The notes beneath the pieces were generated by a model, which had not been told where the DNA came from, made no database searches, and worked only from the letters and a program-made list of their open reading frames with translations. A DNA stretch of 64,000 nt from Demequina zhanjiangensis (GTDB lineage Bacteria > Actinomycetota > Actinomycetes > Actinomycetales > Demequinaceae). Location: contig NZ_JAUHPV010000002.1 in the NCBI RefSeq assembly GCF_030418315.1, positions 124,001-188,000 on the forward strand, written 5' to 3'. Each line of letters starts with the position of its first letter. Positions within the stretch are counted from its first letter, which is position 1. Position numbers and translations under genes: made by a program. Shown piece by piece: positions 1-64,000 of the stretch.

Positions 1-94
1 ACTTTGAACCAATCCCGGGGGCGACACGCGAGCGTGTCGCCGGCCGGCTCGGCGTGTCGACCGGGTGTCGCGGGGCGGAATGGTGCGAACTGTC
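1..94. repeat. MITE/REP-like element, copy 1 (left end cut by window)
   Basis: About 97 bp element whose first three bases fall outside the window. The left end ACTTTGAACCAAT matches the terminal repeat of the copy at 4228-4323. The right end at 79-94 reads, in reverse complement, GACAGTTCGCACCATT, one base from the other end of that copy. Inside is a strong hairpin (GCGACACG, loop CGAG, CGTGTCGC). It lies just after the 3' end of the leftward NlpC/P60 gene, so it could also act as a terminator. Confidence 0.65.
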
Positions 95-123
95 GGAGAC
101 AGGCGGCGGGTTGGCCGGGCTAG

Positions 124-179
124 CGGCTACCGCCTGCCGCCTGCCGCCTGCCGCCTGCCGCCTACCGGCTACCGGCTAC
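124..179. repeat. 7-bp tandem repeat (microsatellite)
   Basis: Eight consecutive 7-mers: CGGCTAC, four CGCCTGC, CGCCTAC and two CGGCTAC. The last unit contains the stop codon of the leftward NlpC/P60 gene, so the array is its immediate 3' flank. Changes in copy number would not alter the protein. Confidence 0.85.
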
Positions 180-1690
180 GGGCGTCCCGCGTAGGGCATG
201 ATGTCGCCGACCGCCCAGTTGTTGTAGACGCGGGTGCCTGCGACGTGGCCGGGCGTGGTGGCCTCCATGACCTTGCCGTTACCGATGTAGATGGCCACGT
301 GGTAGATCTGCGAGGCGTTGCGGTTGGTGCCCCAGAAGATGAGGTCGCCGACGCGCAGATCCGAGAACGACACGTGCGTGACCGCCGTGTACTGCATGCG
401 CGAGCTGTGCGGCAGGTAGTGGCCTGCAGATCCCCAGGCCGCCTGCGTGAGGCCGGAGCAGTCGTAGGCGGGTCCGCTGCCGCCGTAGGCGTACGGGGCG
501 CCGACGAGCGTCTGCGCGTACTGCGCCGCGGCGCTCCCCTGGGATGCGGTGGAGCTCCACCCTCCGGACGATCCTGACGAGCCGGAGCTCGAGCCGCCCG
601 ACGAGCCCGACGAGCCACCGGTCGCGGTGTCGTCGGAGCTGCCTGAGGACGAGCCTCCGCTTGAGGACCCACCCGAGGAGGAACCACCGGAGGTCGACCC
701 GCCGGTCGACCCGCCGTCGTCGTTGGACCCGCCCGACGACGATCCACCGGAAGACGAACCACCGGAGGAAGAGCCCCCGCTGGACGAACCACCAGAGGAC
801 GACCCACCAGAAGTCGAGCCGCCGGACGACCCCCCGTTCGCGGCGTCCTGCGCGGCCTTGTCCGCTGCTGCCTTCGCGGCGGCCTCTTCGCGTGCGCGCT
901 CGGCGGCGGCTGCTGCGGCTGCCTCGCGTTCGGCTTGGAGGCCCGCCTGGCGCTGCTGCTCGAGCGCGACGGTGGTGCCGTTGAGCTCGGCGAGGCGGTC
1001 GAGCGCCTCGGCCTGGATCTGCTGGGTCTGCTGGACGGCGTCGTTCGCGTCCTCCTGGGCCTGCTGCGCCTGCTGGAGGGTGGTCCGCGCCTGCTCCTCT
1101 GCGAGGACTGCCTTGTCGGCGGCGTCCTCGGCGTAGCCGCGCATGGTGGTGGCGACGAGCTCGGCGGCCTTGACCTGCTGGAGCACAGCGTCGACCTGGC
1201 CGGAGGCGCGGTCGAGCGATTCGGTGCGGGTGATGACGTCGTCGAATCCGTCGGCGGTCATGACGGCTTCGAGGGAGGCGAGGTCGCCTCCGCTGCGGTA
1301 GTCGGCGAGCGCGACTGCGGCGAGCGCTGACTTGGCGTCCTCGAGGGCGTCGTCGGCGTCGTCGGCGCGGGCGTTGGCGGCGAAGAGGTCCTGCTGTGCC
1401 TGCACGTTGGCGGCCTGGGCGACGTTGTAGTCCTCGCCTGCGGCGAGCGCGGCGATGTTGGCCTGGTCCGCTGCCGACTGGAGCTGCGCGATGGCGGAGT
1501 CGAGCTGGGCGACGGTGGCGGCCTGGTTCTCGGCGGCGGCGCGGGCGGCGGCGATGTCGTCGGCTCCGGGGTAGGCGTCTGCCTGGGGTGCGACGGCGAC
1601 GGCGAGCATGGTGCCTGCGAGGGCGAGCGCGAGCGCGCCGGCGGTGCGCCGTCCGGCGGTGACTGCCCATGCCATGGGGTTCAGTTCCAC
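176..1690 (-). CDS. Secreted NlpC/P60 peptidoglycan hydrolase with coiled coil and Gly/Ser linker
   Basis: Encodes 504 residues. A signal peptide (about 1-40, ending near ADAY) is followed by an Ala/Gln-rich coiled coil (about 45-270), a long GGSSS-type low-complexity linker with Asp patches (about 280-385) and a C-terminal NlpC/P60 domain (about 388-504). The cysteine peptidase residues are visible: Cys411 in YDCSGL and His464 in YHVAIYIG. This is the layout of actinobacterial RipA/RipC-type endopeptidases that cut stem peptides in peptidoglycan, often during division. The GTG at 1690 sits very close to a GAGGAG site; an ATG five codons later is the alternative start. The linker is longer than usual. 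A GTCACAT direct repeat lies upstream. Confidence 0.9.
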   Translation of the reverse strand: MELNPMAWAVTAGRRTAGALALALAGTMLAVAVAPQADAYPGADDIAAARAAAENQAATVAQLDSAIAQLQSAADQANIAALAAGEDYNVAQAANVQAQQDLFAANARADDADDALEDAKSALAAVALADYRSGGDLASLEAVMTADGFDDVITRTESLDRASGQVDAVLQQVKAAELVATTMRGYAEDAADKAVLAEEQARTTLQQAQQAQEDANDAVQQTQQIQAEALDRLAELNGTTVALEQQRQAGLQAEREAAAAAAAERAREEAAAKAAADKAAQDAANGGSSGGSTSGGSSSGGSSSGGSSSGGSSSGGSSSGGSNDDGGSTGGSTSGGSSSGGSSSGGSSSGSSDDTATGGSSGSSGGSSSGSSGSSGGWSSTASQGSAAAQYAQTLVGAPYAYGGSGPAYDCSGLTQAAWGSAGHYLPHSSRMQYTAVTHVSFSDLRVGDLIFWGTNRNASQIYHVAIYIGNGKVMEATTPGHVAGTRVYNNWAVGDIMPYAGRP

Positions 1691-1734
1691 GTTCTCCTCG
1701 CGCGTGTGCGCCTGTGATGTGCGGCGGGGGTGCC

Positions 1735-1812
1735 GCGGGGTCCTCAGGTTAGGTCCGGTTGTTCCGGATCGTCACCCCCTGAGGGGTGTGCGATTCCTCT
1801 CACCGTTATCGG
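1735..1812 (-). promoter_or_regulatory. Structured 5' leader of the NlpC/P60 gene, faintly c-di-AMP-riboswitch-like
   Basis: On the minus strand the leader holds a CCCCT-CA-GGGGG stem followed by GGTGACGATCC, then CCGGAAC and CCTAACCTGAGGA. These resemble, imperfectly, GGGGTGAATCC and the AGCTAACCTCG core of ydaO-type c-di-AMP riboswitches, which are common before actinobacterial NlpC/P60 and rpf genes. The 5' half of that consensus is not clear, so this is only a candidate. A TATGGT -10-like box (1812-1817) lies just before it. Confidence 0.25.
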
Positions 1813-1837
1813 CAACCATAGTGACACGCTTGAGGCT

Positions 1838-1854
1838 GATGTGACAGATGTGAC
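1838..1854 (-). promoter_or_regulatory. Direct repeat GTCACATC x2 (MtrA-like)
   Basis: Reading leftward, two GTCACATC copies are spaced with a 9-bp period, upstream of the putative promoter of the NlpC/P60 gene. Direct GTCACA repeats of this type resemble reported MtrA sites before cell-wall hydrolase genes. The CAP-protein gene has the same 9-bp arrangement at 10826-10840. Confidence 0.4.
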
Positions 1855-1982
1855 CAATCTGACGAGCGACCCGAGACACCCGCGCCGACGCGTCGGCCGC
1901 CGTCGCGCCCCGTGCCGACCTCGGCGCCCCGGCCACCCCACGACAGGCCCGGTCGCACGGCGTTGCCCTAGGCTGAGCGCCT

Positions 1983-3179
1983 ATGGACGACGACGGCATC
2001 GAGACCGACGCGTGGGCGGCCGACGAGGGCCCTGGCCCAGGCGCTCCGATCCCCGCCTCTGCCGCGTGGCGTGAGGGCGATCACCCTGGTAGACGCAAGT
2101 TCTTCCGCTTGGGCGACATGCCGCTCGAGGCGGATCCGAGGGGAACTCTGCCCGACGTCGTCCTGGCGTACGAGACGTGGGGCGAGCTCAACGCGGCGAA
2201 GGACAACGCGATCTACATCGCGCACGCGCTGACGGGCGACAGCCACGTGTTCGGACCTGCGGAGCCGGGCCACCACACTGGCGGCTGGTGGAACGCGATG
2301 GTCGGCCCGGACAAGCCGATCAACCCCGAGAAGCACTTCATCGTGTGCGCGAATGTGGTGGGCGGCTGCCAGGGCAGCACCGGGCCGGCGTCGCCACATC
2401 CGGAGGATGGCAGGCCGTGGGGCTCGCGCTTCCCTTACGTGACGATGCGGGACATGGCGCGCGCGGAGATCGCGCTCATGGACTTCTTGGAGATCGACCG
2501 GTGGCGGCTCATGACAGGCCCGAGCATGGGCGGCATGCGCGCGCTTGAGTGGGTCTCGATGGTGCCGGAGAGAGTCGGCGCGATCTCGCCCGTCGGGTCC
2601 ACCGGCGCGACGACGGCGGACCAGATCGCGTGGTCCACGTCGCAGATCGCGGCGATCCAGGCGGACCCGCGCTTCCGCGGCGGCGACTACTACGACGCGG
2701 CCGACGGGGACGGGCCTCACGTGGGCATCGGCATCGCCCGCATGATCGCGCACACGACGTACAGGTCGGCTGGCGAGCTCAACGACCGCTTCGGCCGCAG
2801 CTACCAGGGCGACGGCGACCCGCTGGGCAAGGGCGGCCTGTTCTCGGTGCAGTCATATCTTCAGCATCACGCGCGCAAGCTGGCCCGACGGTTCGACGCG
2901 AACACGTACGTGACGCTCGCGCAGGCCATCCAGTCGCACGACGTGGGGCGCGAGCGCGGCGGCGTGGAGACGGCGCTGGCCCGGTACGCGAGCCCGGCGC
3001 TCGTCATCGCGATCGACTCGGACCGCCTGTACCCCATGCAGAACTCGCAGCGGCTCGACGCGGCGCTGTCGGGCTCGGACGGCATCAAGGTGGTGCACTC
3101 CCCTGTGGGCCACGACGGCTTCCTGGTGGAGGCGGCGCAGATGATCGCGTTCATGGAGGAGTTCGAGCGCTCGCTGTAG
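1983..3179 (+). CDS. metX: Homoserine O-acetyltransferase, first copy
   Basis: Encodes 398 residues, normal for MetX. It transfers acetyl from acetyl-CoA to homoserine in the cytoplasm, the first committed step of methionine synthesis. It is an alpha/beta hydrolase fold with nucleophile Ser181 in GPSMGGM and the C-terminal acid and base in the SDRLYP and GHDGF motifs; NVVGGCQGSTGP is a family signature. A TAGGCT -10-like box at 1969-1974 ends 8 bp before the ATG, so the mRNA may be nearly leaderless. A closely similar paralogue lies at 12535-13731 next to metY; this copy stands apart, followed by an esterase gene 35 bp later. A different acceptor or acyl specificity cannot be excluded. Confidence 0.93.
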   Translation: MDDDGIETDAWAADEGPGPGAPIPASAAWREGDHPGRRKFFRLGDMPLEADPRGTLPDVVLAYETWGELNAAKDNAIYIAHALTGDSHVFGPAEPGHHTGGWWNAMVGPDKPINPEKHFIVCANVVGGCQGSTGPASPHPEDGRPWGSRFPYVTMRDMARAEIALMDFLEIDRWRLMTGPSMGGMRALEWVSMVPERVGAISPVGSTGATTADQIAWSTSQIAAIQADPRFRGGDYYDAADGDGPHVGIGIARMIAHTTYRSAGELNDRFGRSYQGDGDPLGKGGLFSVQSYLQHHARKLARRFDANTYVTLAQAIQSHDVGRERGGVETALARYASPALVIAIDSDRLYPMQNSQRLDAALSGSDGIKVVHSPVGHDGFLVEAAQMIAFMEEFERSL

Positions 3180-3214
3180 CGAGCGCCGTCGACTCGAGCC
3201 GAGGAGGAGATCCC

Positions 3215-4159
3215 GTGCCGCTGGACCCTGACATCGCCCGCATCCTCGAGTGGGTGAATGCGCAGCGTGCCGCGCAGACGGAGCCGCTGACGGTGGAGAC
3301 GTTGCGTCAGCAGATGGCCGACTGGGGCCGCGGTGCATTCGGGGTGGACCGTGTGGAGGGCATCGAGGCGGAGGACGTGGAGATCCCGACGTCGGGCGCG
3401 AAGATGCACGCACGCATCTACCGTCCTGCTGGGCTTGCGACTCCTTGTCCCACGATCGTGTACGCGCACGGCGGGTCGTGGATCATGGGCAGCGTCGACA
3501 TCTACGACGCTGTCACGCGGCGCATCGCCCGCGAGGTGGGCGCCGTGGTGGTGAGCATCGACTATCGGCTCGCTCCAGAGCACCCGTTCCCGGCCGGCTG
3601 GGAGGACGCACGCGATTCGATCCTGTGGGCGCACGAGCACATCGACTCGCTGGGCGGGGACGACGACGCGGTGGTCATCGCCGGGGACAGCGCGGGCGGC
3701 AACTTCGGCGCCTCACTGGCGGTGTGGGCACGAGACGCCGGCGTGAAGCTCGCCGCACAGCTGCTCATCTACCCGTCGTGCGACCTGTCCCAGCGCTACC
3801 CGTCCATGGACGAGTTCGCGACCGGCTACCTCTTGGAGACTCCCCCGGTCGACTTCCCCGACCGCGCCTACCTGGTGGACCCGGACCTGCGGTGGCATCC
3901 GATCGCGTCGCCGCTGCTGAGCGACAGCCTCGCGGGCCTGGCGCCTGCGGTGATCGTCACCGCGGAGTTCGACCCGATCAAGGATCACGGGACCGTGCTC
4001 GCGGATGCCTACCGGGAGGCGGGCACGCCCGTCGTCCTGAAGGAGTACGCGGGGCTGATCCACGGGTTCGTGTCCGCGGCGTCGTCCCCGGCGGCGATGG
4101 CCGCGATAGACGACTTCTGCGCGGAGCTGGTGACGGTGCTGGGGTCGACGCGGGGCTGA
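3215..4159 (+). CDS. Alpha/beta hydrolase of the hormone-sensitive-lipase (HSL) family
   Basis: Encodes 314 residues, probably a cytoplasmic carboxylesterase. The start is GTG at 3215 because GAGGAGGAG lies 6 bp upstream; the open frame extends further 5' but overlaps metX. HSL hallmarks are present: HGGSW oxyanion motif from His85, nucleophile Ser159 in GDSAGG, Asp253 in EFDPIKD and His283 in HGF. There is no signal peptide. It follows metX by 35 bp and may be co-transcribed, though no link to methionine is evident. The substrate is unknown. Confidence 0.9.
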   Translation: MPLDPDIARILEWVNAQRAAQTEPLTVETLRQQMADWGRGAFGVDRVEGIEAEDVEIPTSGAKMHARIYRPAGLATPCPTIVYAHGGSWIMGSVDIYDAVTRRIAREVGAVVVSIDYRLAPEHPFPAGWEDARDSILWAHEHIDSLGGDDDAVVIAGDSAGGNFGASLAVWARDAGVKLAAQLLIYPSCDLSQRYPSMDEFATGYLLETPPVDFPDRAYLVDPDLRWHPIASPLLSDSLAGLAPAVIVTAEFDPIKDHGTVLADAYREAGTPVVLKEYAGLIHGFVSAASSPAAMAAIDDFCAELVTVLGSTRG

Positions 4160-4227
4160 GCCGCCGCTCGCCCGCACGCCGCTCGCCCGCACGTCCCCAC
4201 CCCGCACCGGCCAGCCTTCCGATCCCG

Positions 4228-4323
4228 GACAGTTCGCACCAATCTCAGCCCGACACGCGGAGCGACACCCCGGAGAGCAGGCGGCTCGCCGGGGTGTCGC
4301 GCGTCGGATTGGTTCAAAGTGTC
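4228..4323. repeat. MITE/REP-like element, copy 2, between convergent genes
   Basis: A 96-bp element with imperfect 16-bp terminal inverted repeats: GACAGTTCGCACCAAT (4228-4243) and, in reverse complement, GACACTTTGAACCAAT (4308-4323). The interior forms a 12-bp stem GCGACACCCCGG/CCGGGGTGTCGC. It sits between the 3' ends of the esterase and aminotransferase genes, in the opposite orientation to copy 1, and may serve as a bidirectional terminator. No transposase is nearby. Confidence 0.7.
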
Positions 4324-4359
4324 GGGGGGCGATCTGGCCCAGCCCGAGCGGCCGCGGCG

Positions 4360-5679
4360 CTACCGCTCCGAGAGCACCTTCTCGATGATCGCGAGCCCGG
4401 TCTCGGCCTCGTCGGCGGTGATGACGCACGGCGGCACCACGTGGATGCGGTTGTCGGCGATGAAGGGCAGCAGGCCGTGGTCCATGAGCGCCTTCTTGAT
4501 GGCGCCCATCTCCGCGGCGGGCAGCGGCTCCTTGGTGGCGGGGTCGGCGACGAGCTCCATGGCCCAGAACACTCCGACGCCGCGGACCTCGCCGATCACG
4601 TCGAGCCGCTCGGCCATGGCCTCGAGGCGTGGGCCGATGACGGTCTCGCCGATCGTCGCGGCGTTCTCCACGATGCCCTCGGACTCCATGGCCTCGATCG
4701 TCGCGACGATGGACGCCATGGCGAGCGGGTGGCCGGAGTAGGTGAGGCCGCCGGGGAACACGCGGTCGTCGAAGGTCTTGGCGATGGGGTCGGAGATCAT
4801 GACTCCGCCCGCCGGCACGTAGCCGGAGTTGACGCCCTTGGCGAAGGTGATGAGGTCGGGCGTGATGCCGAAGTGCTCGTGCGCGAGCCACTTGCCGGTG
4901 CGGCCGAAGCCGGCCATGACCTCGTCGATGATCAGCATGATCCCGTAGCGCGTGGCGATCTCGCGGGCGCCCTGCATGTACTCGGCGGTGGGCATGATGA
5001 CACCGGCGGTGCCGGGGATGGCCTCCAGCAGGATCGCGGCGATGGACGACGGACCCTCGGCGACGACGGTGCGCTCGAGGTGCTCGAGGGCGCGCGCCGA
5101 GTCCTCCTCGGGGGTGGTGGCCCAGAAGTTGGAGCGGTACGGGTAGGGGCCGAAGACGTGCACGTGGCCGGTGGCGTACTCGTTGGGGATGCGGCGCCAG
5201 TCGCCGGTCGCGACGATGGCCGCGCCGGTGTTGCCGTGGTACGAGCGGTAGCGCGAGATGACCTTGTCGCGGCCGGTGTGGAGGCGGGCCATGCGGATGG
5301 CGTTCTCGATCGCGTCGGCTCCGCCGTTGGTGAAGAAGATCTTGTGGAAGCCCTCGGGCGCGTGCTCGAGGATCTTCTGCGCGGCCTTGGCGCGGGCGTC
5401 GTTCGCGTAGGCGGGGCCGATGGTGGCGAGCCTGGCGGCCTGCTCCTGGATGGCGGTGACGACGGCGGGGTGCTGGTAGCCGATGTTGACGTTGACGAGC
5501 TGGCTGGAGAAGTCCAGATACTCCTTGCCGTCGAAGTCCCACACCTTGACGCCGGAGCCGCTGGCGATCGGGAGGGGCGCGAGCGCGCCCTGCGCGGACC
5601 AGGAGTGGAAGACGTGGCCGGTGTCGGCCGCGGTGATGGTCGCGTTGTCGCTGGGCTGGATGAAGGGCGACTGGCTCAT
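4360..5679 (-). CDS. Class III (omega-) aminotransferase, PLP-dependent
   Basis: Encodes 439 residues, the usual length for subgroup III aminotransferases (GABA, beta-alanine or putrescine aminotransferases). It moves an amino group from an omega-amino acid to a keto acid using PLP. The PLP lysine is Lys281 in TFAKGVNSGY; the cofactor Asp lies in LIIDEVMAGFGRTG and the phosphate-binding region is near TNGGADAIENA. It is divergent from a PucR regulator and followed further on by a malonate-semialdehyde dehydrogenase gene, so beta-alanine (giving malonate semialdehyde) or beta-aminoisobutyrate is a likely substrate. This is inferred from context; GABA is the main alternative. Confidence 0.88.
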   Translation of the reverse strand: MSQSPFIQPSDNATITAADTGHVFHSWSAQGALAPLPIASGSGVKVWDFDGKEYLDFSSQLVNVNIGYQHPAVVTAIQEQAARLATIGPAYANDARAKAAQKILEHAPEGFHKIFFTNGGADAIENAIRMARLHTGRDKVISRYRSYHGNTGAAIVATGDWRRIPNEYATGHVHVFGPYPYRSNFWATTPEEDSARALEHLERTVVAEGPSSIAAILLEAIPGTAGVIMPTAEYMQGAREIATRYGIMLIIDEVMAGFGRTGKWLAHEHFGITPDLITFAKGVNSGYVPAGGVMISDPIAKTFDDRVFPGGLTYSGHPLAMASIVATIEAMESEGIVENAATIGETVIGPRLEAMAERLDVIGEVRGVGVFWAMELVADPATKEPLPAAEMGAIKKALMDHGLLPFIADNRIHVVPPCVITADEAETGLAIIEKVLSER

Positions 5680-5838
5680 GGGTCCTCCGGGTCGTGGGCG
5701 GCGCCGGCGGTTGCCGTGCGTCTTCGATCCTGTCGCATCCGGCCGACGGGCCGCGCTGTCGGATTCGACGATTCCAGTATGGTCGCTTCATCAGTTCCGA
5801 CATCCTGGCGGGGTGTCTCGCCCGGAGAGGGGTGTCCG

Positions 5839-7368
5839 ATGCCCACGACGCTGACCACGCTGGTCGAGGACCGTGCGCTCTCCCTGACGACGCTGGTCGA
5901 GGGTGATCCGGCGTTGCACGACGAGCCGCTCGCGTGGGCGCACAGCTCCGACCTGGCGGACCCCACGCCGTGGCTGGCCGAGGGCGGGCTGCTCCTGACG
6001 GACGGCGTGAGCTTCATGGAGCGCGCGACCCCGGCGCAGCTGCACGAGTATGTGGTGCGGCTGCAGCGGGCGCGGGTGATCGCGCTGGGCTTCGCGATCG
6101 GGATCGCGCACGACACGGTGCCGCCGGCGCTGATCGAGGCGTGCGAGAAGGAGGGCCTGCCGCTGCTGCAGGTGCCGCAGGCGACGCCGTTCATGCAGAT
6201 CATCCGGCACGTCTCGGACGCGATCGCGAAGGACGAGCGGGCACGCCTCGAGGCGTCGCTGGATGCACAGCGCGCGGTGGCGCGCGCGGCCCTCCGCCCC
6301 GACGGCCTGCGGGCGATCCTCTCGGAGCTGGAGCTGCGTCTGGGCACGTGGGTCGCGATGTTCGATGCGTCGGGCGAGCGGGTGGACGTGGTGACGCGCC
6401 GGGAGGTGCCGGACCACGCCGTCGGCCCGGTGACTGAGGCGGCGCGCAAGCTGCTGTCGCGCGGGCGGCCCGGCTCGGTGCGGTTGGACGACGCGGGGGT
6501 GACGGCGACGCTGGAGACGATCGGCCGTCGCTCTCCCCTGCGGGGCGTGCTCGCGGTGGGATCGGCGGGTGACCTGGATCTGGCGGGGGCGGATCTGGTG
6601 TCGAGCGTGATCGCGCTGGCCGGCATCGCGCTCGAGCAGAGCCGCACGCTGGACACGGCGCGGCGGCGGCTGAGGTCGGGGATCCTGGAGCTGCTCCTGG
6701 AGGGCGCGTTCGACGTCGCGGACTCGACCGCGCGGGCGCTGTGGGGCGGGCTCCCGAGCGAGCCGCTGGTGGTCACAGTCGCAGCGTCCGACTCCCCAGG
6801 TTGGGGCCTGCTGGAGCAGCTGGAGACGTTCGCGGACCGGCATCACGGACGGATCTTCTTCGCGGAGCGCGACGGCCAGGTGGTGGCGGTGACGGCGCGG
6901 GGCGACGAGATGCTGACGCTGCCGTTCCTGGAGCGCTCGAGCGTGCGGGCCGGGTCGTCGGGGCCGGTGGCGTGGGCCGAGCTGGACCGTGGCATGGACG
7001 AGGCAGCGAGGGCGCTGGCGACCACCACGTCGGGCCGACCGCTCGCAAGGTTCCCGGAGCTGGCGGAGCGCGGCGTGCTCACCTACCTGGCGGAGGCGGG
7101 CGGAGAGGCGGTGGCGCATCGGCTGCTCGCTCCCCTGCTGGAGGATCCTGCGGATCGACAGCTGATCGACGCGGTGGGCGTGTGGCTCGCGCACCTGGGC
7201 CAGTGGGATCCGGCGTCGCGCGCGCTGGGGATCCACCGGCAGACGTTGCGCAGCCGGGTGGCGATCGCCGGCCGACAGCTGGGGCTGGACTTGGAGCGCA
7301 TGGACGACCGGGCGGAGCTGTGGGCGGCGCTGTCGCTGCTGAGGCTGACGCCGTCGGACCAGGGCTGA
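5839..7368 (+). CDS. PucR-family transcriptional regulator
   Basis: Encodes 509 residues. An N-terminal PucR domain (about 1-130) is followed by a GGDEF-like/CdaR middle region (about 150-400) and a C-terminal PucR helix-turn-helix (about 445-505, around ALGIHRQTLRSRV). Such proteins sense metabolites and control purine, GABA or beta-alanine catabolism. The ATG at 5839 has GGAGAGGGG just upstream. It is divergent from the aminotransferase (160 bp between starts) and convergent with the dehydrogenase, so it most likely controls one or both. Confidence 0.88.
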   Translation: MPTTLTTLVEDRALSLTTLVEGDPALHDEPLAWAHSSDLADPTPWLAEGGLLLTDGVSFMERATPAQLHEYVVRLQRARVIALGFAIGIAHDTVPPALIEACEKEGLPLLQVPQATPFMQIIRHVSDAIAKDERARLEASLDAQRAVARAALRPDGLRAILSELELRLGTWVAMFDASGERVDVVTRREVPDHAVGPVTEAARKLLSRGRPGSVRLDDAGVTATLETIGRRSPLRGVLAVGSAGDLDLAGADLVSSVIALAGIALEQSRTLDTARRRLRSGILELLLEGAFDVADSTARALWGGLPSEPLVVTVAASDSPGWGLLEQLETFADRHHGRIFFAERDGQVVAVTARGDEMLTLPFLERSSVRAGSSGPVAWAELDRGMDEAARALATTTSGRPLARFPELAERGVLTYLAEAGGEAVAHRLLAPLLEDPADRQLIDAVGVWLAHLGQWDPASRALGIHRQTLRSRVAIAGRQLGLDLERMDDRAELWAALSLLRLTPSDQG

Positions 7369-7412
7369 GGCGTCGCGGCGGATGAGCCGACGCGACGGCG
7401 GCCCACCCCGAT

Positions 7413-7533
7413 CGGGTCACTGAGCGCCGGTTCTCGGCGCTCGGCGCGCTTTGCGGGTCGGCCAGCGTCGTCCCGCGGCGCTGCGCGACCCCGAACCCGG
7501 CGAAGCGGTCGCAAAGCGACGCTGAGTGACCCG
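7413..7533. repeat. 121-bp imperfect palindromic intergenic element
   Basis: The ends CGGGTCACTGAGCG (7413-7426) and CGCTGAGTGACCCG (7520-7533) are inverted repeats with one mismatch. A second inner pair, CGCTTTGCG and CGCAAAGCG, is nested inside. It lies between the convergent pucR-type and dehydrogenase genes. Its sequence differs from the elements at 1-94 and 4228-4323, so it is a second type of REP/MITE-like element. Confidence 0.55.
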
Positions 7534-7585
7534 CGACGACGGCGCGGGGCAGCACCGCGACCACCAGGCACCCGGACAGCACAAC

Positions 7586-7620
7586 GCCCGCCGACCGGTG
7601 CTGAGGCACGGCCGGCGGGC
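7586..7620 (-). terminator. Hairpin terminator after the semialdehyde dehydrogenase gene
   Basis: GCCCGCCG and CGGCGGGC form an 8-bp GC stem 40 bp past the stop of the leftward gene. On the minus strand it is followed by GTTGTGCTGT, only weakly U-rich. Confidence 0.5.
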
Positions 7621-7659
7621 GCTTGCTCCCCGTGGCGTCCGAAAGGGAGGGGACGCGGG

Positions 7660-9165
7660 CTAGTCCGTCACGGGGAAGCCGAGGTTGATCCCGCCGTGCG
7701 ACGGGTCGAGCCAGCGGGTGGTGATGACCTTGAGGCGGGTGAAGAAGCGGATGCCTTCGGCGCCGTGGGCGCGCGAGTCGCCGAACAGCGAGGCCTTCCA
7801 GCCGCCGAAGGAGAACGCGGCGACGGGCACCGGGATCGGGACGTTGACGCCGACCATGCCCACCTGGATCTCACGCTGGAAGCGGCGAGCGGCGCCGCCG
7901 TCGTTGGTGAAGATCGCGGTGCCGTTGCCGAAGGCGCCGGAGTTGATGAGCTCGACGCCGTCCTCGAAGGTGTCGACGCGGACCACGGACAGGACGGGCC
8001 CGAAGATCTCCTCGGTGTACACGGCCGACGTGGTGGGCACCTTGTCGATCAGGGTGGGGCCGAGCCAGAAGCCGTTGGGGTCCCCATCCACGGAGATGCC
8101 GCGGCCGTCCACGACCACATCGGCCCCGTCCTCGGCGGCGGTCGCGATGTAGCCGGCGACCTTGTCGCGGTGGACCTCGGTGACGAGCGGGCCCATGTCG
8201 CACGAGCGGCGTCCGTCGCCGACCTTGAGGGTGGCCATGCGCTCGGTGATCTTGGGGATGAGCGCGTCGGCCGAGTCGCCGACTGCGACGACGACGGAGA
8301 TGGCCATGCAGCGCTCGCCTGCGGAGCCGAAGCCGGCGTTGATGGCGGAGTCGGCGACGAGGTCGAGGTCGGCGTCGGGGAGGACGAGCATGTGGTTCTT
8401 GGCGCCGCCGAGGGCCTGGACGCGCTTGCCGCGGGCGGTGCCGGTCTCGTAGACGTACTGCGCGATGGGGGTGGAGCCGACGAAGGAGATGGCCTCGACG
8501 TCGGGGTGGGTGAGGAGGCCGTCGACTGCGACCTTGTCTCCGTGGAGGACGGTGAAGATGCCGTCGGGCAGGCCGGCCTCCTTCCAAAGGGCGGCGAGCC
8601 AGTTGGCGGCGCTGGGGTCCTTCTCGGAGGGCTTGAGGACGACGGCGTTGCCGGCGGCGATCGCGATGGGGAAGAACCACATGGGGACCATCGCGGGGAA
8701 GTTGAAGGGCGAGATGATGCCGACGACGCCGAGCGGTGAGGGCACGGAGTGGACGTCGACGCCCGTGGAGACCTGGGAGGAGTGCTCGCCCTTGAGGTGG
8801 GCGGCGAGGCCGCATGCGAACTCGACGACCTCCTGGCCGCGGGCGATCTCGCCGAGCGCGTCGTCGATGACCTTGCCGTGCTCGGAGGTGATGATCTCGG
8901 CCAGCTCGCCCTTGCGCTCGTTGAGGAGCTCGCGGAAGCGGAACATGATGGCGGTGCGGCGGGCGAGGGGGGTCTCGGCCCAGGCGGGGAAGGCGGCCTT
9001 GGCGGAGGCGACGGCGGCGTCGACGTCCTCCTGGGACGCGAGCGCGACGTTCTTGGTGACGACGCCGAGCGCGGGGTCGTAGACGGGGGCGGTGCGGTCG
9101 GTGGCGCCGGGGGTCTCGGCTCCTGCGATCCAGTGGCCCAGGGTGGGCGGGGTGGCGTCGGTCAC
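7660..9165 (-). CDS. mmsA: Methylmalonate/malonate-semialdehyde dehydrogenase (CoA-acylating)
   Basis: Encodes 501 residues. It oxidatively decarboxylates (methyl)malonate semialdehyde with NAD and CoA to propionyl-CoA or acetyl-CoA. It is an aldehyde-dehydrogenase fold with catalytic Cys286 in AGERCMAIS, plus SPFNFPAMVP and the C-terminal FFTRLKVIT typical of MmsA. The start is GTG at 9165 with AAGGAG 6 bp upstream; the frame is open further 5' but without a site. Beside an omega-aminotransferase and PucR it would complete breakdown of beta-alanine or pyrimidine-derived beta-amino acids; valine or inositol catabolism are alternatives, but none of their other genes is here. Confidence 0.9.
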   Translation of the reverse strand: MTDATPPTLGHWIAGAETPGATDRTAPVYDPALGVVTKNVALASQEDVDAAVASAKAAFPAWAETPLARRTAIMFRFRELLNERKGELAEIITSEHGKVIDDALGEIARGQEVVEFACGLAAHLKGEHSSQVSTGVDVHSVPSPLGVVGIISPFNFPAMVPMWFFPIAIAAGNAVVLKPSEKDPSAANWLAALWKEAGLPDGIFTVLHGDKVAVDGLLTHPDVEAISFVGSTPIAQYVYETGTARGKRVQALGGAKNHMLVLPDADLDLVADSAINAGFGSAGERCMAISVVVAVGDSADALIPKITERMATLKVGDGRRSCDMGPLVTEVHRDKVAGYIATAAEDGADVVVDGRGISVDGDPNGFWLGPTLIDKVPTTSAVYTEEIFGPVLSVVRVDTFEDGVELINSGAFGNGTAIFTNDGGAARRFQREIQVGMVGVNVPIPVPVAAFSFGGWKASLFGDSRAHGAEGIRFFTRLKVITTRWLDPSHGGINLGFPVTD

Positions 9166-9348
9166 GGCGTGCTCCTTCGGGACGGTGGGGCGTTGCCTTG
9201 AACCTAGGGCGCTGTCACGTGGCGAGCAGTGGCGTATTCGGTGTTTCCGCGCCGGCGAAGTCACCGATCACGCTACGGCGCGGTCGGGAGGGCCGATGCG
9301 GCACCCGGCACGGTGCTGGACCCGTGAGACCACGCCCGGACAGAGGCC

Positions 9349-9389
9349 GACGCGGCGGCCCGAGGAGGGTGGGAGGGGGCCGCCGCGTC
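9349..9389 (-). terminator. Hairpin terminator after the CAP-domain gene
   Basis: A 13-bp perfect stem GACGCGGCGGCCC/GGGCCGCCGCGTC starts 18 bp past the stop of the leftward gene. The U-tract is poor, as is common in high-GC actinobacteria. Confidence 0.6.
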
Positions 9390-9406
9390 GAGTCTGGGGG
9401 TGCGGG

Positions 9407-10660
9407 TCAGGCGTCGAAGTCGCCGATCACCGCGTCGTCCGTGGACTTTCCGATCACCTCGGAGTAGAGCGACCACTTGCCGTAGATGAGGCCGTCCTTG
9501 ATGTAGTACTTGTTGCCGCGCTTGAGGCCGACGGTGTCCCTGCCGTCGCCGTTGAAGTCGCCGACGATCGCGTCGTCAGAGGACAGCCCCATCTTGACGC
9601 CGTAGATCGGCCATCCGCCGCGCAGCAGCGTGTTCTTGAGGTAGTACTTGTTGCCTCGCTTGAGGCCGATCGTGTCCTTGCCGTCGCCGTTGAAGTCGCC
9701 GATCACGGGCTCGTCGGACGAGTAGCCCATGCTCTTGGCGTAGTAGACCCAGCTGCCTCCGCCCAGCTTGTTGCTGACGTAGTACTTGTTGCCGCGCTTG
9801 AGGCCGATGGTGTCCTTGCCGTCGCCGTTGAAGTCGCCGACGATCGCGTCGTCAGAGGAGTAGCCGAGCGTGAACTTCTTCCACACGCTGCGCGTGTTGA
9901 TGCTGTTCCACAGGTAGTAGGTGCGGCCTCGTTTCACGCCGAGGTCGTCATCGCCGTCACCGTCCCAGTCGCCCACGAGGATCTCGTCGGTGCTGTAGCC
10001 GTGGCGGATGCTGTCGTGCGGGAGGCCTTCACCGAGGTTGTTCTTGATGAGGAACGTGGTGCCGCGGCGGAGGGAGACGGTGTCCATGGGCTCAGGCGCG
10101 GGGGCGACGCTGGCGAGCGGGGCCTCGTAGCTCGAGTCGGGGTTGGTGCCGATGTACTGGCCGAACACCTGGACGCCCCAGCTGACGCCGAACTTGTCGG
10201 TGTACCAGCCCGCGCCCATGTAGTTGAAGCGCGACTTGACCATGTTCTCGTGGTGGCTGGGGGACTTGATCCACTGGTCGTTCATCTTGGCGACGGGGTC
10301 GTTGTAGCCGCGGTTCCAGGCGACGTTCTCACCCCAGGCGTACCAGTTCGAGGGGATCTGCTTGCTCGTGTTCGGGTTGTGCGAGAGCGGGACGCCGGCG
10401 TAGGGGTCCTTGAGGAGCGCGCGCTCGTAGATCGCGGCGAGCTCCTCTGCCCATGCCTGGGCGACGGCGTCGAGGGCGCGGGAGCGCTTGACGTAGGACA
10501 CGCCGTTGGCTGCCCGTTCCTTGTTCGTGAGCTCGATGATCTTGTCTGCCGGGTCGCTGTAGCTCACGACGGCCTGCGCGGGGGCGGCGACGGAGAGCGT
10601 CAGGGCCACGAGGATCGCGGCGACGAGAGGGGCGAGCAGGACGCGTGGGTGGGCGTGCAT
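9407..10660 (-). CDS. Secreted CAP/SCP-domain protein with FG-GAP/VCBS-like repeats
   Basis: Encodes 417 residues from the ATG at 10660 (AGAGGA upstream). A signal peptide (about 1-28, ending APAQA) precedes a CAP/SCP (PR-1-like) domain (about 33-165) with WGENVAW, a HHENM motif and SWGVQVFGQY. Then come four repeats of about 46 residues, each with a Ca-binding-like DxDGDGxDD/DGKD and a GVKRGxxYY or GLKRGNKYY strand, as in FG-GAP/VCBS propeller blades. The protein ends inside a fifth repeat (DDAVIGDFDA), as if the last blade were truncated or completed by the first. The role is probably extracellular and surface or matrix related; the substrate is unknown. Confidence 0.85.
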   Translation of the reverse strand: MHAHPRVLLAPLVAAILVALTLSVAAPAQAVVSYSDPADKIIELTNKERAANGVSYVKRSRALDAVAQAWAEELAAIYERALLKDPYAGVPLSHNPNTSKQIPSNWYAWGENVAWNRGYNDPVAKMNDQWIKSPSHHENMVKSRFNYMGAGWYTDKFGVSWGVQVFGQYIGTNPDSSYEAPLASVAPAPEPMDTVSLRRGTTFLIKNNLGEGLPHDSIRHGYSTDEILVGDWDGDGDDDLGVKRGRTYYLWNSINTRSVWKKFTLGYSSDDAIVGDFNGDGKDTIGLKRGNKYYVSNKLGGGSWVYYAKSMGYSSDEPVIGDFNGDGKDTIGLKRGNKYYLKNTLLRGGWPIYGVKMGLSSDDAIVGDFNGDGRDTVGLKRGNKYYIKDGLIYGKWSLYSEVIGKSTDDAVIGDFDA

Positions 10661-10803
10661 GGGTTCCTCTGCGGCGCGCCGTTCCGGGCGCATGCGGGCC
10701 GACGTCTGGTCCCGCCGGCGCGCGTCCACTCGTCCGTTTTGGGCTGGATTTCAGCCGCTGTGAGGTGTTCCACGCGCGCCGATAACCGCATTCCCCCTGC
10801 AAA

Positions 10804-10819
10804 TGTGATTCATGACACA
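10804..10819. promoter_or_regulatory. CRP/GlxR-like site TGTG-N8-CACA
   Basis: TGTGATTCATGACACA keeps the outer TGTG and CACA of the actinobacterial GlxR/Crp consensus TGTGANNNNNNTCACA. It lies about 145 bp upstream of the CAP-protein start. Confidence 0.4.
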
Positions 10820-10928
10820 CAAAGCGTCACAATCCTCACATTTCAGGATCGCTGCCGATAAAGGCTTGCTTTCCTATCGGCAGTCCTCTAGCGTGTGCGA
10901 CATGTTCCGTCGAATGTGCCGCTGACCC

Positions 10929-10993
10929 GCGCACGTTCGGCGTGCGCCCAGACGGGCGCCGCTCGCGACTGAGACCTCCAGGCTGAGAGCCTG
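10929..10993 (+). promoter_or_regulatory. Two hairpins in the putative metY leader
   Basis: GCGCACG-TTCGG-CGTGCGC (10929-10947) and CAGGCT-GAG-AGCCTG (10979-10993) lie about 190-250 bp before metY. They may belong to a structured leader that responds to methionine or SAM. The second contains CTGAGA, but no other part of a TPP riboswitch is present. Confidence 0.35.
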
Positions 10994-11179
10994 ACGAGGA
11001 CCGGCGAGCACAGACTCCCTGAAGGGCGCGAGAGCCCACGTGTCGCACCGCGCCCCTGGGGTTGCGGACGGTCGGCGCGCTTGCACGCCCGATGGTCGGT
11101 GACACGAAGCCCGGGGATCGCGGATCAGCCCCTGATCAGCTTTCTTCTTTCACCCCGGACCACACAGGAGCTTCCCGAC

Positions 11180-12534
<1,355 letters not shown>

Positions 12535-12535
<1 letters not shown>

Positions 12536-13731
12536 TGGATGACGACTACTCGTCCTGGGTTCCCGACGCTGAGGTGGAGGAGGGGCTCCGGCCCCTCCCC
12601 GCCTCGGCGGCGTGGCTGCCTGGCGATGAGCCGGGCCGGCGGCAGTTCTTCGAGATCGAGGGGCTGCCGCTGGAGGCCGACCCGCTGGGCTGGATCGACG
12701 TCACGCTCGCATATGAGACGTGGGGTCAGCTGAACGAGGCGGGCGACAACGCGATCTACGTGGCGCACGCGTTCACGGGCGACAGCCATGTGGCGGGCGC
12801 CGCGGGTGACGGCCACCTGACGGGTGGCTGGTGGAACGGGCTCGTGGGTCCGGGCAAGCCGATCGACACGGACCGCTACTTCGTCGTCTCGGCGAACGTG
12901 GTGGGCGGCTGTCAGGGGTCGACGGGTCCGGCTCACCCTCACCCGGTCGACGGCCTGCCGTGGGGGTCACGTTTCCCGTGGCTGACGTTGCGCGACATGG
13001 TGCAGGCGGAGGCGCTGCTGGCGGATCACCTGGGCGTGTCCAGCTGGGCGCTGGTGATCGGCCCGTCGATGGGCGGCATGCGTGCGATCGAGTGGGCGGC
13101 GACCTTCCCCGAGCGCGTGCGGGCGATCGGCGCGGTGGGCACCACGGCGGTGACCACTGCGGAGCAGATCGCGTGGAACGCGGCGCAGACGGCGGCGATC
13201 CGCCTGGACCCCGCGTTCCGCGGTGGGGACTACTACGGTGCGGCCGACGGCGCGGGCCCCTACCTGGGCCTCGGCATCGCCCGCGCGATCGCCCACACGA
13301 CGTACCGGTCGGAGCCGGAGCTGGAGGAGCGGTTCGGCAACCGGGCGCAGATCGGGGACCCGTTGCGGCATGACGGCCTGTTCGCGGTGGAGTCCTACCT
13401 GGATCATCACGCGGACAAGCTGGCGCGACGCTTCGACGCGAACTCGTACCTGCGCATGATCCACGCGGTGAACACGCACGACGTGGGCCGTGGGCGCGGC
13501 GGGCTTGAGGCCGCCCTCAAGGACTACGAGGGCGAGGCGCTGGTGCTCGCGATCGACTCGGACCGCCTCTACCCGCTCAGCAACTCGGAGCGGCTGGCGG
13601 CGGCGCTGCCGGGCGACGCGGAGGTGACGCTGCTGCACTCGGAGATCGGCCACGACGGCTTCCTGGTCGACTCGACCGGCCTCAACGACGCGGTGACGCA
13701 GGTACTGCAGAAGGTGGCGGCGAAGGTCTAG
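12535..13731 (+). CDS. metX: Homoserine O-acetyltransferase, second copy
   Basis: Encodes 398 residues with nucleophile Ser178 in GPSMGGM, NVVGGCQGSTGP, and the SDRLYP and GHDGFLVD motifs. It supplies O-acetylhomoserine to MetY, whose gene it overlaps. This metY-metX order is standard in actinobacteria, so this is the likely dedicated methionine enzyme. It resembles the metX at 1983-3179 in length, in its MDDD N-terminus and along its whole length, which suggests duplication within the lineage. The 3' end lies 3 bp from the convergent Tat-protein gene. Confidence 0.93.
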
Positions 13732-13734
13732 CGG

Positions 13735-14358
13735 CTACTGCTTGGCCTTGATCTTCTCCGCGCTTGCGAGGGCCGTCGTGGCGCCTCCCTGGTAGGTCGC
13801 GTTGGCGGTGACGGTGACCACCTGGTTCTTGGCGGTCTTGAGGTCGTCGGCGGTGGCCAACCACAGGTTCGAGACGGACTCGCCCTTGTATGGACCCCAC
13901 GAACCGGCGGTGGAGACGAGCACGAGCGTCGCCCAGCCGTCGGCGCGGGAGTAGCTGGCGAGCGTCCAGGGCTGCCCCGACGGAATGCCCTCGGTTCCGC
14001 CGATCCCCCACGCGTGGTCATCACCCGAGACCGGCACCTGCACGGTGAGAGTCACGGTGGTGGCAGCCGGTACGTCGTAGCCGATGTTCTGGACGTAGAA
14101 GCCGATGAGGATTGCCCTTCGCGGCCCGATCCAGAAGTCGTCCCAGTGGCGGGGCGTGAGCTCGCCGACCTGCACTCCCTGGCCCGCAGGGATGAGGACG
14201 ACGCTCCCCGAGGACGACGCGGCAGGCACCGCCGTGGCCACGAGGATCGCTGGCGCTGCCCACGCCATCCCTTGGAGGGTCTGTCGTCGGCTCAGGCCGG
14301 TCGGCAGCTCTGTGACGTCACCGTCGTTGAACGGTCCGTCGGTGTGGTGGTCATGCAT
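13735..14358 (-). CDS. Tat-exported protein of unknown function (paralogue 1 of 3)
   Basis: Encodes 207 residues. The N-terminus carries a twin-arginine-type signal, SRRQTLQGMAWAAPAILVA, followed by an AVPAAS cleavage region near residue 48. The mature part is about 160 residues, Ser/Thr/Val/Trp-rich and predicted beta, with no catalytic motif recognised. The signal almost matches those of the two neighbouring proteins, though the mature parts differ. It is probably a secreted or surface beta-sandwich protein. The 3' end abuts metX. Confidence 0.75.
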   Translation of the reverse strand: MHDHHTDGPFNDGDVTELPTGLSRRQTLQGMAWAAPAILVATAVPAASSSGSVVLIPAGQGVQVGELTPRHWDDFWIGPRRAILIGFYVQNIGYDVPAATTVTLTVQVPVSGDDHAWGIGGTEGIPSGQPWTLASYSRADGWATLVLVSTAGSWGPYKGESVSNLWLATADDLKTAKNQVVTVTANATYQGGATTALASAEKIKAKQ

Positions 14359-14494
14359 GTGAAACGGTCCTCGGCAGTCGTGCTGCGCCCCTCAGCAGAA
14401 CGCACGATGGCCCCGGGGGTGGGGCGGCGTCCCTTCCACCGTAGAAGCCGTGGTGTGGCGCGCGAAACGATTCCCGGCACCCGAGGCCACGATT

Positions 14495-14510
14495 CGGTCA
14501 CAAATGACCG
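14495..14510. promoter_or_regulatory. Palindrome CGGTCA-N4-TGACCG between divergent Tat genes
   Basis: A perfect 6-bp-arm inverted repeat, CGGTCACAAATGACCG, lies in the 278-bp divergent region between the Tat-protein genes starting at 14358 and 14637. It is a plausible operator for both; the binding protein is unknown. Confidence 0.35.
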
Positions 14511-14636
14511 GGCAAAACGGACGTATCCAGGTACTTCGTCCTAGAAGCGACACCGGATGCCCTAGGGTCCTTGACCGGACGAAGGGGTGCGCGCCCCCGC
14601 GCATCCTTCTCCACGTCACACAGGGAAGGGGCCCCT

Positions 14637-15482
14637 ATGGACCAGATGGATACCGCCATGCCTGAAACGCTCGACGTCTCGCGCAGGCATGTGATGCAGG
14701 GGATGGCATGGGCGGCGCCCGCGATCCTCGTCGCGAGCGCCGTTCCGGCCGCGGCGAGCTCGTTGGTCACCTGCAACACCGCGAACAACGGCAGCGTCGC
14801 CGCGCTCGACTCGCTGGGATGGGCCGTCGCGCAGGGCGGGCTCCGCCAGGATGCGGGTGGCGGCGTGGAGACCGGCTGGACTCCGGCCGCCTCCGGAACT
14901 CTCAGCCAGTGGAATCTTGGGGGCGGCACCGGCTTGGCTGGCGCTTCGGGCTTCCAGTCGATGAGCGACAACACGCTCGACAACGGCAACACAGTGGTGA
15001 CCGTGACCTACACCTTCGACGCGGTGGCGAACACGATCTACACGATCGACTTCTCGACGCGCATGCAGCACGGCTTCCACGAGGCCTCGAGGAGTGCTCG
15101 CCAGAGCCTGGTGCTGACGGCGGAGCAGTCGGCAGGCGCCACCCAGCTGATCGGCATCACGGTGGACCACGGTGGAAGCCAGTTGCCGGCGACCAACCGC
15201 ACGGACGCGCAGATGCGCGATCTGGGCTACCAGATGCAGCCCGCGGCGCCGCAGCGCACCGAGGGGCAGGCGAGCGACGCGGACTTCGCCGACTGGAGCC
15301 CGACCTACACGGCGATGGAGACCGGACAGGTGACGCTCCAGTTCGTCTTCACGCTCGAGCCTGTGTACCCGATCGGCAGCACGATCGGCGACTGGGACGT
15401 GACGGCATGGGACCGTCAGGTCTCGGACGACATCTGGCTCAGCGAGCCGCGCGTGTTCCAGTCGGGCTGCCTGAGCACCTAG
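14637..15482 (+). CDS. Tat-exported protein of unknown function (paralogue 2 of 3)
   Basis: Encodes 281 residues from the ATG at 14637 (GGGAAGGGG upstream; ATGs at 14646 and 14658 are alternatives). The twin-arginine-type signal SRRHVMQGMAWAAPAILVA ends in a PAAASS cleavage region. The mature protein has a Cys near its start and another near its C-terminus (SGCLST), perhaps a disulfide, and is rich in Thr/Gly beta-strand sequence. No enzyme motif was recognised. It is divergent from paralogue 1 and convergent with paralogue 3 across a shared terminator. Confidence 0.75.
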   Translation: MDQMDTAMPETLDVSRRHVMQGMAWAAPAILVASAVPAAASSLVTCNTANNGSVAALDSLGWAVAQGGLRQDAGGGVETGWTPAASGTLSQWNLGGGTGLAGASGFQSMSDNTLDNGNTVVTVTYTFDAVANTIYTIDFSTRMQHGFHEASRSARQSLVLTAEQSAGATQLIGITVDHGGSQLPATNRTDAQMRDLGYQMQPAAPQRTEGQASDADFADWSPTYTAMETGQVTLQFVFTLEPVYPIGSTIGDWDVTAWDRQVSDDIWLSEPRVFQSGCLST

Positions 15483-15498
15483 CCAGCCAGCAGACGCG

Positions 15499-15534
15499 AA
15501 AGTGCCCCGCACCCGAAAGGGTGCGGGGCACTTT
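15499..15534. terminator. Bidirectional rho-independent terminator
   Basis: A perfect 16-bp stem AAAGTGCCCCGCACCC/GGGTGCGGGGCACTTT with loop GAAA lies between the convergent ends of two Tat-protein genes. A- and T-rich flanks on both sides suit termination in both directions. Confidence 0.92.
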
Positions 15535-15543
15535 GTGCGCAGA

Positions 15544-16131
15544 TCAGCTGTACGCGAGGGTGGTGGTCATCGGCACGGAGGACGGGCTTCCCGTGGCCGA
15601 GAAGGCTCCGATGACGACGACGGAGACGTAGCCTGCGTACTTCGGAAGCTTCCAGTTGACGGAGAGCGACGACCCGCTGGCGAGGGAGATGAGGCCCGAC
15701 TGCGCGGCAGGCTTGATCACCATCACGCCCGTGTCGGCGTCGGCCCCGGTCGCGGGGAAGTCCGAGCTGGCCAGGTCGATAGTCCACGCCGGGTCGACGA
15801 CGATCGCGTCCTTGGTGCCGTTGGTCCACTTGGTCGCGGTGAAGGACACGCGGATCTCCGTGATGGAGTAGGTGCCGTCGAAGGTGTCGTTTCGAGAGAT
15901 GTTGGCCGTGGTGCCCGCGAAGTTGCCATTGATGGAGGCCGAGTTGTTGTGCAGGTCGCCTGAGTAGGTACCCGACACGATCGGCGCGAGGTCCACGGTT
16001 CCGGAGTTCGCGGCAGCCGGCACCGCGGTCGCAATGACGATCGCGGGAGCAGCCCATGCGGCACCCTGGAGGATCCGGCGGCGCGAGACGCCTCCCTCGT
16101 TGGAAGCGGTCACGTCAGCAATCTCAGTCAC
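15544..16131 (-). CDS. Tat-exported protein of unknown function (paralogue 3 of 3)
   Basis: Encodes 195 residues. The signal SRRRILQGAAWAAPAIVIA leads to an AVPAAANS cleavage region near residue 42. The mature part (about 150 residues) is Thr/Ser/Asn-rich and looks all-beta. It lies 118 bp downstream of the PqqD-like gene on the same strand and may be the last gene of the long EPS operon, ending at the terminator at 15499-15534. Whether the operon's modification-type genes act on it is unknown. Confidence 0.75.
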   Translation of the reverse strand: MTEIADVTASNEGGVSRRRILQGAAWAAPAIVIATAVPAAANSGTVDLAPIVSGTYSGDLHNNSASINGNFAGTTANISRNDTFDGTYSITEIRVSFTATKWTNGTKDAIVVDPAWTIDLASSDFPATGADADTGVMVIKPAAQSGLISLASGSSLSVNWKLPKYAGYVSVVVIGAFSATGSPSSVPMTTTLAYS

Positions 16132-16249
16132 GTCTTTGTCCCCTCAGGCACCCTCAGCACATCGCTCCTCAGGCGATGTTGCATTGGTCACATTAGGGCC
16201 TCAGTCCCACATTTGCCAATACCTGAAGGGTGTACGGCTACCAGGCGGT

Positions 16250-16540
16250 TCAGCGCTGTTCGAGCACGCCCCTTGCCACCAGTTCCCCAGCGAGGGTGCA
16301 AACCGCCGCAAAAGGGTCACCACTCGGAGGCGCACCGAACTCTTCGACGAGCAGCGTCGCGAGCGTCGACACGTCGGCAGGCTCATGCGCATGCCCGACG
16401 AGCGCGGTCGCGACAGCGGAGAGGAGCACCACCTCGGAACCGACGAGCACCAGCATCTCGCCGTCGCGCTCGACCGCATCCTCGTGGACGGCGACGACGA
16501 CCGCGTCCTCGGCAAGCGGTGCGGGGGTGGGTTCGGTCAT
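16250..16540 (-). CDS. PqqD-like (RRE-type) protein, second copy
   Basis: Encodes 96 residues from the ATG at 16540, whose ATGA overlaps the stop of the kinase-fusion gene, so the two are translationally coupled. The pattern EDAVERDGEMLVLVGSE, then VATALVG, then LATLLVEEFGAP and LVARGVLE is that of the PqqD winged-helix fold, which in RiPP pathways binds leader peptides (RiPP recognition element). The central Leu-Asn of many PqqD proteins is not obvious. PqqD-like proteins with HPr-kinase-like and nucleotidyltransferase proteins recur in polysaccharide clusters; their partner there is not well defined. Confidence 0.7.
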   Translation of the reverse strand: MTEPTPAPLAEDAVVVAVHEDAVERDGEMLVLVGSEVVLLSAVATALVGHAHEPADVSTLATLLVEEFGAPPSGDPFAAVCTLAGELVARGVLEQR

Positions 16541-17925
16541 CGCTCCCCCAGCAGCTCGGGCATGAGAGGCAGGACGTCGACAGCCTCGCGGTAGCTGAGC
16601 CTGGTCAGTCCGCCGACGTGGTCCACGGTGTCGGACAGCGAGTTGAGCTTGCGCGGAAGCCGCGCCATGTAGGACGTCTGCTCGGTGAGCTCTGCAAGCC
16701 CGCGCAGGTGGGGCACATCCTCGAGGACAGGCGTGGTGGGCGCGTCGGGCCGACGATCGAGCAGCACGAGCCTCGTGAGCCTGAGATCGCCCGTGGGCCT
16801 GGCAAGGTCGAGCGAGTCGGGGCTCCACTGCAGTTTGATGCCCTGGTGCGACTCGGTGATGACGGACAGCGGCTTGGGGTACGGGATCACACGGTCACCG
16901 GAAACTGCGAGCGTCTCGTCGGTCACGTATCCGTAGTGGGCTCCGAGCACGCGCGCGAGGGTCGTCTTGCCTGTGCCGGAGGGTGCGACGAATCCGATCA
17001 CGTCGCCGTCACGCGAGGCGATGCCGGCGGCGTGCAGCATGACGAGAGATCCGGCGCCTCGGTCGATCCCTCGCACGGTTGCTGCCGCGGAGAAGTGGTG
17101 CAGGGCCTGGAGGATGTCGGGGAAGGCGAGGGCCCCGCGTGCTCGAGCGGCGGCCACGGCCTCGGGCTCGCCGCCGACGTGCACCTCGACCGGCACGGAC
17201 TCCTCGCTGTCCTCGCTGACGAGGCACCGGCTCCACACGCGGTGCATCTCGCGGGCAAGGTCATCGCCGCGCTCACCCGTGCAGGCGACGGCGAGCCGCG
17301 TGCCGAACACGTCGAGGGTGAGCCCGGAGGAGGGGGGCGTCGCGGCGGAACCCGAGGGGCCGACGAGCGCCGACCAGATCTCTGCGGCGTCCTCGCACGA
17401 CTCGTCGAGCAGCCGACCTACCGCATCCGCGTGGGCGCCGGGACCATCCCAAGCGGGAAGTTCCCAGTCAGGTGAGACGGGGGTGCGGCCGCGTCGGTTC
17501 GCGAGGATCAGCGGGTGCTCGCGGAGCGGTGCGGAGAGCTCGACGACGGCCCGGTACAGGTGCTGCAGCTCGCCCATGGTGAAGGTGCGGCGGGCGGCGC
17601 GCGGGTAGCGGCGGACGAGCGCGTCGCGTTCGGCCTCGGTGCCGGTGAGAAGCATGTCTGTGGCGGCGACCATGGGGGCGCTGAGCGAGCGGGCAGCGAA
17701 GCCGTCAGCATTGCCGCCGTGGCGGGTGATGAGTTCGGCGGCGACGGGGTCGATCCGGGCGCCGTCGATGGCGTCGAGTCCTGCGGAGGTGACACGGATC
17801 TGGAAGGCGTCGACGCCATGGGCGGCGAGGCTGCGGCGCAGCAAACGTTCCGCGAGAGCAGCACGACCGGTGTGCTCGGTGTCGACGATGAGGATCCGGA
17901 AGGCGGACCGCAACCGTGCGGGCAT
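16537..17925 (-). CDS. Fusion of degenerate low-MW tyrosine-phosphatase-like domain and HPr-kinase-like ATPase
   Basis: Encodes 462 residues. Residues about 8-135 align in pattern with low-molecular-weight tyrosine phosphatases, but the P-loop CTGNxCRS is replaced by DTEHTGRA: the catalytic Cys is Asp15, while Arg21 remains. This half is therefore probably inactive as a phosphatase. Residues about 200-460 resemble HPr-kinase/phosphorylase-like proteins, with a Walker A GFVAPSGTGKTT (Lys320) and YVTDETLAV after it. It starts 2 bp after the Wzc kinase stop and overlaps the PqqD-like gene. It could sense phosphotyrosine on Wzc and phosphorylate a peptide or protein; that role is inferred. Confidence 0.7.
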   Translation of the reverse strand: MPARLRSAFRILIVDTEHTGRAALAERLLRRSLAAHGVDAFQIRVTSAGLDAIDGARIDPVAAELITRHGGNADGFAARSLSAPMVAATDMLLTGTEAERDALVRRYPRAARRTFTMGELQHLYRAVVELSAPLREHPLILANRRGRTPVSPDWELPAWDGPGAHADAVGRLLDESCEDAAEIWSALVGPSGSAATPPSSGLTLDVFGTRLAVACTGERGDDLAREMHRVWSRCLVSEDSEESVPVEVHVGGEPEAVAAARARGALAFPDILQALHHFSAAATVRGIDRGAGSLVMLHAAGIASRDGDVIGFVAPSGTGKTTLARVLGAHYGYVTDETLAVSGDRVIPYPKPLSVITESHQGIKLQWSPDSLDLARPTGDLRLTRLVLLDRRPDAPTTPVLEDVPHLRGLAELTEQTSYMARLPRKLNSLSDTVDHVGGLTRLSYREAVDVLPLMPELLGER

Positions 17926-17927
17926 GC

Positions 17928-19349
17928 CTACCGCTCGGCCTTCTTACCGGCGTGGCGGGCGCGCGAACTCTCGGAGCGGGAGCCGCTCCGGCCAGACTTC
18001 TCGGACGTGTACTCGTAACCGTAGCCGTAGAGCTCGGAGCCAGGCCCCTTGCGGCTGATGCCGTCCAGGATGACGCCGAGCGGGCGCCCGTTGACGCGCT
18101 CCAGGTTGGCGAGCGCGCGGTCCAGCAGGTCGATGGTGGTCTTGCCGGCGCGGGCGACGACGAGCGCGCCGTCGGTGCGGGCGGTGAGGATCGCGGCGTC
18201 GGTGACGGGGATCAGTGGCGGGGAGTCCACGAGCACGAGCGTGTCGTCGGGGAACGAGTACAGCAGGCTCTGCATGGCGCGTGAGCCGAGCAGCTCGGAC
18301 GGGTTCGGCGGGATCGCGCCGGCGGCCATGACCCACATGTGCCCGGAGGTGCCGGACTGCTGGAGCACATCCTCGGGACGGGCCTTGCCCACGAGGACGT
18401 GGGTGAGGCCCGCGCCGTCGACCAGGCCGAGCACCTTGGCGACCGAAGGCCTCCGCAGGTCGGCGTCGATGAGGATGACGTTGCGACCGGTCTCGGCGAC
18501 GGACTGAGCAAGTTTGATGGCGGTGGTGGACTTGCCGTCGCCCGGCAGCGCGGAGGTGACGACGACCACGCGCGGAGGGTTGTCCACGTCCATGAACTCG
18601 AGGTTGGTGCGCGCCTCACGGATCGCTTCGGAGAGCGGCGTGCCGATCGTGGTGACGCCGGCGCCCTTCTTAGCCACGGACTGGTCGAACGGCAGGGTAC
18701 CGAGCACGGGGACGTCGAACTCGCGCTCCACGTCTGAAGGCAGGCGAAGGTAGCGGTCGCGGACGGCGCGGATGAGCGCGTAGCCGATGCCGAGCGCGAG
18801 GCCGAGAAGCAGACCGAGCGCGACGTTGAGGCGCGTGTTGGGCGAGCTAGGCGCTCCAGGGAGCGATGCGGTGTCGAGAGTCTGCAGCGCGATGACGGTC
18901 TCGGCGCCATCCGAGGTCTCGATGTCATCCACGACCTCGGTCATGCCGTAGATCCACGCCTCGGCGAGTGCCTGGGCCTCCTCCGGCGTGGCACCCTCGG
19001 CGTTGACGCGCAGCACGGCGGTATCGGTCGGGTTGGAGACGGAGACGCGCTGGATCAACGAGTCGGCAGAGTCGGTGGTGCCGAGCTGGGCGGCGGCGAT
19101 CTCCGCGACCTGCCGCGACTTAGCGATGTCCAGGTACGACTTCACGCGCGACTTGGCGTAGTTATCGCCGACGAGGGCGTCACCCAAGGAGGCTGAACCA
19201 CCAGTGGTGACGATGGCGGAGCCGGACGACGTGAAGACCTGCGGCTGGATGCTGGAGTACGCGAAGGCGGCCGCTGCGGCCAGCAGCGTGATCACCCCGA
19301 TGACAAGCCAATGGGCGCGAAAGATCCGCAGATAGTCCTCGAACTCCAT
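17928..19349 (-). CDS. Wzc/CapAB-type polysaccharide co-polymerase and BY-kinase (copy 1)
   Basis: Encodes 473 residues. A Wzz domain (about 1-205) has two membrane segments (about 15-33 and 178-198), and a cytoplasmic BY-kinase follows (about 225-450). It has Walker A LPGDGKST (Lys273), Walker A' ILIDADLRRP and Walker B LVLVDSPP. A C-terminal Tyr cluster (ELYGYGYEYT) is the usual autophosphorylation site, followed by a basic Ser/Arg-rich tail. It controls chain length and export of EPS through phosphorylation cycles with a Wzb phosphatase such as the one at 39143. Two paralogues lie in the window. Confidence 0.92.
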   Translation of the reverse strand: MEFEDYLRIFRAHWLVIGVITLLAAAAAFAYSSIQPQVFTSSGSAIVTTGGSASLGDALVGDNYAKSRVKSYLDIAKSRQVAEIAAAQLGTTDSADSLIQRVSVSNPTDTAVLRVNAEGATPEEAQALAEAWIYGMTEVVDDIETSDGAETVIALQTLDTASLPGAPSSPNTRLNVALGLLLGLALGIGYALIRAVRDRYLRLPSDVEREFDVPVLGTLPFDQSVAKKGAGVTTIGTPLSEAIREARTNLEFMDVDNPPRVVVVTSALPGDGKSTTAIKLAQSVAETGRNVILIDADLRRPSVAKVLGLVDGAGLTHVLVGKARPEDVLQQSGTSGHMWVMAAGAIPPNPSELLGSRAMQSLLYSFPDDTLVLVDSPPLIPVTDAAILTARTDGALVVARAGKTTIDLLDRALANLERVNGRPLGVILDGISRKGPGSELYGYGYEYTSEKSGRSGSRSESSRARHAGKKAER

Positions 19350-19410
19350 GAAACCGCCCCTCAGAACTGCGCGCTGAGCACGCCTACACTGCGGGCCAGT
19401 CTAAGTGTGC

Positions 19411-19743
19411 TCAGGGGCGCTGCTCGTGCGCGTCGTCCTGGATCAGCCCCAACTCGAGAAGTTGGGCGAGGAACTCTCGGACATCTCGGGCAATCTGGTC
19501 GCGCGGAGCGCCGAAAGCCTCGACCAGTTCGTCGACGATCTGCTCCTCGGTGCGGTCGCCGTCGATGCGGGACCAGATCTCAAGCGAGGATCCACCGACG
19601 CGCAGCGGCATGAGCGGACGCGGGAGACCGGCTAATAGCACTAGCGACCAGTACTGATCGCCGCGAGACTCTGCGATGTGCGGGGAACGAGCAAGTGGAC
19701 GGCAACCCTTCGGAAACTCAGCGCCCACGCGAATGCTCTCCAC
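19411..19743 (-). CDS. PqqD-like (RRE-type) protein, first copy
   Basis: Encodes 110 residues from GTG at 19743, overlapping the 3' end of the nucleotidyltransferase-like gene by 26 bp. The C-terminal 60 residues show the PqqD pattern: LEIWSRIDGDRTEEQIVDEL, then FGAPRDQIARDVREFLAQL and a final LGLIQDD. The N-terminal part is less typical. Together with the 96-aa PqqD-like protein this gives two copies in one operon, which could bind different partners. Confidence 0.75.
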   Translation of the reverse strand: MESIRVGAEFPKGCRPLARSPHIAESRGDQYWSLVLLAGLPRPLMPLRVGGSSLEIWSRIDGDRTEEQIVDELVEAFGAPRDQIARDVREFLAQLLELGLIQDDAHEQRP

Positions 19744-20644
19744 TAGAGCGACCCGGAGTCGGCAGTATCCGCGTGATTCGACGGAGTCGATATCGGATCA
19801 TCGCGAGCGCATCGGTTCCCGCCACGTCACCCAGCGATAGCAGATCCGCCTCCGACGGCCAAAGCGCTCGAAGTGCATGGCGCCACGGTTGCCCCACGCG
19901 ACCTGACATTAGCGCTTCGCCAGCCGCCCCCGTGAAGTTGCCACCAAGACACCGTCGAAACTGCCAAGCCACAATGGCGCGAAGCGGCACACCGCTATCG
20001 CGCTTCCGACGAACGCCTAGCACCGACCGGAGCAAGGGGTGCGCCGACCACCGACAGCCGAGCGACTCGGCGCGAGTCGCAAGGACGGAAACCCCTTCAT
20101 CGCCAGCAACCTGAACAAGGTTCCGTGCGAGCTCCTCAGTCTTGTCCGTCAAGTCGGCGCGAGATTGTGGGGTCCGGAGCTCGGCGACGACGGCGACAAG
20201 GGCATGGTCGACGGTCGATGGCACCGAGACAGAGCAGCCCGCAAAGACCTCTTGAACAGAGTCTTCCCAAAGGAGTTCAAACACCTTGGCGGGCTCCCCC
20301 AGGAGTCCCGGAAGCGCAAAATGCACGTCCACCGGCGCAGAAAAGAGCTCGTGCCGCACCTGTACAGCGTGCGATGAAAGCAGTTCCCACACGGTTCCAC
20401 TACTCTGAGTCTCGAACCCGCAAGCCGCTAGGCCTGCGAGCAGGTCTGGTAGACGATTGGGCTCCACTAGAACATCAACATCAGTGCTCCATCGCCTAGC
20501 CCTGAGACCCTGCCTAGCAAGTGTCGGGCCCTTGATCACAAGGACTCGCACCGACAGCGCCCGCCCAAGTTCCGCAACCACCCCGTGAAGAAGGTCAACT
20601 GACTCCTGGACGCCCATTTGGGCGGAACTGTCCATGCTTGGCAC
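19718..20644 (-). CDS. Nucleotidyltransferase-fold protein (NTP_transf_5-like)
   Basis: Encodes about 308 residues from GTG at 20644, chosen because AGAGGAG lies 8 bp upstream; an ATG at 20689 would add 15 residues. The N-terminal region has VLVIKGPTLARQG and RRWSTDVDVLVEP, the KG and DxD pattern of the uncharacterised nucleotidyltransferase family found beside PqqD and HPr-kinase-like proteins in EPS and peptide clusters. The C-terminal half is helical with no motif recognised. The substrate is unknown. Base composition is lower in GC than the flanks. Confidence 0.65.
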   Translation of the reverse strand: MPSMDSSAQMGVQESVDLLHGVVAELGRALSVRVLVIKGPTLARQGLRARRWSTDVDVLVEPNRLPDLLAGLAACGFETQSSGTVWELLSSHAVQVRHELFSAPVDVHFALPGLLGEPAKVFELLWEDSVQEVFAGCSVSVPSTVDHALVAVVAELRTPQSRADLTDKTEELARNLVQVAGDEGVSVLATRAESLGCRWSAHPLLRSVLGVRRKRDSGVPLRAIVAWQFRRCLGGNFTGAAGEALMSGRVGQPWRHALRALWPSEADLLSLGDVAGTDALAMIRYRLRRITRILPTPGRSSGEHSRGR

Positions 20645-20889
20645 GAATCCCACTCCTCTTGGGTCTGGGCTCAGAGAGCATCCCAACATCGGATAGCGAG
20701 CCGCCCCTCATCGATAGTCCGAGCCGGAACGTCAATCCGAGATCTGACGATGAACACAGAACGCCGCCCCACGCCGGACAACAGCACCGGGACCTACAGA
20801 GCACGTCGGTGCAGGCAAACCAGCTTCGTCATAGGCGCCGTTCGCGGAACCTCCCCGACGCAGAACCGCCCCTGCGGCACCCGCGGATC

Positions 20890-21750
20890 CTAGATATGCC
20901 GTCCGATGAAAGTAAGACGAATCTGCTCATCATTCGCATCCCGCACGACGTTGTCCCGACTAAGTCCTGTGTTTCTAGTTCCAAGAACCGCGGGAAAGTC
21001 TACGCTCTGACCCTCGACAAGCTGTATCTCGAAGCCCCCTTCCCGCGCTAGACGGTTCAGCCAAACGTCGTCCGCCTTTGGGCAGAGCCGACTGAAACCC
21101 CTCGCCTGAACCAGCGCCAACTCACAAAACTCCGGAGGATAGGCCACCCCGGAGACACCGGTGAGGAACATGTCAGCCGGACTGGTGGCATCGGTGGCAA
21201 AAGGCCAAGTACGGTACGGCGCCAGACCGCCAGTCCCGGTCCGGACGACTTCGCGGGCTCGATAAGCGGTCACGCGCTCTGCCTGCGCGGGGTAACCGCT
21301 GCGGCTCCGGAGGCCATCGAGCCAGTCGCGCGGATAGATGATGTCATCATCGGCCGTCACCAGAACTTCGCGTAGCTCAACTGAAACCCCAAGCGCATGG
21401 AAGTACTTGTTGTGCGGGCCGAGCCCCACCTCGGCCTGACCAACCTCGAGACCACGCCGGCTCAGCCTCCGCCAGCGCCAGCTGTCCGCACGGGAGGCGT
21501 CGCCAGGCTCGAGCCAAAGAATGATGCGCTTCGGCCGAACCTTGCCCGCGCCGATCGAGACCGCTGTGCGCCACGCCTTCGACGCTCGGACCCCGTGCGA
21601 GGTGTAAGAAACGATCCCGAATCCATCTGGCGACACCAGGCTCGTTCTCGAAAACACTGACAAGAACTCGACTCGCACGGTGGCGATAGCGTCGACAACC
21701 CGAAGCCGCAAACTCTCGAACACCCGACAAGACAGATCACGAATCGTCAT
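20890..21750 (-). CDS. Glycosyltransferase-like protein with DDD motif
   Basis: Encodes 286 residues. The protein has IILWLEPGD early on and VTADDDIIYPRDW at about 132-144, the acidic metal-binding motif of a GT-A fold, then a late DDVWLNRLA region. It has no membrane segment. The family could not be named; it resembles capsule-type glycosyltransferases acting on lipid-linked sugars. It lies between the acetyltransferase and nucleotidyltransferase-like genes in the leftward EPS operon, preceded by AAAGGA about 10 bp before the ATG. Confidence 0.6.
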   Translation of the reverse strand: MTIRDLSCRVFESLRLRVVDAIATVRVEFLSVFSRTSLVSPDGFGIVSYTSHGVRASKAWRTAVSIGAGKVRPKRIILWLEPGDASRADSWRWRRLSRRGLEVGQAEVGLGPHNKYFHALGVSVELREVLVTADDDIIYPRDWLDGLRSRSGYPAQAERVTAYRAREVVRTGTGGLAPYRTWPFATDATSPADMFLTGVSGVAYPPEFCELALVQARGFSRLCPKADDVWLNRLAREGGFEIQLVEGQSVDFPAVLGTRNTGLSRDNVVRDANDEQIRLTFIGRHI

Positions 21751-21903
21751 CTACTTCAAATCCTTTCAACAGAGCAATCGCAAACGCTGCCCTTTGCTCA
21801 TTTCCACGGCACCCACTGAGCCATATCCGCAGCTTGAATACTAGGGATCCACGAACACGCTCGCAGGCGCCAATCACTGTGGGAATCCGCCAACTCGCAG
21901 GAC

Positions 21904-22476
21904 TCAATCGCCTCGAGTGCGGATCACTCTTGCCGGTGCGCCCACGGCAATGGCCAGGGGCGGTACAGTCCTCTTCAGGACCGAATTCGCGCCGAGGACG
22001 GCACCACTTCCGAGAACTGCACCTGGAAGCACCGCGCAACCACGGCCGACCCAGACGTCATCGCCAATGTCTACGACACCTCTTACAGTCTGATCCGCAA
22101 CGAGTGCACCAATCTCCAACCCGTGCTCCGAGTCACGGATGGAAGAGTACTCAGCGATCTGCGTGTCCGCTCCGATCGAAATTTGGTTGGCTGCAGCGAC
22201 AATAACTCCGTGCATGATCTTCACGCGGTCGCCAATGCGCAAGCCTGCATCGGGAAAAACTTCGAGGATGACGTTATACCCCATATAGACTCGGCTTCCC
22301 AAATGGATTCCCGGTCCAGGCGGCACGCGGAAATGAAACCCGGACTCAACCTCTAGAAGTCGCCCTACCGAGCCGCCCGCGGAAATAATCCGAGCTGACA
22401 CCATGGCGCCCCGAACAAGCCTGACAGCGCGACGGAGGAACCTATTGACTCGCCTGAACGTCACCTCTCTAGGCAT
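21904..22476 (-). CDS. Left-handed beta-helix (hexapeptide) acetyltransferase
   Basis: Encodes 190 residues from ATG at 22476, preferred because GGAGGG lies 9 bp upstream; the frame is open further 5' through the polymerase gene. Its first bases overlap the polymerase stop. Hexapeptide repeats (GSRVYMG, IGDRVKIMHG, IGDDVWVGRGCAVLPGA, GSGAVLGANSV) and the ending VGAPARVIR are typical of O-acetyltransferases that decorate polysaccharide with acetyl-CoA. Confidence 0.82.
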   Translation of the reverse strand: MPREVTFRRVNRFLRRAVRLVRGAMVSARIISAGGSVGRLLEVESGFHFRVPPGPGIHLGSRVYMGYNVILEVFPDAGLRIGDRVKIMHGVIVAAANQISIGADTQIAEYSSIRDSEHGLEIGALVADQTVRGVVDIGDDVWVGRGCAVLPGAVLGSGAVLGANSVLKRTVPPLAIAVGAPARVIRTRGD

Positions 22477-23821
22477 TACGACCATCCCTCCGAACCCTAT
22501 AACCCGAACTTGTGACCCGGCGCCTTCCACGGACGACACGAGAGCTCGCATCCGCACCGCACCGAGATTCGACTGCGAATGCTCCCGGCAACAGGCAGCC
22601 CATGAAGGAAGCTCCGATTGCGGCCCACAGGAACGGACCAAAGGCACTCGGATTGGCAAACGCCGAGAAAGCCATGCCGGAGGCAATACCCGCAACACTG
22701 GACACGGCAAAATGCCTGTGGAGCGAAGGCACTATGAGCGGTCGCCACAGAATGTACGCCTGAACCACAAGGAGCAACGCGACACTGGCGACACCAATAT
22801 CGAAAGCCAAACTTATATAGGCGTTCTCGAGGCTACTCTCAAGAGTCACGCCTTTGGTTCCCGATCCCAGTCGATAGCCAGCCCCCACAACGAGGTATTC
22901 TTGCCAGTTCTCAACGAAGTACTGCCATGCCTCGCCACGAACGGCGAGGGAATCATCAGCTCCGGCCTCAAATCTCGAAACGAGTCCGGCGGTAGTGCTA
23001 GTGGCGAGATAGAGCACGGAGATAATGGAAACGACAAGCACGGAGACACGCGCCGCGACTGATCTCAATCCAATGAAGGCGAGATAGGCCACGGCGACTA
23101 GAGATATTCCCGCAACGGAGCGCGATTGAGTTAGAAAGATGCCTGAGAGAATGGCCGCAAGCGAAAAGTATCGAACCCAAGAGCGTTCAATCACTGGTAT
23201 AAGCGGGAGCGCCATCGCGAGAATGGCTGCAGCCTCAATAGGGCTGTCAAATGTGCCAAAGGGCCGATCTACATGGCTCGTCACAAACCAAGATTGGTTG
23301 CGAAGACGCGCCGACTCCCACACTAGAGCGCGAGACGCGACGGCCTGAGCGCCGATCAGCGCCGCCTCTGCGACAGCTATGGCAATCCAGAGTCGCGCCA
23401 GATAGCCGAGTTCCAGACGTCCTGTCGCATGCCCACCAGCAACTAGCGCTCCAAGGACAAGCGTCAATATGAACGTCGTCACATATGCCAGAATTTCCGA
23501 AGCACCAGCGAGCATAACCGTGGTCACGAAACCGATGCCGCCAATCACAGAGAGCGCAAGGGCGAGAATTGGCGCGATACGAGCAACTAGCAGTAGAGAG
23601 CCACTGGGGCGGAATAGGAGAGCGAACGCCGCGCCCACCAGCATCAAGTTCGCGGGGTGCATTGCTGGCGATTCAACCGGAAGGCCAGGAAGCAACACGG
23701 CGACCGCAGCTGGTGGGACGACAGCACGAGCAACTAGAACTGCGCTCAAGAGCCATGTGATTCGACCGTGGAGAGCGACCCCCACCGCGCCCCACGCAAA
23801 GACCAGCAAGAGACCGAGCAC
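22469..23821 (-). CDS. Wzy-like O-antigen/EPS polymerase (locus 1)
   Basis: Encodes 450 residues with about 10-12 membrane helices and a periplasmic-type loop (about 290-335) including RGEAWQYFVENW and GAGYRLGSG, as in O-antigen ligase/polymerase proteins. It would join lipid-linked repeat units outside the membrane. The GTG at 23821 has a GGGGGTG upstream, with an in-frame stop just before. A different frame stays open from 23894 into the gene, so the true N-terminus may lie upstream behind a frameshift. Base composition is lower in GC than the flanks. Confidence 0.75.
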   Translation of the reverse strand: MLGLLLVFAWGAVGVALHGRITWLLSAVLVARAVVPPAAVAVLLPGLPVESPAMHPANLMLVGAAFALLFRPSGSLLLVARIAPILALALSVIGGIGFVTTVMLAGASEILAYVTTFILTLVLGALVAGGHATGRLELGYLARLWIAIAVAEAALIGAQAVASRALVWESARLRNQSWFVTSHVDRPFGTFDSPIEAAAILAMALPLIPVIERSWVRYFSLAAILSGIFLTQSRSVAGISLVAVAYLAFIGLRSVAARVSVLVVSIISVLYLATSTTAGLVSRFEAGADDSLAVRGEAWQYFVENWQEYLVVGAGYRLGSGTKGVTLESSLENAYISLAFDIGVASVALLLVVQAYILWRPLIVPSLHRHFAVSSVAGIASGMAFSAFANPSAFGPFLWAAIGASFMGCLLPGAFAVESRCGADASSRVVRGRRRVTSSGYRVRRDGRNA

Positions 23822-23949
23822 GAACTACTTCACCCCCGACACTCTCATCCGAGGCGCGGTGCGCGTTTGCGGCTGTGTCTGGATCGACAAGCATTGCCTG
23901 GAGCCCACCCAGAGCATCGATTGGCGCTGAAACCTGGCTGCTCTCGGGA

Positions 23950-25266
23950 TCACGATCGTAGCGCCTTCCGGAACACGCCGGGCAATGCGGTCAGATCTGC
24001 GACACGGGGTAGCGCGAAGGCCACCGGCTCGGCGTCAAACACGATCCACATAGCCACAACTGCTCCAATACCTGCGGCCGCGTTGGCGACGGAGGCGGCC
24101 ATAGCGGCCCCCAACGCTCCATAGTTTGGAACGAGGACAAACAACAGCACCACGTTGGTCACAACCGACGCGAAGAGGAGACCACTTCGGATTCCTGGCC
24201 GTCCTCGAGCGGCGAGGCCAGCCCCTGCTATAGAACCGGGGTTCCCGACGACGAGTCCGACAACCAACACGACTATCACGAGCGTGGATCCAGAAAAGTC
24301 ATCGCCAAAGATCCAAGGCACTGCCAAGGGGGCTGCCACGCATACGCCAATCCCCACTAGCGCCGTGATCAATGTCGATGTCCTCGCAACTTGTGCCAAA
24401 CGATCCAATGAGGGCGCGGCCGACTCCCTTGGGAAGATCACGTCGCGGAACGCGGTATTGAAAACCAAGATCGCCTCAGCCACGTTCACAGCTACGACGT
24501 AGATGCCAAGTTCTCCGGTCGCGGATAGAGGCGTGATTAGCACTTGGTCAATCCGCCCAAGCAAGGCCCCCGACAGGGTGCCGAACCACAACAGAGCTGC
24601 GTAGAGAAAATACTTCCTCGCTCCGTCCTCGGCTGGCGGCGCGGACTGCGTGCGTAGGCTCCTTGCGAACGCAGGCAGGTAAGAAACTCCGCCGATAGCA
24701 TACGCAGCGGCCATTACGATTGTGGCGGTGGTGACTGTTAGAGCACCGCCCAGAGCTAGCCCGTATACTCCCAACAGCCGTACGGAGGCCGTAAGGTAGC
24801 GTTCGGCAGCGACCGAACGCCAGAGATGGTGGCCCATGGCCCACCCGCGGAGCGCACTTTGACCCAGCGCGGGAACTAGAGCGATGGACGCTAGGCGGAT
24901 CAGCCTTTCCAAACTCTCCACTGATCCGCTCAAGACCGGTGCTAGTAGATATATCGAACTGACGCCAATCAGGCCAAGAACCACGAGAGCGGCAGTGAGA
25001 TACAGGCCAACACCGCGTGCGAGGCGCCTGTCCCGGGCAAGAAAATGTGTGAGCGTCTCTGGAATGCCGAACGCAAGCACCACGATGGCGAGCGACAGCG
25101 GCGCCGTCGCTGCCGCGAGTTCACCCCTCCCCTCCACACCGAGCACTCGGGCAAGTACGGGAGAGACGATTAGCATCGACAAAGGGTTTGCGACCCCCGA
25201 TACCGCGGCGGTCAGGGCGTCCCGTCCGAAACTCCTGCGCCCGCCAAGGGCCGAGTCGCTACGCAT
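23950..25266 (-). CDS. Wzx-like polysaccharide flippase (locus 1)
   Basis: Encodes 438 residues with about 12 membrane segments in a MATE/MVF-type arrangement, starting SFGRDALTAAVSGVANPLSM. It would flip undecaprenyl-linked repeat units across the membrane for the neighbouring polymerase. It lies 56 bp after the GT4 gene in the same leftward operon. Confidence 0.85.
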   Translation of the reverse strand: MRSDSALGGRRSFGRDALTAAVSGVANPLSMLIVSPVLARVLGVEGRGELAAATAPLSLAIVVLAFGIPETLTHFLARDRRLARGVGLYLTAALVVLGLIGVSSIYLLAPVLSGSVESLERLIRLASIALVPALGQSALRGWAMGHHLWRSVAAERYLTASVRLLGVYGLALGGALTVTTATIVMAAAYAIGGVSYLPAFARSLRTQSAPPAEDGARKYFLYAALLWFGTLSGALLGRIDQVLITPLSATGELGIYVVAVNVAEAILVFNTAFRDVIFPRESAAPSLDRLAQVARTSTLITALVGIGVCVAAPLAVPWIFGDDFSGSTLVIVVLVVGLVVGNPGSIAGAGLAARGRPGIRSGLLFASVVTNVVLLFVLVPNYGALGAAMAASVANAAAGIGAVVAMWIVFDAEPVAFALPRVADLTALPGVFRKALRS

Positions 25267-25322
25267 GGGCGAGCTCTCCCGATTTGCGGCGCTCAGGCCG
25301 GCTAGCGCAAGCGACCGGGCAA

Positions 25323-26480
25323 CTAGTCAACGCCAACCTCTCCCAGTTTTGCAGCAACGTTGTGTGCGACAGCAGCCCATGTGAGGTTTGACTCGGCGTA
25401 CTCTCGTGCGGCTCGACCTGACCTGCGGACATACGCCTCATCACTCAACGCATCAAGGAGGAGCTCTTCGAGTTCGTGAGCATCGTGGTAGACAGCACCA
25501 CCGCCTGAGGCAAGGAGGTGAACGCTCGCGGCGACCTCGTCGGTCGTGACAACATGCATTCCGCCTAGCATCGCCTCTGCTACGGATATGCCGAAGTTCT
25601 CGTTCTCGGATGGCAGCGCGAACACGCCGCACCGAAGGAAGCACCACGATGCTTCGGCACGAGTGACCGGTCCCACAATCAACACCGTCTCTTCCAGGCC
25701 AGCAGCGTCCACGAGTTGCTGGAGGTCTTGCCTGGTCCACTCTCCATCCGATCCCGCAATAACGAGCTTCCCTTCGGCGCCCCGCTCCTTCGCAGCCCGC
25801 CATGCTTCAATCAGCGCGTCGGGCCTCTTCTTGCGCGCAAGTCGGCCGAGGAAGAGCACTGCCTTCTCGCGTTCGATATCTCCCAAGAACTCCGCCACGC
25901 TTCGCACGGTCTCAGGCTCTTCGAGCGCGGCGCCGAGCGGCACTATGCTCACCTGATCCGGTCGGACGATGTCTGAAGCCCGTTCGCACTCCGAGTCGGA
26001 TGCGAACTGAATGAGACTGGCGCGACCAATCACATGCCGCCCGATAAGTGCATGGAAAACGCGCTTTCGCCTCCTCGAGTTGGCCCGTTGGTATGGCTCA
26101 AGTGAGCCGTGCGCTTGAATTACATACGGCTTTCTCATAAGGATCGCGAACAGAGCAGCGATTGTCGGAGTTGGCAGGTACTGTCCATGGATATGGACGG
26201 CGTCGCTCCTCCGAACCTCTCTCCACAGACGAAGCCAGACTGCCGGGCTAGTCTCGAAGCGTGTAGGCGGCATAGCTCGGCCGACGATTATTCGTGCGCC
26301 GCCAGAACTGAGTTGGCTGACGACTTCGTGGGATCTTGACCCGCTAGGGGATACTAGGTCGGTTGTGACAATCCGGGCATCTACCCCCTGGACACGTAGC
26401 GCCTTGTTCAAGCCAACGCTTCCGACCGCGGGTCCACCAAAGGCGGGACCAACGGCACCGATCACCTGGGTGATCCTCAT
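25323..26480 (-). CDS. Family 4 (GT-B) glycosyltransferase
   Basis: Encodes 385 residues. The N-terminus has a Gly-rich GAVGPAFGGPA loop, the C-terminal domain has VLFLGRLARKKRPDALIEAW, and the donor-site EX7E is seen as ENENFGISVAEAM. It is cytoplasmic and adds one sugar to the lipid-linked repeat unit. Its ATGA start overlaps the stop of the preceding GT2 gene. Confidence 0.88.
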   Translation of the reverse strand: MRITQVIGAVGPAFGGPAVGSVGLNKALRVQGVDARIVTTDLVSPSGSRSHEVVSQLSSGGARIIVGRAMPPTRFETSPAVWLRLWREVRRSDAVHIHGQYLPTPTIAALFAILMRKPYVIQAHGSLEPYQRANSRRRKRVFHALIGRHVIGRASLIQFASDSECERASDIVRPDQVSIVPLGAALEEPETVRSVAEFLGDIEREKAVLFLGRLARKKRPDALIEAWRAAKERGAEGKLVIAGSDGEWTRQDLQQLVDAAGLEETVLIVGPVTRAEASWCFLRCGVFALPSENENFGISVAEAMLGGMHVVTTDEVAASVHLLASGGGAVYHDAHELEELLLDALSDEAYVRRSGRAAREYAESNLTWAAVAHNVAAKLGEVGVD

Positions 26481-27331
26481 GATTGGCGACCTTCTTCCTG
26501 TTGGCGCTTCAGCTCCCTGGATTTGAGCCCGATCTGCCAGTAGTAGGCGGACAGTGCAATCGAATAGTCGAAGCCCGCGCGTCCATCAAGGATCCCGAAC
26601 CGCAAGAGGTACGAGTACATGAAGAACGCGAGCGGCTTGAAGGGCACCCGGTCGAAGAGCCTTCCCTGCCTCGAACGATTCACCCGATCAACCCCATGGG
26701 CCTCCCGCCGCGCCCGCAGACCGGCTTCCCAATCGGAGTACCGGTTGTGGCGATCGAACCACGTCCGCACGGGATCGAGGTCGTCGTGGCGGAGGAGCCC
26801 ATCCAGAGTCACGACGGCACCGTCGCAGACAGGCTGATAGTGCCCCTCGAGTTCCCCCATGCCGATGAGACCGAGATCGTCGACCGGCTCGAATCGGGCG
26901 CGATCCCGATGCAGGAGCACCGTCTTATACACGCGATGCCCATACCTCAGCGCCTTGCCTGCAAAGTGGTACTCAAGCCTCAGCTGAGCGGCGGCAGCAG
27001 CGGGCGATTGCCCGACAAAGCGCCGGATCGACGCAGTCAACTCTGCGGAAGGCACTTCATCTGCGTCGATGAACAGCACCCAGTCATGCTTCGTCTGTAC
27101 GTTCTCCAGCTGCCACTGCTTCTTCTTGGGGTACTCGCCATTCCAGTGGAAGTCCACGACTCGAACGCCCTTGCCCCTCGCGATCTCGACTGTCCTGTCA
27201 TCGCTCAGCGAGTCGACCACAATGACCTCGTCGAACGCGTGGAGCCCGTCCAGGCAGACCGCTATGGCTAGCTCCTCGTTCTTGGTCTGCACAAGCACGG
27301 ACACGGGGACCTTGGACTCCGAACCGGTCAC
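26477..27331 (-). CDS. Family 2 glycosyltransferase (WaaE/KdtX-like)
   Basis: Encodes 284 residues from GTG at 27331, overlapping the stop of the acetyltransferase gene (GTGA). A GT-A fold starts with VSVLVQTKNEELAI and has the metal-binding WVLFIDADEVPS; the layout is that of WaaE-like transferases in EPS and lipopolysaccharide loci. The sugar is unknown. It is translationally coupled on both sides. Confidence 0.85.
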   Translation of the reverse strand: MTGSESKVPVSVLVQTKNEELAIAVCLDGLHAFDEVIVVDSLSDDRTVEIARGKGVRVVDFHWNGEYPKKKQWQLENVQTKHDWVLFIDADEVPSAELTASIRRFVGQSPAAAAAQLRLEYHFAGKALRYGHRVYKTVLLHRDRARFEPVDDLGLIGMGELEGHYQPVCDGAVVTLDGLLRHDDLDPVRTWFDRHNRYSDWEAGLRARREAHGVDRVNRSRQGRLFDRVPFKPLAFFMYSYLLRFGILDGRAGFDYSIALSAYYWQIGLKSRELKRQQEEGRQS

Positions 27332-27921
27332 TTGACGCCCTCCGTCAATGGAAACCGAGCAGCGCCACGCTCGGCTGGAACACCCGCATACACGAAGTTG
27401 GGATCCAGTTCACCGCTAGCAACCGATCCAGGCGCCACAAGGGCGGATCGACGCGCGAAGGTTCCCCCAAGCAACAAGCACCGGCTCGTGATCCAGACAC
27501 CAGGCTCAATCACCACCGGCTTCGTGATGAGCGCCATGTCGCGCCGATGCGCGTGGCTGCCCGTCGTGATCATCGTCTCCTGCGAGATGACCACGTCATG
27601 ACCGATGGTCACCTGGTCCTGGTTGTGGATCCAGACACCCTCGCCGATCCAGCAATCGTCGCCGATCTCGAGCTTCCAGGGGAACTTGACGCGGGTACGA
27701 GGGCGGAAGATCACGCCGGACCCGATCTTGGCGCCGAAGAGCCTCAGAACCGACACGCGGAGGCGCGAGGAAACCTGTAACGCATTCGTAACAAAAAGCC
27801 ATTCGAAAATGCCCCACAAATAGACAACTGGGGCAGGCCTGCCCCACGCGGTCTTTTCACCGGGTGCATCTTTGAGCGGAATGACAGGAATCTCTTCCCC
27901 CGCTGTCTCAGAACTGCCCAT
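27328..27921 (-). CDS. WcaF-like colanic-acid-type acetyltransferase
   Basis: Encodes 197 residues of left-handed beta-helix type (IGSGVIFRPRTRVKFPWK, IGDDCWIGEGVWIHN, TGSHAHRRDM with the likely catalytic His, and a C-terminal AGVPAERG). The RVKFPWKLEIGDDCWIGE stretch is characteristic of WcaF. It would O-acetylate a fucose-containing EPS, matching the neighbouring Gmd and Fcl. It is the first gene of the leftward operon and divergent, by 44 bp, from the WcaI-like gene; GAGGGG precedes the ATG. Confidence 0.85.
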   Translation of the reverse strand: MGSSETAGEEIPVIPLKDAPGEKTAWGRPAPVVYLWGIFEWLFVTNALQVSSRLRVSVLRLFGAKIGSGVIFRPRTRVKFPWKLEIGDDCWIGEGVWIHNQDQVTIGHDVVISQETMITTGSHAHRRDMALITKPVVIEPGVWITSRCLLLGGTFARRSALVAPGSVASGELDPNFVYAGVPAERGAARFPLTEGVK

Positions 27922-27953
27922 AGCCCCTCACACTATCGGTCGTTTGCGTGCAC

Positions 27954-27959
27954 TATTCT
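27954..27959 (+). promoter_or_regulatory. -10 box of a leaderless promoter
   Basis: TATTCT ends 6 bp before the GTG at 27966. That spacing puts the transcription start on the GTG itself, the usual arrangement for leaderless actinobacterial mRNAs (TANNNT). It lies within the 44-bp region shared with the divergent acetyltransferase gene. Confidence 0.5.
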
Positions 27960-27965
27960 CTACCC

Positions 27966-29192
27966 GTGACCGACCCCATCAAGGCGGCGATTCTCAGCCT
28001 GAACTACTCTCCGGAGCCCACAGGCATCGCGCCGTACACCACGAGCCTCGCCCGGCATCTCTCGACCGCCGGGAAGCGAGTCACCGCCATCACCGGCTTC
28101 CCCCACTATCCGCAGTGGAAGCGTAACCCAGACGATCGAGGGTGGAGAAGACGCGACCTTGACCAGGGCGTTCACCTGCGTCGGCTCACCCACTACGTCC
28201 CGAATCCGCCCCGCGGATCGCGTCGGCTGGTCTCAGAGATCACGTTCGGACTGCATCAGGTGCGCGTCGGCTGGAACCGCCCTTCGGTGACCGTGTTCGT
28301 GTCCCCCGCACTGTTCTCCAGCGCCCTGTGCATGGCCCGCTCACGCACCTTCTCCCGCTCCAAGCGCGTGGTGTGGGTGCAGGACCTGTACTCGCAGGGC
28401 ATGGCAGAGACGGGCGAGGGCAAGGGCCTCGCCGTCCGCGTCGCCGCAGGCGTCGAGGGCTGGTTGCTGCGCAACGCCGACGCTGTGGTGGCCATCCACC
28501 CGGCGATGGCGGAGCGGATCGCCACCGACCTGAAGGTGGACCCGGAGCGCATTCACGTGGTGCCCAACTGGTCCCACATCACCGTGGAACCCGTGGACCG
28601 CGCCTCGGTCCGTGCGCGGCACGGATGGGCCGAGGACGACTTCATCGTGCTCCACGCCGGCAACATCGGGAAGAAGCAGGGCCTCTCCAACGTGGTCGAG
28701 GCGGCCAAGCTGGCCGAGGCCTCAGAAAGCAAGGTCCGCTTCGTGCTGCTGGGCGACGGTGCCGACCGCGCCCGACTGGAGCAGGAGGCGGGCGACTGCT
28801 CGCGCCTCACCTTCATGGACCCGCTCCCCGGCGACGACTTCACGGCTGCACTTCAGGCAGCCGACGCGCTGCTCGTGAACGAGCTCCCCGGCGTGCGGGA
28901 GATGGCGGTGCCGAGCAAGCTCACCAGCTACTTCGCCGCCCGGCGCCCCGTGATCGCCGCGACCGACCCGACCGGTATCGTGGCGTCGATCATGAGCGAC
29001 GCCCACGCCGGGCCGATCGTTCAGAGCGGCGAGCCAGACCTTCTGCTGGCAGCCGCCGAGGACCTCTCCGATGATGCGACGTTCGCCGACCACGCTTCCG
29101 AGGCCGGCTATGCGTACTTCCAGGAGAATCTCAGCGAGGCGGGCGCCATGCAGTCCTGGGACAGCATTCTCAAGGCTGTTACTCGCGCGTAA
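27966..29192 (+). CDS. WcaI-like family 4 glycosyltransferase
   Basis: Encodes 408 residues. ILSLNYSPEPTGIAPYTT and ITGFPHYPQW at the N-terminus are typical of colanic-acid WcaI. The C-terminal GT-B domain has VLHAGNIGKKQGL and the late PSKLTSYFAARRPV. The GTG at 27966 is preferred over GTG 27948 because a -10 box places the RNA start there. It transfers a sugar, possibly fucose, to the lipid-linked repeat unit. gmd and fcl follow on the same strand. Confidence 0.87.
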   Translation: MTDPIKAAILSLNYSPEPTGIAPYTTSLARHLSTAGKRVTAITGFPHYPQWKRNPDDRGWRRRDLDQGVHLRRLTHYVPNPPRGSRRLVSEITFGLHQVRVGWNRPSVTVFVSPALFSSALCMARSRTFSRSKRVVWVQDLYSQGMAETGEGKGLAVRVAAGVEGWLLRNADAVVAIHPAMAERIATDLKVDPERIHVVPNWSHITVEPVDRASVRARHGWAEDDFIVLHAGNIGKKQGLSNVVEAAKLAEASESKVRFVLLGDGADRARLEQEAGDCSRLTFMDPLPGDDFTAALQAADALLVNELPGVREMAVPSKLTSYFAARRPVIAATDPTGIVASIMSDAHAGPIVQSGEPDLLLAAAEDLSDDATFADHASEAGYAYFQENLSEAGAMQSWDSILKAVTRA

Positions 29193-29258
29193 TCCGCATC
29201 ACCTAGACTTCGCATTCATAGCCAAGACGTGCCAGAGGGGGCACGCGAGGGGGTACGC

Positions 29259-30290
29259 ATGACCAAGAAGGCTTTCATCACCGGCATCACCGGGCAGGAC
29301 GGCAGCTACCTTGCAGAGCTGCTCCTGAGCAAGGGCTACGAGGTCCACGGGCTCATCCGCCGTGCCTCCACCTTCAACACGAGTCGGATCGACCACCTCT
29401 ACGTGGACCCGCACAACCCGGACGCCAAGCTCTTCCTCCACTACGGAGACCTCTCCGATGGTGCGCGTCTCACCACGCTGCTCGCGGAGATCAAGCCGGA
29501 CGAGGTCTACAACCTCGCGGCCCAGTCGCACGTGCGCGTCAGCTTCGACGAGCCCGAGCACACCGGCGACACCACCGGCGTGGGTTCCATGCGCATGCTC
29601 GAGGCAGTCCGCCTCGCCGGCATCGACACCCGCTTCTACCAGGCCTCGTCCTCGGAGATGTTCGGCGCCACCCCGCCGCCCCAGGACGAGGACACGCCGT
29701 TCTACCCGCGCTCCCCCTACGGTGCCGCGAAGGTCTACTCCTACTGGGTGACCAAGAACTACCGCGAGGCGTACGGCATGTTCGCCGTCAACGGCATCCT
29801 GTTCAACCACGAGTCCCCGCGCCGTGGCGAGACGTTCGTGACGCGCAAGATCACCCGCGCGGCCGCCCGCATCAAGGCCGGCCTGCAGGACGAGCTGTGG
29901 CTCGGAAACCTGGACTCCGTCCGCGACTGGGGCTACGCCGCCGAGTACGTCGAGGGAATGTGGCGCATGCTGCAGGCCGACGAGCCCGACGACTTCGTGC
30001 TCGCCACCGGCGTGGGCCTCACCGTGCGCGACTTCCTGGAGACCACGTTCAGCCACATCGGCTTGAACTGGCAGGACTACGTGAAGTTCGACGAGCGCTA
30101 CCTGCGCCCCACCGAGGTGGACGCCCTGATCGGCGACGCCTCCAAGGCCGAGCAGAAGCTCGGCTGGAAGGCCACCGTCGACGGCTACGGCCTGGCCAAG
30201 CTCATGGTCGAGGCGGACCTGGAGTCGCTCGGCTTCGAGGGCAAGCCCTGGCACGACAAGGTGAAGCTCGCCTCGTGGAGCGTGGCGTGA
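29259..30290 (+). CDS. gmd: GDP-mannose 4,6-dehydratase
   Basis: Encodes 343 residues. It is an extended SDR enzyme converting GDP-mannose to GDP-4-keto-6-deoxymannose with bound NADP. The nucleotide motif [10 protein letters not shown] (8-17), the RRASTFNT segment, the YGAAK catalytic Tyr/Lys and [17 protein letters not shown] are diagnostic. The ATG at 29259 follows GAGGGGG. Its TGA overlaps the GTG of fcl, so the two steps to GDP-fucose are coupled. It shows a GDP-fucose-derived sugar is part of an EPS. Confidence 0.96.
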
Positions 30291-31267
30291 CCGCGTCCGA
30301 CGGCGTCGACTTCACCCCGGGACCGCTCGACCGCGACGCAACCTTCTACGTCGCCGGCCACCGCGGCCTGGTCGGCTCCGCCATCTGGCGCCGACTCGAG
30401 TCCGCAGGCTTCACGAACCTGGTGGGCCGCTCGTCCTCCGAGCTTGACCTCAAGGACCGGGACGCCACGTTCGCGTTCTTCGCCGAGACCAAGCCCACCT
30501 ACGTGGTGCTCGCCGCCGCGAAGGTGGGCGGCATCATGGCGAACAACACGTACCCGGTGGACTTCCTGTCCGACAACGTGCGTATCCAGACGAACGTGAT
30601 CGACGCCGCGATCGAGCACGGCGTGAAGCGACTGCTGTTCCTCGGCTCGTCCTGCATCTACCCCAAGCTGGCCGACCAGCCGATCCGTGAGGACTCGCTC
30701 CTCACCGGCTATCTGGAGCCGACCAACGACGCCTACGCGATCGCCAAGATCGCCGGCATCCTTCACATCCAGGCCGCGCGCCGTCAGTACGGGCTGCCGT
30801 GGATCTCCGCGATGCCCACCAACCTCTACGGGCCGAACGACAACTTCTCCCCGCAGGGGTCCCACGTGCTGCCCGCGCTGATCCGCCGCTACGACGAGGC
30901 GGCCCGCTCAGGCGCCACCACCGTCACCAACTGGGGCACCGGCACGCCGCGCCGCGAGTTCCTGCACAGCGACGACATGGCCGACGCATGCCTGCACCTC
31001 ATGGAGCACTACGACGGACCGGCCCAGGTCAACGTGGGCACCGGCTCGGACGTCACCATCAAGGAGATCGCCGAGACCATCGCCAAGGTGGTCGGCTACG
31101 AGGGCGAGACCGAGTGGGACACCTCCAAGCCCGACGGCACGCCTCAGAAGCTTCTGGACGTCTCCCAGCTCGCCGACGCCGGCTGGACCGCTCAGATCTC
31201 GCTCGAGGACGGCCTCCGCCGGACCTACGAGTGGTACCAGGAGAACGTCGAGCACCTGCGAGGATAG
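30287..31267 (+). CDS. fcl: GDP-L-fucose synthase
   Basis: Encodes 326 residues from GTG at 30287. It epimerises and reduces GDP-4-keto-6-deoxymannose to GDP-L-fucose with NADPH. Motifs are [33 protein letters not shown], the catalytic YAIAK, and LYGPNDNF, all typical of WcaG/Fcl. The first 17 or so residues are an unusual short extension before the Rossmann fold. Confidence 0.95.
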
Positions 31268-31342
31268 CGGAAGCCACTACATAGCTGCTCCAAATGGTTC
31301 CGCCTCCGAGCCATGCAATGCAGTGCCGGGCTTGCCACCTAT

Positions 31343-31852
31343 CTATCCCGTTGCCTCTGGAGGGAGGTCGCGCTTGCGCCTCGCCGGCACTCCTGCGTAG
31401 AGGCCGTGTGCTTCGGTGGATTCGGCAACCACAGAACCGGCAGCCACTATGCACCCCGTAGCCACGCTGACCCCTGGTAGAACTGTTGCCCCGGACCCGA
31501 TCCAGCAACCGTCGCCAATAGCGACGGCTTCGCCAAGCGATTTGCCCGCCCTGCGGTCGGCACCACCGATCTCGTGCGTCGAGGTTACGATCCTCACGTG
31601 ATCGGCAATCTGAACACCGTCGCCAATAGCGATAGCCGCTTCGTTGTCGAGGTAGACGTCGTAGTTGATAAACACGTTGTCACCAATGGCGACCCGGCCG
31701 CCGCGCGGCAATTTCAGACCTGGCATCACGAGCGCCTTCCCGCTGATATGCACCCCGGACGCCTTGAGCAAGAGCGGCCGAAACCTGTGTGGAAGGACTG
31801 ATGAAGAAGCCACGGTGCGTAGCACGTCGACCAGGTACCTTCTACTCGCCAT
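31343..31852 (-). CDS. Hexapeptide-repeat acyltransferase (maltose-O-acetyltransferase-like)
   Basis: Encodes 169 residues of LbH type: IGDNVFINYDVYLDN, IGDGVQIADHVRI, a likely catalytic His in TSTHEIGG, IGDGCWIGSGATVLPGV and the ending YAGVPARRKRDL. It probably O-acetylates an EPS sugar. It is convergent with fcl and downstream of the acyltransferase-3 gene. The preceding 160 bp (31853-32013) hold no recognised gene and are AT-richer than the surroundings. Confidence 0.83.
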   Translation of the reverse strand: MASRRYLVDVLRTVASSSVLPHRFRPLLLKASGVHISGKALVMPGLKLPRGGRVAIGDNVFINYDVYLDNEAAIAIGDGVQIADHVRIVTSTHEIGGADRRAGKSLGEAVAIGDGCWIGSGATVLPGVSVATGCIVAAGSVVAESTEAHGLYAGVPARRKRDLPPEATG

Positions 31853-32013
31853 GTTCCTGCTCCAGTTCTACTCTGCTGGGACTCTATCGGGACAGTCGCT
31901 GTTGCCAAAGCGGATTGTGCCGTCGCATTTCCCCCGCTGCTTAGAGATCTCGCAGGCTACCGACGTGATTCCAGCGCGGCCCGGGCGCTGACTCCTCGCG
32001 GACCAAGGACACG

Positions 32014-33207
32014 CTAGTTGCGGGTCCAACTTGCCAAGCGTGTCTTCATATGACCGTGAATGCTCTTGCCCGCCTTGTGCGAACCGTTCACCGCGTAGCG
32101 CGCCCATGGCACCCGGTTGGCGACCTCATAGAACGCCAGCGATCCCACGAGGGTGACTGACACCACGATCAGCCAGCCCACCACGCCGTCGACCCCCGCC
32201 CGGATCAGCAGCAGCGAGCTCACGAGCACGAGCGGCATGTGGATCAGGTACACCGGCAGCGAGGCGTCCACCAACCAGGTCACCCACGCGCGCGGCCGCG
32301 GGAACAGTCGCGGTGCCACGCGCAGGACCAGGACCGTCATGCCGAGCCCTCCCACGGTCCACGCCACCCCCTCCATCAGGACCGTTCCGCCTGATCCGAG
32401 CGTCGGCCACGACCTCGCCGCGAGCACGGCCCCCACCGCCGCTGCCGCCACCGGCACCACCGCTCGAAGCGGGATGCGCGCGAGCCGGTCGAGCAGCCCG
32501 TCCCGCGACCCCAGCAACACGCCCAGCAGGAATGCGGGGGCGAACAGCAGCACCGTCCTGGCCACCAGTCCGTTCGTCACCGCGCGAAGATGCCAGTGCT
32601 CCCACCCGGCGAGCCCCACCGTCACGAGCACGACGGACGTCGCAGCGAACACCGTCAAGCACACCCCGGGCCTGGCGACGAACCGCGCGACCAGCACGCG
32701 TGCCACGGCACCGGTGTAGCGGCGGAGCCACGGCGAGGCTGCCAAGGCGAGGACCGCCGAGTACAGCAGCAGGTTCACCAGGAACCACAGATGGATGGTC
32801 CACGCGCTCGATGGGGGCCACGCCGCGTCGGCCATGTAGGAGACCGCGCCCTCATGAGAGCCCATACGCGAGTAGCCGATCGCCCACCACTGCGCCGGCC
32901 ACAGCAGCAGCACACCGGTCACCAGAGGGATCCCGAGCCGGCGAAGCCGGCCCCTGAACCACGCACCCGGGCCCCGCCTGCGCAGGATCAAGGCGCTGAA
33001 GAAGCCAGCGATCACGAAGAACGCCGGCATGCGCCACACATGCAGGAACTCGGCCAGGAACCACAGGAAGGCGCTGTCCTGCTCCGACCGCACCAACCAC
33101 GGCTGACCGCTGAACGCCAGCGCCGCGTGATAAGGGATCCCGAACAGCATCAGGAACGCGCGCAGCCCGTCCAGATAGACGATGCGCGGCGACGTGCCGA
33201 CGGCCAT
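32014..33207 (-). CDS. Acyltransferase family 3 membrane protein
   Basis: Encodes 397 residues with about ten membrane helices. The N-terminal YLDGLRAFLMLFGIPYHAAL, with its conserved Arg and His, and the following WRMPAFFVIAGFF are typical of acyltransferase-3 (OafA/MdoC-like) proteins. It probably transfers acetyl or succinyl groups to EPS on the outer side of the membrane. It lies 52 bp downstream of the sugar-phosphate transferase gene, transcribed in the same direction. Confidence 0.88.
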   Translation of the reverse strand: MAVGTSPRIVYLDGLRAFLMLFGIPYHAALAFSGQPWLVRSEQDSAFLWFLAEFLHVWRMPAFFVIAGFFSALILRRRGPGAWFRGRLRRLGIPLVTGVLLLWPAQWWAIGYSRMGSHEGAVSYMADAAWPPSSAWTIHLWFLVNLLLYSAVLALAASPWLRRYTGAVARVLVARFVARPGVCLTVFAATSVVLVTVGLAGWEHWHLRAVTNGLVARTVLLFAPAFLLGVLLGSRDGLLDRLARIPLRAVVPVAAAAVGAVLAARSWPTLGSGGTVLMEGVAWTVGGLGMTVLVLRVAPRLFPRPRAWVTWLVDASLPVYLIHMPLVLVSSLLLIRAGVDGVVGWLIVVSVTLVGSLAFYEVANRVPWARYAVNGSHKAGKSIHGHMKTRLASWTRN

Positions 33208-33259
33208 GCCCTGCCCCCCTCAAGGACCTGACACGGACGCCTACCCCCAGACGCTCCGG

Positions 33260-34723
33260 TCAGTACGCCCCGCTGCGACCGAACACCGCGGTGAACGTGC
33301 GCAGCAGGATCAAGGTGTCCCCCGCAGGAGACCAGTTCTCCGCATAGTAGAGGTCAAGGCGCACGGCCTCCTCCCAGGAGAGGTCGGACCGGCCCGAGAC
33401 CTGCCACAGCCCCGTCATGCCTGGCTTCACCAGCTGACGACGCTGCACCTCACCCTCCCATGCCTCCACCTCACGCGGAAGGGGCGGACGCGGACCCACC
33501 AGGGACATGTCGCCGATCAGCACGTTGAACAGCTGCGGCAGCTCGTCGATCGAGTAGCGGCGGATGAACCTTCCGATCGGGGTCACGCGCGGGTCGTCCT
33601 TCATCTTGAAGTGGACGCCGTTGCCTTCGTTCAGATCCTCGATCTCCTTCAGACGCTCCTCCGCGTCCGCATACATGGACCGGAACTTGAACATCCTGAA
33701 GTGCTGCATCCCCAGGCCCACGCGCTCCTGCCGGAAGAACACCGGCCCGGGCGAGGTCACCTTGATAAGGATCGCGACCACCAGCATCGGGATCGCCCCG
33801 ACGAGCAGCATGAGCGCGGCGAGCAGGCGGTCGAACGCCGACTTGGCCCAGTACTTGGCACCCGTGAACTCCGGCGAGTCCACATGCATGAGCGGCAGTC
33901 CCTGCACCGGGGTCATCAGCACGCGCGGACCGGCGACCTCCGCCAGCGCGGGCGCCACGATCAGGCCGATGTCGGTGCCCTCGAGCTGCCAGCCGAGACG
34001 ACGCGCATACTCGTTGGACTTCGCATCGCTACCTGCCACCACGATCACCTCGGCACCGACGCTGCGCGCCAGCTCCACCAGGTTCGTGTCCGTGTCGATC
34101 ACGAGCATCTCCGCCGCGCGCTCATCGCTGTCCGTCGTCCCCGCGATGCGCGCCACCCCCGCAAGCCGGTACCCGGCCAACTGCGACTTGCTGAGCCTGT
34201 CAGCCACGTCAGCCGCCAACGCTGTGGGCCCGATCACCAGCGCGTTGATGAGCAGGCGGCCACGCTGGCGCTCCGCATGCACCCACGTGCGCCACACCAG
34301 GCGGTAGACCATGATCGCGATCATGCCCACGGGCAGGGCGACCAGAAGATAGGAGCGGGAGATCTGCCACTGCGTCACGAAGCCGACCACGGCCACGATC
34401 AGGAACGCCCCGAGCGAGGCCCTGAAGACTCGCTGAAACTCCTGTGGGCCATGACCCAGGATGCGCACCTCACGGCTCTTCACCAGGCCCAGCAGCACCC
34501 ACCACAGCACACCGATCGCCACCGAGAGAGTGGCGTACGGGAAGGAGTTGGATCCGGTCACGGCCGCATTGGGGTCCACTCCGAAGCGCGTGTACTGCGC
34601 GATCACCATGACCAGAGCCACGACGAAGGCGTCAGACAGCGCAAGCGCGATACGCAGTTGGACGGCCCAGCCGCTGCGTCCCCGCAGCAGACCTGCCGAA
34701 CCCCCGCCCCTCCGGGAATTCAT
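33260..34723 (-). CDS. EPS polyprenyl glycosylphosphotransferase (priming enzyme, copy 1)
   Basis: Encodes 487 residues. Four or five membrane helices and a CoA-binding-like domain (about 25-270) precede a C-terminal bacterial sugar transferase domain (about 290-487). That part has VTSPGPVFFRQERVG, FKFRSMYADAEERL, DELPQLFNVLIGDMSLVGPRPP and PGMTGLWQVSGRS. It transfers a hexose-1-phosphate to undecaprenyl phosphate, starting repeat-unit assembly. It is divergent from Wzc copy 2. A paralogue with the same ending (RGAY or SGAY) is at 56294. Confidence 0.94.
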   Translation of the reverse strand: MNSRRGGGSAGLLRGRSGWAVQLRIALALSDAFVVALVMVIAQYTRFGVDPNAAVTGSNSFPYATLSVAIGVLWWVLLGLVKSREVRILGHGPQEFQRVFRASLGAFLIVAVVGFVTQWQISRSYLLVALPVGMIAIMVYRLVWRTWVHAERQRGRLLINALVIGPTALAADVADRLSKSQLAGYRLAGVARIAGTTDSDERAAEMLVIDTDTNLVELARSVGAEVIVVAGSDAKSNEYARRLGWQLEGTDIGLIVAPALAEVAGPRVLMTPVQGLPLMHVDSPEFTGAKYWAKSAFDRLLAALMLLVGAIPMLVVAILIKVTSPGPVFFRQERVGLGMQHFRMFKFRSMYADAEERLKEIEDLNEGNGVHFKMKDDPRVTPIGRFIRRYSIDELPQLFNVLIGDMSLVGPRPPLPREVEAWEGEVQRRQLVKPGMTGLWQVSGRSDLSWEEAVRLDLYYAENWSPAGDTLILLRTFTAVFGRSGAY

Positions 34724-34746
34724 GATCGGATTCTAGCAATGGCGAA

Positions 34747-34761
34747 TGTCCACTCTGGACA
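34747..34761. promoter_or_regulatory. Palindrome TGTCCA-N3-TGGACA in a divergent EPS promoter region
   Basis: A perfect 6-bp-arm inverted repeat lies in the 122 bp between the divergent priming transferase and Wzc genes. It is a candidate operator controlling both; the regulator is unknown. Confidence 0.4.
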
Positions 34762-34845
34762 CCTGTATCGGCGTGAGAGAATGCACGAGCCGGCATTTCT
34801 GGAAATGTCGCACCAAGTGCCGAGCCGAGGGGGAAAGCCCGCACC

Positions 34846-36252
34846 GTGGAGCTTCAGGACTACATCCGCATCCTGCGCAAGAACTGGATTCTGATCGCCG
34901 TCACGTTCGCGCTCGCCGTGGCCGCGGCGTTCACCTACACCGCAGTGACGCCGCCCACCTACACGTCCAGCTCCAAGGTGTTCGTCTCCACCTCAGGAGC
35001 CAGCTCCGCGTCCGAGCTCCAGTCCGGCAGCTCCTTCACCCTGGCCCGAGTCGCCACCTACGCGGACCTGGCCACCACCCAGTCCGTGCTCGGCCCCACC
35101 ATCGACTCGCTCGGCCTCGCCGACACCTCCGTGGACGACCTCCGAAGCCAGGTGTCAGCATCGGCCCCTAGTTCCAAGTCCGTGATCGACATCACCGTCA
35201 CCGACGAGGACCCCGCGCTCGCCACCGCGATCGCGACCGAGGTGGCCACCCAGCTCGCCGTGGTGGTCGAAGAGCTCGAGACCACCGACTCCACCGACGG
35301 CTCCCCCGTCCGCCTCTCGATCGTGCAGGAAGCGCAGGAGCCGACCATCCCGTCGGCCCCGAACATGCGGCTCAACCTGGCGCTCGGCGGCCTGCTGGGC
35401 CTCGCCCTGGGCCTTGGCCTGGCGCTCACGCGCGCCGCGCTCGACACCCGCGTGCACAACGAGAAGGACGTCGAGCTCATCACCGAGGTGCCGATCCTGG
35501 GCGGGATCGTGTTCGACCCCAAGGCCAAGCAGCGTCCTCTCGTCATCCAGGCCGACCCCAAGAGCCCCCGCTCCGAGTCGTTCCGCACGCTGCGCACGAA
35601 CCTGCAGTTCCTGGACGCTGGCCGCGCCGAGCGCGCCTTCGTGCTCACCAGCTCCATGCCGGCAGAGGGCAAGTCCACCACCGCCGCCAACCTGGCCATC
35701 GCGCTCGCCGAATCCGGCAGCCGGGTCCTGCTCGTGGACGCGGACCTGCGCAAGCCCACGGTGCACAAGTACCTCAGCCTCGAAGGCGGAGTGGGCCTCA
35801 CCGACGTCATCATCGGCCGCGTGGCCCCCGCCGACGTCATCCAGCGCTGGGGCAACGGCAACCTCTACGTGCTCGCCGCCGGCCAGATCCCGCCGAACCC
35901 CTCAGAGCTGCTCGGATCCACCGCCATGGAGCGCCTCATCGAGCAGCTCACCAGCCAGTTCGACGTGGTGCTGTTCGACGCGCCCCCGCTGCTGCCCGTC
36001 ACCGACGCCGCCGTGCTCGCGCGACTCGTCGGCGGAAGCCTCGTGATCGTCGCCGCAGGCCGCACCCGCACCAACCAGCTGGAAGCCTCCATGGACGCGC
36101 TCGAGGTGGTCGGCGCGCCCCGCTCCGGCGTGGTCCTCACCATGGTGCCCACCAGCGGGCCCGACTCCTACGGGTACGGCCGCTACGGCTACGCCTACGA
36201 GGAGATCCCCGGCGCCAAGCCGACGCCCGCCGCGCGGCACCACGCGCGCTGA
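34846..36252 (+). CDS. Wzc/CapAB-type co-polymerase and BY-kinase (copy 2)
   Basis: Encodes 468 residues from GTG at 34846. A Wzz domain with two membrane segments (about 15-33 and 175-197) precedes a BY-kinase with Walker A PAEGKST (Lys276), Walker A' LLVDADLRKP and Walker B VVLFDAPP. The C-terminal Tyr cluster SYGYGRYGYAYE is the likely autophosphorylation tail. It controls EPS chain length and export. It is divergent from the priming transferase, a standard pairing. Confidence 0.93.
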   Translation: MELQDYIRILRKNWILIAVTFALAVAAAFTYTAVTPPTYTSSSKVFVSTSGASSASELQSGSSFTLARVATYADLATTQSVLGPTIDSLGLADTSVDDLRSQVSASAPSSKSVIDITVTDEDPALATAIATEVATQLAVVVEELETTDSTDGSPVRLSIVQEAQEPTIPSAPNMRLNLALGGLLGLALGLGLALTRAALDTRVHNEKDVELITEVPILGGIVFDPKAKQRPLVIQADPKSPRSESFRTLRTNLQFLDAGRAERAFVLTSSMPAEGKSTTAANLAIALAESGSRVLLVDADLRKPTVHKYLSLEGGVGLTDVIIGRVAPADVIQRWGNGNLYVLAAGQIPPNPSELLGSTAMERLIEQLTSQFDVVLFDAPPLLPVTDAAVLARLVGGSLVIVAAGRTRTNQLEASMDALEVVGAPRSGVVLTMVPTSGPDSYGYGRYGYAYEEIPGAKPTPAARHHAR

Positions 36253-36357
36253 CAGGCCGCCGGAACGGCGCCTGCGGGCATCGGCGGCGCGGGGCGGATG
36301 CCGGGATGTCGGAGCGTTTCGACGGGCTGCCGCGCGCGTTGACGGGGCGTCGGCGCG

Positions 36358-36486
36358 CTAGCCCCGCGTCACCGCATACGCCACCATCGCCGCCAGCAGC
36401 AGCGCGGCCACGAACATCCCCCACACCGGCAGGCCCCCATAGACCCGCCGATACCAAGGCTTATACGACTGCGACGTGTACGGCAT
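36358..36486 (-). CDS. Small 42-aa membrane protein
   Basis: Encodes 42 residues from ATG at 36486 with GGGAGGGG 3 bp upstream. Residues about 1-17 are polar and Tyr-rich (SYKPWYRRVYGG) and about 18-39 form one membrane helix (VWGMFVAALLLAAMVAYAV). It follows the terminator of the sortase-type gene. Function unknown; small single-helix proteins near Wzc may help EPS assembly, but that is speculation. Confidence 0.6.
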   Translation of the reverse strand: MPYTSQSYKPWYRRVYGGLPVWGMFVAALLLAAMVAYAVTRG

Positions 36487-36613
36487 AGGCCCCTCCCCCA
36501 TAGACACGTACCCCACTGTCCACCAGCACCCTTTCATATTCACCAGAAATGAGAAAAGGGCTATCCGCCACAATTCACGCGAACGCAACAAAGCAGCTCT
36601 CGGCAGACAAAGA

Positions 36614-36649
36614 AAGAACCCCGCCGCCCTCACGGGCGACGGGGTTCTT
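36614..36649 (-). terminator. Rho-independent terminator after the LANTG protein gene
   Basis: The stem AAGAACCCCGTCGCCC/GGGCGGCGGGGTTCTT has one mismatch and loop GTGA, followed by TCTTT on the minus strand. It lies 21 bp past the stop of the gene at 36671. Confidence 0.85.
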
Positions 36650-36670
36650 CAGCGTCTATGCGGTGACGAC

Positions 36671-37237
36671 TCAGACGGTCGCATCCACCTTCGCGCCAGC
36701 CTCACGACGGCGGGCCACGATGCCGACGGCACCGGCACCCGCGACGAGCAGACCACCCGCGACGGCGATCATGCCCATGTTCGAGGCACCCGTGTTGGCC
36801 AGCTCGTCGCCAGCGGCGAGCTCACCGGAGTCGGTGGTGGTGCCACCGGTGGAACCACCGGTGCCCAGCTCACCCGAGTCGGTCGTCGCGGTGACGTCGA
36901 TCGTGCCGTTCCAGATCGGCTCCTGCTGCGGGCCGGTCACGACAGCGTTGAGGACGCCGGCCGCGGTGGGCGCGGTGAACTCGAAGACCATCACGCCGTT
37001 GTCCGGGGTCTTGGTGAGCTCGAACGTCACCGAGTTGCCGGTCGCCGGGTTGGTGACGGTGAAGACGTAGGTACCGTTCGGCACGTTCGCGAACGAGAAG
37101 GTGGTCGAGGTGCTGATCGGCATCGAGAAGGTCGTGCCGGGGACCTCGATAGCCGGGTAGGGAGCCGCAGACGCAGCGCCGGCCGACCCGAGCATCAGTG
37201 CGGCCGCGACAGCGACCGAAGCGAAAATCTTGCGCAT
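36671..37237 (-). CDS. Secreted surface protein with LANTG sortase-type signal
   Basis: Encodes 188 residues. A signal peptide (about 1-25, ending AASAAP) leads to an all-beta domain of about 95 residues, a GGSTGGTT linker, the sorting motif LANTG, a hydrophobic helix (MGMIAVAGGLLVAGAGAVGIV) and an ARRREAG tail. LAxTG in place of LPxTG is typical of class E sortase substrates in high-GC actinobacteria. It lies 92 bp downstream of the DUF4012 gene on the same strand. A similar protein (LASTG) is at 57820. Confidence 0.85.
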   Translation of the reverse strand: MRKIFASVAVAAALMLGSAGAASAAPYPAIEVPGTTFSMPISTSTTFSFANVPNGTYVFTVTNPATGNSVTFELTKTPDNGVMVFEFTAPTAAGVLNAVVTGPQQEPIWNGTIDVTATTDSGELGTGGSTGGTTTDSGELAAGDELANTGASNMGMIAVAGGLLVAGAGAVGIVARRREAGAKVDATV

Positions 37238-37328
37238 TGAGCAAATCCCCCAACTATTTCTCTGCCTGTCCAGCAGGCCTCAAGGACATCTGTACGCACC
37301 ATATCAGGCACGTTGCCCCTCGGAAAGA

Positions 37329-39098
37329 TTAGCAGTCAGTGGAACGCGAGTCGACACCCACAAAGTTAAGAACAGGTTTCGAACCGGGGGTGACAAATAC
37401 GTCCCCAAGAGTGAAAAAGGGCGATTCGGGCATCACGGTCATCGTGATCTCGATGGCCTCGCCAGGCGAGAGCGCGACCGGCACGATCACCAGATCCCTG
37501 CCCGCGACCACCGCAGGCGAGTAGCCCACCACATCGCCGTCCGCCATCACGCTCAACACCCGATACCCGTCCGGCACGATCAGCGAGAAGTTCGCCCCGA
37601 AGTCACCCTCCGGCACCCAGTTGCCCACGCCCGCGATGTAGTCAGGAAGCTCCGCCACCTCTCCGTCGAAGCTGTGCGTCGCGTTGACCGTCAGCGTCCC
37701 CTCGGCCACCCGGCCGTCGGACACGCACATGCTCACCTCAGCGCCCGCGGTGACGTCCACGTAGTAGCCGATCTTGGAGCCCGAGCCGTCGTTGACGAAC
37801 ACGCCCGACCACACGCCGTCACGCAGCTGGTCACCACCCGCGGGCGTCGGCTGCAGAAGCGACTGCTCCTCCGGCACCGACGACCAGACCGAGAAACGTG
37901 ACTCGTCGAGCGCCCGAGCCAGACCGTCGACCGCCGACGACCCCCCAGCCAGCACCTCCGAGAACAGCGCACCCGCCGTCGCCGCGAAGAACGCGTCCTG
38001 CTCGCTCGGATCCTCGAACTCGAAGTACGCGCGATTGAGCATCACCTCGGCCAGGTTCGCGCCGCTCACCTCGATGCCCGCGACCTCCTGCGCCGGGGCG
38101 TCACCCAGCATGTAGCCGAGCGCCACCGGATCCAGGCTCACCACCCCGTCGGGCGCCTGCCCCGTCTCCCGCTCCACGAACTCGCTCATGAGCTGAGCCG
38201 CCCGCGGGAACTGCGGAGTGAAGTTCACGTCCTGCGCATACAGCGCGATCGCCTCACCGAAGGCGTCGATCTCCTCCTGCGTCGCACCCTCGATCGGCTC
38301 GCGCGGGATGTTCAGCTCGCCGGCCGAGTAGTACTCGCCCATCAGCGGACGACCGTCATCGATCGTCACCATGATCACCGCGCCCGGGATGCCCCCCGAC
38401 GCACGCGGCTCCGCATTGTTCTGCAGCATCACCGCATACGTGCGCGGCCCCTCGCCGCCCAGCATCCCCGGCAGCAGCTGAGACAGCGTCGTCGCGTCGT
38501 CCACCAGAGCGACCAGGTCGTCCAGCTGGCCCGTCAGATCGCCGAAGGCCTCACCCACGACCGCCACTGAACCCGACGTGTCCACCGCATCCAACGCGTC
38601 GATCTGATCGCGCAGCACCGACTGCACCTGCTCCAGAGTGGGCCGATACGGCTCCATCAGGAACGGATCGATACGACCGTCCGTGAACTCCGGATTCGCG
38701 AGCGCATCCAGATCCTCCAGCTGCGAGAGAGGCGTCAAGGCCTCATCCGCGAGCGCCCTCACCGCAACTCCCGCCGCCTGCAGCGGCCGCACCTGATCCT
38801 GCACCCACGGGATCTGGGCCGCCAGCCACCACTGCGGGCCCTGCGTGTGATCCGCGAAACCGTTCGCCGCCACCGAGAGGGTCTCCACCTCAGCCCTGAG
38901 AGTCACCACATCCCGCGCCGACACCGCCTCCTGCGCGCGCGCCGCCGACGCCTGCAACGTCTCCGCCTCAGCCCTCGCCTGCCACGCATCCCAGCCCAGC
39001 AGACCCGCCCACGCAAACAGGACGAAAAGGAAACCAGCGACCAGCCACCAGCCCCACCGGCGCCGCCTAGGCGCCGCATGGACTGGCGGTCGCACCAT
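37329..39098 (-). CDS. DUF4012 membrane-anchored extracellular protein (copy 1)
   Basis: Encodes 589 residues. A basic N-terminus (APRRRRWG) and one membrane helix (about 17-36) anchor a large extracellular part with a helical stretch (about 40-120) and the DUF4012 domain (about 210-560; QNNAEPRASGGIPGAV and LDPVALGYMLG are typical). DUF4012 proteins occur in actinobacterial EPS clusters, and some may belong to a family that attaches polymers to the cell wall, but their activity is unproven. It is divergent from the phosphatase gene by 44 bp. GAGGGG precedes the ATG. Confidence 0.88.
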   Translation of the reverse strand: MVRPPVHAAPRRRRWGWWLVAGFLFVLFAWAGLLGWDAWQARAEAETLQASAARAQEAVSARDVVTLRAEVETLSVAANGFADHTQGPQWWLAAQIPWVQDQVRPLQAAGVAVRALADEALTPLSQLEDLDALANPEFTDGRIDPFLMEPYRPTLEQVQSVLRDQIDALDAVDTSGSVAVVGEAFGDLTGQLDDLVALVDDATTLSQLLPGMLGGEGPRTYAVMLQNNAEPRASGGIPGAVIMVTIDDGRPLMGEYYSAGELNIPREPIEGATQEEIDAFGEAIALYAQDVNFTPQFPRAAQLMSEFVERETGQAPDGVVSLDPVALGYMLGDAPAQEVAGIEVSGANLAEVMLNRAYFEFEDPSEQDAFFAATAGALFSEVLAGGSSAVDGLARALDESRFSVWSSVPEEQSLLQPTPAGGDQLRDGVWSGVFVNDGSGSKIGYYVDVTAGAEVSMCVSDGRVAEGTLTVNATHSFDGEVAELPDYIAGVGNWVPEGDFGANFSLIVPDGYRVLSVMADGDVVGYSPAVVAGRDLVIVPVALSPGEAIEITMTVMPESPFFTLGDVFVTPGSKPVLNFVGVDSRSTDC

Positions 39099-39142
39099 GC
39101 ATCCCCTCTACACTGGGCCCGAGTTCCTCGGGGGTACCAGCC

Positions 39143-39697
39143 ATGACATCAATCCTGACCGTCTGCACCGGCAACATCTGCCGGTCGCCTGCCGCGGCCA
39201 TCGCGCTCCAAGGCTACCTGGGCGACATCGCACAGCTGAGCAGCGCAGGCGTCGCCGCACTCGTCGACGAAGGCCTGCCCATCGCCATGTCCCTCGCACT
39301 CGAGGAGCACGGACTCGACGGCCGCGGCCACCACGCCCGCATGCTCACCCCCCGCATCGTCGACGACAGCGACCTCATCATCGCCATGACCGCCGAACAC
39401 CGCCGACGCATCGTCTCCGAAAGCCCCCGCGCCCTCAAGCGGTCCTTCCTCTACATGGAGCTGGTCGCCGCCGCCCGCGCCGGAGCGCCGCTGCCCGGAG
39501 ACACCCCCGCCGAACGCGTCGCCAACATCGCCCCCGCCATCCAGGCCTACCGCCCCTACCTCGCCGGCCAGGACATCCCCGACGTCCCCGACCCCTACCG
39601 TCGGCCCCAAGAGGTGTACGACGAGGTGGCCACCATGATCGTCGCCGGCGCCGGAGACATCGCCGCCTGGGTGCGACCCGAGGACGACGGGCGCTAG
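39143..39697 (+). CDS. Low-molecular-weight protein-tyrosine phosphatase (Wzb-type)
   Basis: Encodes 184 residues. The P-loop CTGNICRS (Cys8 to Ser15, Arg14 conserved) and the general-acid Asp in DVPDPYRR (near residue 150) are intact. It would dephosphorylate the tyrosine tails of the three Wzc kinases and is the only obviously active tyrosine phosphatase of this type among the EPS genes. It starts 44 bp from the divergent DUF4012 gene; TACACT is a possible -10 box. Its intact site contrasts with the degenerate one in the kinase fusion at 16537. Confidence 0.9.
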   Translation: MTSILTVCTGNICRSPAAAIALQGYLGDIAQLSSAGVAALVDEGLPIAMSLALEEHGLDGRGHHARMLTPRIVDDSDLIIAMTAEHRRRIVSESPRALKRSFLYMELVAAARAGAPLPGDTPAERVANIAPAIQAYRPYLAGQDIPDVPDPYRRPQEVYDEVATMIVAGAGDIAAWVRPEDDGR

Positions 39698-39721
39698 GCG
39701 AGGCCGGCCCGCGCGAAGGCG

Positions 39722-40306
39722 CTAGTCGCCGAAGACCGCCGACGCCGCCTCCGGGACAGGCTCGCCGCACGCCCCCTGGACCCACGCCTTCACCGTCGCG
39801 CCCGACTGATAGGCGTAGAAGTAGGCCCACAGCACCGGCGTCATCGGCTCCTCGGCCTCGAGCATCAGCACCTCGCCGTCGAAGCAGCTCCGCACGATCA
39901 TCCTCGAGCGCGAGATGTGGTGCGTCACCGTGATCACCGCAGCGCTGTCCCACCCGCGCGCCGCCGCCTCATCCCGCAACCACTGCGCCTCACCACGCGT
40001 CGTGAACGGCTCCGGCTTCGCACAGGCGACGACCCCGTCGGGCGCCGCACACGCCTCCTGCGCCAGCTCATAGGTGCCCTCCGCGATCTCCGGATCCAAC
40101 GACACCAGCACGTGATCCGTCAGCCCGTCCGCCACCAGCTGCTGCGCGATCTCCATCCGCTCATCCGTCGGCGGGCCCAAGACCAAGGCGACATCCACGT
40201 CGGCCGGCTCATCATGCGCAGGAGCGACCAGGAACGGCCACCCCACCGCCACCACACCCGCGACAGCCACGACCGCCGCGAGCGTCCACATCGCCGCACG
40301 TCGCAT
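39722..40306 (-). CDS. YdcF/SanA-like (DUF218) membrane protein
   Basis: Encodes 194 residues with an N-terminal membrane helix (about 6-27) and an extracellular domain with VALVLGPPTDERMEIA, RGEAQWLRDEA and AVITVTHHISRSRMI, the DUF218 pattern. Related proteins (SanA, ElyC) affect envelope integrity and lipid-carrier use. It is convergent with the phosphatase gene. Two Cys pairs may form disulfides. The exact function is unknown. Confidence 0.75.
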   Translation of the reverse strand: MRRAAMWTLAAVVAVAGVVAVGWPFLVAPAHDEPADVDVALVLGPPTDERMEIAQQLVADGLTDHVLVSLDPEIAEGTYELAQEACAAPDGVVACAKPEPFTTRGEAQWLRDEAAARGWDSAAVITVTHHISRSRMIVRSCFDGEVLMLEAEEPMTPVLWAYFYAYQSGATVKAWVQGACGEPVPEAASAVFGD

Positions 40307-40364
40307 GCGGCACAGGGTAGCGGGCGGGAGGTGGCTGGCGGCAGCGTCGGGCTGGCGGGTAGCG

Positions 40365-40412
40365 CGTCGGGCGGGTGAAGCGTCGGCCGGGTGAGACGTC
40401 GGGCGGGTGAAA
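40365..40412. repeat. 16-bp tandem repeat, three copies
   Basis: CGTCGGSCGGGTGARR is repeated at 40365, 40381 and 40397, with a partial fourth copy after it. It lies between the YdcF-like gene start and the terminator of the twin-peptide genes. Confidence 0.75.
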
Positions 40413-40435
40413 CGTCGGCCCCGCGTCCGGGCGTG

Positions 40436-40470
40436 AAAAAGCCCCGCCGAGAGGTCTCTCGACGGGGCTC
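40436..40470 (-). terminator. Rho-independent terminator after the twin-peptide genes
   Basis: The hairpin AGCCCCGTCGAGAG/CTCTCGGCGGGGCT is followed by TTTTT on the minus strand, 25 bp past the stop of the 43-aa peptide gene. It is a classical intrinsic terminator, with a strong U-tract for this high-GC DNA. Confidence 0.9.
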
Positions 40471-40494
40471 GCTAGGTCAGCGGCTGAGGTCAGA

Positions 40495-40626
40495 TCAGCG
40501 GATGTCAGTCTTCGAGGTGGCCGACATGGCGTCCGCGATCTCGTCCTGCACCGACGCGGGCAGGTTGGCGAACTGGCGCTTCTCGGACTTCTTGTAGAAG
40601 CCGGAGAACAGCGAGGAACCGATCAT
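40495..40626 (-). CDS. 43-aa small peptide ending DAMSATSKTDIR (peptide B)
   Basis: Encodes 43 residues with AAGGAG 7 bp before the ATG. The N-terminal half is basic and aromatic (FYKKSEKRQF). The C-terminal half has ANLPASVQDEI and ends DAMSATSKTDIR, identical over the last 12 residues to the 42-aa peptide upstream. It has no signal peptide or Cys. The T-DIR ending recalls DUF1127 (YjiS-like) small proteins, whose C-termini read like RSDI; a RiPP-like precursor is another option, but no maturation enzyme is adjacent. The conserved end and good ribosome site argue it is real. Confidence 0.75.
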   Translation of the reverse strand: MIGSSLFSGFYKKSEKRQFANLPASVQDEIADAMSATSKTDIR

Positions 40627-40689
40627 GGTTGTCTCCTTCGTATCTCAGAGGGTGTGCCGCACGGCAGGTGCGACGGAGGTAGAAGCGGT

Positions 40690-40706
40690 GCAGCCCTGAC
40701 GGCTGC
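40690..40706 (-). promoter_or_regulatory. Hairpin between the twin-peptide genes
   Basis: GCAGCC-N5-GGCTGC lies in the 155-bp spacer between the peptide genes. A second small stem (TGCCG/CGGCA at 40655-40666) is closer to peptide B. They could affect processing or relative expression; neither looks like a terminator. Confidence 0.3.
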
Positions 40707-40781
40707 CGCTCGGAAGCGCCGAGACCGAGCCGCTCAGGGCAGCGCCCCGGCACGATCCCTGGCGAGAGTTGACGAACATCG

Positions 40782-40910
40782 TCAGCGGATGTCGGTCTTG
40801 GAGGTGGCGGACATCGCGTCGAGGATCTCGTCACGCGTGTGCGCCGGGAGGTCGCTGTAGGCAAGACCGGTCGACATACGGCCGATCACTGCGCTGATCA
40901 CGTCGAGCAT
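40782..40910 (-). CDS. 42-aa small peptide ending DAMSATSKTDIR (peptide A)
   Basis: Encodes 42 residues with AAGGAG 7 bp before the ATG at 40910. A variable, hydrophobic N-terminal half (MLDVISAVIGRM) is followed by YSDLPAHTRDEIL and DAMSATSKTDIR. Shared positions with peptide B are L-P-A-x(3)-D-E-I-x and the identical last 12 residues. A promoter and hairpin leader lie upstream; the terminator lies past peptide B, so both may be on one RNA. Function unknown; options are a DUF1127-like regulatory protein, a signalling peptide or a modified peptide precursor. Confidence 0.75.
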   Translation of the reverse strand: MLDVISAVIGRMSTGLAYSDLPAHTRDEILDAMSATSKTDIR

Positions 40911-40983
40911 TGGGCTCTCCTTCTCTTCGGTGTGAGACCGGGAGCCTGGACGTGGAGTCCGGAATCCCGGTTGGCCCCACGTT

Positions 40984-41042
40984 GGGACAATGCAAAAGTC
41001 CCGCCATGACCGTTGCTTTGGCGACGTTGTCATCAGCGGGAC
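40984..41042 (-). promoter_or_regulatory. Terminator-like hairpin in the twin-peptide leader
   Basis: On the minus strand GTCCCGC pairs with GCGGGAC (41036-41042 with 40998-41004), plus ATGAC/GTCAT inside, followed by TTTT. The 3' arm GGGAC can instead pair with a downstream GTCCC (40984-40988) around a 9-nt loop. It begins about 3 nt after the predicted RNA start, with no leftward gene before it to terminate. It may be an attenuator, or the end of a small RNA of about 50 nt. Confidence 0.5.
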
Positions 41043-41051
41043 GCTGTGTTC

Positions 41052-41081
41052 ACTATATCGGCCGACGGGGGTGGAATCCAA
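41052..41081 (-). promoter_or_regulatory. Predicted promoter of the twin-peptide genes
   Basis: Reading leftward, TTGGAT (41076-41081), an 18-bp spacer and TATAGT (41052-41057) resemble a SigA-type promoter. RNA would start near 41045, giving a leader of about 135 nt before peptide A. The 400-bp gap from 40911 to 41307 holds this promoter and leader; nothing else was recognised in it. Confidence 0.5.
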
Positions 41082-41307
41082 GCCCCCTGTCGCTCAGATC
41101 ACACAGATTGCCGGATTGCATGCATGACCTGTCCCGGTGCGGGCGGTTTGCGAGGTTCCAGGGACGACGCTGGGGCGGCGCGGGGTCGCGGGAGGGCTGG
41201 CGGCGGGGGTGGCGCGGGGTGGCGACGGGGTGGCGACGGGGGTGGTGGCCCGCCCTTCGAGCGCACCTTTTGTCCCAATTGTCAGACCCTCCTGATTGGC
41301 TAGAGCC

Positions 41308-42891
41308 ATGGACATCTCGACCGCCGCGATCGACGAAGCGCTCGACGCGCTGCGCGCGCTCGACGGTCAGGCCACGTCCGCGCTGAGCCCCGACGCCCTC
41401 GTGGACGGTGTCCAGCTCCTCACCCGGATCGGCCGCCTGTCCGACGCCCTGCGGGCTGCGCTCGCCGGCGAGCTCGAACGCCGGTCCACCCCCTCCAAGG
41501 GGGACGCGGGCGTCGCGAGGCAGCAGGGCTACCGCGACGTGCGGCGCATGATCGCCTCCACCGCAGGCACCTCCCTCGCGGAGGCGCAACGGTCCATCGA
41601 CGCCGGACGCATGCTGCTCGGCGCCGCTGCGGGGAGCGACCCGGCGGCCGACGCGAGCGGTCCCGGGCTCCCTGGCGCGCCTAACGTGGGAGGCAGCGAT
41701 GGGCTGGACAGTGGGCTGAGCGGTGGGCTGAGCGGCGGACTGGGAGGCGGGCTGGGCTCCGGGGGTGCGTCGTCCGCGACCGCGCCTGCTGGGCGTGAGC
41801 CGGCCGGGCGTGCGCATCTCGCCTCCGCCGTGCGAGCCGGCGACATCGCTGTGGACCGCGCCGCCCTCGTCACCCGCACACTCGACCGGATCACCGAGCT
41901 GCGCGCCGCTCTCGCGAGCACCCCCGACAGCTTCACTCCACCCGAATGGACCGACCCCGCAGTCCTCGAGGAGCGACTCGTCGACGGCGCCCTGCGCCTC
42001 ACCTACCGCGACCTCAACCGCATGTGCCAGCGCGCCATCGCCGCCACCGACCCACGCGCCTGGGAACAGCAGGAAGAACGGCAGCACCGCGAGCGCCACG
42101 TCACCATCGCCCACCAGGACGACGGCATGGTCAGCATCCGCGCCGTGCTCGACCCGCCTTCGGCAGCCCCCGTCATCGCGCTCCTCGAGGCGCACGTCAA
42201 GGACGGACTGCGCCGACGCAGTGACGCCATCAAGGAAGGCGCCGAGCACGTCGACGACCGCACGGCCATCCAGATGCGCGCCGACGCGCTCACCTCCATC
42301 GCCCGGCACGCGCTCGGCTGCGACCAGACGCCCAGCGGCGTCACCACCACCGTGGTCGTGCGCATCAACCACGACGACCTGCAGGACGGGCTCGGCATCG
42401 GCGACGCCGACGACCTCCCCCACCCCGTCAGCGCAGGCGCCGCCCGGCGCATGGCCGCCGACGCACAGATCATCCCCGCCGTGCTCGGCACCGACTCGCA
42501 GGTGCTCGACCTCGGCCGCAGCGTCCGGCTCTTCACCAAAGCGCAACGCCTCGCACTCGGAGAACGCGACGGAGGCTGCGCCATCTGCCACGCCCCACCC
42601 TCCTACTGCGAAGCGCACCACATCCGCTGGTGGACCAGAGACCGCGGGCCCACCGACCTTGAGAACGGCGTGCTGTTGTGCGTCTCCTGCCACCACCGCA
42701 TCCACGACGAGACATGGAAAGTCCACACCGACGGCAACGACATCCGCGTGACTCCGCCGCGCTCCGCCTTCCCCGCGCCACGCACCACCAGACCCCCAGG
42801 CCGCCACGACCGCCCGCACTCCAACCCGCCCCGACGCCCCCACCGAGTCGGCGGGCGTGCCGCACTCGACCCATCGCGACGGCCGGAGTAG
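41308..42891 (+). CDS. DUF222 / HNH endonuclease protein (13E12-repeat family)
   Basis: Encodes 527 residues from ATG at 41308. An N-terminal DUF222 domain (about 30-340) is interrupted near 130-155 by a Gly/Leu/Ser low-complexity insert (GLSGGLSGGLGGGLG). A C-terminal HNH domain (about 428-475) has CAICHAPPSYCEAHHI and CVSCHHRIHD, that is two Cys pairs and the HH motif. Members are multi-copy and possibly mobile in actinobacteria, with unclear function. Short repeats flank its 3' end. Confidence 0.9.
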   Translation: MDISTAAIDEALDALRALDGQATSALSPDALVDGVQLLTRIGRLSDALRAALAGELERRSTPSKGDAGVARQQGYRDVRRMIASTAGTSLAEAQRSIDAGRMLLGAAAGSDPAADASGPGLPGAPNVGGSDGLDSGLSGGLSGGLGGGLGSGGASSATAPAGREPAGRAHLASAVRAGDIAVDRAALVTRTLDRITELRAALASTPDSFTPPEWTDPAVLEERLVDGALRLTYRDLNRMCQRAIAATDPRAWEQQEERQHRERHVTIAHQDDGMVSIRAVLDPPSAAPVIALLEAHVKDGLRRRSDAIKEGAEHVDDRTAIQMRADALTSIARHALGCDQTPSGVTTTVVVRINHDDLQDGLGIGDADDLPHPVSAGAARRMAADAQIIPAVLGTDSQVLDLGRSVRLFTKAQRLALGERDGGCAICHAPPSYCEAHHIRWWTRDRGPTDLENGVLLCVSCHHRIHDETWKVHTDGNDIRVTPPRSAFPAPRTTRPPGRHDRPHSNPPRRPHRVGGRAALDPSRRPE

Positions 42892-42929
42892 ATCGCGACA
42901 TCCGGACTAGATTGCGGCAACCGGAGTAG
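42883..42929. repeat. 19-bp imperfect tandem repeat at the HNH gene end
   Basis: CCGGAGTAGATCGCGACAT, CCGGACTAGATTGCGGCAA and a partial CCGGAGTAG follow each other. The first unit contains the TAG stop of the HNH gene. Confidence 0.6.
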
Positions 42930-42939
42930 CCGGGCGTGC

Positions 42940-43023
42940 GCGGCTCGGCCTGGTCACCCGTCGCGCGCGGCTAGTCCCGTGCGACGCAACCCCCGCGGCT
43001 CGGCCTGGTCACCCGTCGCGCGC
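42940..43023. repeat. 29-bp direct repeat, two copies
   Basis: A 29-bp sequence starting GCGGCTCGGCCTGGTCACCC and ending GTCGCGCGC occurs at 42940-42968 and 42995-43023, 26 bp apart. The copies are identical. The gap from 42892 to 43160 has these repeats and the ribosome site of the next gene, and no other gene. Confidence 0.85.
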
Positions 43024-43160
43024 AGCCGACCTAGCCGAGAACCGCCTCCTTCTGGTCTGATGGGGACCGGGAACCCGGTCGAGCGGGAACCGGGGCTTGG
43101 TCCGGTCCGGACCAGGAGCGCGACGCCCACCAGCGTCGCACCAGCGGAGGGGAGGGCGCC

Positions 43161-44453
43161 ATGAAGATCCTGACGATGCACGCCTTCTACCAAGTGCTCG
43201 GCGGCGAGGACATCAGCCACCGCACCGAGACCGCCTACCTGCGCGAACGCGGACACGACGTGCACGACCTCACCGTCCACAACGCCGACCTCGGCGACCT
43301 CAGCACCCCCGCCCGCATCCGCGCCACCCTCTCCAACCCCCGCACCGGCGAAGCCGCCCGCCAAGCCATCGCCCGCTTCCAGCCCGACGTCGCCTACTGC
43401 AATAACCTCTTCCCCGGACTCTCCAGCTCCGTCATCGCCGCCTGCAACGACGCCCACATCCCCGTCGTCCGAGTCCTCCGGAACTACCGCATCACCTGCG
43501 CCGCCGGCTCCCTCTACCGCGACGGCCAACACTGCGACAGCTGCGTCGGCTCCTCACCCCTCCCCGGCATCATCCACGGCTGCTACCGCGGATCCCGCCC
43601 CACCACCGCCATCGCCACCCTCGCCCGCCAACGCGACCTCCACCGCAACCGCGACACCCACTGGATCGCCATCTCCCAGTACGTGCGCGACATCGCCATC
43701 CGCGCCGGACTCGACGCCGACCACATCACCGTCCGACCCAACCTCAGCCAGCCACCTGCCCCCAGCGCAAAGACCGACGGCGCGGGTGCAGGTAGGGACG
43801 CGGCGCAGGCGAGTGGCACAGGTGCAGGCGCGGCGCAGGCGGGCGGCGCGGGCGCGGGCGCGGGCGCGGCGCAGGGAAGTGGCACGGACGCTGTCACCGC
43901 GCGCCCCGGCGGCGACCACCAGCCACCCACCCCCACGGGAGGCGCGCCGACCATCCTGTACGTCGGCCGCGACACCCCCGAGAAGGGCCTGCCGCTCCTG
44001 CTCGACGCCTTCACCACCGTCCGCACCCACCGGCCCGACGCACAGCTCCACATCGTCGGCGCCTCCCGACCCCACGACACCACCCCCGGCGTCACCTGGG
44101 TCGGGTCCGTCCCCCACGAGCAGGTCGCCGCCCGCATGGCCGACGCCACCGTCCTCGCCGTCCCCTCCACCTGGGCCGAACCCTTCGGACGGGTCGTCGT
44201 CGAGGCGCTCGCCGTCGGCACCCCCGTCGTCGCCGCCGCCACCGGAGGACTCGCCGAGCTCGGCGGCCAAAGCGTCGACCTGTTCGACCCCACCTCACCC
44301 GCCCAGCTGGCCGAGCGCCTGCTCGACGCCCTCGCACGCCCCGCCGCCGAGACCGCGCCGCTCGCCCGCGCCCGCTACGACGCCGACTTCGCTCCCGACC
44401 GCTGGTACTCCATCACCATGGACGTGCTGCAGCGCGCCGCCGCAAGCCGCTGA
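43161..44453 (+). CDS. Family 4 glycosyltransferase with Gly/Ala-rich insert
   Basis: Encodes 430 residues; GGAGGGGAGG precedes the ATG. The N-terminus MHAFYQVLGGEDISHRTE and the C-terminal YVGRDTPEKGLPLLLDAF and EPFGRVVVEAL (EX7E) mark a GT-B/GT4 enzyme. Between the two domains (about 206-245) is a low-complexity Gly/Ala/Thr/Gln insert (GAGAGRDAAQASGTGAGAAQ) encoded by repetitive DNA. Cys residues cluster at 113-134. It stands at the left edge of the second EPS locus. The sugar is unknown. Confidence 0.87.
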   Translation: MKILTMHAFYQVLGGEDISHRTETAYLRERGHDVHDLTVHNADLGDLSTPARIRATLSNPRTGEAARQAIARFQPDVAYCNNLFPGLSSSVIAACNDAHIPVVRVLRNYRITCAAGSLYRDGQHCDSCVGSSPLPGIIHGCYRGSRPTTAIATLARQRDLHRNRDTHWIAISQYVRDIAIRAGLDADHITVRPNLSQPPAPSAKTDGAGAGRDAAQASGTGAGAAQAGGAGAGAGAAQGSGTDAVTARPGGDHQPPTPTGGAPTILYVGRDTPEKGLPLLLDAFTTVRTHRPDAQLHIVGASRPHDTTPGVTWVGSVPHEQVAARMADATVLAVPSTWAEPFGRVVVEALAVGTPVVAAATGGLAELGGQSVDLFDPTSPAQLAERLLDALARPAAETAPLARARYDADFAPDRWYSITMDVLQRAAASR

Positions 44454-44521
44454 CCCCGCTGACCTCACTGACCCCGCGGACCATGCGGACCGTGCGCAAG
44501 CCGGGCACCGTCCAGGCAGAA

Positions 44522-44678
44522 GCCGGCGGCGAGACAACCCAGACGGGCAATCCCAGGCTCCAGCCGGCGGCGAGACAACCCAGACGGGCAATCCCAGGCT
44601 CCAGCCGGCGGCGAGACAACGCAGACGGACAGCCCCGGGCTCCAGCCGGCGGCGCGACAACGCAGACGGACCGTCGGC
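44522..44678. repeat. 41-bp tandem repeat, four copies (VNTR)
   Basis: Units begin at 44522, 44563, 44604 and 44645 with GCCGGCGGCGAGACAAC, the last one diverged and cut short. The first two are identical. The array sits between the convergent ends of the GT4 and DUF4012 genes. No coding or RNA function was recognised. Confidence 0.9.
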
Positions 44679-44726
44679 CGGGCGGAGAGGGGGGGAGCCG
44701 ACCGCCCCTGAGGGCACCGCTCCCGC

Positions 44727-46610
44727 TCAGCAGCCCGCCACGTCCACCGTGACCGACGGCTCCCTCGCCCCCGGCGTGACCACCACGTCGTCCATGGCTC
44801 CCGCGCCCTCCAGGTCCAGCTCCAACGTCGTCGACCCGCCCGGCGCCAACACCACCGGCACCTCCACCAGGCGCCGCCCATCCACCGTCTCCGGCGCCAA
44901 GAAGCCCTGCTCGCCGTCCACCACCAGTGACGCCGCCACCGTTCCCCGCGGCGGAACCACCAGCACCGACAGATGCAGCTCACCCCGAGGCACCGCCCCC
45001 ACCCCCTGCGCCACATAGTCAGGCAGGTCCGCCACGTCCCCCTCGAACGTGTGCGTCAACGTGAGCTTCACGGTGCGCGACCCCTCCGTCGGCCCCGTGC
45101 ACGCCCCCGTGACCACTGCCTCCACGTCCAGGTAGTAGCCCATCTTGTTGCCCGAACCGTCGTTCACGTAGATGCCCAAAGCACTCAGGTCCGACGCGTA
45201 ATCCCCCGCGATCGGAGTCTGCGCCAGCAGCTCCTGATCCGAAGCGTCGGCCGACCAGACGAGCAGCCGATGCTCCTCGATCGCCCGCTCCACCCCATCC
45301 ATGGGCCGTGCCGAGCCCGACGACAACGCCCCGAACACCGCCGCAGCCGCCTTGCCGAAGAACACGTCCTGATCGCGCGACCCCGCATAGAGGGCGTACG
45401 CCTCGCTCAACATGAGCTCGGCCACGTTGTCAGCCGTGATCTCCACGCCATCGACCGCCACCGGATCCGCGCCCTCCAGCATCCAGCCGAGCGCGATCGG
45501 GTCGATCGACACGACACCGTCCACCGTCTCCCCCCGGGTCGACTCCCAGAACTCCGTGGCCAGCGCCGCCGCCCGCGGGAAGTCGGGGACCGCCGTCACG
45601 TCCTGCGGGTACGTGGCGAGGCGATAGCTGAGGACCCGCAGCTCATCCTCCGTGACGCCTGCGATCGGGCCGCCGTCCTTCAACATCCACGACGGCACAT
45701 AGTCGCCCGTCGTGAGGCGACCGTCGTCGGCCGTGAGCTCAAGGAACGCACCCGGCACGCCCCCCGTCGCGCGCGGCTCCGCGTTGTTCTGGATCATCAC
45801 CAGGTAGGTGCGCGCGCCCTCGCCCCCCAGCATCGCCGGCAGCAGCTCCGCCACCACGTGCGCGTCACCCACGAGGCCCGACAGCTCCGCCAGGTTGTCC
45901 TGCAACGAGGTGAACTGCTCCGCCAGCGGCTCGACGGTGCCCGTCAGGTCCACGGCCGCCAGCACCTCCCGCTGCTCGTCCAGCGTGGTCGCCGCAAGCG
46001 CCAACGGCTCCCGATAGTCGGCCAGCAGTCCCGGGTCCAGGCGACCGTCCACGAACTGCGGCGACTCCAGCGCCTCCAAGCCCCCGATCGACGCCAGCGG
46101 CACCAGCGCATCCTGGGCGATCCTGTCGACCGCCGAGCCCGCCGCCGACAGCGGCACCACCTGGTCCGCCACCCATGGAACGTGCGCCGCCACCCACCAG
46201 TGCGGCCCGTCCGTCGCCCCCGCGAAGTCCGCCGCGGCCACCGTCAGCTCGGAGACGGCGGCGTTCAATCCGGCGGCGTCCCGGTCCGCGAGCGCGTCCT
46301 GCGCTGCGCTGGCCGATGCCGTGAGGGACTGGGAGGAGCGGTCCAGGGTGCGGGCGTCGAGCGCGAACGCGACACCCATCGCGGCCACGCCCAGCAGCAG
46401 CACGCCGATCACGACGAGCACCACCTTCGGCCAGGTGCGACGCCGAGCGGGTGCTTCTCGACCGGGCGCGTTCTGATGCGTGTCGGTTGCGTCGCGATCC
46501 GACGCGGGCCCTTCCTGGCCCGACGCAGCCATGTCCCGACGCTCGGCAGGTGCTTCTCGACCGGGCGCGTTCTCTTCTTGACGCGCCTCGGGCGCCCCCT
46601 CCTGTGTCAC
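44727..46610 (-). CDS. DUF4012 membrane-anchored extracellular protein (copy 2)
   Basis: Encodes 627 residues from GTG at 46610, chosen because GGAGGT lies 7 bp upstream; the frame is open to 46760, but that would run through a CRP-like site. The cytoplasmic N-terminus carries a repeated NAPGREAPAxRR. One membrane helix (about 62-84) follows, then a helical part and the DUF4012 domain (QNNAEPRATGGVPGAF, IDPIALGWML). It parallels copy 1 at 37329, suggesting one per EPS locus. The molecular role is unproven; attachment of polymer to the cell wall is one possibility. Confidence 0.85.
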   Translation of the reverse strand: MTQEGAPEARQEENAPGREAPAERRDMAASGQEGPASDRDATDTHQNAPGREAPARRRTWPKVVLVVIGVLLLGVAAMGVAFALDARTLDRSSQSLTASASAAQDALADRDAAGLNAAVSELTVAAADFAGATDGPHWWVAAHVPWVADQVVPLSAAGSAVDRIAQDALVPLASIGGLEALESPQFVDGRLDPGLLADYREPLALAATTLDEQREVLAAVDLTGTVEPLAEQFTSLQDNLAELSGLVGDAHVVAELLPAMLGGEGARTYLVMIQNNAEPRATGGVPGAFLELTADDGRLTTGDYVPSWMLKDGGPIAGVTEDELRVLSYRLATYPQDVTAVPDFPRAAALATEFWESTRGETVDGVVSIDPIALGWMLEGADPVAVDGVEITADNVAELMLSEAYALYAGSRDQDVFFGKAAAAVFGALSSGSARPMDGVERAIEEHRLLVWSADASDQELLAQTPIAGDYASDLSALGIYVNDGSGNKMGYYLDVEAVVTGACTGPTEGSRTVKLTLTHTFEGDVADLPDYVAQGVGAVPRGELHLSVLVVPPRGTVAASLVVDGEQGFLAPETVDGRRLVEVPVVLAPGGSTTLELDLEGAGAMDDVVVTPGAREPSVTVDVAGC

Positions 46611-46752
46611 GCCGCGCACCTCCCCCAGAACGGCGACGGCGGGGCCAGCCGGCCTCCCACCACTCGCGACACTACCTCGCACGTCCATGAACAGGCCACA
46701 GACCAGGCACTTTGTCTTAGGTGAAGTATCAACGAATTTTCCCCACACCGGT

Positions 46753-46768
46753 TGTGACATACGTCACA
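46753..46768. promoter_or_regulatory. CRP/GlxR-type operator, perfect consensus
   Basis: TGTGACATACGTCACA matches TGTGA-N6-TCACA exactly. It lies between the divergent DUF4012 gene (start 46610) and the WecG/TagA gene (start 46877), so it may serve both. Actinobacterial GlxR/Crp proteins bind this motif. Confidence 0.7.
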
Positions 46769-46876
46769 CCGACCTATATTCGACTCAAGCGAGCCCTGGG
46801 GGGTCCTGTGCTCGCGAGTACCGCAGCCCGGGTGGGGGATCCGGGTGCGGCGAGTCCCCAGCTCAGGCGGTGACGC

Positions 46877-47629
46877 ATGTCCCATGCAGCCACAGTGTCC
46901 ATCGGCGGAGTGAGCATCTCTTCCGCCACCCTTGAAGAAGCGGTCGACGACGCGCTCCTGCACGCCAAGACCCACGACGGCACCTGCCTTCGATTCACCA
47001 ACACCTGGTGCATCGTGCTCGCCGACCACGACGACGAGTACCGGCGCGTCCTCAACGAGTCCGGCGAGAACTTCGCCGACGGACGCCCCGTCGCCGACGC
47101 CATCGCCCACCGCACCGCAGCGTCCGACTGCCACGTCCGCGGAGCATCGTTCTTCGAATGCCTGCTCGACAAGGGCCGCGAGCACGGCGTCCGCCACTTC
47201 TTCTACGGCGCGGACGACCTCACGCTCGCCCGACTCACCCGCACGATCAACGAGCGGTACCCCGGAGCGATCATCTCCGGCCGGCTCGCACCCCCCTTCG
47301 GCACCGCCGAGGAGCTCTGCGCGACCGACCTGCTCGACACGATCGCCGCAGCCAAGCCCGACGTCGTGTGGGTGGGACTCGGCACGCCCAAGCAGGACCA
47401 TGTCGCCACCCGGATCTCCCAAGAGCTCGGCGTCACCACCGCCGCCGTCGGCGCCGCCTTCGACTTCCTCGCAGGCACCAAGGCCACCGCACCGCTGTGG
47501 ATGCGCCGCACCAAGCTCGAATGGCTGTTCCGGTTCGGCTCCGAGCCGCGTCGCCTCTGGCGTCGCTACACGTTCGGGATCGTCGACTACCAGCGGATCA
47601 TGTGGCGTGAGAGGTTCCGCGCCGCCTGA
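46877..47629 (+). CDS. WecG/TagA/CpsF family glycosyltransferase (GT26)
   Basis: Encodes 250 residues. FTNTWCIVLADHD, the ADGRPVADAI segment, FFYGADD and WVGLGTPKQDH are GT26 signatures. Relatives transfer UDP-ManNAc or UDP-ManNAcA to a lipid-linked first sugar, so this enzyme probably adds the second sugar of the repeat unit. A perfect CRP-type site is 108 bp upstream. The 130 bp after it hold no recognised gene. Confidence 0.9.
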   Translation: MSHAATVSIGGVSISSATLEEAVDDALLHAKTHDGTCLRFTNTWCIVLADHDDEYRRVLNESGENFADGRPVADAIAHRTAASDCHVRGASFFECLLDKGREHGVRHFFYGADDLTLARLTRTINERYPGAIISGRLAPPFGTAEELCATDLLDTIAAAKPDVVWVGLGTPKQDHVATRISQELGVTTAAVGAAFDFLAGTKATAPLWMRRTKLEWLFRFGSEPRRLWRRYTFGIVDYQRIMWRERFRAA

Positions 47630-47759
47630 TCGAGCGACACCCGTGGCGGGGTCGACCATCGCCGCGGCCGATCCGACCCTCAGCGCAGCCGACACGGCCC
47701 TCACGTCCCGCCCCGGACACACGTGAGAACACTGAACGCGGCAGCGAAGGATCCGGCCA

Positions 47760-48704
47760 CTAGCGCGATGGCTCGACCTCGCCGCCACGCTCATACTCCA
47801 CGACCACCTGGCTGAGCGCCGAGCCCGCCACCCCCAGGCCTCGAGCAGTCCGGCCGACGAACCAGCGCACCGGCTCGCGGAACGTCACCGCCGACACGAC
47901 ACCCATCGCCAGCGCCTGACCCACACGCGCCACACCACCCGCGAGCACGACCGGGCGCGACCGGTCCTGAAGCATCACCCTGCCCAGCACGTTTCCTGCC
48001 CGCATGTGACGCTTCCACGCCCACCTCACGCTCATCCGCGAGCGCGGCAGCGGCTCCGTGACCGCCGCTTCCGCGGACCACACGAACCGGCAGCCGTGAC
48101 CGTCGATGAGCCGGTGGAAGAAGTCGGTGTCCGACCCCCCGGTCCTCGAGAAGCTCTCCGAGAAGGTCGGCTCGCCCGCCTCCACCCATGCCTCGCGGCG
48201 CAGCAGGGTGTTGTTCGTCGCCGGGATGCCCTCCGAGGACCCCTCCGGGAACAGTCGACGCTGGAACAGCCCCGACCTCTCCACCCAGCCTGGCCTCGGC
48301 TCCGGATAGACGGTGAGGACATGCCCGTTGACGATGTCAGCGTCGTACCCGTGCGCGGCCCCGACCAGGGCGCCGAGCCACCCCTGCGGGACCTCCTCGT
48401 CGTCGTCGACGAACACCAGGGCGGCATGCGTCTCGCCCCACTCCGCCAGACACCGGTTGCGCGCCGCCGCGATGCCCGGCCGAGGCTCATGCGCGTACCG
48501 CACCTCACGCTCGTGGGACGCGGCGAACGCCTCCACCTGGGCCTGCGCGTCCCCGTCCGTGCTGTTGTCCACCACGAGGAGCGTCGCGTCCGACGTCGTG
48601 GCGTCGGCGGCGTACGAGTCGAGGAAGGCAGCCAAGCCCTCCGGCCGCTTGTACGTGCAGACGGTGACGAGCACCTCCGACGCAGCGAACGGTGTCCTGG
48701 TCAT
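47760..48704 (-). CDS. Family 2 glycosyltransferase
   Basis: Encodes 314 residues. A GT-A fold has VLVTVCTYKRPEGL, LLVVDNSTDGDA, the metal-binding VFVDDDEEVP and a late GGSDTDFFHRLI. It is the last gene of the five-gene leftward operon, its ATGA overlapping the polymerase stop. The sugar is unknown. Confidence 0.88.
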   Translation of the reverse strand: MTRTPFAASEVLVTVCTYKRPEGLAAFLDSYAADATTSDATLLVVDNSTDGDAQAQVEAFAASHEREVRYAHEPRPGIAAARNRCLAEWGETHAALVFVDDDEEVPQGWLGALVGAAHGYDADIVNGHVLTVYPEPRPGWVERSGLFQRRLFPEGSSEGIPATNNTLLRREAWVEAGEPTFSESFSRTGGSDTDFFHRLIDGHGCRFVWSAEAAVTEPLPRSRMSVRWAWKRHMRAGNVLGRVMLQDRSRPVVLAGGVARVGQALAMGVVSAVTFREPVRWFVGRTARGLGVAGSALSQVVVEYERGGEVEPSR

Positions 48705-50305
48705 GGCGCCTCCTCCGGGGGGTGGGCTGACACTGACGGGCGGGCGGGCCCTGGGAGGCGGGCCGACGCAGATGGCTGGGTATGCGCTGACGGGTGAGCG
48801 GGTCCTGAGAGGTGGGCCGACGCAGATGGCTGGGTTGACGCGGCTGGCTGGGCAAGGGCAGGCGGCTGGGGTGGTGCCGCCAGGGGAGCCTGCAACCGCC
48901 CTGGTTCATCCCCCGAGCCGGCGGGCGCGTCGTCCGCATAGGTGAGCGCCACCGCGAGGACGTACAGCATGTAGCCGAACGGCGACTCCAGGATCACTCC
49001 CACCGCCGCCGAGAACAGCACGCCCACCTGCACCGCCGCCGCGATCGTCTCCGCACGCCCACGCCTCAACCGACGCAACGCCCCCACCGTGAGGACCGTG
49101 ACCGCCGCCAACGCGATCGCCAACCCCACCATGCCGCCCGTCGCGAACCAGCCCACCAGGATGCTGTGAGGCTGGCGCACCGAGTGGTCGCCCGAGAGGA
49201 AGACGATCGCCCCCGAGTCAGCCACATAGCTCGAACCGAAGCCCTCGCCCAGCCACCATGTGCTCGGCTTCGCCGCCACGTGGTCGATCACCAGACCCCA
49301 CGCGTCGATCCGTGCCGTCGTCGTGTTCGAGCCGCCGTCCGACGACACCGCACCCGCCACCAGACGTTCCAGACCGCGCGCCCAGCCGTCGGCCGTCGCC
49401 GCCGCCCTCAACGCCGCACCCAGCAGCGGGATCGCGATGAACACGGCCGCCAGCCGCACCGGCCCCGCACGCTCGTCACGGAAGGGGCGGGACGCCAGGA
49501 TCGCCACGACCACCACCACCATCGCCGACACCAGGCCCGCGCGAGAGCCCTGCGCCAGCACCGCCGCTCCGCTCAGGCCCGCCACCATGAGACGCCACCC
49601 CAACGGCACCTTCGCCACCAGCAGCACCGACACGATCGCGATGCCGCTGACCAGACCGTCGAAGTCTCCGCGGGCGTCGAACACGTCCACCCCGACGAAG
49701 CCCACCCGGACCGCCGGCAGCACGCCCAGCACCGCCGCCGCGTACCAGAAGGTGTGCACCACCGCCGCGCGCATCAGCCAGGTCAGCACCACGTCGGTGC
49801 CGAGAGTCCTCACGACCCTCACGATCACCGGTGCCAGCGCCAGATACAGGTACGGGAGGGCATCGCGCAGGACCAGCAGCATCGGGCCGTCGGCACGCAC
49901 CAGGCCGAGCAGCACCAGCACGCCCCACAGGATCGACGCCACCACCACCGGCCGCGGCGCACGCCGAATGGAACGGTCGGGGCCGTTGACCACGCGGTGC
50001 AGCCCCAGCAGCGCCAGGCCGCCCACCACCAGCAGATCCGACATATATATAGGTGTGCCCGGGATGCCGATGTGACTTCCCCAGCGCCCGAACGCCACCG
50101 GCACCAGCAGCCCCGCCAGGATCAGGGCGGCTCCACCCGTGAGCGCGCCCCGCGAACCCTGCGGGAGGGTGAGCGGCACGGGCGCGCCGGGAGCCGTGGG
50201 AGTGGCCGACGTGGGCGTGCCGGTAGCCGTGGGGGTGCCCGACGCGGGTGCGCCATTGGCGGTCACGCCGCGCCGTGGGCTCCCCGCGCTGCCGCCCGCC
50301 GTCAT
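48701..50305 (-). CDS. Wzy-like O-antigen/EPS polymerase (locus 2)
   Basis: Encodes 534 residues: a Thr/Pro/Ala-rich N-terminus (about 1-50), about 11-12 membrane helices and an external loop with GEGFGSSYVADSG and QPHSILVGW, as in O-antigen ligase proteins. The last 65 residues are a Pro/Ala/Ser/His repeat (QPSASAHLSGPAHPS and similar) encoded by a roughly 60-bp tandem duplication at 48722-48840. It would polymerise the locus-2 repeat unit. Its start overlaps the GT4 stop (ATGA). Confidence 0.8.
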   Translation of the reverse strand: MTAGGSAGSPRRGVTANGAPASGTPTATGTPTSATPTAPGAPVPLTLPQGSRGALTGGAALILAGLLVPVAFGRWGSHIGIPGTPIYMSDLLVVGGLALLGLHRVVNGPDRSIRRAPRPVVVASILWGVLVLLGLVRADGPMLLVLRDALPYLYLALAPVIVRVVRTLGTDVVLTWLMRAAVVHTFWYAAAVLGVLPAVRVGFVGVDVFDARGDFDGLVSGIAIVSVLLVAKVPLGWRLMVAGLSGAAVLAQGSRAGLVSAMVVVVVAILASRPFRDERAGPVRLAAVFIAIPLLGAALRAAATADGWARGLERLVAGAVSSDGGSNTTTARIDAWGLVIDHVAAKPSTWWLGEGFGSSYVADSGAIVFLSGDHSVRQPHSILVGWFATGGMVGLAIALAAVTVLTVGALRRLRRGRAETIAAAVQVGVLFSAAVGVILESPFGYMLYVLAVALTYADDAPAGSGDEPGRLQAPLAAPPQPPALAQPAASTQPSASAHLSGPAHPSAHTQPSASARLPGPARPSVSAHPPEEAP

Positions 50306-51804
50306 GCCTGCCCCTCCTGGCGCTCGACCACCTTCACTTCAGGCTCTGAGCGGCGTCGCACGTCGAGCCCTGATCGGGGCGGCGGCTCCTGCCCGTACAG
50401 GCCCGCCAGGAAGTCGACGTACCCCTCGAAGGTCCACGGCCGATGCGGCTCCGGGCTCTCCGCCACGGCCTTCCTGATCGCGTCCGCCAGCCGCTCCGGA
50501 AGCGTGCCGACGGGATGCGCCGGCACCACACGCGCCAGGTCGCCCGCCATGTCGGCCACGCCTCCCAGGTCCAGGCACACCACCGGCACCCCCACACCAG
50601 CCGCCTCCGCCGCCGCCCACGGCGCCGAGTCATGCAGGCTCGGCAGCACGAACACCTGGGCCGCCGCCATCCGCTCCATCGCCTCCGCATGGTCGACGGC
50701 GCCGTGGCAGCTCACCCTCGGGTCGTCCGCCATGCCCGCACGCTCCACCAGCGCGGCCGTGCCCCCGCCGCACACGTCCAGCTGCCACTGCTCCGGCAGG
50801 TGCCGCATCGCGCGCAGCGCGAGCGGCAGACCCTTCCATGCCACACCGCGTCCCGCGTAGAGGATCGACGGCGACGCTGTGGCGTCCGCGACGTCGGTCT
50901 TGGCGTGGGCGGCGTCGGTCCCGGCGGGGTTCGCCACATGGTTCCCGGAGTGCGTTCCGGCGCTGGTCGCGGCACCGGCCCCGGTGTCCCCTACGAATGC
51001 GGGTGCGGTGCGCGCAGGGATCCCGTCATAGTCGACGACCGCGTTCGGCCGCCTCACCACGCGGGACGACCTGCGCCACGCGTGGGCCGTGTCCGAGTTG
51101 AGGACCGCCACCACATCCACCTTGCCGCGCAGCAGCACGCGGTTCGCCGTCCGCCCCAGCGCGCCCGTCACCGTGCGCAGCGACTCCGACACCCACTCGC
51201 GTGCGCCGAGCCCGAGCACCAGCCTCACCGGGGGCCGCGTCGCGCCGCCCACCGGGCCCCACACCCACCGATCGCCCTCCCGGCGCCTCATCAGGCCGAG
51301 CGGCGAAGGAAGCCAGTCCGACGCGTAGGTCACGTGGTGCACCTCGCATGGACCCTCGGCGCCAGCCAGGCGAGAGGCGAACCTGCTCGCACGCGGAAGC
51401 CAGTCGAAGTAGCGCGCGTAGACGCCACGTCCCGCCACGCGAGACGCACCGACACGATGCACCGTCACCTCCGCCGGAAGCTCGCCGATCCTCTCCTCGA
51501 GCCGGCCGTCGTCGCCCGCACGCGTCACCAGGTGGATGCGGGATCTCAGCTCCGCCGCAGCCTTGAGCGCAACCCAGCCGGCGCCAGGCTCGCTGCCCTG
51601 ATCCGGATGACAGGCGAACGCCAGGAGGATCAGCGGGCGGGCGGACCTCGAGACGTCGGCGTCGGAACCGCGCTCCACGCCGGCTTCCGTGCTCAGCCCC
51701 ATGCCGACGTCGGCGTTCAGGTCGACGCCCGCAGCGGCGTCGGCACCCAGCTCCCCGACATCCCAGCGGTCCACCGTCTCGTCCCCCATGCGTCCCTCGC
51801 TCAT
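50302..51804 (-). CDS. Family 4 glycosyltransferase
   Basis: Encodes 500 residues. About 50 acidic N-terminal residues precede ILLAFACHPDQGSEPGAGW, the start of a GT-B fold. The C-terminal domain has ILYAGRGVAWKGLPLALRAM and the late donor region AAEAAGVGVPVVCLD. An Ala/Thr/His-rich insert (about 268-310) separates the domains, much as in the GT4 at 43161. It lies 9 bp after the flippase gene and overlaps the polymerase start. Confidence 0.85.
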   Translation of the reverse strand: MSEGRMGDETVDRWDVGELGADAAAGVDLNADVGMGLSTEAGVERGSDADVSRSARPLILLAFACHPDQGSEPGAGWVALKAAAELRSRIHLVTRAGDDGRLEERIGELPAEVTVHRVGASRVAGRGVYARYFDWLPRASRFASRLAGAEGPCEVHHVTYASDWLPSPLGLMRRREGDRWVWGPVGGATRPPVRLVLGLGAREWVSESLRTVTGALGRTANRVLLRGKVDVVAVLNSDTAHAWRRSSRVVRRPNAVVDYDGIPARTAPAFVGDTGAGAATSAGTHSGNHVANPAGTDAAHAKTDVADATASPSILYAGRGVAWKGLPLALRAMRHLPEQWQLDVCGGGTAALVERAGMADDPRVSCHGAVDHAEAMERMAAAQVFVLPSLHDSAPWAAAEAAGVGVPVVCLDLGGVADMAGDLARVVPAHPVGTLPERLADAIRKAVAESPEPHRPWTFEGYVDFLAGLYGQEPPPRSGLDVRRRSEPEVKVVERQEGQA

Positions 51805-51813
51805 GTCCGCCCC

Positions 51814-53100
51814 CTAGACCGAAGCCGCCGTCGGCTGCGACTCCTGCGACTCCGGCCGGGAGGCGGCCCGCCACCGGTATCCCGCGTGCAGCCCGATCCG
51901 CAGGATCGCCGACACCGCGCCCGCCAGCGGCACCGCGAACACTCCCATCGCGGGGATCGCCGCCACCAGCACGCCCAGCGCCACCAGCTCGCTCGTGAGC
52001 GTCAACGTCAGCGCGAGCCCGTACCGGCGCTCCGCCATCGCGTACGCGTTGAACGGGTTCGCCGCCGCCGACAGCGAGTACGCGCCGGCCCTCGCGCTCG
52101 CCAGCGGCGCATCCACCGGACGGCCCAGCACCAGCGACACGAGCCCCGAGAACGGAAGCAGCAGCAGCGCATAGACCACGCCCGTGGAGGACACGACCGC
52201 CACCAGCCGGCCCATCCTTCGCCGCGCCTCCCGCATGCGACCCGCACCGATGGCGCGTACCGCCTTCGGCATCATGAACGAGGCGACGCCCGTCCCCAGG
52301 ATCAGCACCGGCTGCGCCGCCACGCGCGCCGCCTCCAGGCCTGCCAGCGCCGCCGGCGAGATCAGGGCGGCCACCAGCAGGTTCGCCACATAGCCGGCAC
52401 CGTGCCGCGCGAAGCCGGTCGACGCGACCATCGCCTGGCTCGCCACCGGCAGACGGTCCCGCTCCTCCACCTGAGGCACGTCACGATGCCAGCGATACCC
52501 GGCCGCGATGCTGACCGCGTTGCCCAGCGCGAGCGACCCGAACGGTGCCGCCAGCACAGCCCACGCAGGAAGCCCGTCGACCGTCTCCACCGTCACCAGC
52601 ACGACCGCCACCACTGCCAGGTTGAGGCCCGACACCCCCGCCGCGCGCCCATGCCTGTCCGCCACATGGAGCGACGCCCGCAGATGATCCTGGAACGGGG
52701 ACAGCAGGGACAGCACCGCCGCGGTTCCGCAGATCGCGACATACGCCTCCGTGCCGTCCAGATGCCCCAGCATCGGCGCCCCCGCGAGGAACACCCCGAC
52801 CGCGGTGAGCGCACCGTACGGCGCCGCCGTGGTCGCGTCGGCCCTGTACTGCGGCCTGCGCAGATCCTGCTGGCGGTTCGCGTGAAGCCGTTGCGGGATG
52901 TACGCCAGGTACTGCGGCGCGATCATCAGCGCCGTCATCGCAGCGAACACGAGCGCGTAGAGGGCGAGCTCCTCGTCGGTGAGCGAGCGCAGCGCGATCA
53001 GGGAGGCCAGGAACGTCGCGACCGACGCCGTGCCGGCGTCGGCAAGCGCCATCGCACCCCCGCCCAGCACGCCGAAACGGCCCTTGGCTCCCGCACCCAT
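51814..53100 (-). CDS. Wzx-like polysaccharide flippase (locus 2)
   Basis: Encodes 428 residues with about 12 membrane segments. The N-terminus is GGGAMALADAGTASVATFLASL, and helix pairs resemble polysaccharide-export MATE/MVF proteins. It would flip the locus-2 lipid-linked unit. It lies 15 bp after the GT2 gene in the leftward operon. Confidence 0.8.
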   Translation of the reverse strand: MGAGAKGRFGVLGGGAMALADAGTASVATFLASLIALRSLTDEELALYALVFAAMTALMIAPQYLAYIPQRLHANRQQDLRRPQYRADATTAAPYGALTAVGVFLAGAPMLGHLDGTEAYVAICGTAAVLSLLSPFQDHLRASLHVADRHGRAAGVSGLNLAVVAVVLVTVETVDGLPAWAVLAAPFGSLALGNAVSIAAGYRWHRDVPQVEERDRLPVASQAMVASTGFARHGAGYVANLLVAALISPAALAGLEAARVAAQPVLILGTGVASFMMPKAVRAIGAGRMREARRRMGRLVAVVSSTGVVYALLLLPFSGLVSLVLGRPVDAPLASARAGAYSLSAAANPFNAYAMAERRYGLALTLTLTSELVALGVLVAAIPAMGVFAVPLAGAVSAILRIGLHAGYRWRAASRPESQESQPTAASV

Positions 53101-53115
53101 CCCGTCGTCCCCCGC

Positions 53116-54042
53116 TCAGGTCCGCGCGGCCAGATGGCGGCGCAGTCGGGGGAACGTGTAACGAGGAGAGACCGCGGCCGCCGCGACCAGACGCCACGCG
53201 CCGAGCCGGCGACCCTGCGAGAGCGCCAGTCCACCCTCCCGGTACGCGGCCGCCGCATAGTCGCGCCGACGGGTCGCGAAGGACGGCTTGTCGAGCTGCT
53301 CGAACTCCTCCCACGTGAGGTCCCCGCCCTCGTCACGGCGTGCGAGCCGCGCCTGAATGAAGCGCGTGTTCTTGCGCTGCCTCGCGTGAGCTCGGGCGCT
53401 GGCGGCGTTCGGGCTGAGCCGGTAGGCGCCGAGCGGTTCGGCGATCCAGCCGATCTCGCCCTGGCGTGCCACACGTGCGAAGAAGTCGAGGTCCTGGGCG
53501 TAGCGCAGCTCCGTGTCGTAGGGGCCGGCCGCCTCAACCGCGTCGGCCCTCATGACGATGCCCGACAGCGGGAACGGCATGAGCCTGCCCGCCCGGATCC
53601 TCTCGGGCGCATCTCCCACCGTCGGGTCCTCACCCGCGGCGCTGCCCAACGAGGCACCGACCTCGTCCACGTACCGCATCATCGATCCCACGGCGACGCG
53701 ACCCTCCATCAGCGGGAGGGTGCGCTCAAGCTTCTCCGCATCCCACAGGTCGTCGGCGTCAAGGAAGGCGAGGAACGGTCCTGACGCCATCTCCGTGCCC
53801 AGGTTGCGTGCCGACGAGACACCACCGTTGGGCTTGCTGACGATCGTGAGACGCGGATCCTCGAGCCCGTCCAGGCTGCGCATCGTGTCGTCCGTGGAAC
53901 CGTCGTCCACGACGATCACCTCGAGGCGCGCGTAGGTCTGCGCGAGCACCGACTCGACGGCGTCGCGGACCACCGAGCCCACGTTGTAGGTGGGCACGAC
54001 GACGGAGACAAGGTCCGTCGATCCCCTCTGCGGAATGCCCAT
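53116..54042 (-). CDS. Family 2 glycosyltransferase
   Basis: Encodes 308 residues; GGGGGAGGG precedes the ATG. VSVVVPTYNVGSVV, VIVVDDGSTDDT and the metal-binding LAFLDADDLWDAEKLE are clear GT2 motifs. It is the first gene of the five-gene operon ending at 47760 and divergent from Wzc copy 3. The sugar is unknown. Confidence 0.92.
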   Translation of the reverse strand: MGIPQRGSTDLVSVVVPTYNVGSVVRDAVESVLAQTYARLEVIVVDDGSTDDTMRSLDGLEDPRLTIVSKPNGGVSSARNLGTEMASGPFLAFLDADDLWDAEKLERTLPLMEGRVAVGSMMRYVDEVGASLGSAAGEDPTVGDAPERIRAGRLMPFPLSGIVMRADAVEAAGPYDTELRYAQDLDFFARVARQGEIGWIAEPLGAYRLSPNAASARAHARQRKNTRFIQARLARRDEGGDLTWEEFEQLDKPSFATRRRDYAAAAYREGGLALSQGRRLGAWRLVAAAAVSPRYTFPRLRRHLAART

Positions 54043-54112
54043 GTCCCTCCCCCGGGCCGTTCCTGTGCCTCATAGTAGGCACGAAAGGGATTCGTTGAGA
54101 AGTCCTCCATTT

Positions 54113-54136
54113 CACTGGGAACCGGCACACCCAGTG
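54113..54136. promoter_or_regulatory. Inverted repeat CACTGGG-N10-CCCAGTG in a divergent promoter region
   Basis: Perfect 7-bp arms lie in the 188 bp between the divergent GT2 and Wzc genes. A TATGGT -10-like box (54140-54145) follows on the plus strand and TACTAT (54072-54077) on the minus strand, so a bound regulator could affect both. Confidence 0.4.
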
Positions 54137-54230
54137 AGGTATGGTCCACAGAAGGCGCCCGCTGACGGCGGAGCGACCGGTGCGGTGGGGCAGCGAGGGG
54201 CGGCCCCGGCAACCGTGGGGAGGGGCCGTC

Positions 54231-55976
54231 ATGGAACTGCACGATTACCTGGCTATTCTGCGAAAGCAGTGGATGGTCATCACCGTCATCACACTGCTCG
54301 GCGCACTGGCAGGACTCGCGCTCGCCCTCACCGGCACGCCCACCTACGCCGCCACCGCCAAGGTCTTCGTCTCCACGACCAGCGGAGACAGCGCCGCCGA
54401 GCTCGCCCAGGGCAACTCGTTCACCATGCAGCGAGTCGAGACCTACGCCGACCTGGTGACCACTGCCGCCGTGCTTGAGCCCACCCTCGAAGCGCTCGGA
54501 CTCGAGTCGCCCCTGTCCAGCATCCGCGGACGGCTCTCCGCCACCTCGCCTGACGACACCACCATCATCGACGTCACCGCGACCGGCACCAACCCGCAGG
54601 CGACCGCCGCGCTCGCCACCGCCGCCGCGGAACAGCTCATCCTCGTCGTGGAGGACTGGGAGCAGCCCACCGCCGCGTCCGGGTCCCCCGTCTCCCTCTG
54701 GATCGCACAGCCGGCCGAGACCCCCGGAGCACCCCAAGGCGCCTCACCGCTGACGAGCTCGGCGATCGGTGCCTTCATCGGACTGTGCCTGGGCATCGCC
54801 GCCGCACTGCTGCTGACCGTGCTCGACACCCGGCTGCGCAGTCAGCGGGACGTGGCTCGGATCACCACGTCCGCCGTCCTCGCCTCGATCCCGTACGACC
54901 CCAGCACACCCAGCCACCCCGTGCAGGTCCTCGCCGACAGCCAAGGCCGCAACGCCGAGGCGTACCGCACGCTCCGCACCAACCTCGAGTTCGTGCAGGG
55001 CGGCCGCACGGGAGCACCCGTGCTCCTCACCTCGTCGGTGCCCGGAGAGGGCAAGACCACCACCGCCGTCAACCTCGCGATCGCGCTGGCGCACTCCGAC
55101 GCCCGAGTGCTGCTCATCGAGGCGGACCTGCGCCGCCCCCGCGTGGGCAAGACCGTGGGCATCGAGTCCGGCGTCGGCCTCAGCGACGTGCTCGTGGGAC
55201 GCGTCGCCATGGAGGACGCCTGCCAGCCGTGGGGCGCGAACGGGCTTGAGATCCTCGCCGCGGGCACCATCCCGCCGAACCCTGCAGAGCTGCTTGGCTC
55301 GGAGTCGATGCAGATGGTCCTGGACCTCGCCGCCAGCGAGTACGACCACGTGATCGTCGACGCGCCACCGCTGCTCGCCGTCACCGACGCCGCCGTGCTC
55401 GCACGCATGGTCAGCAAGGTCATGGTGGTCGTGGGCATCGGGCGCGCCAAGAGCCCCGAGCTGCGCAGCTCGCTCGAGTCGCTCGCCAACGTGGGCGCCG
55501 TACCGTCCGGCCTTGTCCTGTCGATGGTGCCCACGCGCGGGCCCGACGCCTACTCGTACACCTACGGCGGATACGCGTACACGCCCGAGCCCGAGGCACG
55601 CCCGTCGCGCCTGCGCTCGCTCTTCCGCCGCAAGCCCGCTGCCGCACCTTCGTCCGAGGGTGGCGACGCACCCGCTGCGGACGACGCCGGTCACGCGGGC
55701 GACGAGCCGCGGTTCGGTGACGACCACCTGCTGGACGAGGCCGCCGAGCCGATCGTTGAAGCCGACGGCGACCGCCCCGACGCGGAGGCCGGGCCCGAGT
55801 CCGAGGCTGAGCTCGAGGCCGCGCCTGAGCCCACGTCCGAGCCCGACGTCCGAGCCGGCGACAGGACCGGCGACAAGGACGACCTGTCAGAGGACGATGA
55901 CGCCCTCACGGAGGACGGGGACTCCAGCGCCCTCTCGGCGGACGACGACCGGGTCAAGGCTCGCACCGGCCGCTGA
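54231..55976 (+). CDS. Wzc/CapAB-type co-polymerase and BY-kinase with long acidic tail (copy 3)
   Basis: Encodes 581 residues from ATG at 54231 (GGGGAGGGG upstream). A Wzz domain with two membrane segments precedes a BY-kinase with Walker A PGEGKTT (Lys275), Walker A' LLIEADLRRP (Glu where the other copies have Asp) and Walker B VIVDAPP. After the Tyr cluster AYSYTYGGYAYT comes an extra tail of about 125 residues, highly acidic (Asp/Glu/Ala-rich), absent from the other two copies. It probably serves EPS locus 2. Confidence 0.92.
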   Translation: MELHDYLAILRKQWMVITVITLLGALAGLALALTGTPTYAATAKVFVSTTSGDSAAELAQGNSFTMQRVETYADLVTTAAVLEPTLEALGLESPLSSIRGRLSATSPDDTTIIDVTATGTNPQATAALATAAAEQLILVVEDWEQPTAASGSPVSLWIAQPAETPGAPQGASPLTSSAIGAFIGLCLGIAAALLLTVLDTRLRSQRDVARITTSAVLASIPYDPSTPSHPVQVLADSQGRNAEAYRTLRTNLEFVQGGRTGAPVLLTSSVPGEGKTTTAVNLAIALAHSDARVLLIEADLRRPRVGKTVGIESGVGLSDVLVGRVAMEDACQPWGANGLEILAAGTIPPNPAELLGSESMQMVLDLAASEYDHVIVDAPPLLAVTDAAVLARMVSKVMVVVGIGRAKSPELRSSLESLANVGAVPSGLVLSMVPTRGPDAYSYTYGGYAYTPEPEARPSRLRSLFRRKPAAAPSSEGGDAPAADDAGHAGDEPRFGDDHLLDEAAEPIVEADGDRPDAEAGPESEAELEAAPEPTSEPDVRAGDRTGDKDDLSEDDDALTEDGDSSALSADDDRVKARTGR

Positions 55977-56293
55977 GCATCGGGGTCGGCGCCCAGGCTG
56001 CCGCGGAGGCTGCACCGGGGGGTCGCCGAGGCTGCCAGACAGCCAGCCAGGGGCCGTCAGCCCATCCGCGCAACCCGAGCGGGCGACGCCGGGGCGCGAG
56101 TCACGCGCGGCGTGATCGTTGCATCGGCGCCCCGCAACACGTCGTCCAGCTGGCCCCCGCACCTCCACAAGCAACCCAGCGTCAGCGAGAGACGCCCCCG
56201 CGTGCTCTCAGCGCACGCTCGGCCTGCAGCAGTCGGCGCACCCCCAACTGCTGGCCGCCCCGCTGGAAGCGCTGTCCGCGAGCGGCTCGCCCG
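55977..56293. other. Intergenic region between convergent genes, nothing recognised
   Basis: This 317-bp GC-rich stretch separates the convergent ends of Wzc copy 3 and priming transferase copy 2. Open frames crossing it are shadows without ribosome sites, and no strong terminator hairpin or repeat was recognised. Confidence 0.5.
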
Positions 56294-57781
56294 CTAGTAG
56301 GCGCCGCGTCCTGCCACGACCGCCCACGCCGTACGCGCCAGGATCAGAGCGTCGAGGCCGAGCGTCCAGTTCTGCGTGTAGTGAAGGTCGAGTCGCACGC
56401 TCTCCTCCCAGGAGAGGTCGGAGCGTCCGCTGACCTGCCACAGTCCCGTGATGCCCGGCTTGACCAGCTGCCTGCGCGAGACGTGGTCCTCCCATTGCTC
56501 CACCTCGCGGGGCAGCGGCGGGCGGGGGCCGACGATCGACATCTCCCCCTTGAGCACGTTGAACAGCTGAGGCAGCTCGTCCAGCGAGAAGCGTCGCAGG
56601 ATGCGCCCGACCGGGGTGACGCGCGGGTCGTCCTTCATCTTGAACATGACGCCGTTGCCGTCGCTCGAGTCGCGCAGCTCGGCGAGCCGCTCCTCCGCGT
56701 CCGTGTACATGGTGCGGAACTTGAGCATCTCGAAGGGCTGGTGGTCGCGGCCCACCCTGATCTGCCGGTACAGCACCGGGCCTGGGCTCGAGATCTTGAC
56801 CGAGGCCGCGACGATCGCGAGCGGGAGGGCGAGGACTGCGAGGATGGCGGCCGCCCCCAACCTGTCCGCCGCCGTCTTGAGGACGCGTCGGCCGCCGCGG
56901 AAGCGTGGTGCCTCCACGTGCATGAGCTGCATACCTGCGACGGACGCCACGGCCACACGTGGCCCTGCGACGTCGGCGATCGTGGGCGCGACGATGAGCC
57001 CTACGCCCTGGTCCTCCAGCTCCCATTCGATCTTGCGGGCCTCGCTGAGGGACACGGCGTCGGTTCCGCTGAGGATGATGAAGTCGGCGCCCACGTCGGC
57101 GGCCGTGCGCGGCAGCTCGGCCATGTCTCCGAGCACGGGCACTCCCCTGAGCAGGGTGCCCGACGCGGCCGGCACGTCGGTGGACCGCCTTCCTGGGGTT
57201 CCGACGTCGACCAGGCACACGCCCACCACGTCGTAGCAGATGTTGGAGTCGTTGCTCTGGAGCCTTCGGACGAGCTGCGAGGTGGTGCGATGCGGCCCCG
57301 CGATGATGACGCGATGGCGCAGCCGTCCGCTGGCGCGCTCCTCCCGCAGCAGGCCCCGGAGGGCTCGTCGGTAGAGGAAGATGATCGCCGTGCCGACGGG
57401 GATGGCGAACAGCAGGTAGCCGCGGCTGACCTGCCATTGGGTCAGGAAGCCGACGACTGCCACGATCGCGAAGGTGTGCCAGCCGGCTGTGCCGACGCGC
57501 TGGTACTCCTCGGGCCCCTCCCCGAGGACGCGGACGTCGCGCGAGCGGGTCCACCCGAGCTCGAGCACCCAGAGCACGCCGACGGCGAGCGTCATCCACC
57601 AGTAGGCGGGTGCCGCGGGACCGCTGATCGGCTCGAAGGGGTCCCATCCGAAGCGGACTCCGTGCGCGACGACCATCACGAGCGCCACGACGAACGTGTC
57701 CGCGAGCAGGATCCGGGCCTGGAGGCCCTTCACCCACCCGGCGGACATGTTCCTCGACGGCGCGAACGCTGTCATGGACAT
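56294..57781 (-). CDS. EPS polyprenyl glycosylphosphotransferase (priming enzyme, copy 2)
   Basis: Encodes 495 residues. N-terminal membrane helices and a CoA-binding-like domain precede the sugar transferase domain: ISSPGPVLYRQIRVG, LKFRTMYTDAEERL, DELPQLFNVLKGEMSIVGPRPP and PGITGLWQVSGRS. It puts the first sugar phosphate on undecaprenyl phosphate for locus 2. It is close to copy 1 in length, motifs and the GAY ending. It lies 38 bp downstream of the sortase-type gene in the same direction. Confidence 0.94.
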   Translation of the reverse strand: MSMTAFAPSRNMSAGWVKGLQARILLADTFVVALVMVVAHGVRFGWDPFEPISGPAAPAYWWMTLAVGVLWVLELGWTRSRDVRVLGEGPEEYQRVGTAGWHTFAIVAVVGFLTQWQVSRGYLLFAIPVGTAIIFLYRRALRGLLREERASGRLRHRVIIAGPHRTTSQLVRRLQSNDSNICYDVVGVCLVDVGTPGRRSTDVPAASGTLLRGVPVLGDMAELPRTAADVGADFIILSGTDAVSLSEARKIEWELEDQGVGLIVAPTIADVAGPRVAVASVAGMQLMHVEAPRFRGGRRVLKTAADRLGAAAILAVLALPLAIVAASVKISSPGPVLYRQIRVGRDHQPFEMLKFRTMYTDAEERLAELRDSSDGNGVMFKMKDDPRVTPVGRILRRFSLDELPQLFNVLKGEMSIVGPRPPLPREVEQWEDHVSRRQLVKPGITGLWQVSGRSDLSWEESVRLDLHYTQNWTLGLDALILARTAWAVVAGRGAY

Positions 57782-57819
57782 GACTGTCCCCCCATGCGAC
57801 GCGTCGAGGCGACGACGCG

Positions 57820-58350
57820 TCAGACGCTGGTGCGCGAGGCGGTGCGTCGTGTGGCGATGGCGACCGACACGACGCCGCCGGCGAGCAGGAGCCCGCCTCC
57901 GACGGCCATGGCCGTTCCTTCGAACCCGGTGGACGCGAGCGGCGCGGAGGCCGTCTGGACGTCCGTGGTGACGGGTCCGGCCGAGAGCACCTCGGTCGTG
58001 GTGACTGCGGCCGGCGTGAAGGTCGCGGTGTCCACGACGTCCCCGTCGACTGCGGCCTCTGCCGTCACGTCCTCATCGATCCCCCCCGGAACCGTGAACG
58101 AGAACGTGGTGGGCGTCTGACCGAGCGTCTTGGTCTCCGACAGCACTCCGCCGCCGAGGTTGACCTTGAAGTCGATGACGGTGCCGTTGGGCCCCGTGAG
58201 CTGGCAGGTGATGACCTGGCCAGGAACGAAGGTGGCGGCGTCGCAGACCATGACGGGCGTCTGGATCGGGTAGTCGGCGGCGAGCGCCGCGGTTGGTGCC
58301 AGGGTCATTGCCCCGGCGAGCGCAAGTGCGCCAGCATAGCGAATTCTCAT
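57820..58350 (-). CDS. Secreted surface protein with LASTG sortase-type signal
   Basis: Encodes 176 residues; GGGAGGGG precedes the ATG. A signal peptide (about 1-24) is followed by an all-beta domain with one Cys pair (VCDAAT and ITCQLTG), a linker with VLSAGP, the sorting motif LASTG, a hydrophobic helix (TAMAVGGGLLLAGGVVSVAIA) and TRRTASR. It parallels the LANTG protein at 36671. Two CRP-like palindromes sit within 50 bp of the start. VLSAGP recurs in the protein at 62604. Confidence 0.85.
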   Translation of the reverse strand: MRIRYAGALALAGAMTLAPTAALAADYPIQTPVMVCDAATFVPGQVITCQLTGPNGTVIDFKVNLGGGVLSETKTLGQTPTTFSFTVPGGIDEDVTAEAAVDGDVVDTATFTPAAVTTTEVLSAGPVTTDVQTASAPLASTGFEGTAMAVGGGLLLAGGVVSVAIATRRTASRTSV

Positions 58351-58365
58351 GGGTCCCCTCCCTCA

Positions 58366-58396
58366 ATGTGACGTGTCACATGTGAGATACGCCACA
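58366..58396. promoter_or_regulatory. Overlapping CRP-like palindromes before the LASTG gene
   Basis: ATGTGAC-GT-GTCACAT (58366-58381) is a perfect 7-bp-arm palindrome, and TGTGAGATACGCCACA (58381-58396) fits TGTGA-N6-YCACA. Both are 16-46 bp upstream of the start codon, where binding would most simply repress. Confidence 0.6.
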
Positions 58397-58486
58397 CGGA
58401 GAGGCTAACAGCGCATGTCCGATCTGTCTCTAGGAGTCCGATTTTCTCTGGAGAACGCAGATTTCCTGCGGACGACCCCTCTCGGC

Positions 58487-61477
58487 TCACCGACCCCGCT
58501 TCGCCGCCTGTACCAGGATCTCTGCGAGGTGGAGGCCGTCCACCCCTGCCACCTGATCGGCCTGGGTGCGGCAGCTCACCCCGTCCGCCATGTAGATCGC
58601 CTGCGCGCCTTCCACGCTCTTGCCGTCCTTGCTGAGCCCTGCCTTCTCGAGCGCGGGGACGAGCGAGGTGTGGGCGATCTCGACCGACAGGTCGTAGTGC
58701 CCGTTCTCGTAGCCCCAGTTGCCGGCAAGGCCGCAGCAGCCCGACGCCTCGGTGACGTTCGCGCCGGCGCGGGCCAGCAGGTCGCGGTCGGCCGTGTAGC
58801 CCATGACGGAGTACTGGTGGCAGTGCGGCTGCACGACCACGTCCTGGCCGTCGAGGCTCGGCACCTGCCACTCCGGGTCCGGCTTCACGGGCGCGCGTCC
58901 GGTGAGGACCTCGGCGAGCGTGTACGTGCCGAGCGAGACGGCGCGTGCGCGCGGGTCCTCGGGGAGGATCTCCGTGATGTCGCCACGCAGCACCGCCATG
59001 CAGGAGGGCTCGACGCCGATGATCGGGATCCCGTTGACCGCGTACGGGCCGAGCACGGTGAGCAGGTGCTCCAGATGCTTGCGCGCACCATCGAGCTGCC
59101 CGGTGGAGATCCAGGTGACACCGCAGCACGCATCGCCGGCGGTGACGATGACCTCGAAGCCCGCCGACTCGAGCACCTCGACGATCGCCGTGGGGATCTC
59201 CGGGTCGAGGCCGTCGGTGAACGAGTCGGCCCACAGCACCACGCGACGCTCGGTCCTCTCGGGGTTCGGGTCGTGGCCGCTGGACCCGGTCGACGGGTCG
59301 CTCACCAGCCCGGTGCCGCGCGTGGCGCGACGGGACTTGGCGACCTCGGTGCGACGGAACGGCTTCGCGGCGAACCGTGGCAGGGAACGACGCTTGTCCA
59401 GGCCCGCGATCGGGAGGATCAGCCTGCGCAGCCAGCCGACGGACATGACGCCGTTGACGAGCCACGGCACCCAGCCGATGAGGTTCATCCAGCGGGGCAG
59501 CCAGCCGATCGAGTAGTGCGGCATGGGGCGCAGACGTCCCTGGTAGGAACGGTGGAGCACCTCGGACTTGTAGGCCGCCATGTCGATGCCCGAGGGGCAG
59601 TCGGACGAGCAGGCCTTGCAGCTGAGGCACAGGTCGAGGCTCTCGCGCACCTCGGGCGCGGTGAGCCCGCCGATGAGCGAGCCGTTGATCGCGTCCTGGA
59701 GGACACGGGCGCGTCCACGGGTGACGTCCTTCTCGTCCTTCGTGGCCGCGTAGGACGGGCACATGAAGCCCGTGCCCGTGCCGGGAAGGTCGGCGCGGCA
59801 CTTCCCGACGCCGGTGCAGCGGTGCACCGCCTCGGTGAGGTCGCCGTGGTCGTGCGCGAACGCGAGGCCGCCGGTCGACGGCGCGGTGCGCGGGGCCGAC
59901 GGACGGCGCAGGTCCGCGTCGAGCGGCGCCGGGTCCACGATGACGCCCGGGTTGAGGAGGTTCTCGGGGTCGAACAGGGCCTTGACCTGGCCGAACAGGT
60001 CGATCGCCTCTCCCGAGTACATGGCGGAGAGCAGCTCGGAGCGGGCGCGGCCGTCCCCGTGCTCGCCGCTGAGGGAGCCGCCGTGGGAGGCGACGAGGGC
60101 TGCCGAGTCCTCCATGAAGGCGCGCAGCGGCCGTCCGTCCTCCTGAAGCGGGATGTCGAGTCGCACGTGGATGCAGCCGTCGCCGAAGTGGCCGAACGGC
60201 TGACCGTCGACGCCGTGGCGGGCCATGAGCGCGTCGAAGTCGCGCAGGTAGGCGCCGAGCCGCTCGGGCGGGACGGCGGCGTCCTCCCAGCCGGGCCAGC
60301 ACTCCTTGTTGTCGGCGGAGCGTCCGGCGAGACCAGCGCCGTCGGCCCGGATGGCCCACAGCTTCGCCGACTCCTTGGCATCGCGCACCACGCGATAGGT
60401 GGAGGTGCCGGAGTCGGCGGCGATCGCCGCCATGGCCTCCTCCGCCTCCTCGGCCGACGGCGCGCCGACCTCGACGAGCAGCCAGCCGGCGCCAGGGGGC
60501 AGCTCGGGCACGCCTGCGTCGCCCTTGGCGGCGCGCACCCTCGCGACCAGCCGGGCGTCCAAGCCCTCGATCGCCTGAGGCTGGTGGGGAAGCATGGGGA
60601 CGACGGCGTCGGCCGCGGCGGGCATGTCGTCGTACGCGAAGACCCCGGTGAGCCTCACCGTCGGCACCTGGACCAGGCGCAGCGTGGACTCGAGGGTGGT
60701 GGCGAGCGTGCCTTCCGACCCGACCAGGAAGCGTGCGAGGTCCGACCCGTTCTCGGTGAGCAGGTGCTCGAGCGAGTAGCCGGAGACCTGGCGGGTGAAG
60801 CGGCCGAACTCGGTGCGGATCAGCGCAAGGTTCGCATCCACAAGCTCCTTGAGCCCAGGGACGACGGCCGATCCGCCGCCGGAGCCTGAGCGCGACCGCG
60901 CGGTGAAACGCCGGCCGAGCCCGTCGACCACGTCGAGCGAGAGCACGTTGTCCGCCGTGCGACCGAAGGCGAGCGCGTGAGGACCGCACGCGTTGTTGCC
61001 GATCATCCCGCCGAGCGTGCAGCGGGTCCAGGTCGAGGGGTCGGGGCCGAAGCGCAGCCCGTGCGGCTCGACGAGGCGCTGCAGGTCTCCCATGACGACG
61101 CCCGGCTGGACACGGGCGGTGCGCGCCTCCACGTCCACATCGAGGATGCGGTTCATGTGGCGGCTCGTGTCCACCACGATGCCCGTGCCGATCGAGTTGC
61201 CGGCGACGGAGGTGCCGGCGCCACGCATCGTCAGCGGGGTACGGCTGGTGCGGGACACCTCGTGGATGGCGACCAGCTCGTCGGCGTCACGGGGGAAGGC
61301 GACCACCTGCGGAACCACACGGTAGTTCGACGCATCGGTGGAGTACTCGGCGCGGCGGCGGGAGCCTGTCTCGACCTCGCTCACCCCTGCCTGACGCAGG
61401 GCGGACGCGAGCTCACGGACGTCGGCGGCCGGAGCCGCGGCGGGGGGTTCGGGCGCGGTGGTCGTCACGCTCGCCAT
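58487..61477 (-). CDS. FAD-linked oxidase / Fe-S / CCG-domain oxidoreductase (D-lactate or 2-hydroxyacid dehydrogenase type)
   Basis: Encodes 996 residues from ATG at 61477. Domains: FAD-binding (about 45-215; MRGAGTSVAGNS, GGMIGNNACG), FAD-oxidase C-terminal (about 250-525; FGHFGDGCIHVR, SGEHGDGRARSEL), two 4Fe-4S clusters (CTGVGKCR with a later Cys; CLSCKACSSDCPSG) and two CCG domains (ACCGVTW, GCCGLAGNWG). This one-chain layout is known for membrane-associated D-lactate, 2-hydroxyglutarate or glycolate dehydrogenases feeding quinone. The substrate is not resolved. The frame stays open through arsC upstream, but the family N-terminus begins here. Confidence 0.9.
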   Translation of the reverse strand: MASVTTTAPEPPAAAPAADVRELASALRQAGVSEVETGSRRRAEYSTDASNYRVVPQVVAFPRDADELVAIHEVSRTSRTPLTMRGAGTSVAGNSIGTGIVVDTSRHMNRILDVDVEARTARVQPGVVMGDLQRLVEPHGLRFGPDPSTWTRCTLGGMIGNNACGPHALAFGRTADNVLSLDVVDGLGRRFTARSRSGSGGGSAVVPGLKELVDANLALIRTEFGRFTRQVSGYSLEHLLTENGSDLARFLVGSEGTLATTLESTLRLVQVPTVRLTGVFAYDDMPAAADAVVPMLPHQPQAIEGLDARLVARVRAAKGDAGVPELPPGAGWLLVEVGAPSAEEAEEAMAAIAADSGTSTYRVVRDAKESAKLWAIRADGAGLAGRSADNKECWPGWEDAAVPPERLGAYLRDFDALMARHGVDGQPFGHFGDGCIHVRLDIPLQEDGRPLRAFMEDSAALVASHGGSLSGEHGDGRARSELLSAMYSGEAIDLFGQVKALFDPENLLNPGVIVDPAPLDADLRRPSAPRTAPSTGGLAFAHDHGDLTEAVHRCTGVGKCRADLPGTGTGFMCPSYAATKDEKDVTRGRARVLQDAINGSLIGGLTAPEVRESLDLCLSCKACSSDCPSGIDMAAYKSEVLHRSYQGRLRPMPHYSIGWLPRWMNLIGWVPWLVNGVMSVGWLRRLILPIAGLDKRRSLPRFAAKPFRRTEVAKSRRATRGTGLVSDPSTGSSGHDPNPERTERRVVLWADSFTDGLDPEIPTAIVEVLESAGFEVIVTAGDACCGVTWISTGQLDGARKHLEHLLTVLGPYAVNGIPIIGVEPSCMAVLRGDITEILPEDPRARAVSLGTYTLAEVLTGRAPVKPDPEWQVPSLDGQDVVVQPHCHQYSVMGYTADRDLLARAGANVTEASGCCGLAGNWGYENGHYDLSVEIAHTSLVPALEKAGLSKDGKSVEGAQAIYMADGVSCRTQADQVAGVDGLHLAEILVQAAKRGR

Positions 61478-61569
61478 TCTTGCACCGGATGGCGGGGCGC
61501 AGACCGGGACCAGCGCCCGGGGCGACGTGACATCCGGAAGGGAATCGTCGCCCCGGGACAGCGAGAGGG

Positions 61570-62220
61570 TCAGGCGGCGGCCGTGACCCCGATCTCGGCG
61601 AGCAGCGCGAGCACCCGCCGCTCGATCTGATCGCGAGCGTTGCGGGCGCCCGAGAGACCGGAGAGGTCTCCTTCGAAGGTCCAGTCGAGGTAGCGCTTGC
61701 CCGGGTAGACGGGGCACGCGTCGCCACAGCCCATGGTGACGATCACGTCGGCGGCGCGCAGCGTCTCCTCGGTCCACGGCTTCGGGAACTCGCCCGTGAT
61801 GTCGATCCCGACCTCCGCCATCGCGGCCACCGCGTCGGGGCTGATCTCGGAGCCGGGCTCGGATCCGCCCGACCAGCCGACGGCGCGGCCGCCGGCGTGC
61901 TTCTCGAAGAGGCCGAGAGCCATCTGCGACTTGCCGGCGTTGTGCACGCACAGGAAGAGGACTGCAGGCCGCTCGTCCTGACCGTGAGCGCGATGGCTGG
62001 ACGCGAGCATCCTCTGGCGCGCGAACTTCTCGGCCAGCAGCGGGAGGTACTGGGGGATGCGTGCGTTGTCCCGCAGCACGTCGTACGAGTGGTCGAGCAG
62101 CACGCGCACCGTCTCGCGTCCGAACGCGCCCGCGAACTCGTCGACGAGCCGCTCGTAGGCACGGTCCAGCGCGAACTGCTGATCCAGGGGGATGGGGTCT
62201 CGGTGGGGCGTGGCGGTCAT
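61570..62220 (-). CDS. arsC: Arsenate reductase, low-MW phosphatase type, with N-terminal helical domain
   Basis: Encodes 216 residues from ATG at 62220 (GAGGAC upstream; ATG 62250 is possible). Residues about 1-75 form the helical domain seen in actinobacterial ArsC (LDQQFALDRAYERL). The phosphatase-like domain has LCVHNAGKSQ (Cys91) and a second redox pair in MGCGDACPVYPG. It reduces arsenate to arsenite, probably with mycothiol/mycoredoxin or thioredoxin. An ArsR-like operator lies upstream, but no arsR or arsenite pump is in the window. Confidence 0.9.
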   Translation of the reverse strand: MTATPHRDPIPLDQQFALDRAYERLVDEFAGAFGRETVRVLLDHSYDVLRDNARIPQYLPLLAEKFARQRMLASSHRAHGQDERPAVLFLCVHNAGKSQMALGLFEKHAGGRAVGWSGGSEPGSEISPDAVAAMAEVGIDITGEFPKPWTEETLRAADVIVTMGCGDACPVYPGKRYLDWTFEGDLSGLSGARNARDQIERRVLALLAEIGVTAAA

Positions 62221-62268
62221 GATCGTCCTCGTCGGCATCTCGGGGCGCACTGGTTGCCTCAGCGCTCA

Positions 62269-62288
62269 TTGAGATATTAATACCTCAA
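62269..62288 (-). promoter_or_regulatory. ArsR-like operator before arsC
   Basis: TTGAG-N10-CTCAA with an AT-rich centre (ATATTAATAC), flanked by an outer GCTCA...TGAGC pair (62264-62299). It lies 48 bp upstream of arsC and resembles ArsR/SmtB operators. The TATTAA core may overlap the promoter. Confidence 0.45.
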
Positions 62289-62391
62289 CGATCACTGAGC
62301 AATAAACGCGACGACCTGGATCCGCAGTGGACGCCTCGCGCCACCCGCGCAACCCTTCCCCCACGCATCCACAGCCCTGCTTGGCATTCCG

Positions 62392-62407
62392 TGTGAGGTA
62401 GGCCACA
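62392..62407. promoter_or_regulatory. CRP/GlxR-like site before the Ser/Thr/Pro-rich protein gene
   Basis: TGTGAGGTAGGCCACA fits TGTGA-N6-YCACA. It is about 200 bp upstream of the start at 62604. The gap from 62221 to 62603 also has the arsC operator and an AT-rich segment (62420-62520), and no gene. Confidence 0.5.
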
Positions 62408-62603
62408 CTGTGAGCACACACATGCGCAAAGTAGACGTGTCAACTGATACCTACGCAAAGCGAACGGCGAAATTTAGCAGCAACTCACATCCAACGCATC
62501 ATCGTGTTGCAAATGTCACACGAGGTCACTACCGTTGCTGCCGCACAGTCCTTCCAGGGGGCGGAAGGAGTCCCCGGGGCTGCGCGCACGCCAGGGGGCG
62601 GGC

Positions 62604-63680
62604 ATGAAACTCAGTGAGAAGATCGCGGCCACTATCAGCGCCGCAGCGATGGCGATCGCCGCATTCGCGATCCCCGCAGTCGCCGCGTCGGACGACCCGA
62701 CGCCCTACACCGTCGACGCCACGGGCCTGACGCTGCCCGCGGGCGACGTCTTCGTGGACAACCAGGAGATCAACGTCAAGACCACGGTCGGTGACGTCTC
62801 CGTCCACTTCGAGGCGAAGTGCATCGACCGGGACGACGCCGAGTGCGCAGGAGAGCGCCACGAGCTCGCCCAGTACATCGGGAAGAGCTTCATCCCGTGG
62901 TCCGCGTTCGGACTCACCGACTACTACTGCATCACCTGGGTGCAGGTGGGCGGCTACGACGAGCACTTCGGCGAGGGCGGCCAGCAGTCGGTGTGCAACA
63001 CCGGCAACGGCCAGTGCCCCACCGACTACACGAAGCTCAGCGAGTCCTACAACGGGGGCAACTCCTGGACCGCCGACAAGGCCTACGCCTCGGTCATCCT
63101 GGTCGCAGGCAAGCCCGGCGAGTTCCGCAACTTCATCATCGACAACGTGCTGAGCGGCGCGCTCCTCCAGCGCGGTGACGCGCGGGACATCTCCCACATC
63201 TGCGTGAAGCCCCAGTCGGGCTCCACCCCCTCGGAGACCCCCAGCTCGACCCCGTCCGAGACGCCCAGCACCACGCCGTCCACGACCCCGAGCAGCACCC
63301 CGTCGTCGACGCCCAGCTCGACCCCGTCGACCACCCCGTCGACCACCCCGAGCAGCACGCCGTCCTCGACGCCCAGCACCACCCCGTCGAGCACGCCGAG
63401 CACCACGCCCTCGACCTCGCCGTCGCCCACCTCGAGCGCGTCGCCGAGCGAGACCAGCTCACCCTCGCCGTCGCCCTCGTACATCAAGCCGTCGACCCAG
63501 GTGAACTCGCCGACCCCGACGCCCACCGGCTCGGTCGCCCCGACCGGATCCGCATCGCCGACGCCCAGCACCACCCCGTCGACCGGCTCGACGCCGTCCA
63601 CCAGCCCGTCGACCGACACGAAGGTCCTGTCCGCCGGTCCGGCGGTGCCCGTCCGCGGCACCCCGACCTACACGGGCTAG
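62604..63680 (+). CDS. Secreted protein with Thr/Pro/Ser-rich stalk
   Basis: Encodes 358 residues from ATG at 62604 (GGGGGCGG upstream). A signal peptide (about 1-28, ending PAVAAS) is followed by a globular domain of about 175 residues with six Cys (for example YYCITWVQVG, SVCNTGNGQC, HICVKP), then about 150 residues of TPSST/TPSTTP repeats. The C-terminus reads VLSAGPAVPVRGTPTYTG and stops, with no hydrophobic anchor. VLSAGP also occurs in the LASTG protein, just before its sorting signal, so this may be a related protein that lost its anchor. Function unknown. Confidence 0.8.
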   Translation: MKLSEKIAATISAAAMAIAAFAIPAVAASDDPTPYTVDATGLTLPAGDVFVDNQEINVKTTVGDVSVHFEAKCIDRDDAECAGERHELAQYIGKSFIPWSAFGLTDYYCITWVQVGGYDEHFGEGGQQSVCNTGNGQCPTDYTKLSESYNGGNSWTADKAYASVILVAGKPGEFRNFIIDNVLSGALLQRGDARDISHICVKPQSGSTPSETPSSTPSETPSTTPSTTPSSTPSSTPSSTPSTTPSTTPSSTPSSTPSTTPSSTPSTTPSTSPSPTSSASPSETSSPSPSPSYIKPSTQVNSPTPTPTGSVAPTGSASPTPSTTPSTGSTPSTSPSTDTKVLSAGPAVPVRGTPTYTG

Positions 63681-63715
63681 CACCGCACCGCTGCTCACCC
63701 GCCCCGAGCAGCACG

Positions 63716-63745
63716 AGAGGGCCGCGCCTGATGGCGCGGCCCTCT
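63716..63745. terminator. Rho-independent-type terminator, usable in both directions
   Basis: A perfect 13-bp stem AGAGGGCCGCGCC/GGCGCGGCCCTCT with loop TGAT lies 36 bp past the Ser/Thr/Pro-rich gene and 31 bp past the convergent L,D-transpeptidase gene. Confidence 0.85.
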
Positions 63746-63775
63746 TCGCATGCCCGGCCCAAGTCGGTCGCAGAC

Positions 63776-64000
63776 TCACTCGGTGATGCGCACCGGCGTC
63801 CCCAGCGGCGGACCGATGACCTCCGCAAGGCGGGTGATCGTCGCGTTCGGCACCCTCACGCACCCGCTCGAGACCACCCTCCCGAAGGACGTCGGATCGT
63901 TCGTGCCATGGATGCCGATCACCGCCTGGCCACCGTTGAAGGACTCGAGCGTGGACTGATAGCCGGAGAGCCCATAGGCGTACGGCCCGTAGGCGCCGGC
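63776..64000 (-). CDS. L,D-transpeptidase (YkuD) C-terminal part, cut by window end
   Basis: The last 74 codons and stop of a leftward gene that begins beyond the window. The visible protein has GIHGTND, then SSGCVRVPN, the His and catalytic Cys motifs of YkuD L,D-transpeptidases, and ends VRITE. The enzyme makes 3-3 crosslinks in peptidoglycan or links proteins to it. It is convergent with the Ser/Thr/Pro-rich protein gene. Confidence 0.88.
   Translation of the reverse strand, partial: AGAYGPYAYGLSGYQSTLESFNGGQAVIGIHGTNDPTSFGRVVSSGCVRVPNATITRLAEVIGPPLGTPVRITE

What the first reader, a model, noticed from the sequence alone, without database searches (positions are those of the whole stretch)
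40436..41081. Twin 42/43-aa peptide genes with identical C-terminal DAMSATSKTDIR
Two tandem small genes, each with AAGGAG at good spacing, differ in their N-terminal halves but share L-P-A-x(3)-D-E-I and the last 12 residues exactly. They sit between a predicted promoter and a strong intrinsic terminator. Conserved ends with variable fronts suggest the C-terminus is the functional or recognised part. Possible roles: actinobacterial DUF1127-like RNA-binding regulators, signalling peptides, or precursors of a modified peptide.
Basis: partly seen in the sequence, partly recalled or inferred. Interest (0 to 1): 0.85.

Follow-up and report, generated by a model that had tools for sequence, protein, structure and literature searches.

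The report
Demequina microprotein genes with structured leader
Two tiny sister genes turn out to belong to a small, unnamed protein family found so far only in the bacterial genus Demequina, nearly always preceded by the same folded RNA, which makes them a new candidate for RNA-controlled small regulatory proteins.

Summary
The twins are real: pepA (minus 40782-40910, 42 aa) and pepB (minus 40495-40626, 43 aa) end in the same 12 residues. They belong to an unnamed family: 17 genes in 12 of 44 Demequina genomes, all ending in A-(M/N)-x-ATSxxDI(R/P), under protein-level selection (pS>pN in 120 of 136 pairs). No credible homologue was found outside the genus. (1) A conserved structured leader RNA, not in Rfam, lies between promoter and pepA: 16 copies in 13 of 44 genomes, 15 followed by a family member. 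Hairpin P1 and stem P2 show covariation. (2) A third small ORF, pepC (40645-40779), sits between the twins and is conserved in 4 genomes; the pepA-pepC-pepB order recurs in D. salsinemoris. DUF1127 membership was tested and not met. A trifolitoxin-type modified-peptide reading of pepC is unlikely: YcaO, SagB and TfuA were not detected in its genomes. Most likely the unit is a self-contained gene for a cytosolic microprotein acting by protein contact, with expression set post-transcriptionally by the leader. That role is inferred, and a test of a Shine-Dalgarno-masking switch was negative. Target and trigger are unknown.

The parts
41052..41081 (-). Putative sigma-70 promoter: TTGGAT (41076-41081), 18 nt, TATAGT (41052-41057)
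   Evidence: Read from sequence; consensus scan found nothing; TAnnnT within 1 nt of the same place in 14 of 15 loci printed (by eye)
40933..41047 (-). Conserved structured leader RNA (model R1)
   Evidence: 16 copies in 13 of 44 genus genomes, E <= 9e-14, next best E 0.2; no Rfam match at E <= 1 in window 40300-41400
40998..41042 (-). Hairpin P1 of the leader, followed by UUUU (40994-40997)
   Evidence: both-sided changes kept paired; 0 of 500 shuffles reach the covariation score of P1 and P2 together
40950..40982 (-). Stem P2 (ACGUGG 40977-40982 / CCACGU 40950-40955) with nested hairpin P3 (40959-40970)
   Evidence: P2 pairs in 16 of 16, one compensatory change; P3 predicted independently by RNAalifold and in each of 16 single folds
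40938..40943 (-). UCCCGG, possible pseudoknot partner of CCGGGA (40965-40970), within a stretch that can also pair with the Shine-Dalgarno region
   Evidence: Pairing beats 95% of shuffles in 12 of 16 leaders (pseudoknot) and 5 of 16 (anti-SD), mean z -2.0 and -1.6; SD not more buried than controls: hypothesis
40782..40910 (-). pepA, 42 aa microprotein gene (SD AAGGAG 40917-40922)
40645..40779 (-). pepC, 44 aa ORF starting 2 nt after the pepA stop codon; conserved GSCRG...RQGCTA
   Evidence: 4 of 44 genus genomes; pS>pN in its frame in 6 of 6 pairs, against 2 of 6 and 0 of 6 in the other two frames
40495..40626 (-). pepB, 43 aa microprotein gene (SD AAGGAG 40633-40638), no leader of its own
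40436..40470 (-). Intrinsic terminator
   Evidence: a terminator-like hairpin in 11 of 15 units examined (9 by scan; 2 more by pattern)

Best explanation
The region is one short, self-contained operon (promoter, structured leader RNA, pepA, pepC, pepB, terminator). It makes cytosolic microproteins of about 42 residues, predicted as two helices, that act by binding a cellular partner. The constant LPxxxRDExxxAMxATSxxDIR half is the common contact and the subtype-specific N-terminal helix gives specificity. The leader folds into P1 and P2/P3 and tunes expression after transcription starts, either by attenuation at P1 with its U tract or by a pseudoknot competing with the ribosome-binding site. 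Shown: the family, its frame, selection on the protein, the leader, and P1 and P2 covariation. Inferred: that the leader regulates, which way it acts, and that the protein works by protein contact.
For: 17 homologous genes in 12 of 44 genus genomes, in several unrelated neighbourhoods, so the unit stands alone. Over the last 22 codons mean pS 0.47 against pN 0.26, pS>pN in 120 of 136 pairs; G035 against G040 has 10 synonymous and 0 nonsynonymous changes. The leader occurs 16 times, 15 of them directly before a family gene. Covariation on 15 leaders: 14 cells with both-sided change in 5 pairs; 0 of 500 shuffles reach the cell count, 1 of 500 the pair count. P2 is 100% paired in 16 sequences. 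RNAalifold finds P1, P2 and P3 unaided. Terminator-like hairpins follow 11 of 15 units, so the peptide is probably the end product and not an attenuation leader for the next gene. AlphaFold gives two helices, 4-18 and 24-39.
Against: The SD is not more buried in the 16 leaders than in 22 control gene starts (mean unpaired 0.35 against 0.38, p 0.40), and blocking the proposed anti-SD strand does not free it consistently. The anti-SD pairing beats 95% of shuffles in only 5 of 16 leaders, the pseudoknot in 12 of 16, and the pseudoknot competes with hairpin P3. P2 has a single compensatory change, reached by 24 of 500 shuffles; for P1 and P2 together 59 of 500 shuffles reach the number of further pair types. 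The structure tested was read from these same sequences. The AlphaFold model is weak (pLDDT 66.7, pTM 0.36). N-terminal amphipathicity stands out (shuffle fraction below 0.1) in only 7 of 18 sequences. No terminator was found for 4 of 15 units. There are no expression data. No partner is known.
Confidence: 0.45

Rival explanations
1. The leader is a true ligand-sensing riboswitch class (metabolite or ion) that switches microprotein synthesis, as glutamine riboswitches do for cyanobacterial IF17.
For: Bases kept outside the stems (invariant TCCCA just before and into P2), compact fold and possible pseudoknot; same leader before a different small ORF in G010.
Against: Only one genus and essentially one gene family; SD burial no different from controls; no Rfam match.
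Confidence: 0.2
2. P1 is a transcription attenuator that senses translation or ribosome stress, and the leader works by premature termination.
For: P1 is a strong hairpin right after the presumed start site, followed by T-rich sequence in many copies; a DUF1127 microprotein gene in Sinorhizobium is controlled by attenuation (abstract of PMC12218461).
Against: U tracts are poor in some copies (for example L020, L022); no conserved upstream ORF: the reading frame running through the leader differs between loci (by eye).
Confidence: 0.2
3. The RNA is the functional product (regulatory sRNA) and the peptide is secondary, or the unit is a dual-function RNA.
For: Leader in G010 is kept although it precedes another 50-aa ORF instead of the family peptide.
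Against: Strong selection on the peptide sequence; pepB and the second G021 gene exist without a leader of their own.
Confidence: 0.1
4. pepC (or all three) are precursors of a modified, exported peptide, for example trifolitoxin-like.
For: pepC has (G/S)G(A/S)RQGCTA; the trifolitoxin core is DIGGSRQGCVA, and RQGC are its four modified residues (passages of PMC8816728); weak NCBIfam TfxA match, E 0.095 and 0.37 over 9 residues, in 2 of 3 pepC proteins scanned, not in the window's own.
Against: No YcaO in the 4 pepC genomes at E <= 0.001 (only 1 of 44 in the genus, G033, which lacks pepC); no SagB-type dehydrogenase at E <= 1e-5 or TfuA at E <= 0.001 there; residues follow the motif in pepC.
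Confidence: 0.05
5. The twins are DUF1127 proteins.
For: Similar size; DI near the C-terminus recalls DUF1127 (recalled, not from a call).
Against: PF06568 does not match any peptide locus in 44 genomes at E <= 1; 15 of 17 members scanned, none hit DUF1127 (E limit 10, though HMMER's filters drop most matches above about 0.1).
Confidence: 0.03

Closest known systems
Type 1 and type 2 glutamine riboswitches (glnA and downstream-peptide motifs, RF01739 and RF01704) controlling IF17 and DUF4278 small proteins
   Same: Structured 5' leader directly before a gene for a small regulatory protein, kept in one lineage (passages of PMC6316151)
   Different: Different organism group, no match to those or any other Rfam family at the leader, no ligand known
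Small DUF1127 proteins (YjiS, CcaF1, Agrobacterium SDPs)
   Same: Size class often under 50 aa; DUF1127 proteins can act by protein contact (abstract of PMC12501420), and one DUF1127 gene is controlled by its mRNA leader (abstract of PMC12218461)
   Different: No PF06568 match at any peptide locus; conserved motif is LPxxxRDExxxAMxATSxxDIR
Trifolitoxin precursor TfxA (NF033430)
   Same: pepC shares a 9-residue GGxRQGCxA-like stretch
   Different: pepC is not pepA/pepB; modification genes not detected; motif is followed by more residues in pepC, but it is the very C-terminus of TfxA

Membership tests
DUF1127 (PF06568) | Match to the PF06568 profile over its cut-off | tested here: not met
   0 of 44 genomes over cut-off; none of the sub-threshold matches listed lies at a peptide locus; no hit in 15 of 17 members scanned
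DUF1127 (PF06568) | RNA binding or PhoR interaction | not testable with these tools
   Needs bench work
Glutamine riboswitch (RF01704, RF01739) | Match to the Rfam covariance model | tested here: not met
   No match at E <= 1 in window 40300-41400; neither family among the 10 matches at E <= 10 in 16 leader loci, none of which overlaps a leader
Riboswitch (any class) | Conserved secondary structure in a 5' UTR | tested here: met
   P1 and P2 covariation; that it is transcribed as a 5' UTR is inferred
Riboswitch (any class) | Structure change that masks or frees the ribosome-binding site, or ends transcription | tested here: inconclusive
   SD burial no different from 22 control starts; U tract after P1 in many but not all copies
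Riboswitch (any class) | Direct ligand binding | not testable with these tools
   Needs in-line probing
Trifolitoxin-type azole peptide | YcaO, SagB-type dehydrogenase or TfuA gene in the genome | tested here: not met
   YcaO not detected in any of the 4 pepC genomes; SagB-type and TfuA not detected in the same 4. That a YcaO (D) protein and TfuA are implicated in trifolitoxin: passages of PMC4603692
Trifolitoxin-type azole peptide | TfxA-like precursor over the NCBIfam cut-off | tested here: not met
   13.0 and 11.1 bits against a cut-off of 35 in two of three pepC proteins scanned, none in the window's own
Attenuation leader peptide of a downstream operon | Same downstream gene and readthrough into it | tested here: not met
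   Downstream genes differ between groups of loci, though some are shared within a group; terminator-like hairpins after 11 of 15 units

The most novel reading that the evidence does not exclude
A new class of cis-regulatory RNA (P1 hairpin plus P2/P3 with a competing pseudoknot), confined to one actinobacterial genus and dedicated to one microprotein family, senses an unknown signal and switches production of microproteins that share a C-terminal contact but carry subtype-specific N-terminal helices. In two species the operon expanded to three microproteins.
Probability: 0.3. Interest if true: 0.7.

Novelty: new variant of a known kind. Interest (0 to 1): 0.52.

Why it matters
Structured leaders that serve only a small-protein gene are uncommon (my judgement, not from a call) and have pointed to new physiology, as with the glutamine riboswitch and IF17. 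Here the RNA and the protein family are both absent from the libraries searched and travel together in one genus, with natural duplicates and one leader carrying another ORF. That makes the leader's trigger and the protein's partner directly testable in D. salsinemoris NBRC 105323, a culture-collection strain with the same three-gene operon.

Tried and rejected
DUF1127 membership: rejected. Phage, plasmid or viral origin: no match of pepB in phages or plasmids; none of 250 pattern stretches in viral contigs encodes a relative and a leader pattern found nothing there; no PHROGs or PADLOC hit for pepA, pepB and pepC. Known protein families: only weak matches below cut-off, the best UBM (E 0.0079, 2 of 15 members), MgtE_N (E 0.017, 3 of 15), NCBIfam PRK06185 (E 0.097, 1 of 15) and two PDB chains (E 0.17 and 0.45); all read as chance helix similarity. 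Wider spread: outside the genus the best protein-profile match was E 3.8e-4 over 25 residues without the tail; three leader-model matches at E 0.002-0.003 in one other genus lie inside a long coding ORF (ORF listed for one of the three) and were dismissed. Leader on other genes: a looser sequence pattern hit 40 of 44 genomes, with noise comparable to its reversed control, but apart from the known leaders I saw none with CCCAACG(T/A)GGGG (by eye). Trifolitoxin-type modification of pepC: rejected as above. Anti-SD switch: not supported. Leader read as an N-terminal extension: the frame open through the leader differs between loci and is closed just upstream in some (by eye). No fold search was run because the model was of low confidence. 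The first version of a script failed and was rerun corrected. Rows left out: A1 (15 rows) lacks the two G012 peptides, which the regular expression missed; A3 (15 rows) lacks the G010 leader; A4 has all 16; six loci with E 0.05-0.94 in long frames (L014-L019) were dropped as chance.

Full report
Observation. On the minus strand the window holds pepA (40782-40910, 42 aa) and pepB (40495-40626, 43 aa), both with AAGGAG 6 nt before ATG, both with LPAxxxDEI and both ending in DAMSATSKTDIR. In the last 12 codons they differ by 4 synonymous and no nonsynonymous changes. A strong terminator follows pepB. A consensus promoter scan found nothing, but TATAGT at 41052-41057 sits where 14 of 15 loci printed have TAnnnT within 1 nt (counted by eye).

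Family. The genome belongs to Demequina by kinship with named hits. Searches of its genus found 17 family genes in 12 of 44 genomes, own included: two each in G000, G004, G012, G021 and G027, one each in G013, G029, G034, G035, G037, G040 and G041. All are 39-44 aa and end in A-(M/N)-(E/S/N)-ATSxxDI(R/P). Across the last 22 codons, mean pS is 0.47 and mean pN 0.26, with pS above pN in 120 of 136 pairs. N-termini differ between subtypes but are conserved within them, so the front is probably functional too (by eye). Among 396 genomes of the order, members of the genus included, nothing credible lay outside the genus. That scan used a single ten-residue pattern and did not list several loci known (for example G004, G029, G035), so it is not exhaustive. 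Pfam, NCBIfam, PHROGs, PADLOC and PDB searches gave only weak matches below any cut-off.

Leader RNA. Upstream of pepA and of 14 other family genes lies a conserved, apparently untranslated leader. A covariance model found 16 copies in 13 of 44 genus genomes at E <= 9e-14, the next best being 0.2. Fifteen precede a family gene; the sixteenth (G010, L066) precedes an unrelated 50-aa ORF. pepB and the second G021 gene have no leader of their own. Hairpin P1 and stem P2 are supported: on 15 sequences 95.6% of cells pair, 14 cells in 5 pairs show both-sided change, and 0 of 500 shuffles reach the cell count or the covariation score, while 59 of 500 reach the number of further pair types. P2 pairs in all 16 sequences with one compensatory change; 24 of 500 shuffles reach that. 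RNAalifold on the untrimmed alignment returns P1, P2 and the nested P3. Rfam has nothing like it. A pseudoknot between CCGGGA and UCCCGG beats 95% of shuffles in 12 of 16 leaders, and a competing pairing of the latter region with the Shine-Dalgarno region in 5 of 16 (mean z -2.0 and -1.6). The SD of these leaders is not more buried than in 22 control gene starts (0.35 against 0.38, p 0.40), which speaks against a simple masking switch.

Third ORF. Between the twins, pepC (40645-40779) starts 2 nt after the pepA stop. It is conserved in 4 of 44 genomes (G000, G004, G021, G029), with GSCRG and RQGCTA invariant. pS is above pN in its own frame in 6 of 6 pairs, against 2 of 6 and 0 of 6 in the other frames. 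G021, named Demequina salsinemoris, carries the same pepA-pepC-pepB order. The tail of pepC resembles the trifolitoxin core DIGGSRQGCVA, whose RQGC residues are modified (passages of PMC8816728), with a weak NCBIfam match in two of three pepC proteins scanned but not in the window's own. YcaO, SagB-type dehydrogenase and TfuA were not detected in the four genomes, so that reading is unlikely.

Setting. The units lie in several different neighbourhoods: beside exopolysaccharide genes, between what looks like ligA and a helicase gene, before what look like pgi, pntA or suf genes (names without a Pfam call are my reading of the sequences). Some loci share a neighbourhood and are probably orthologous. 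Eleven of 15 units have their own terminator-like hairpin (9 by scan; 2 more by pattern). They are therefore best read as independent transcription units and not as leader peptides of a neighbouring operon.

Mechanism. Shown: a protein family under protein-level selection, a covarying leader and a stand-alone unit. Inferred: the leader tunes expression post-transcriptionally, and the product, modelled as two helices with low confidence, acts by contact with a partner through its constant half. The closest working analogue is the glutamine riboswitch with IF17 (passages of PMC6316151); it is not a member of that class. DUF1127 proteins are similar in size, can act by protein contact (abstract of PMC12501420), and one DUF1127 gene has a leader-based attenuator (abstract of PMC12218461), but membership fails.

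Novelty. No paper in the library held both Demequina and riboswitch; two other searches were seen as ranked listings only. The RNA and protein families are not in the libraries searched. I rate it a new variant of a known kind: structured leader plus small protein.

Noticed in passing
L066 (G010) 1501-1806: The same leader RNA precedes a different 50-aa ORF (MFLKFMTPFAG..., 1654-1806), a natural swap of the coding part; the next gene is a C-glycoside deglycosidase/isomerase-like fusion.
   Followed up: partly
L013, L020 and L066, downstream of the small ORF: A shared stretch around GTCGYGCACAANGRCGTGCCG follows the peptide in three loci; its role is unknown.
   Followed up: no
window 37329-46760: Two DUF4012 proteins, a low-molecular-weight tyrosine phosphatase, a DUF218-like protein (below cut-off) and a glycosyltransferase flank the peptides, as in an exopolysaccharide cluster.
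   Followed up: partly
window 41296-42891: DUF222-HNH endonuclease-like gene with a Gly-Leu-rich repeat stretch (41695-41754), oriented away from the peptide operon.
   Followed up: no
L187 and L188 (G033): The only YcaO gene found in 44 Demequina genomes lies next to a SagB-type dehydrogenase match just under its cut-off, a possible azole peptide cluster.
   Followed up: no
L010 (G041) 1994-2257: Two tRNA genes on opposite strands close to the peptide unit.
   Followed up: no
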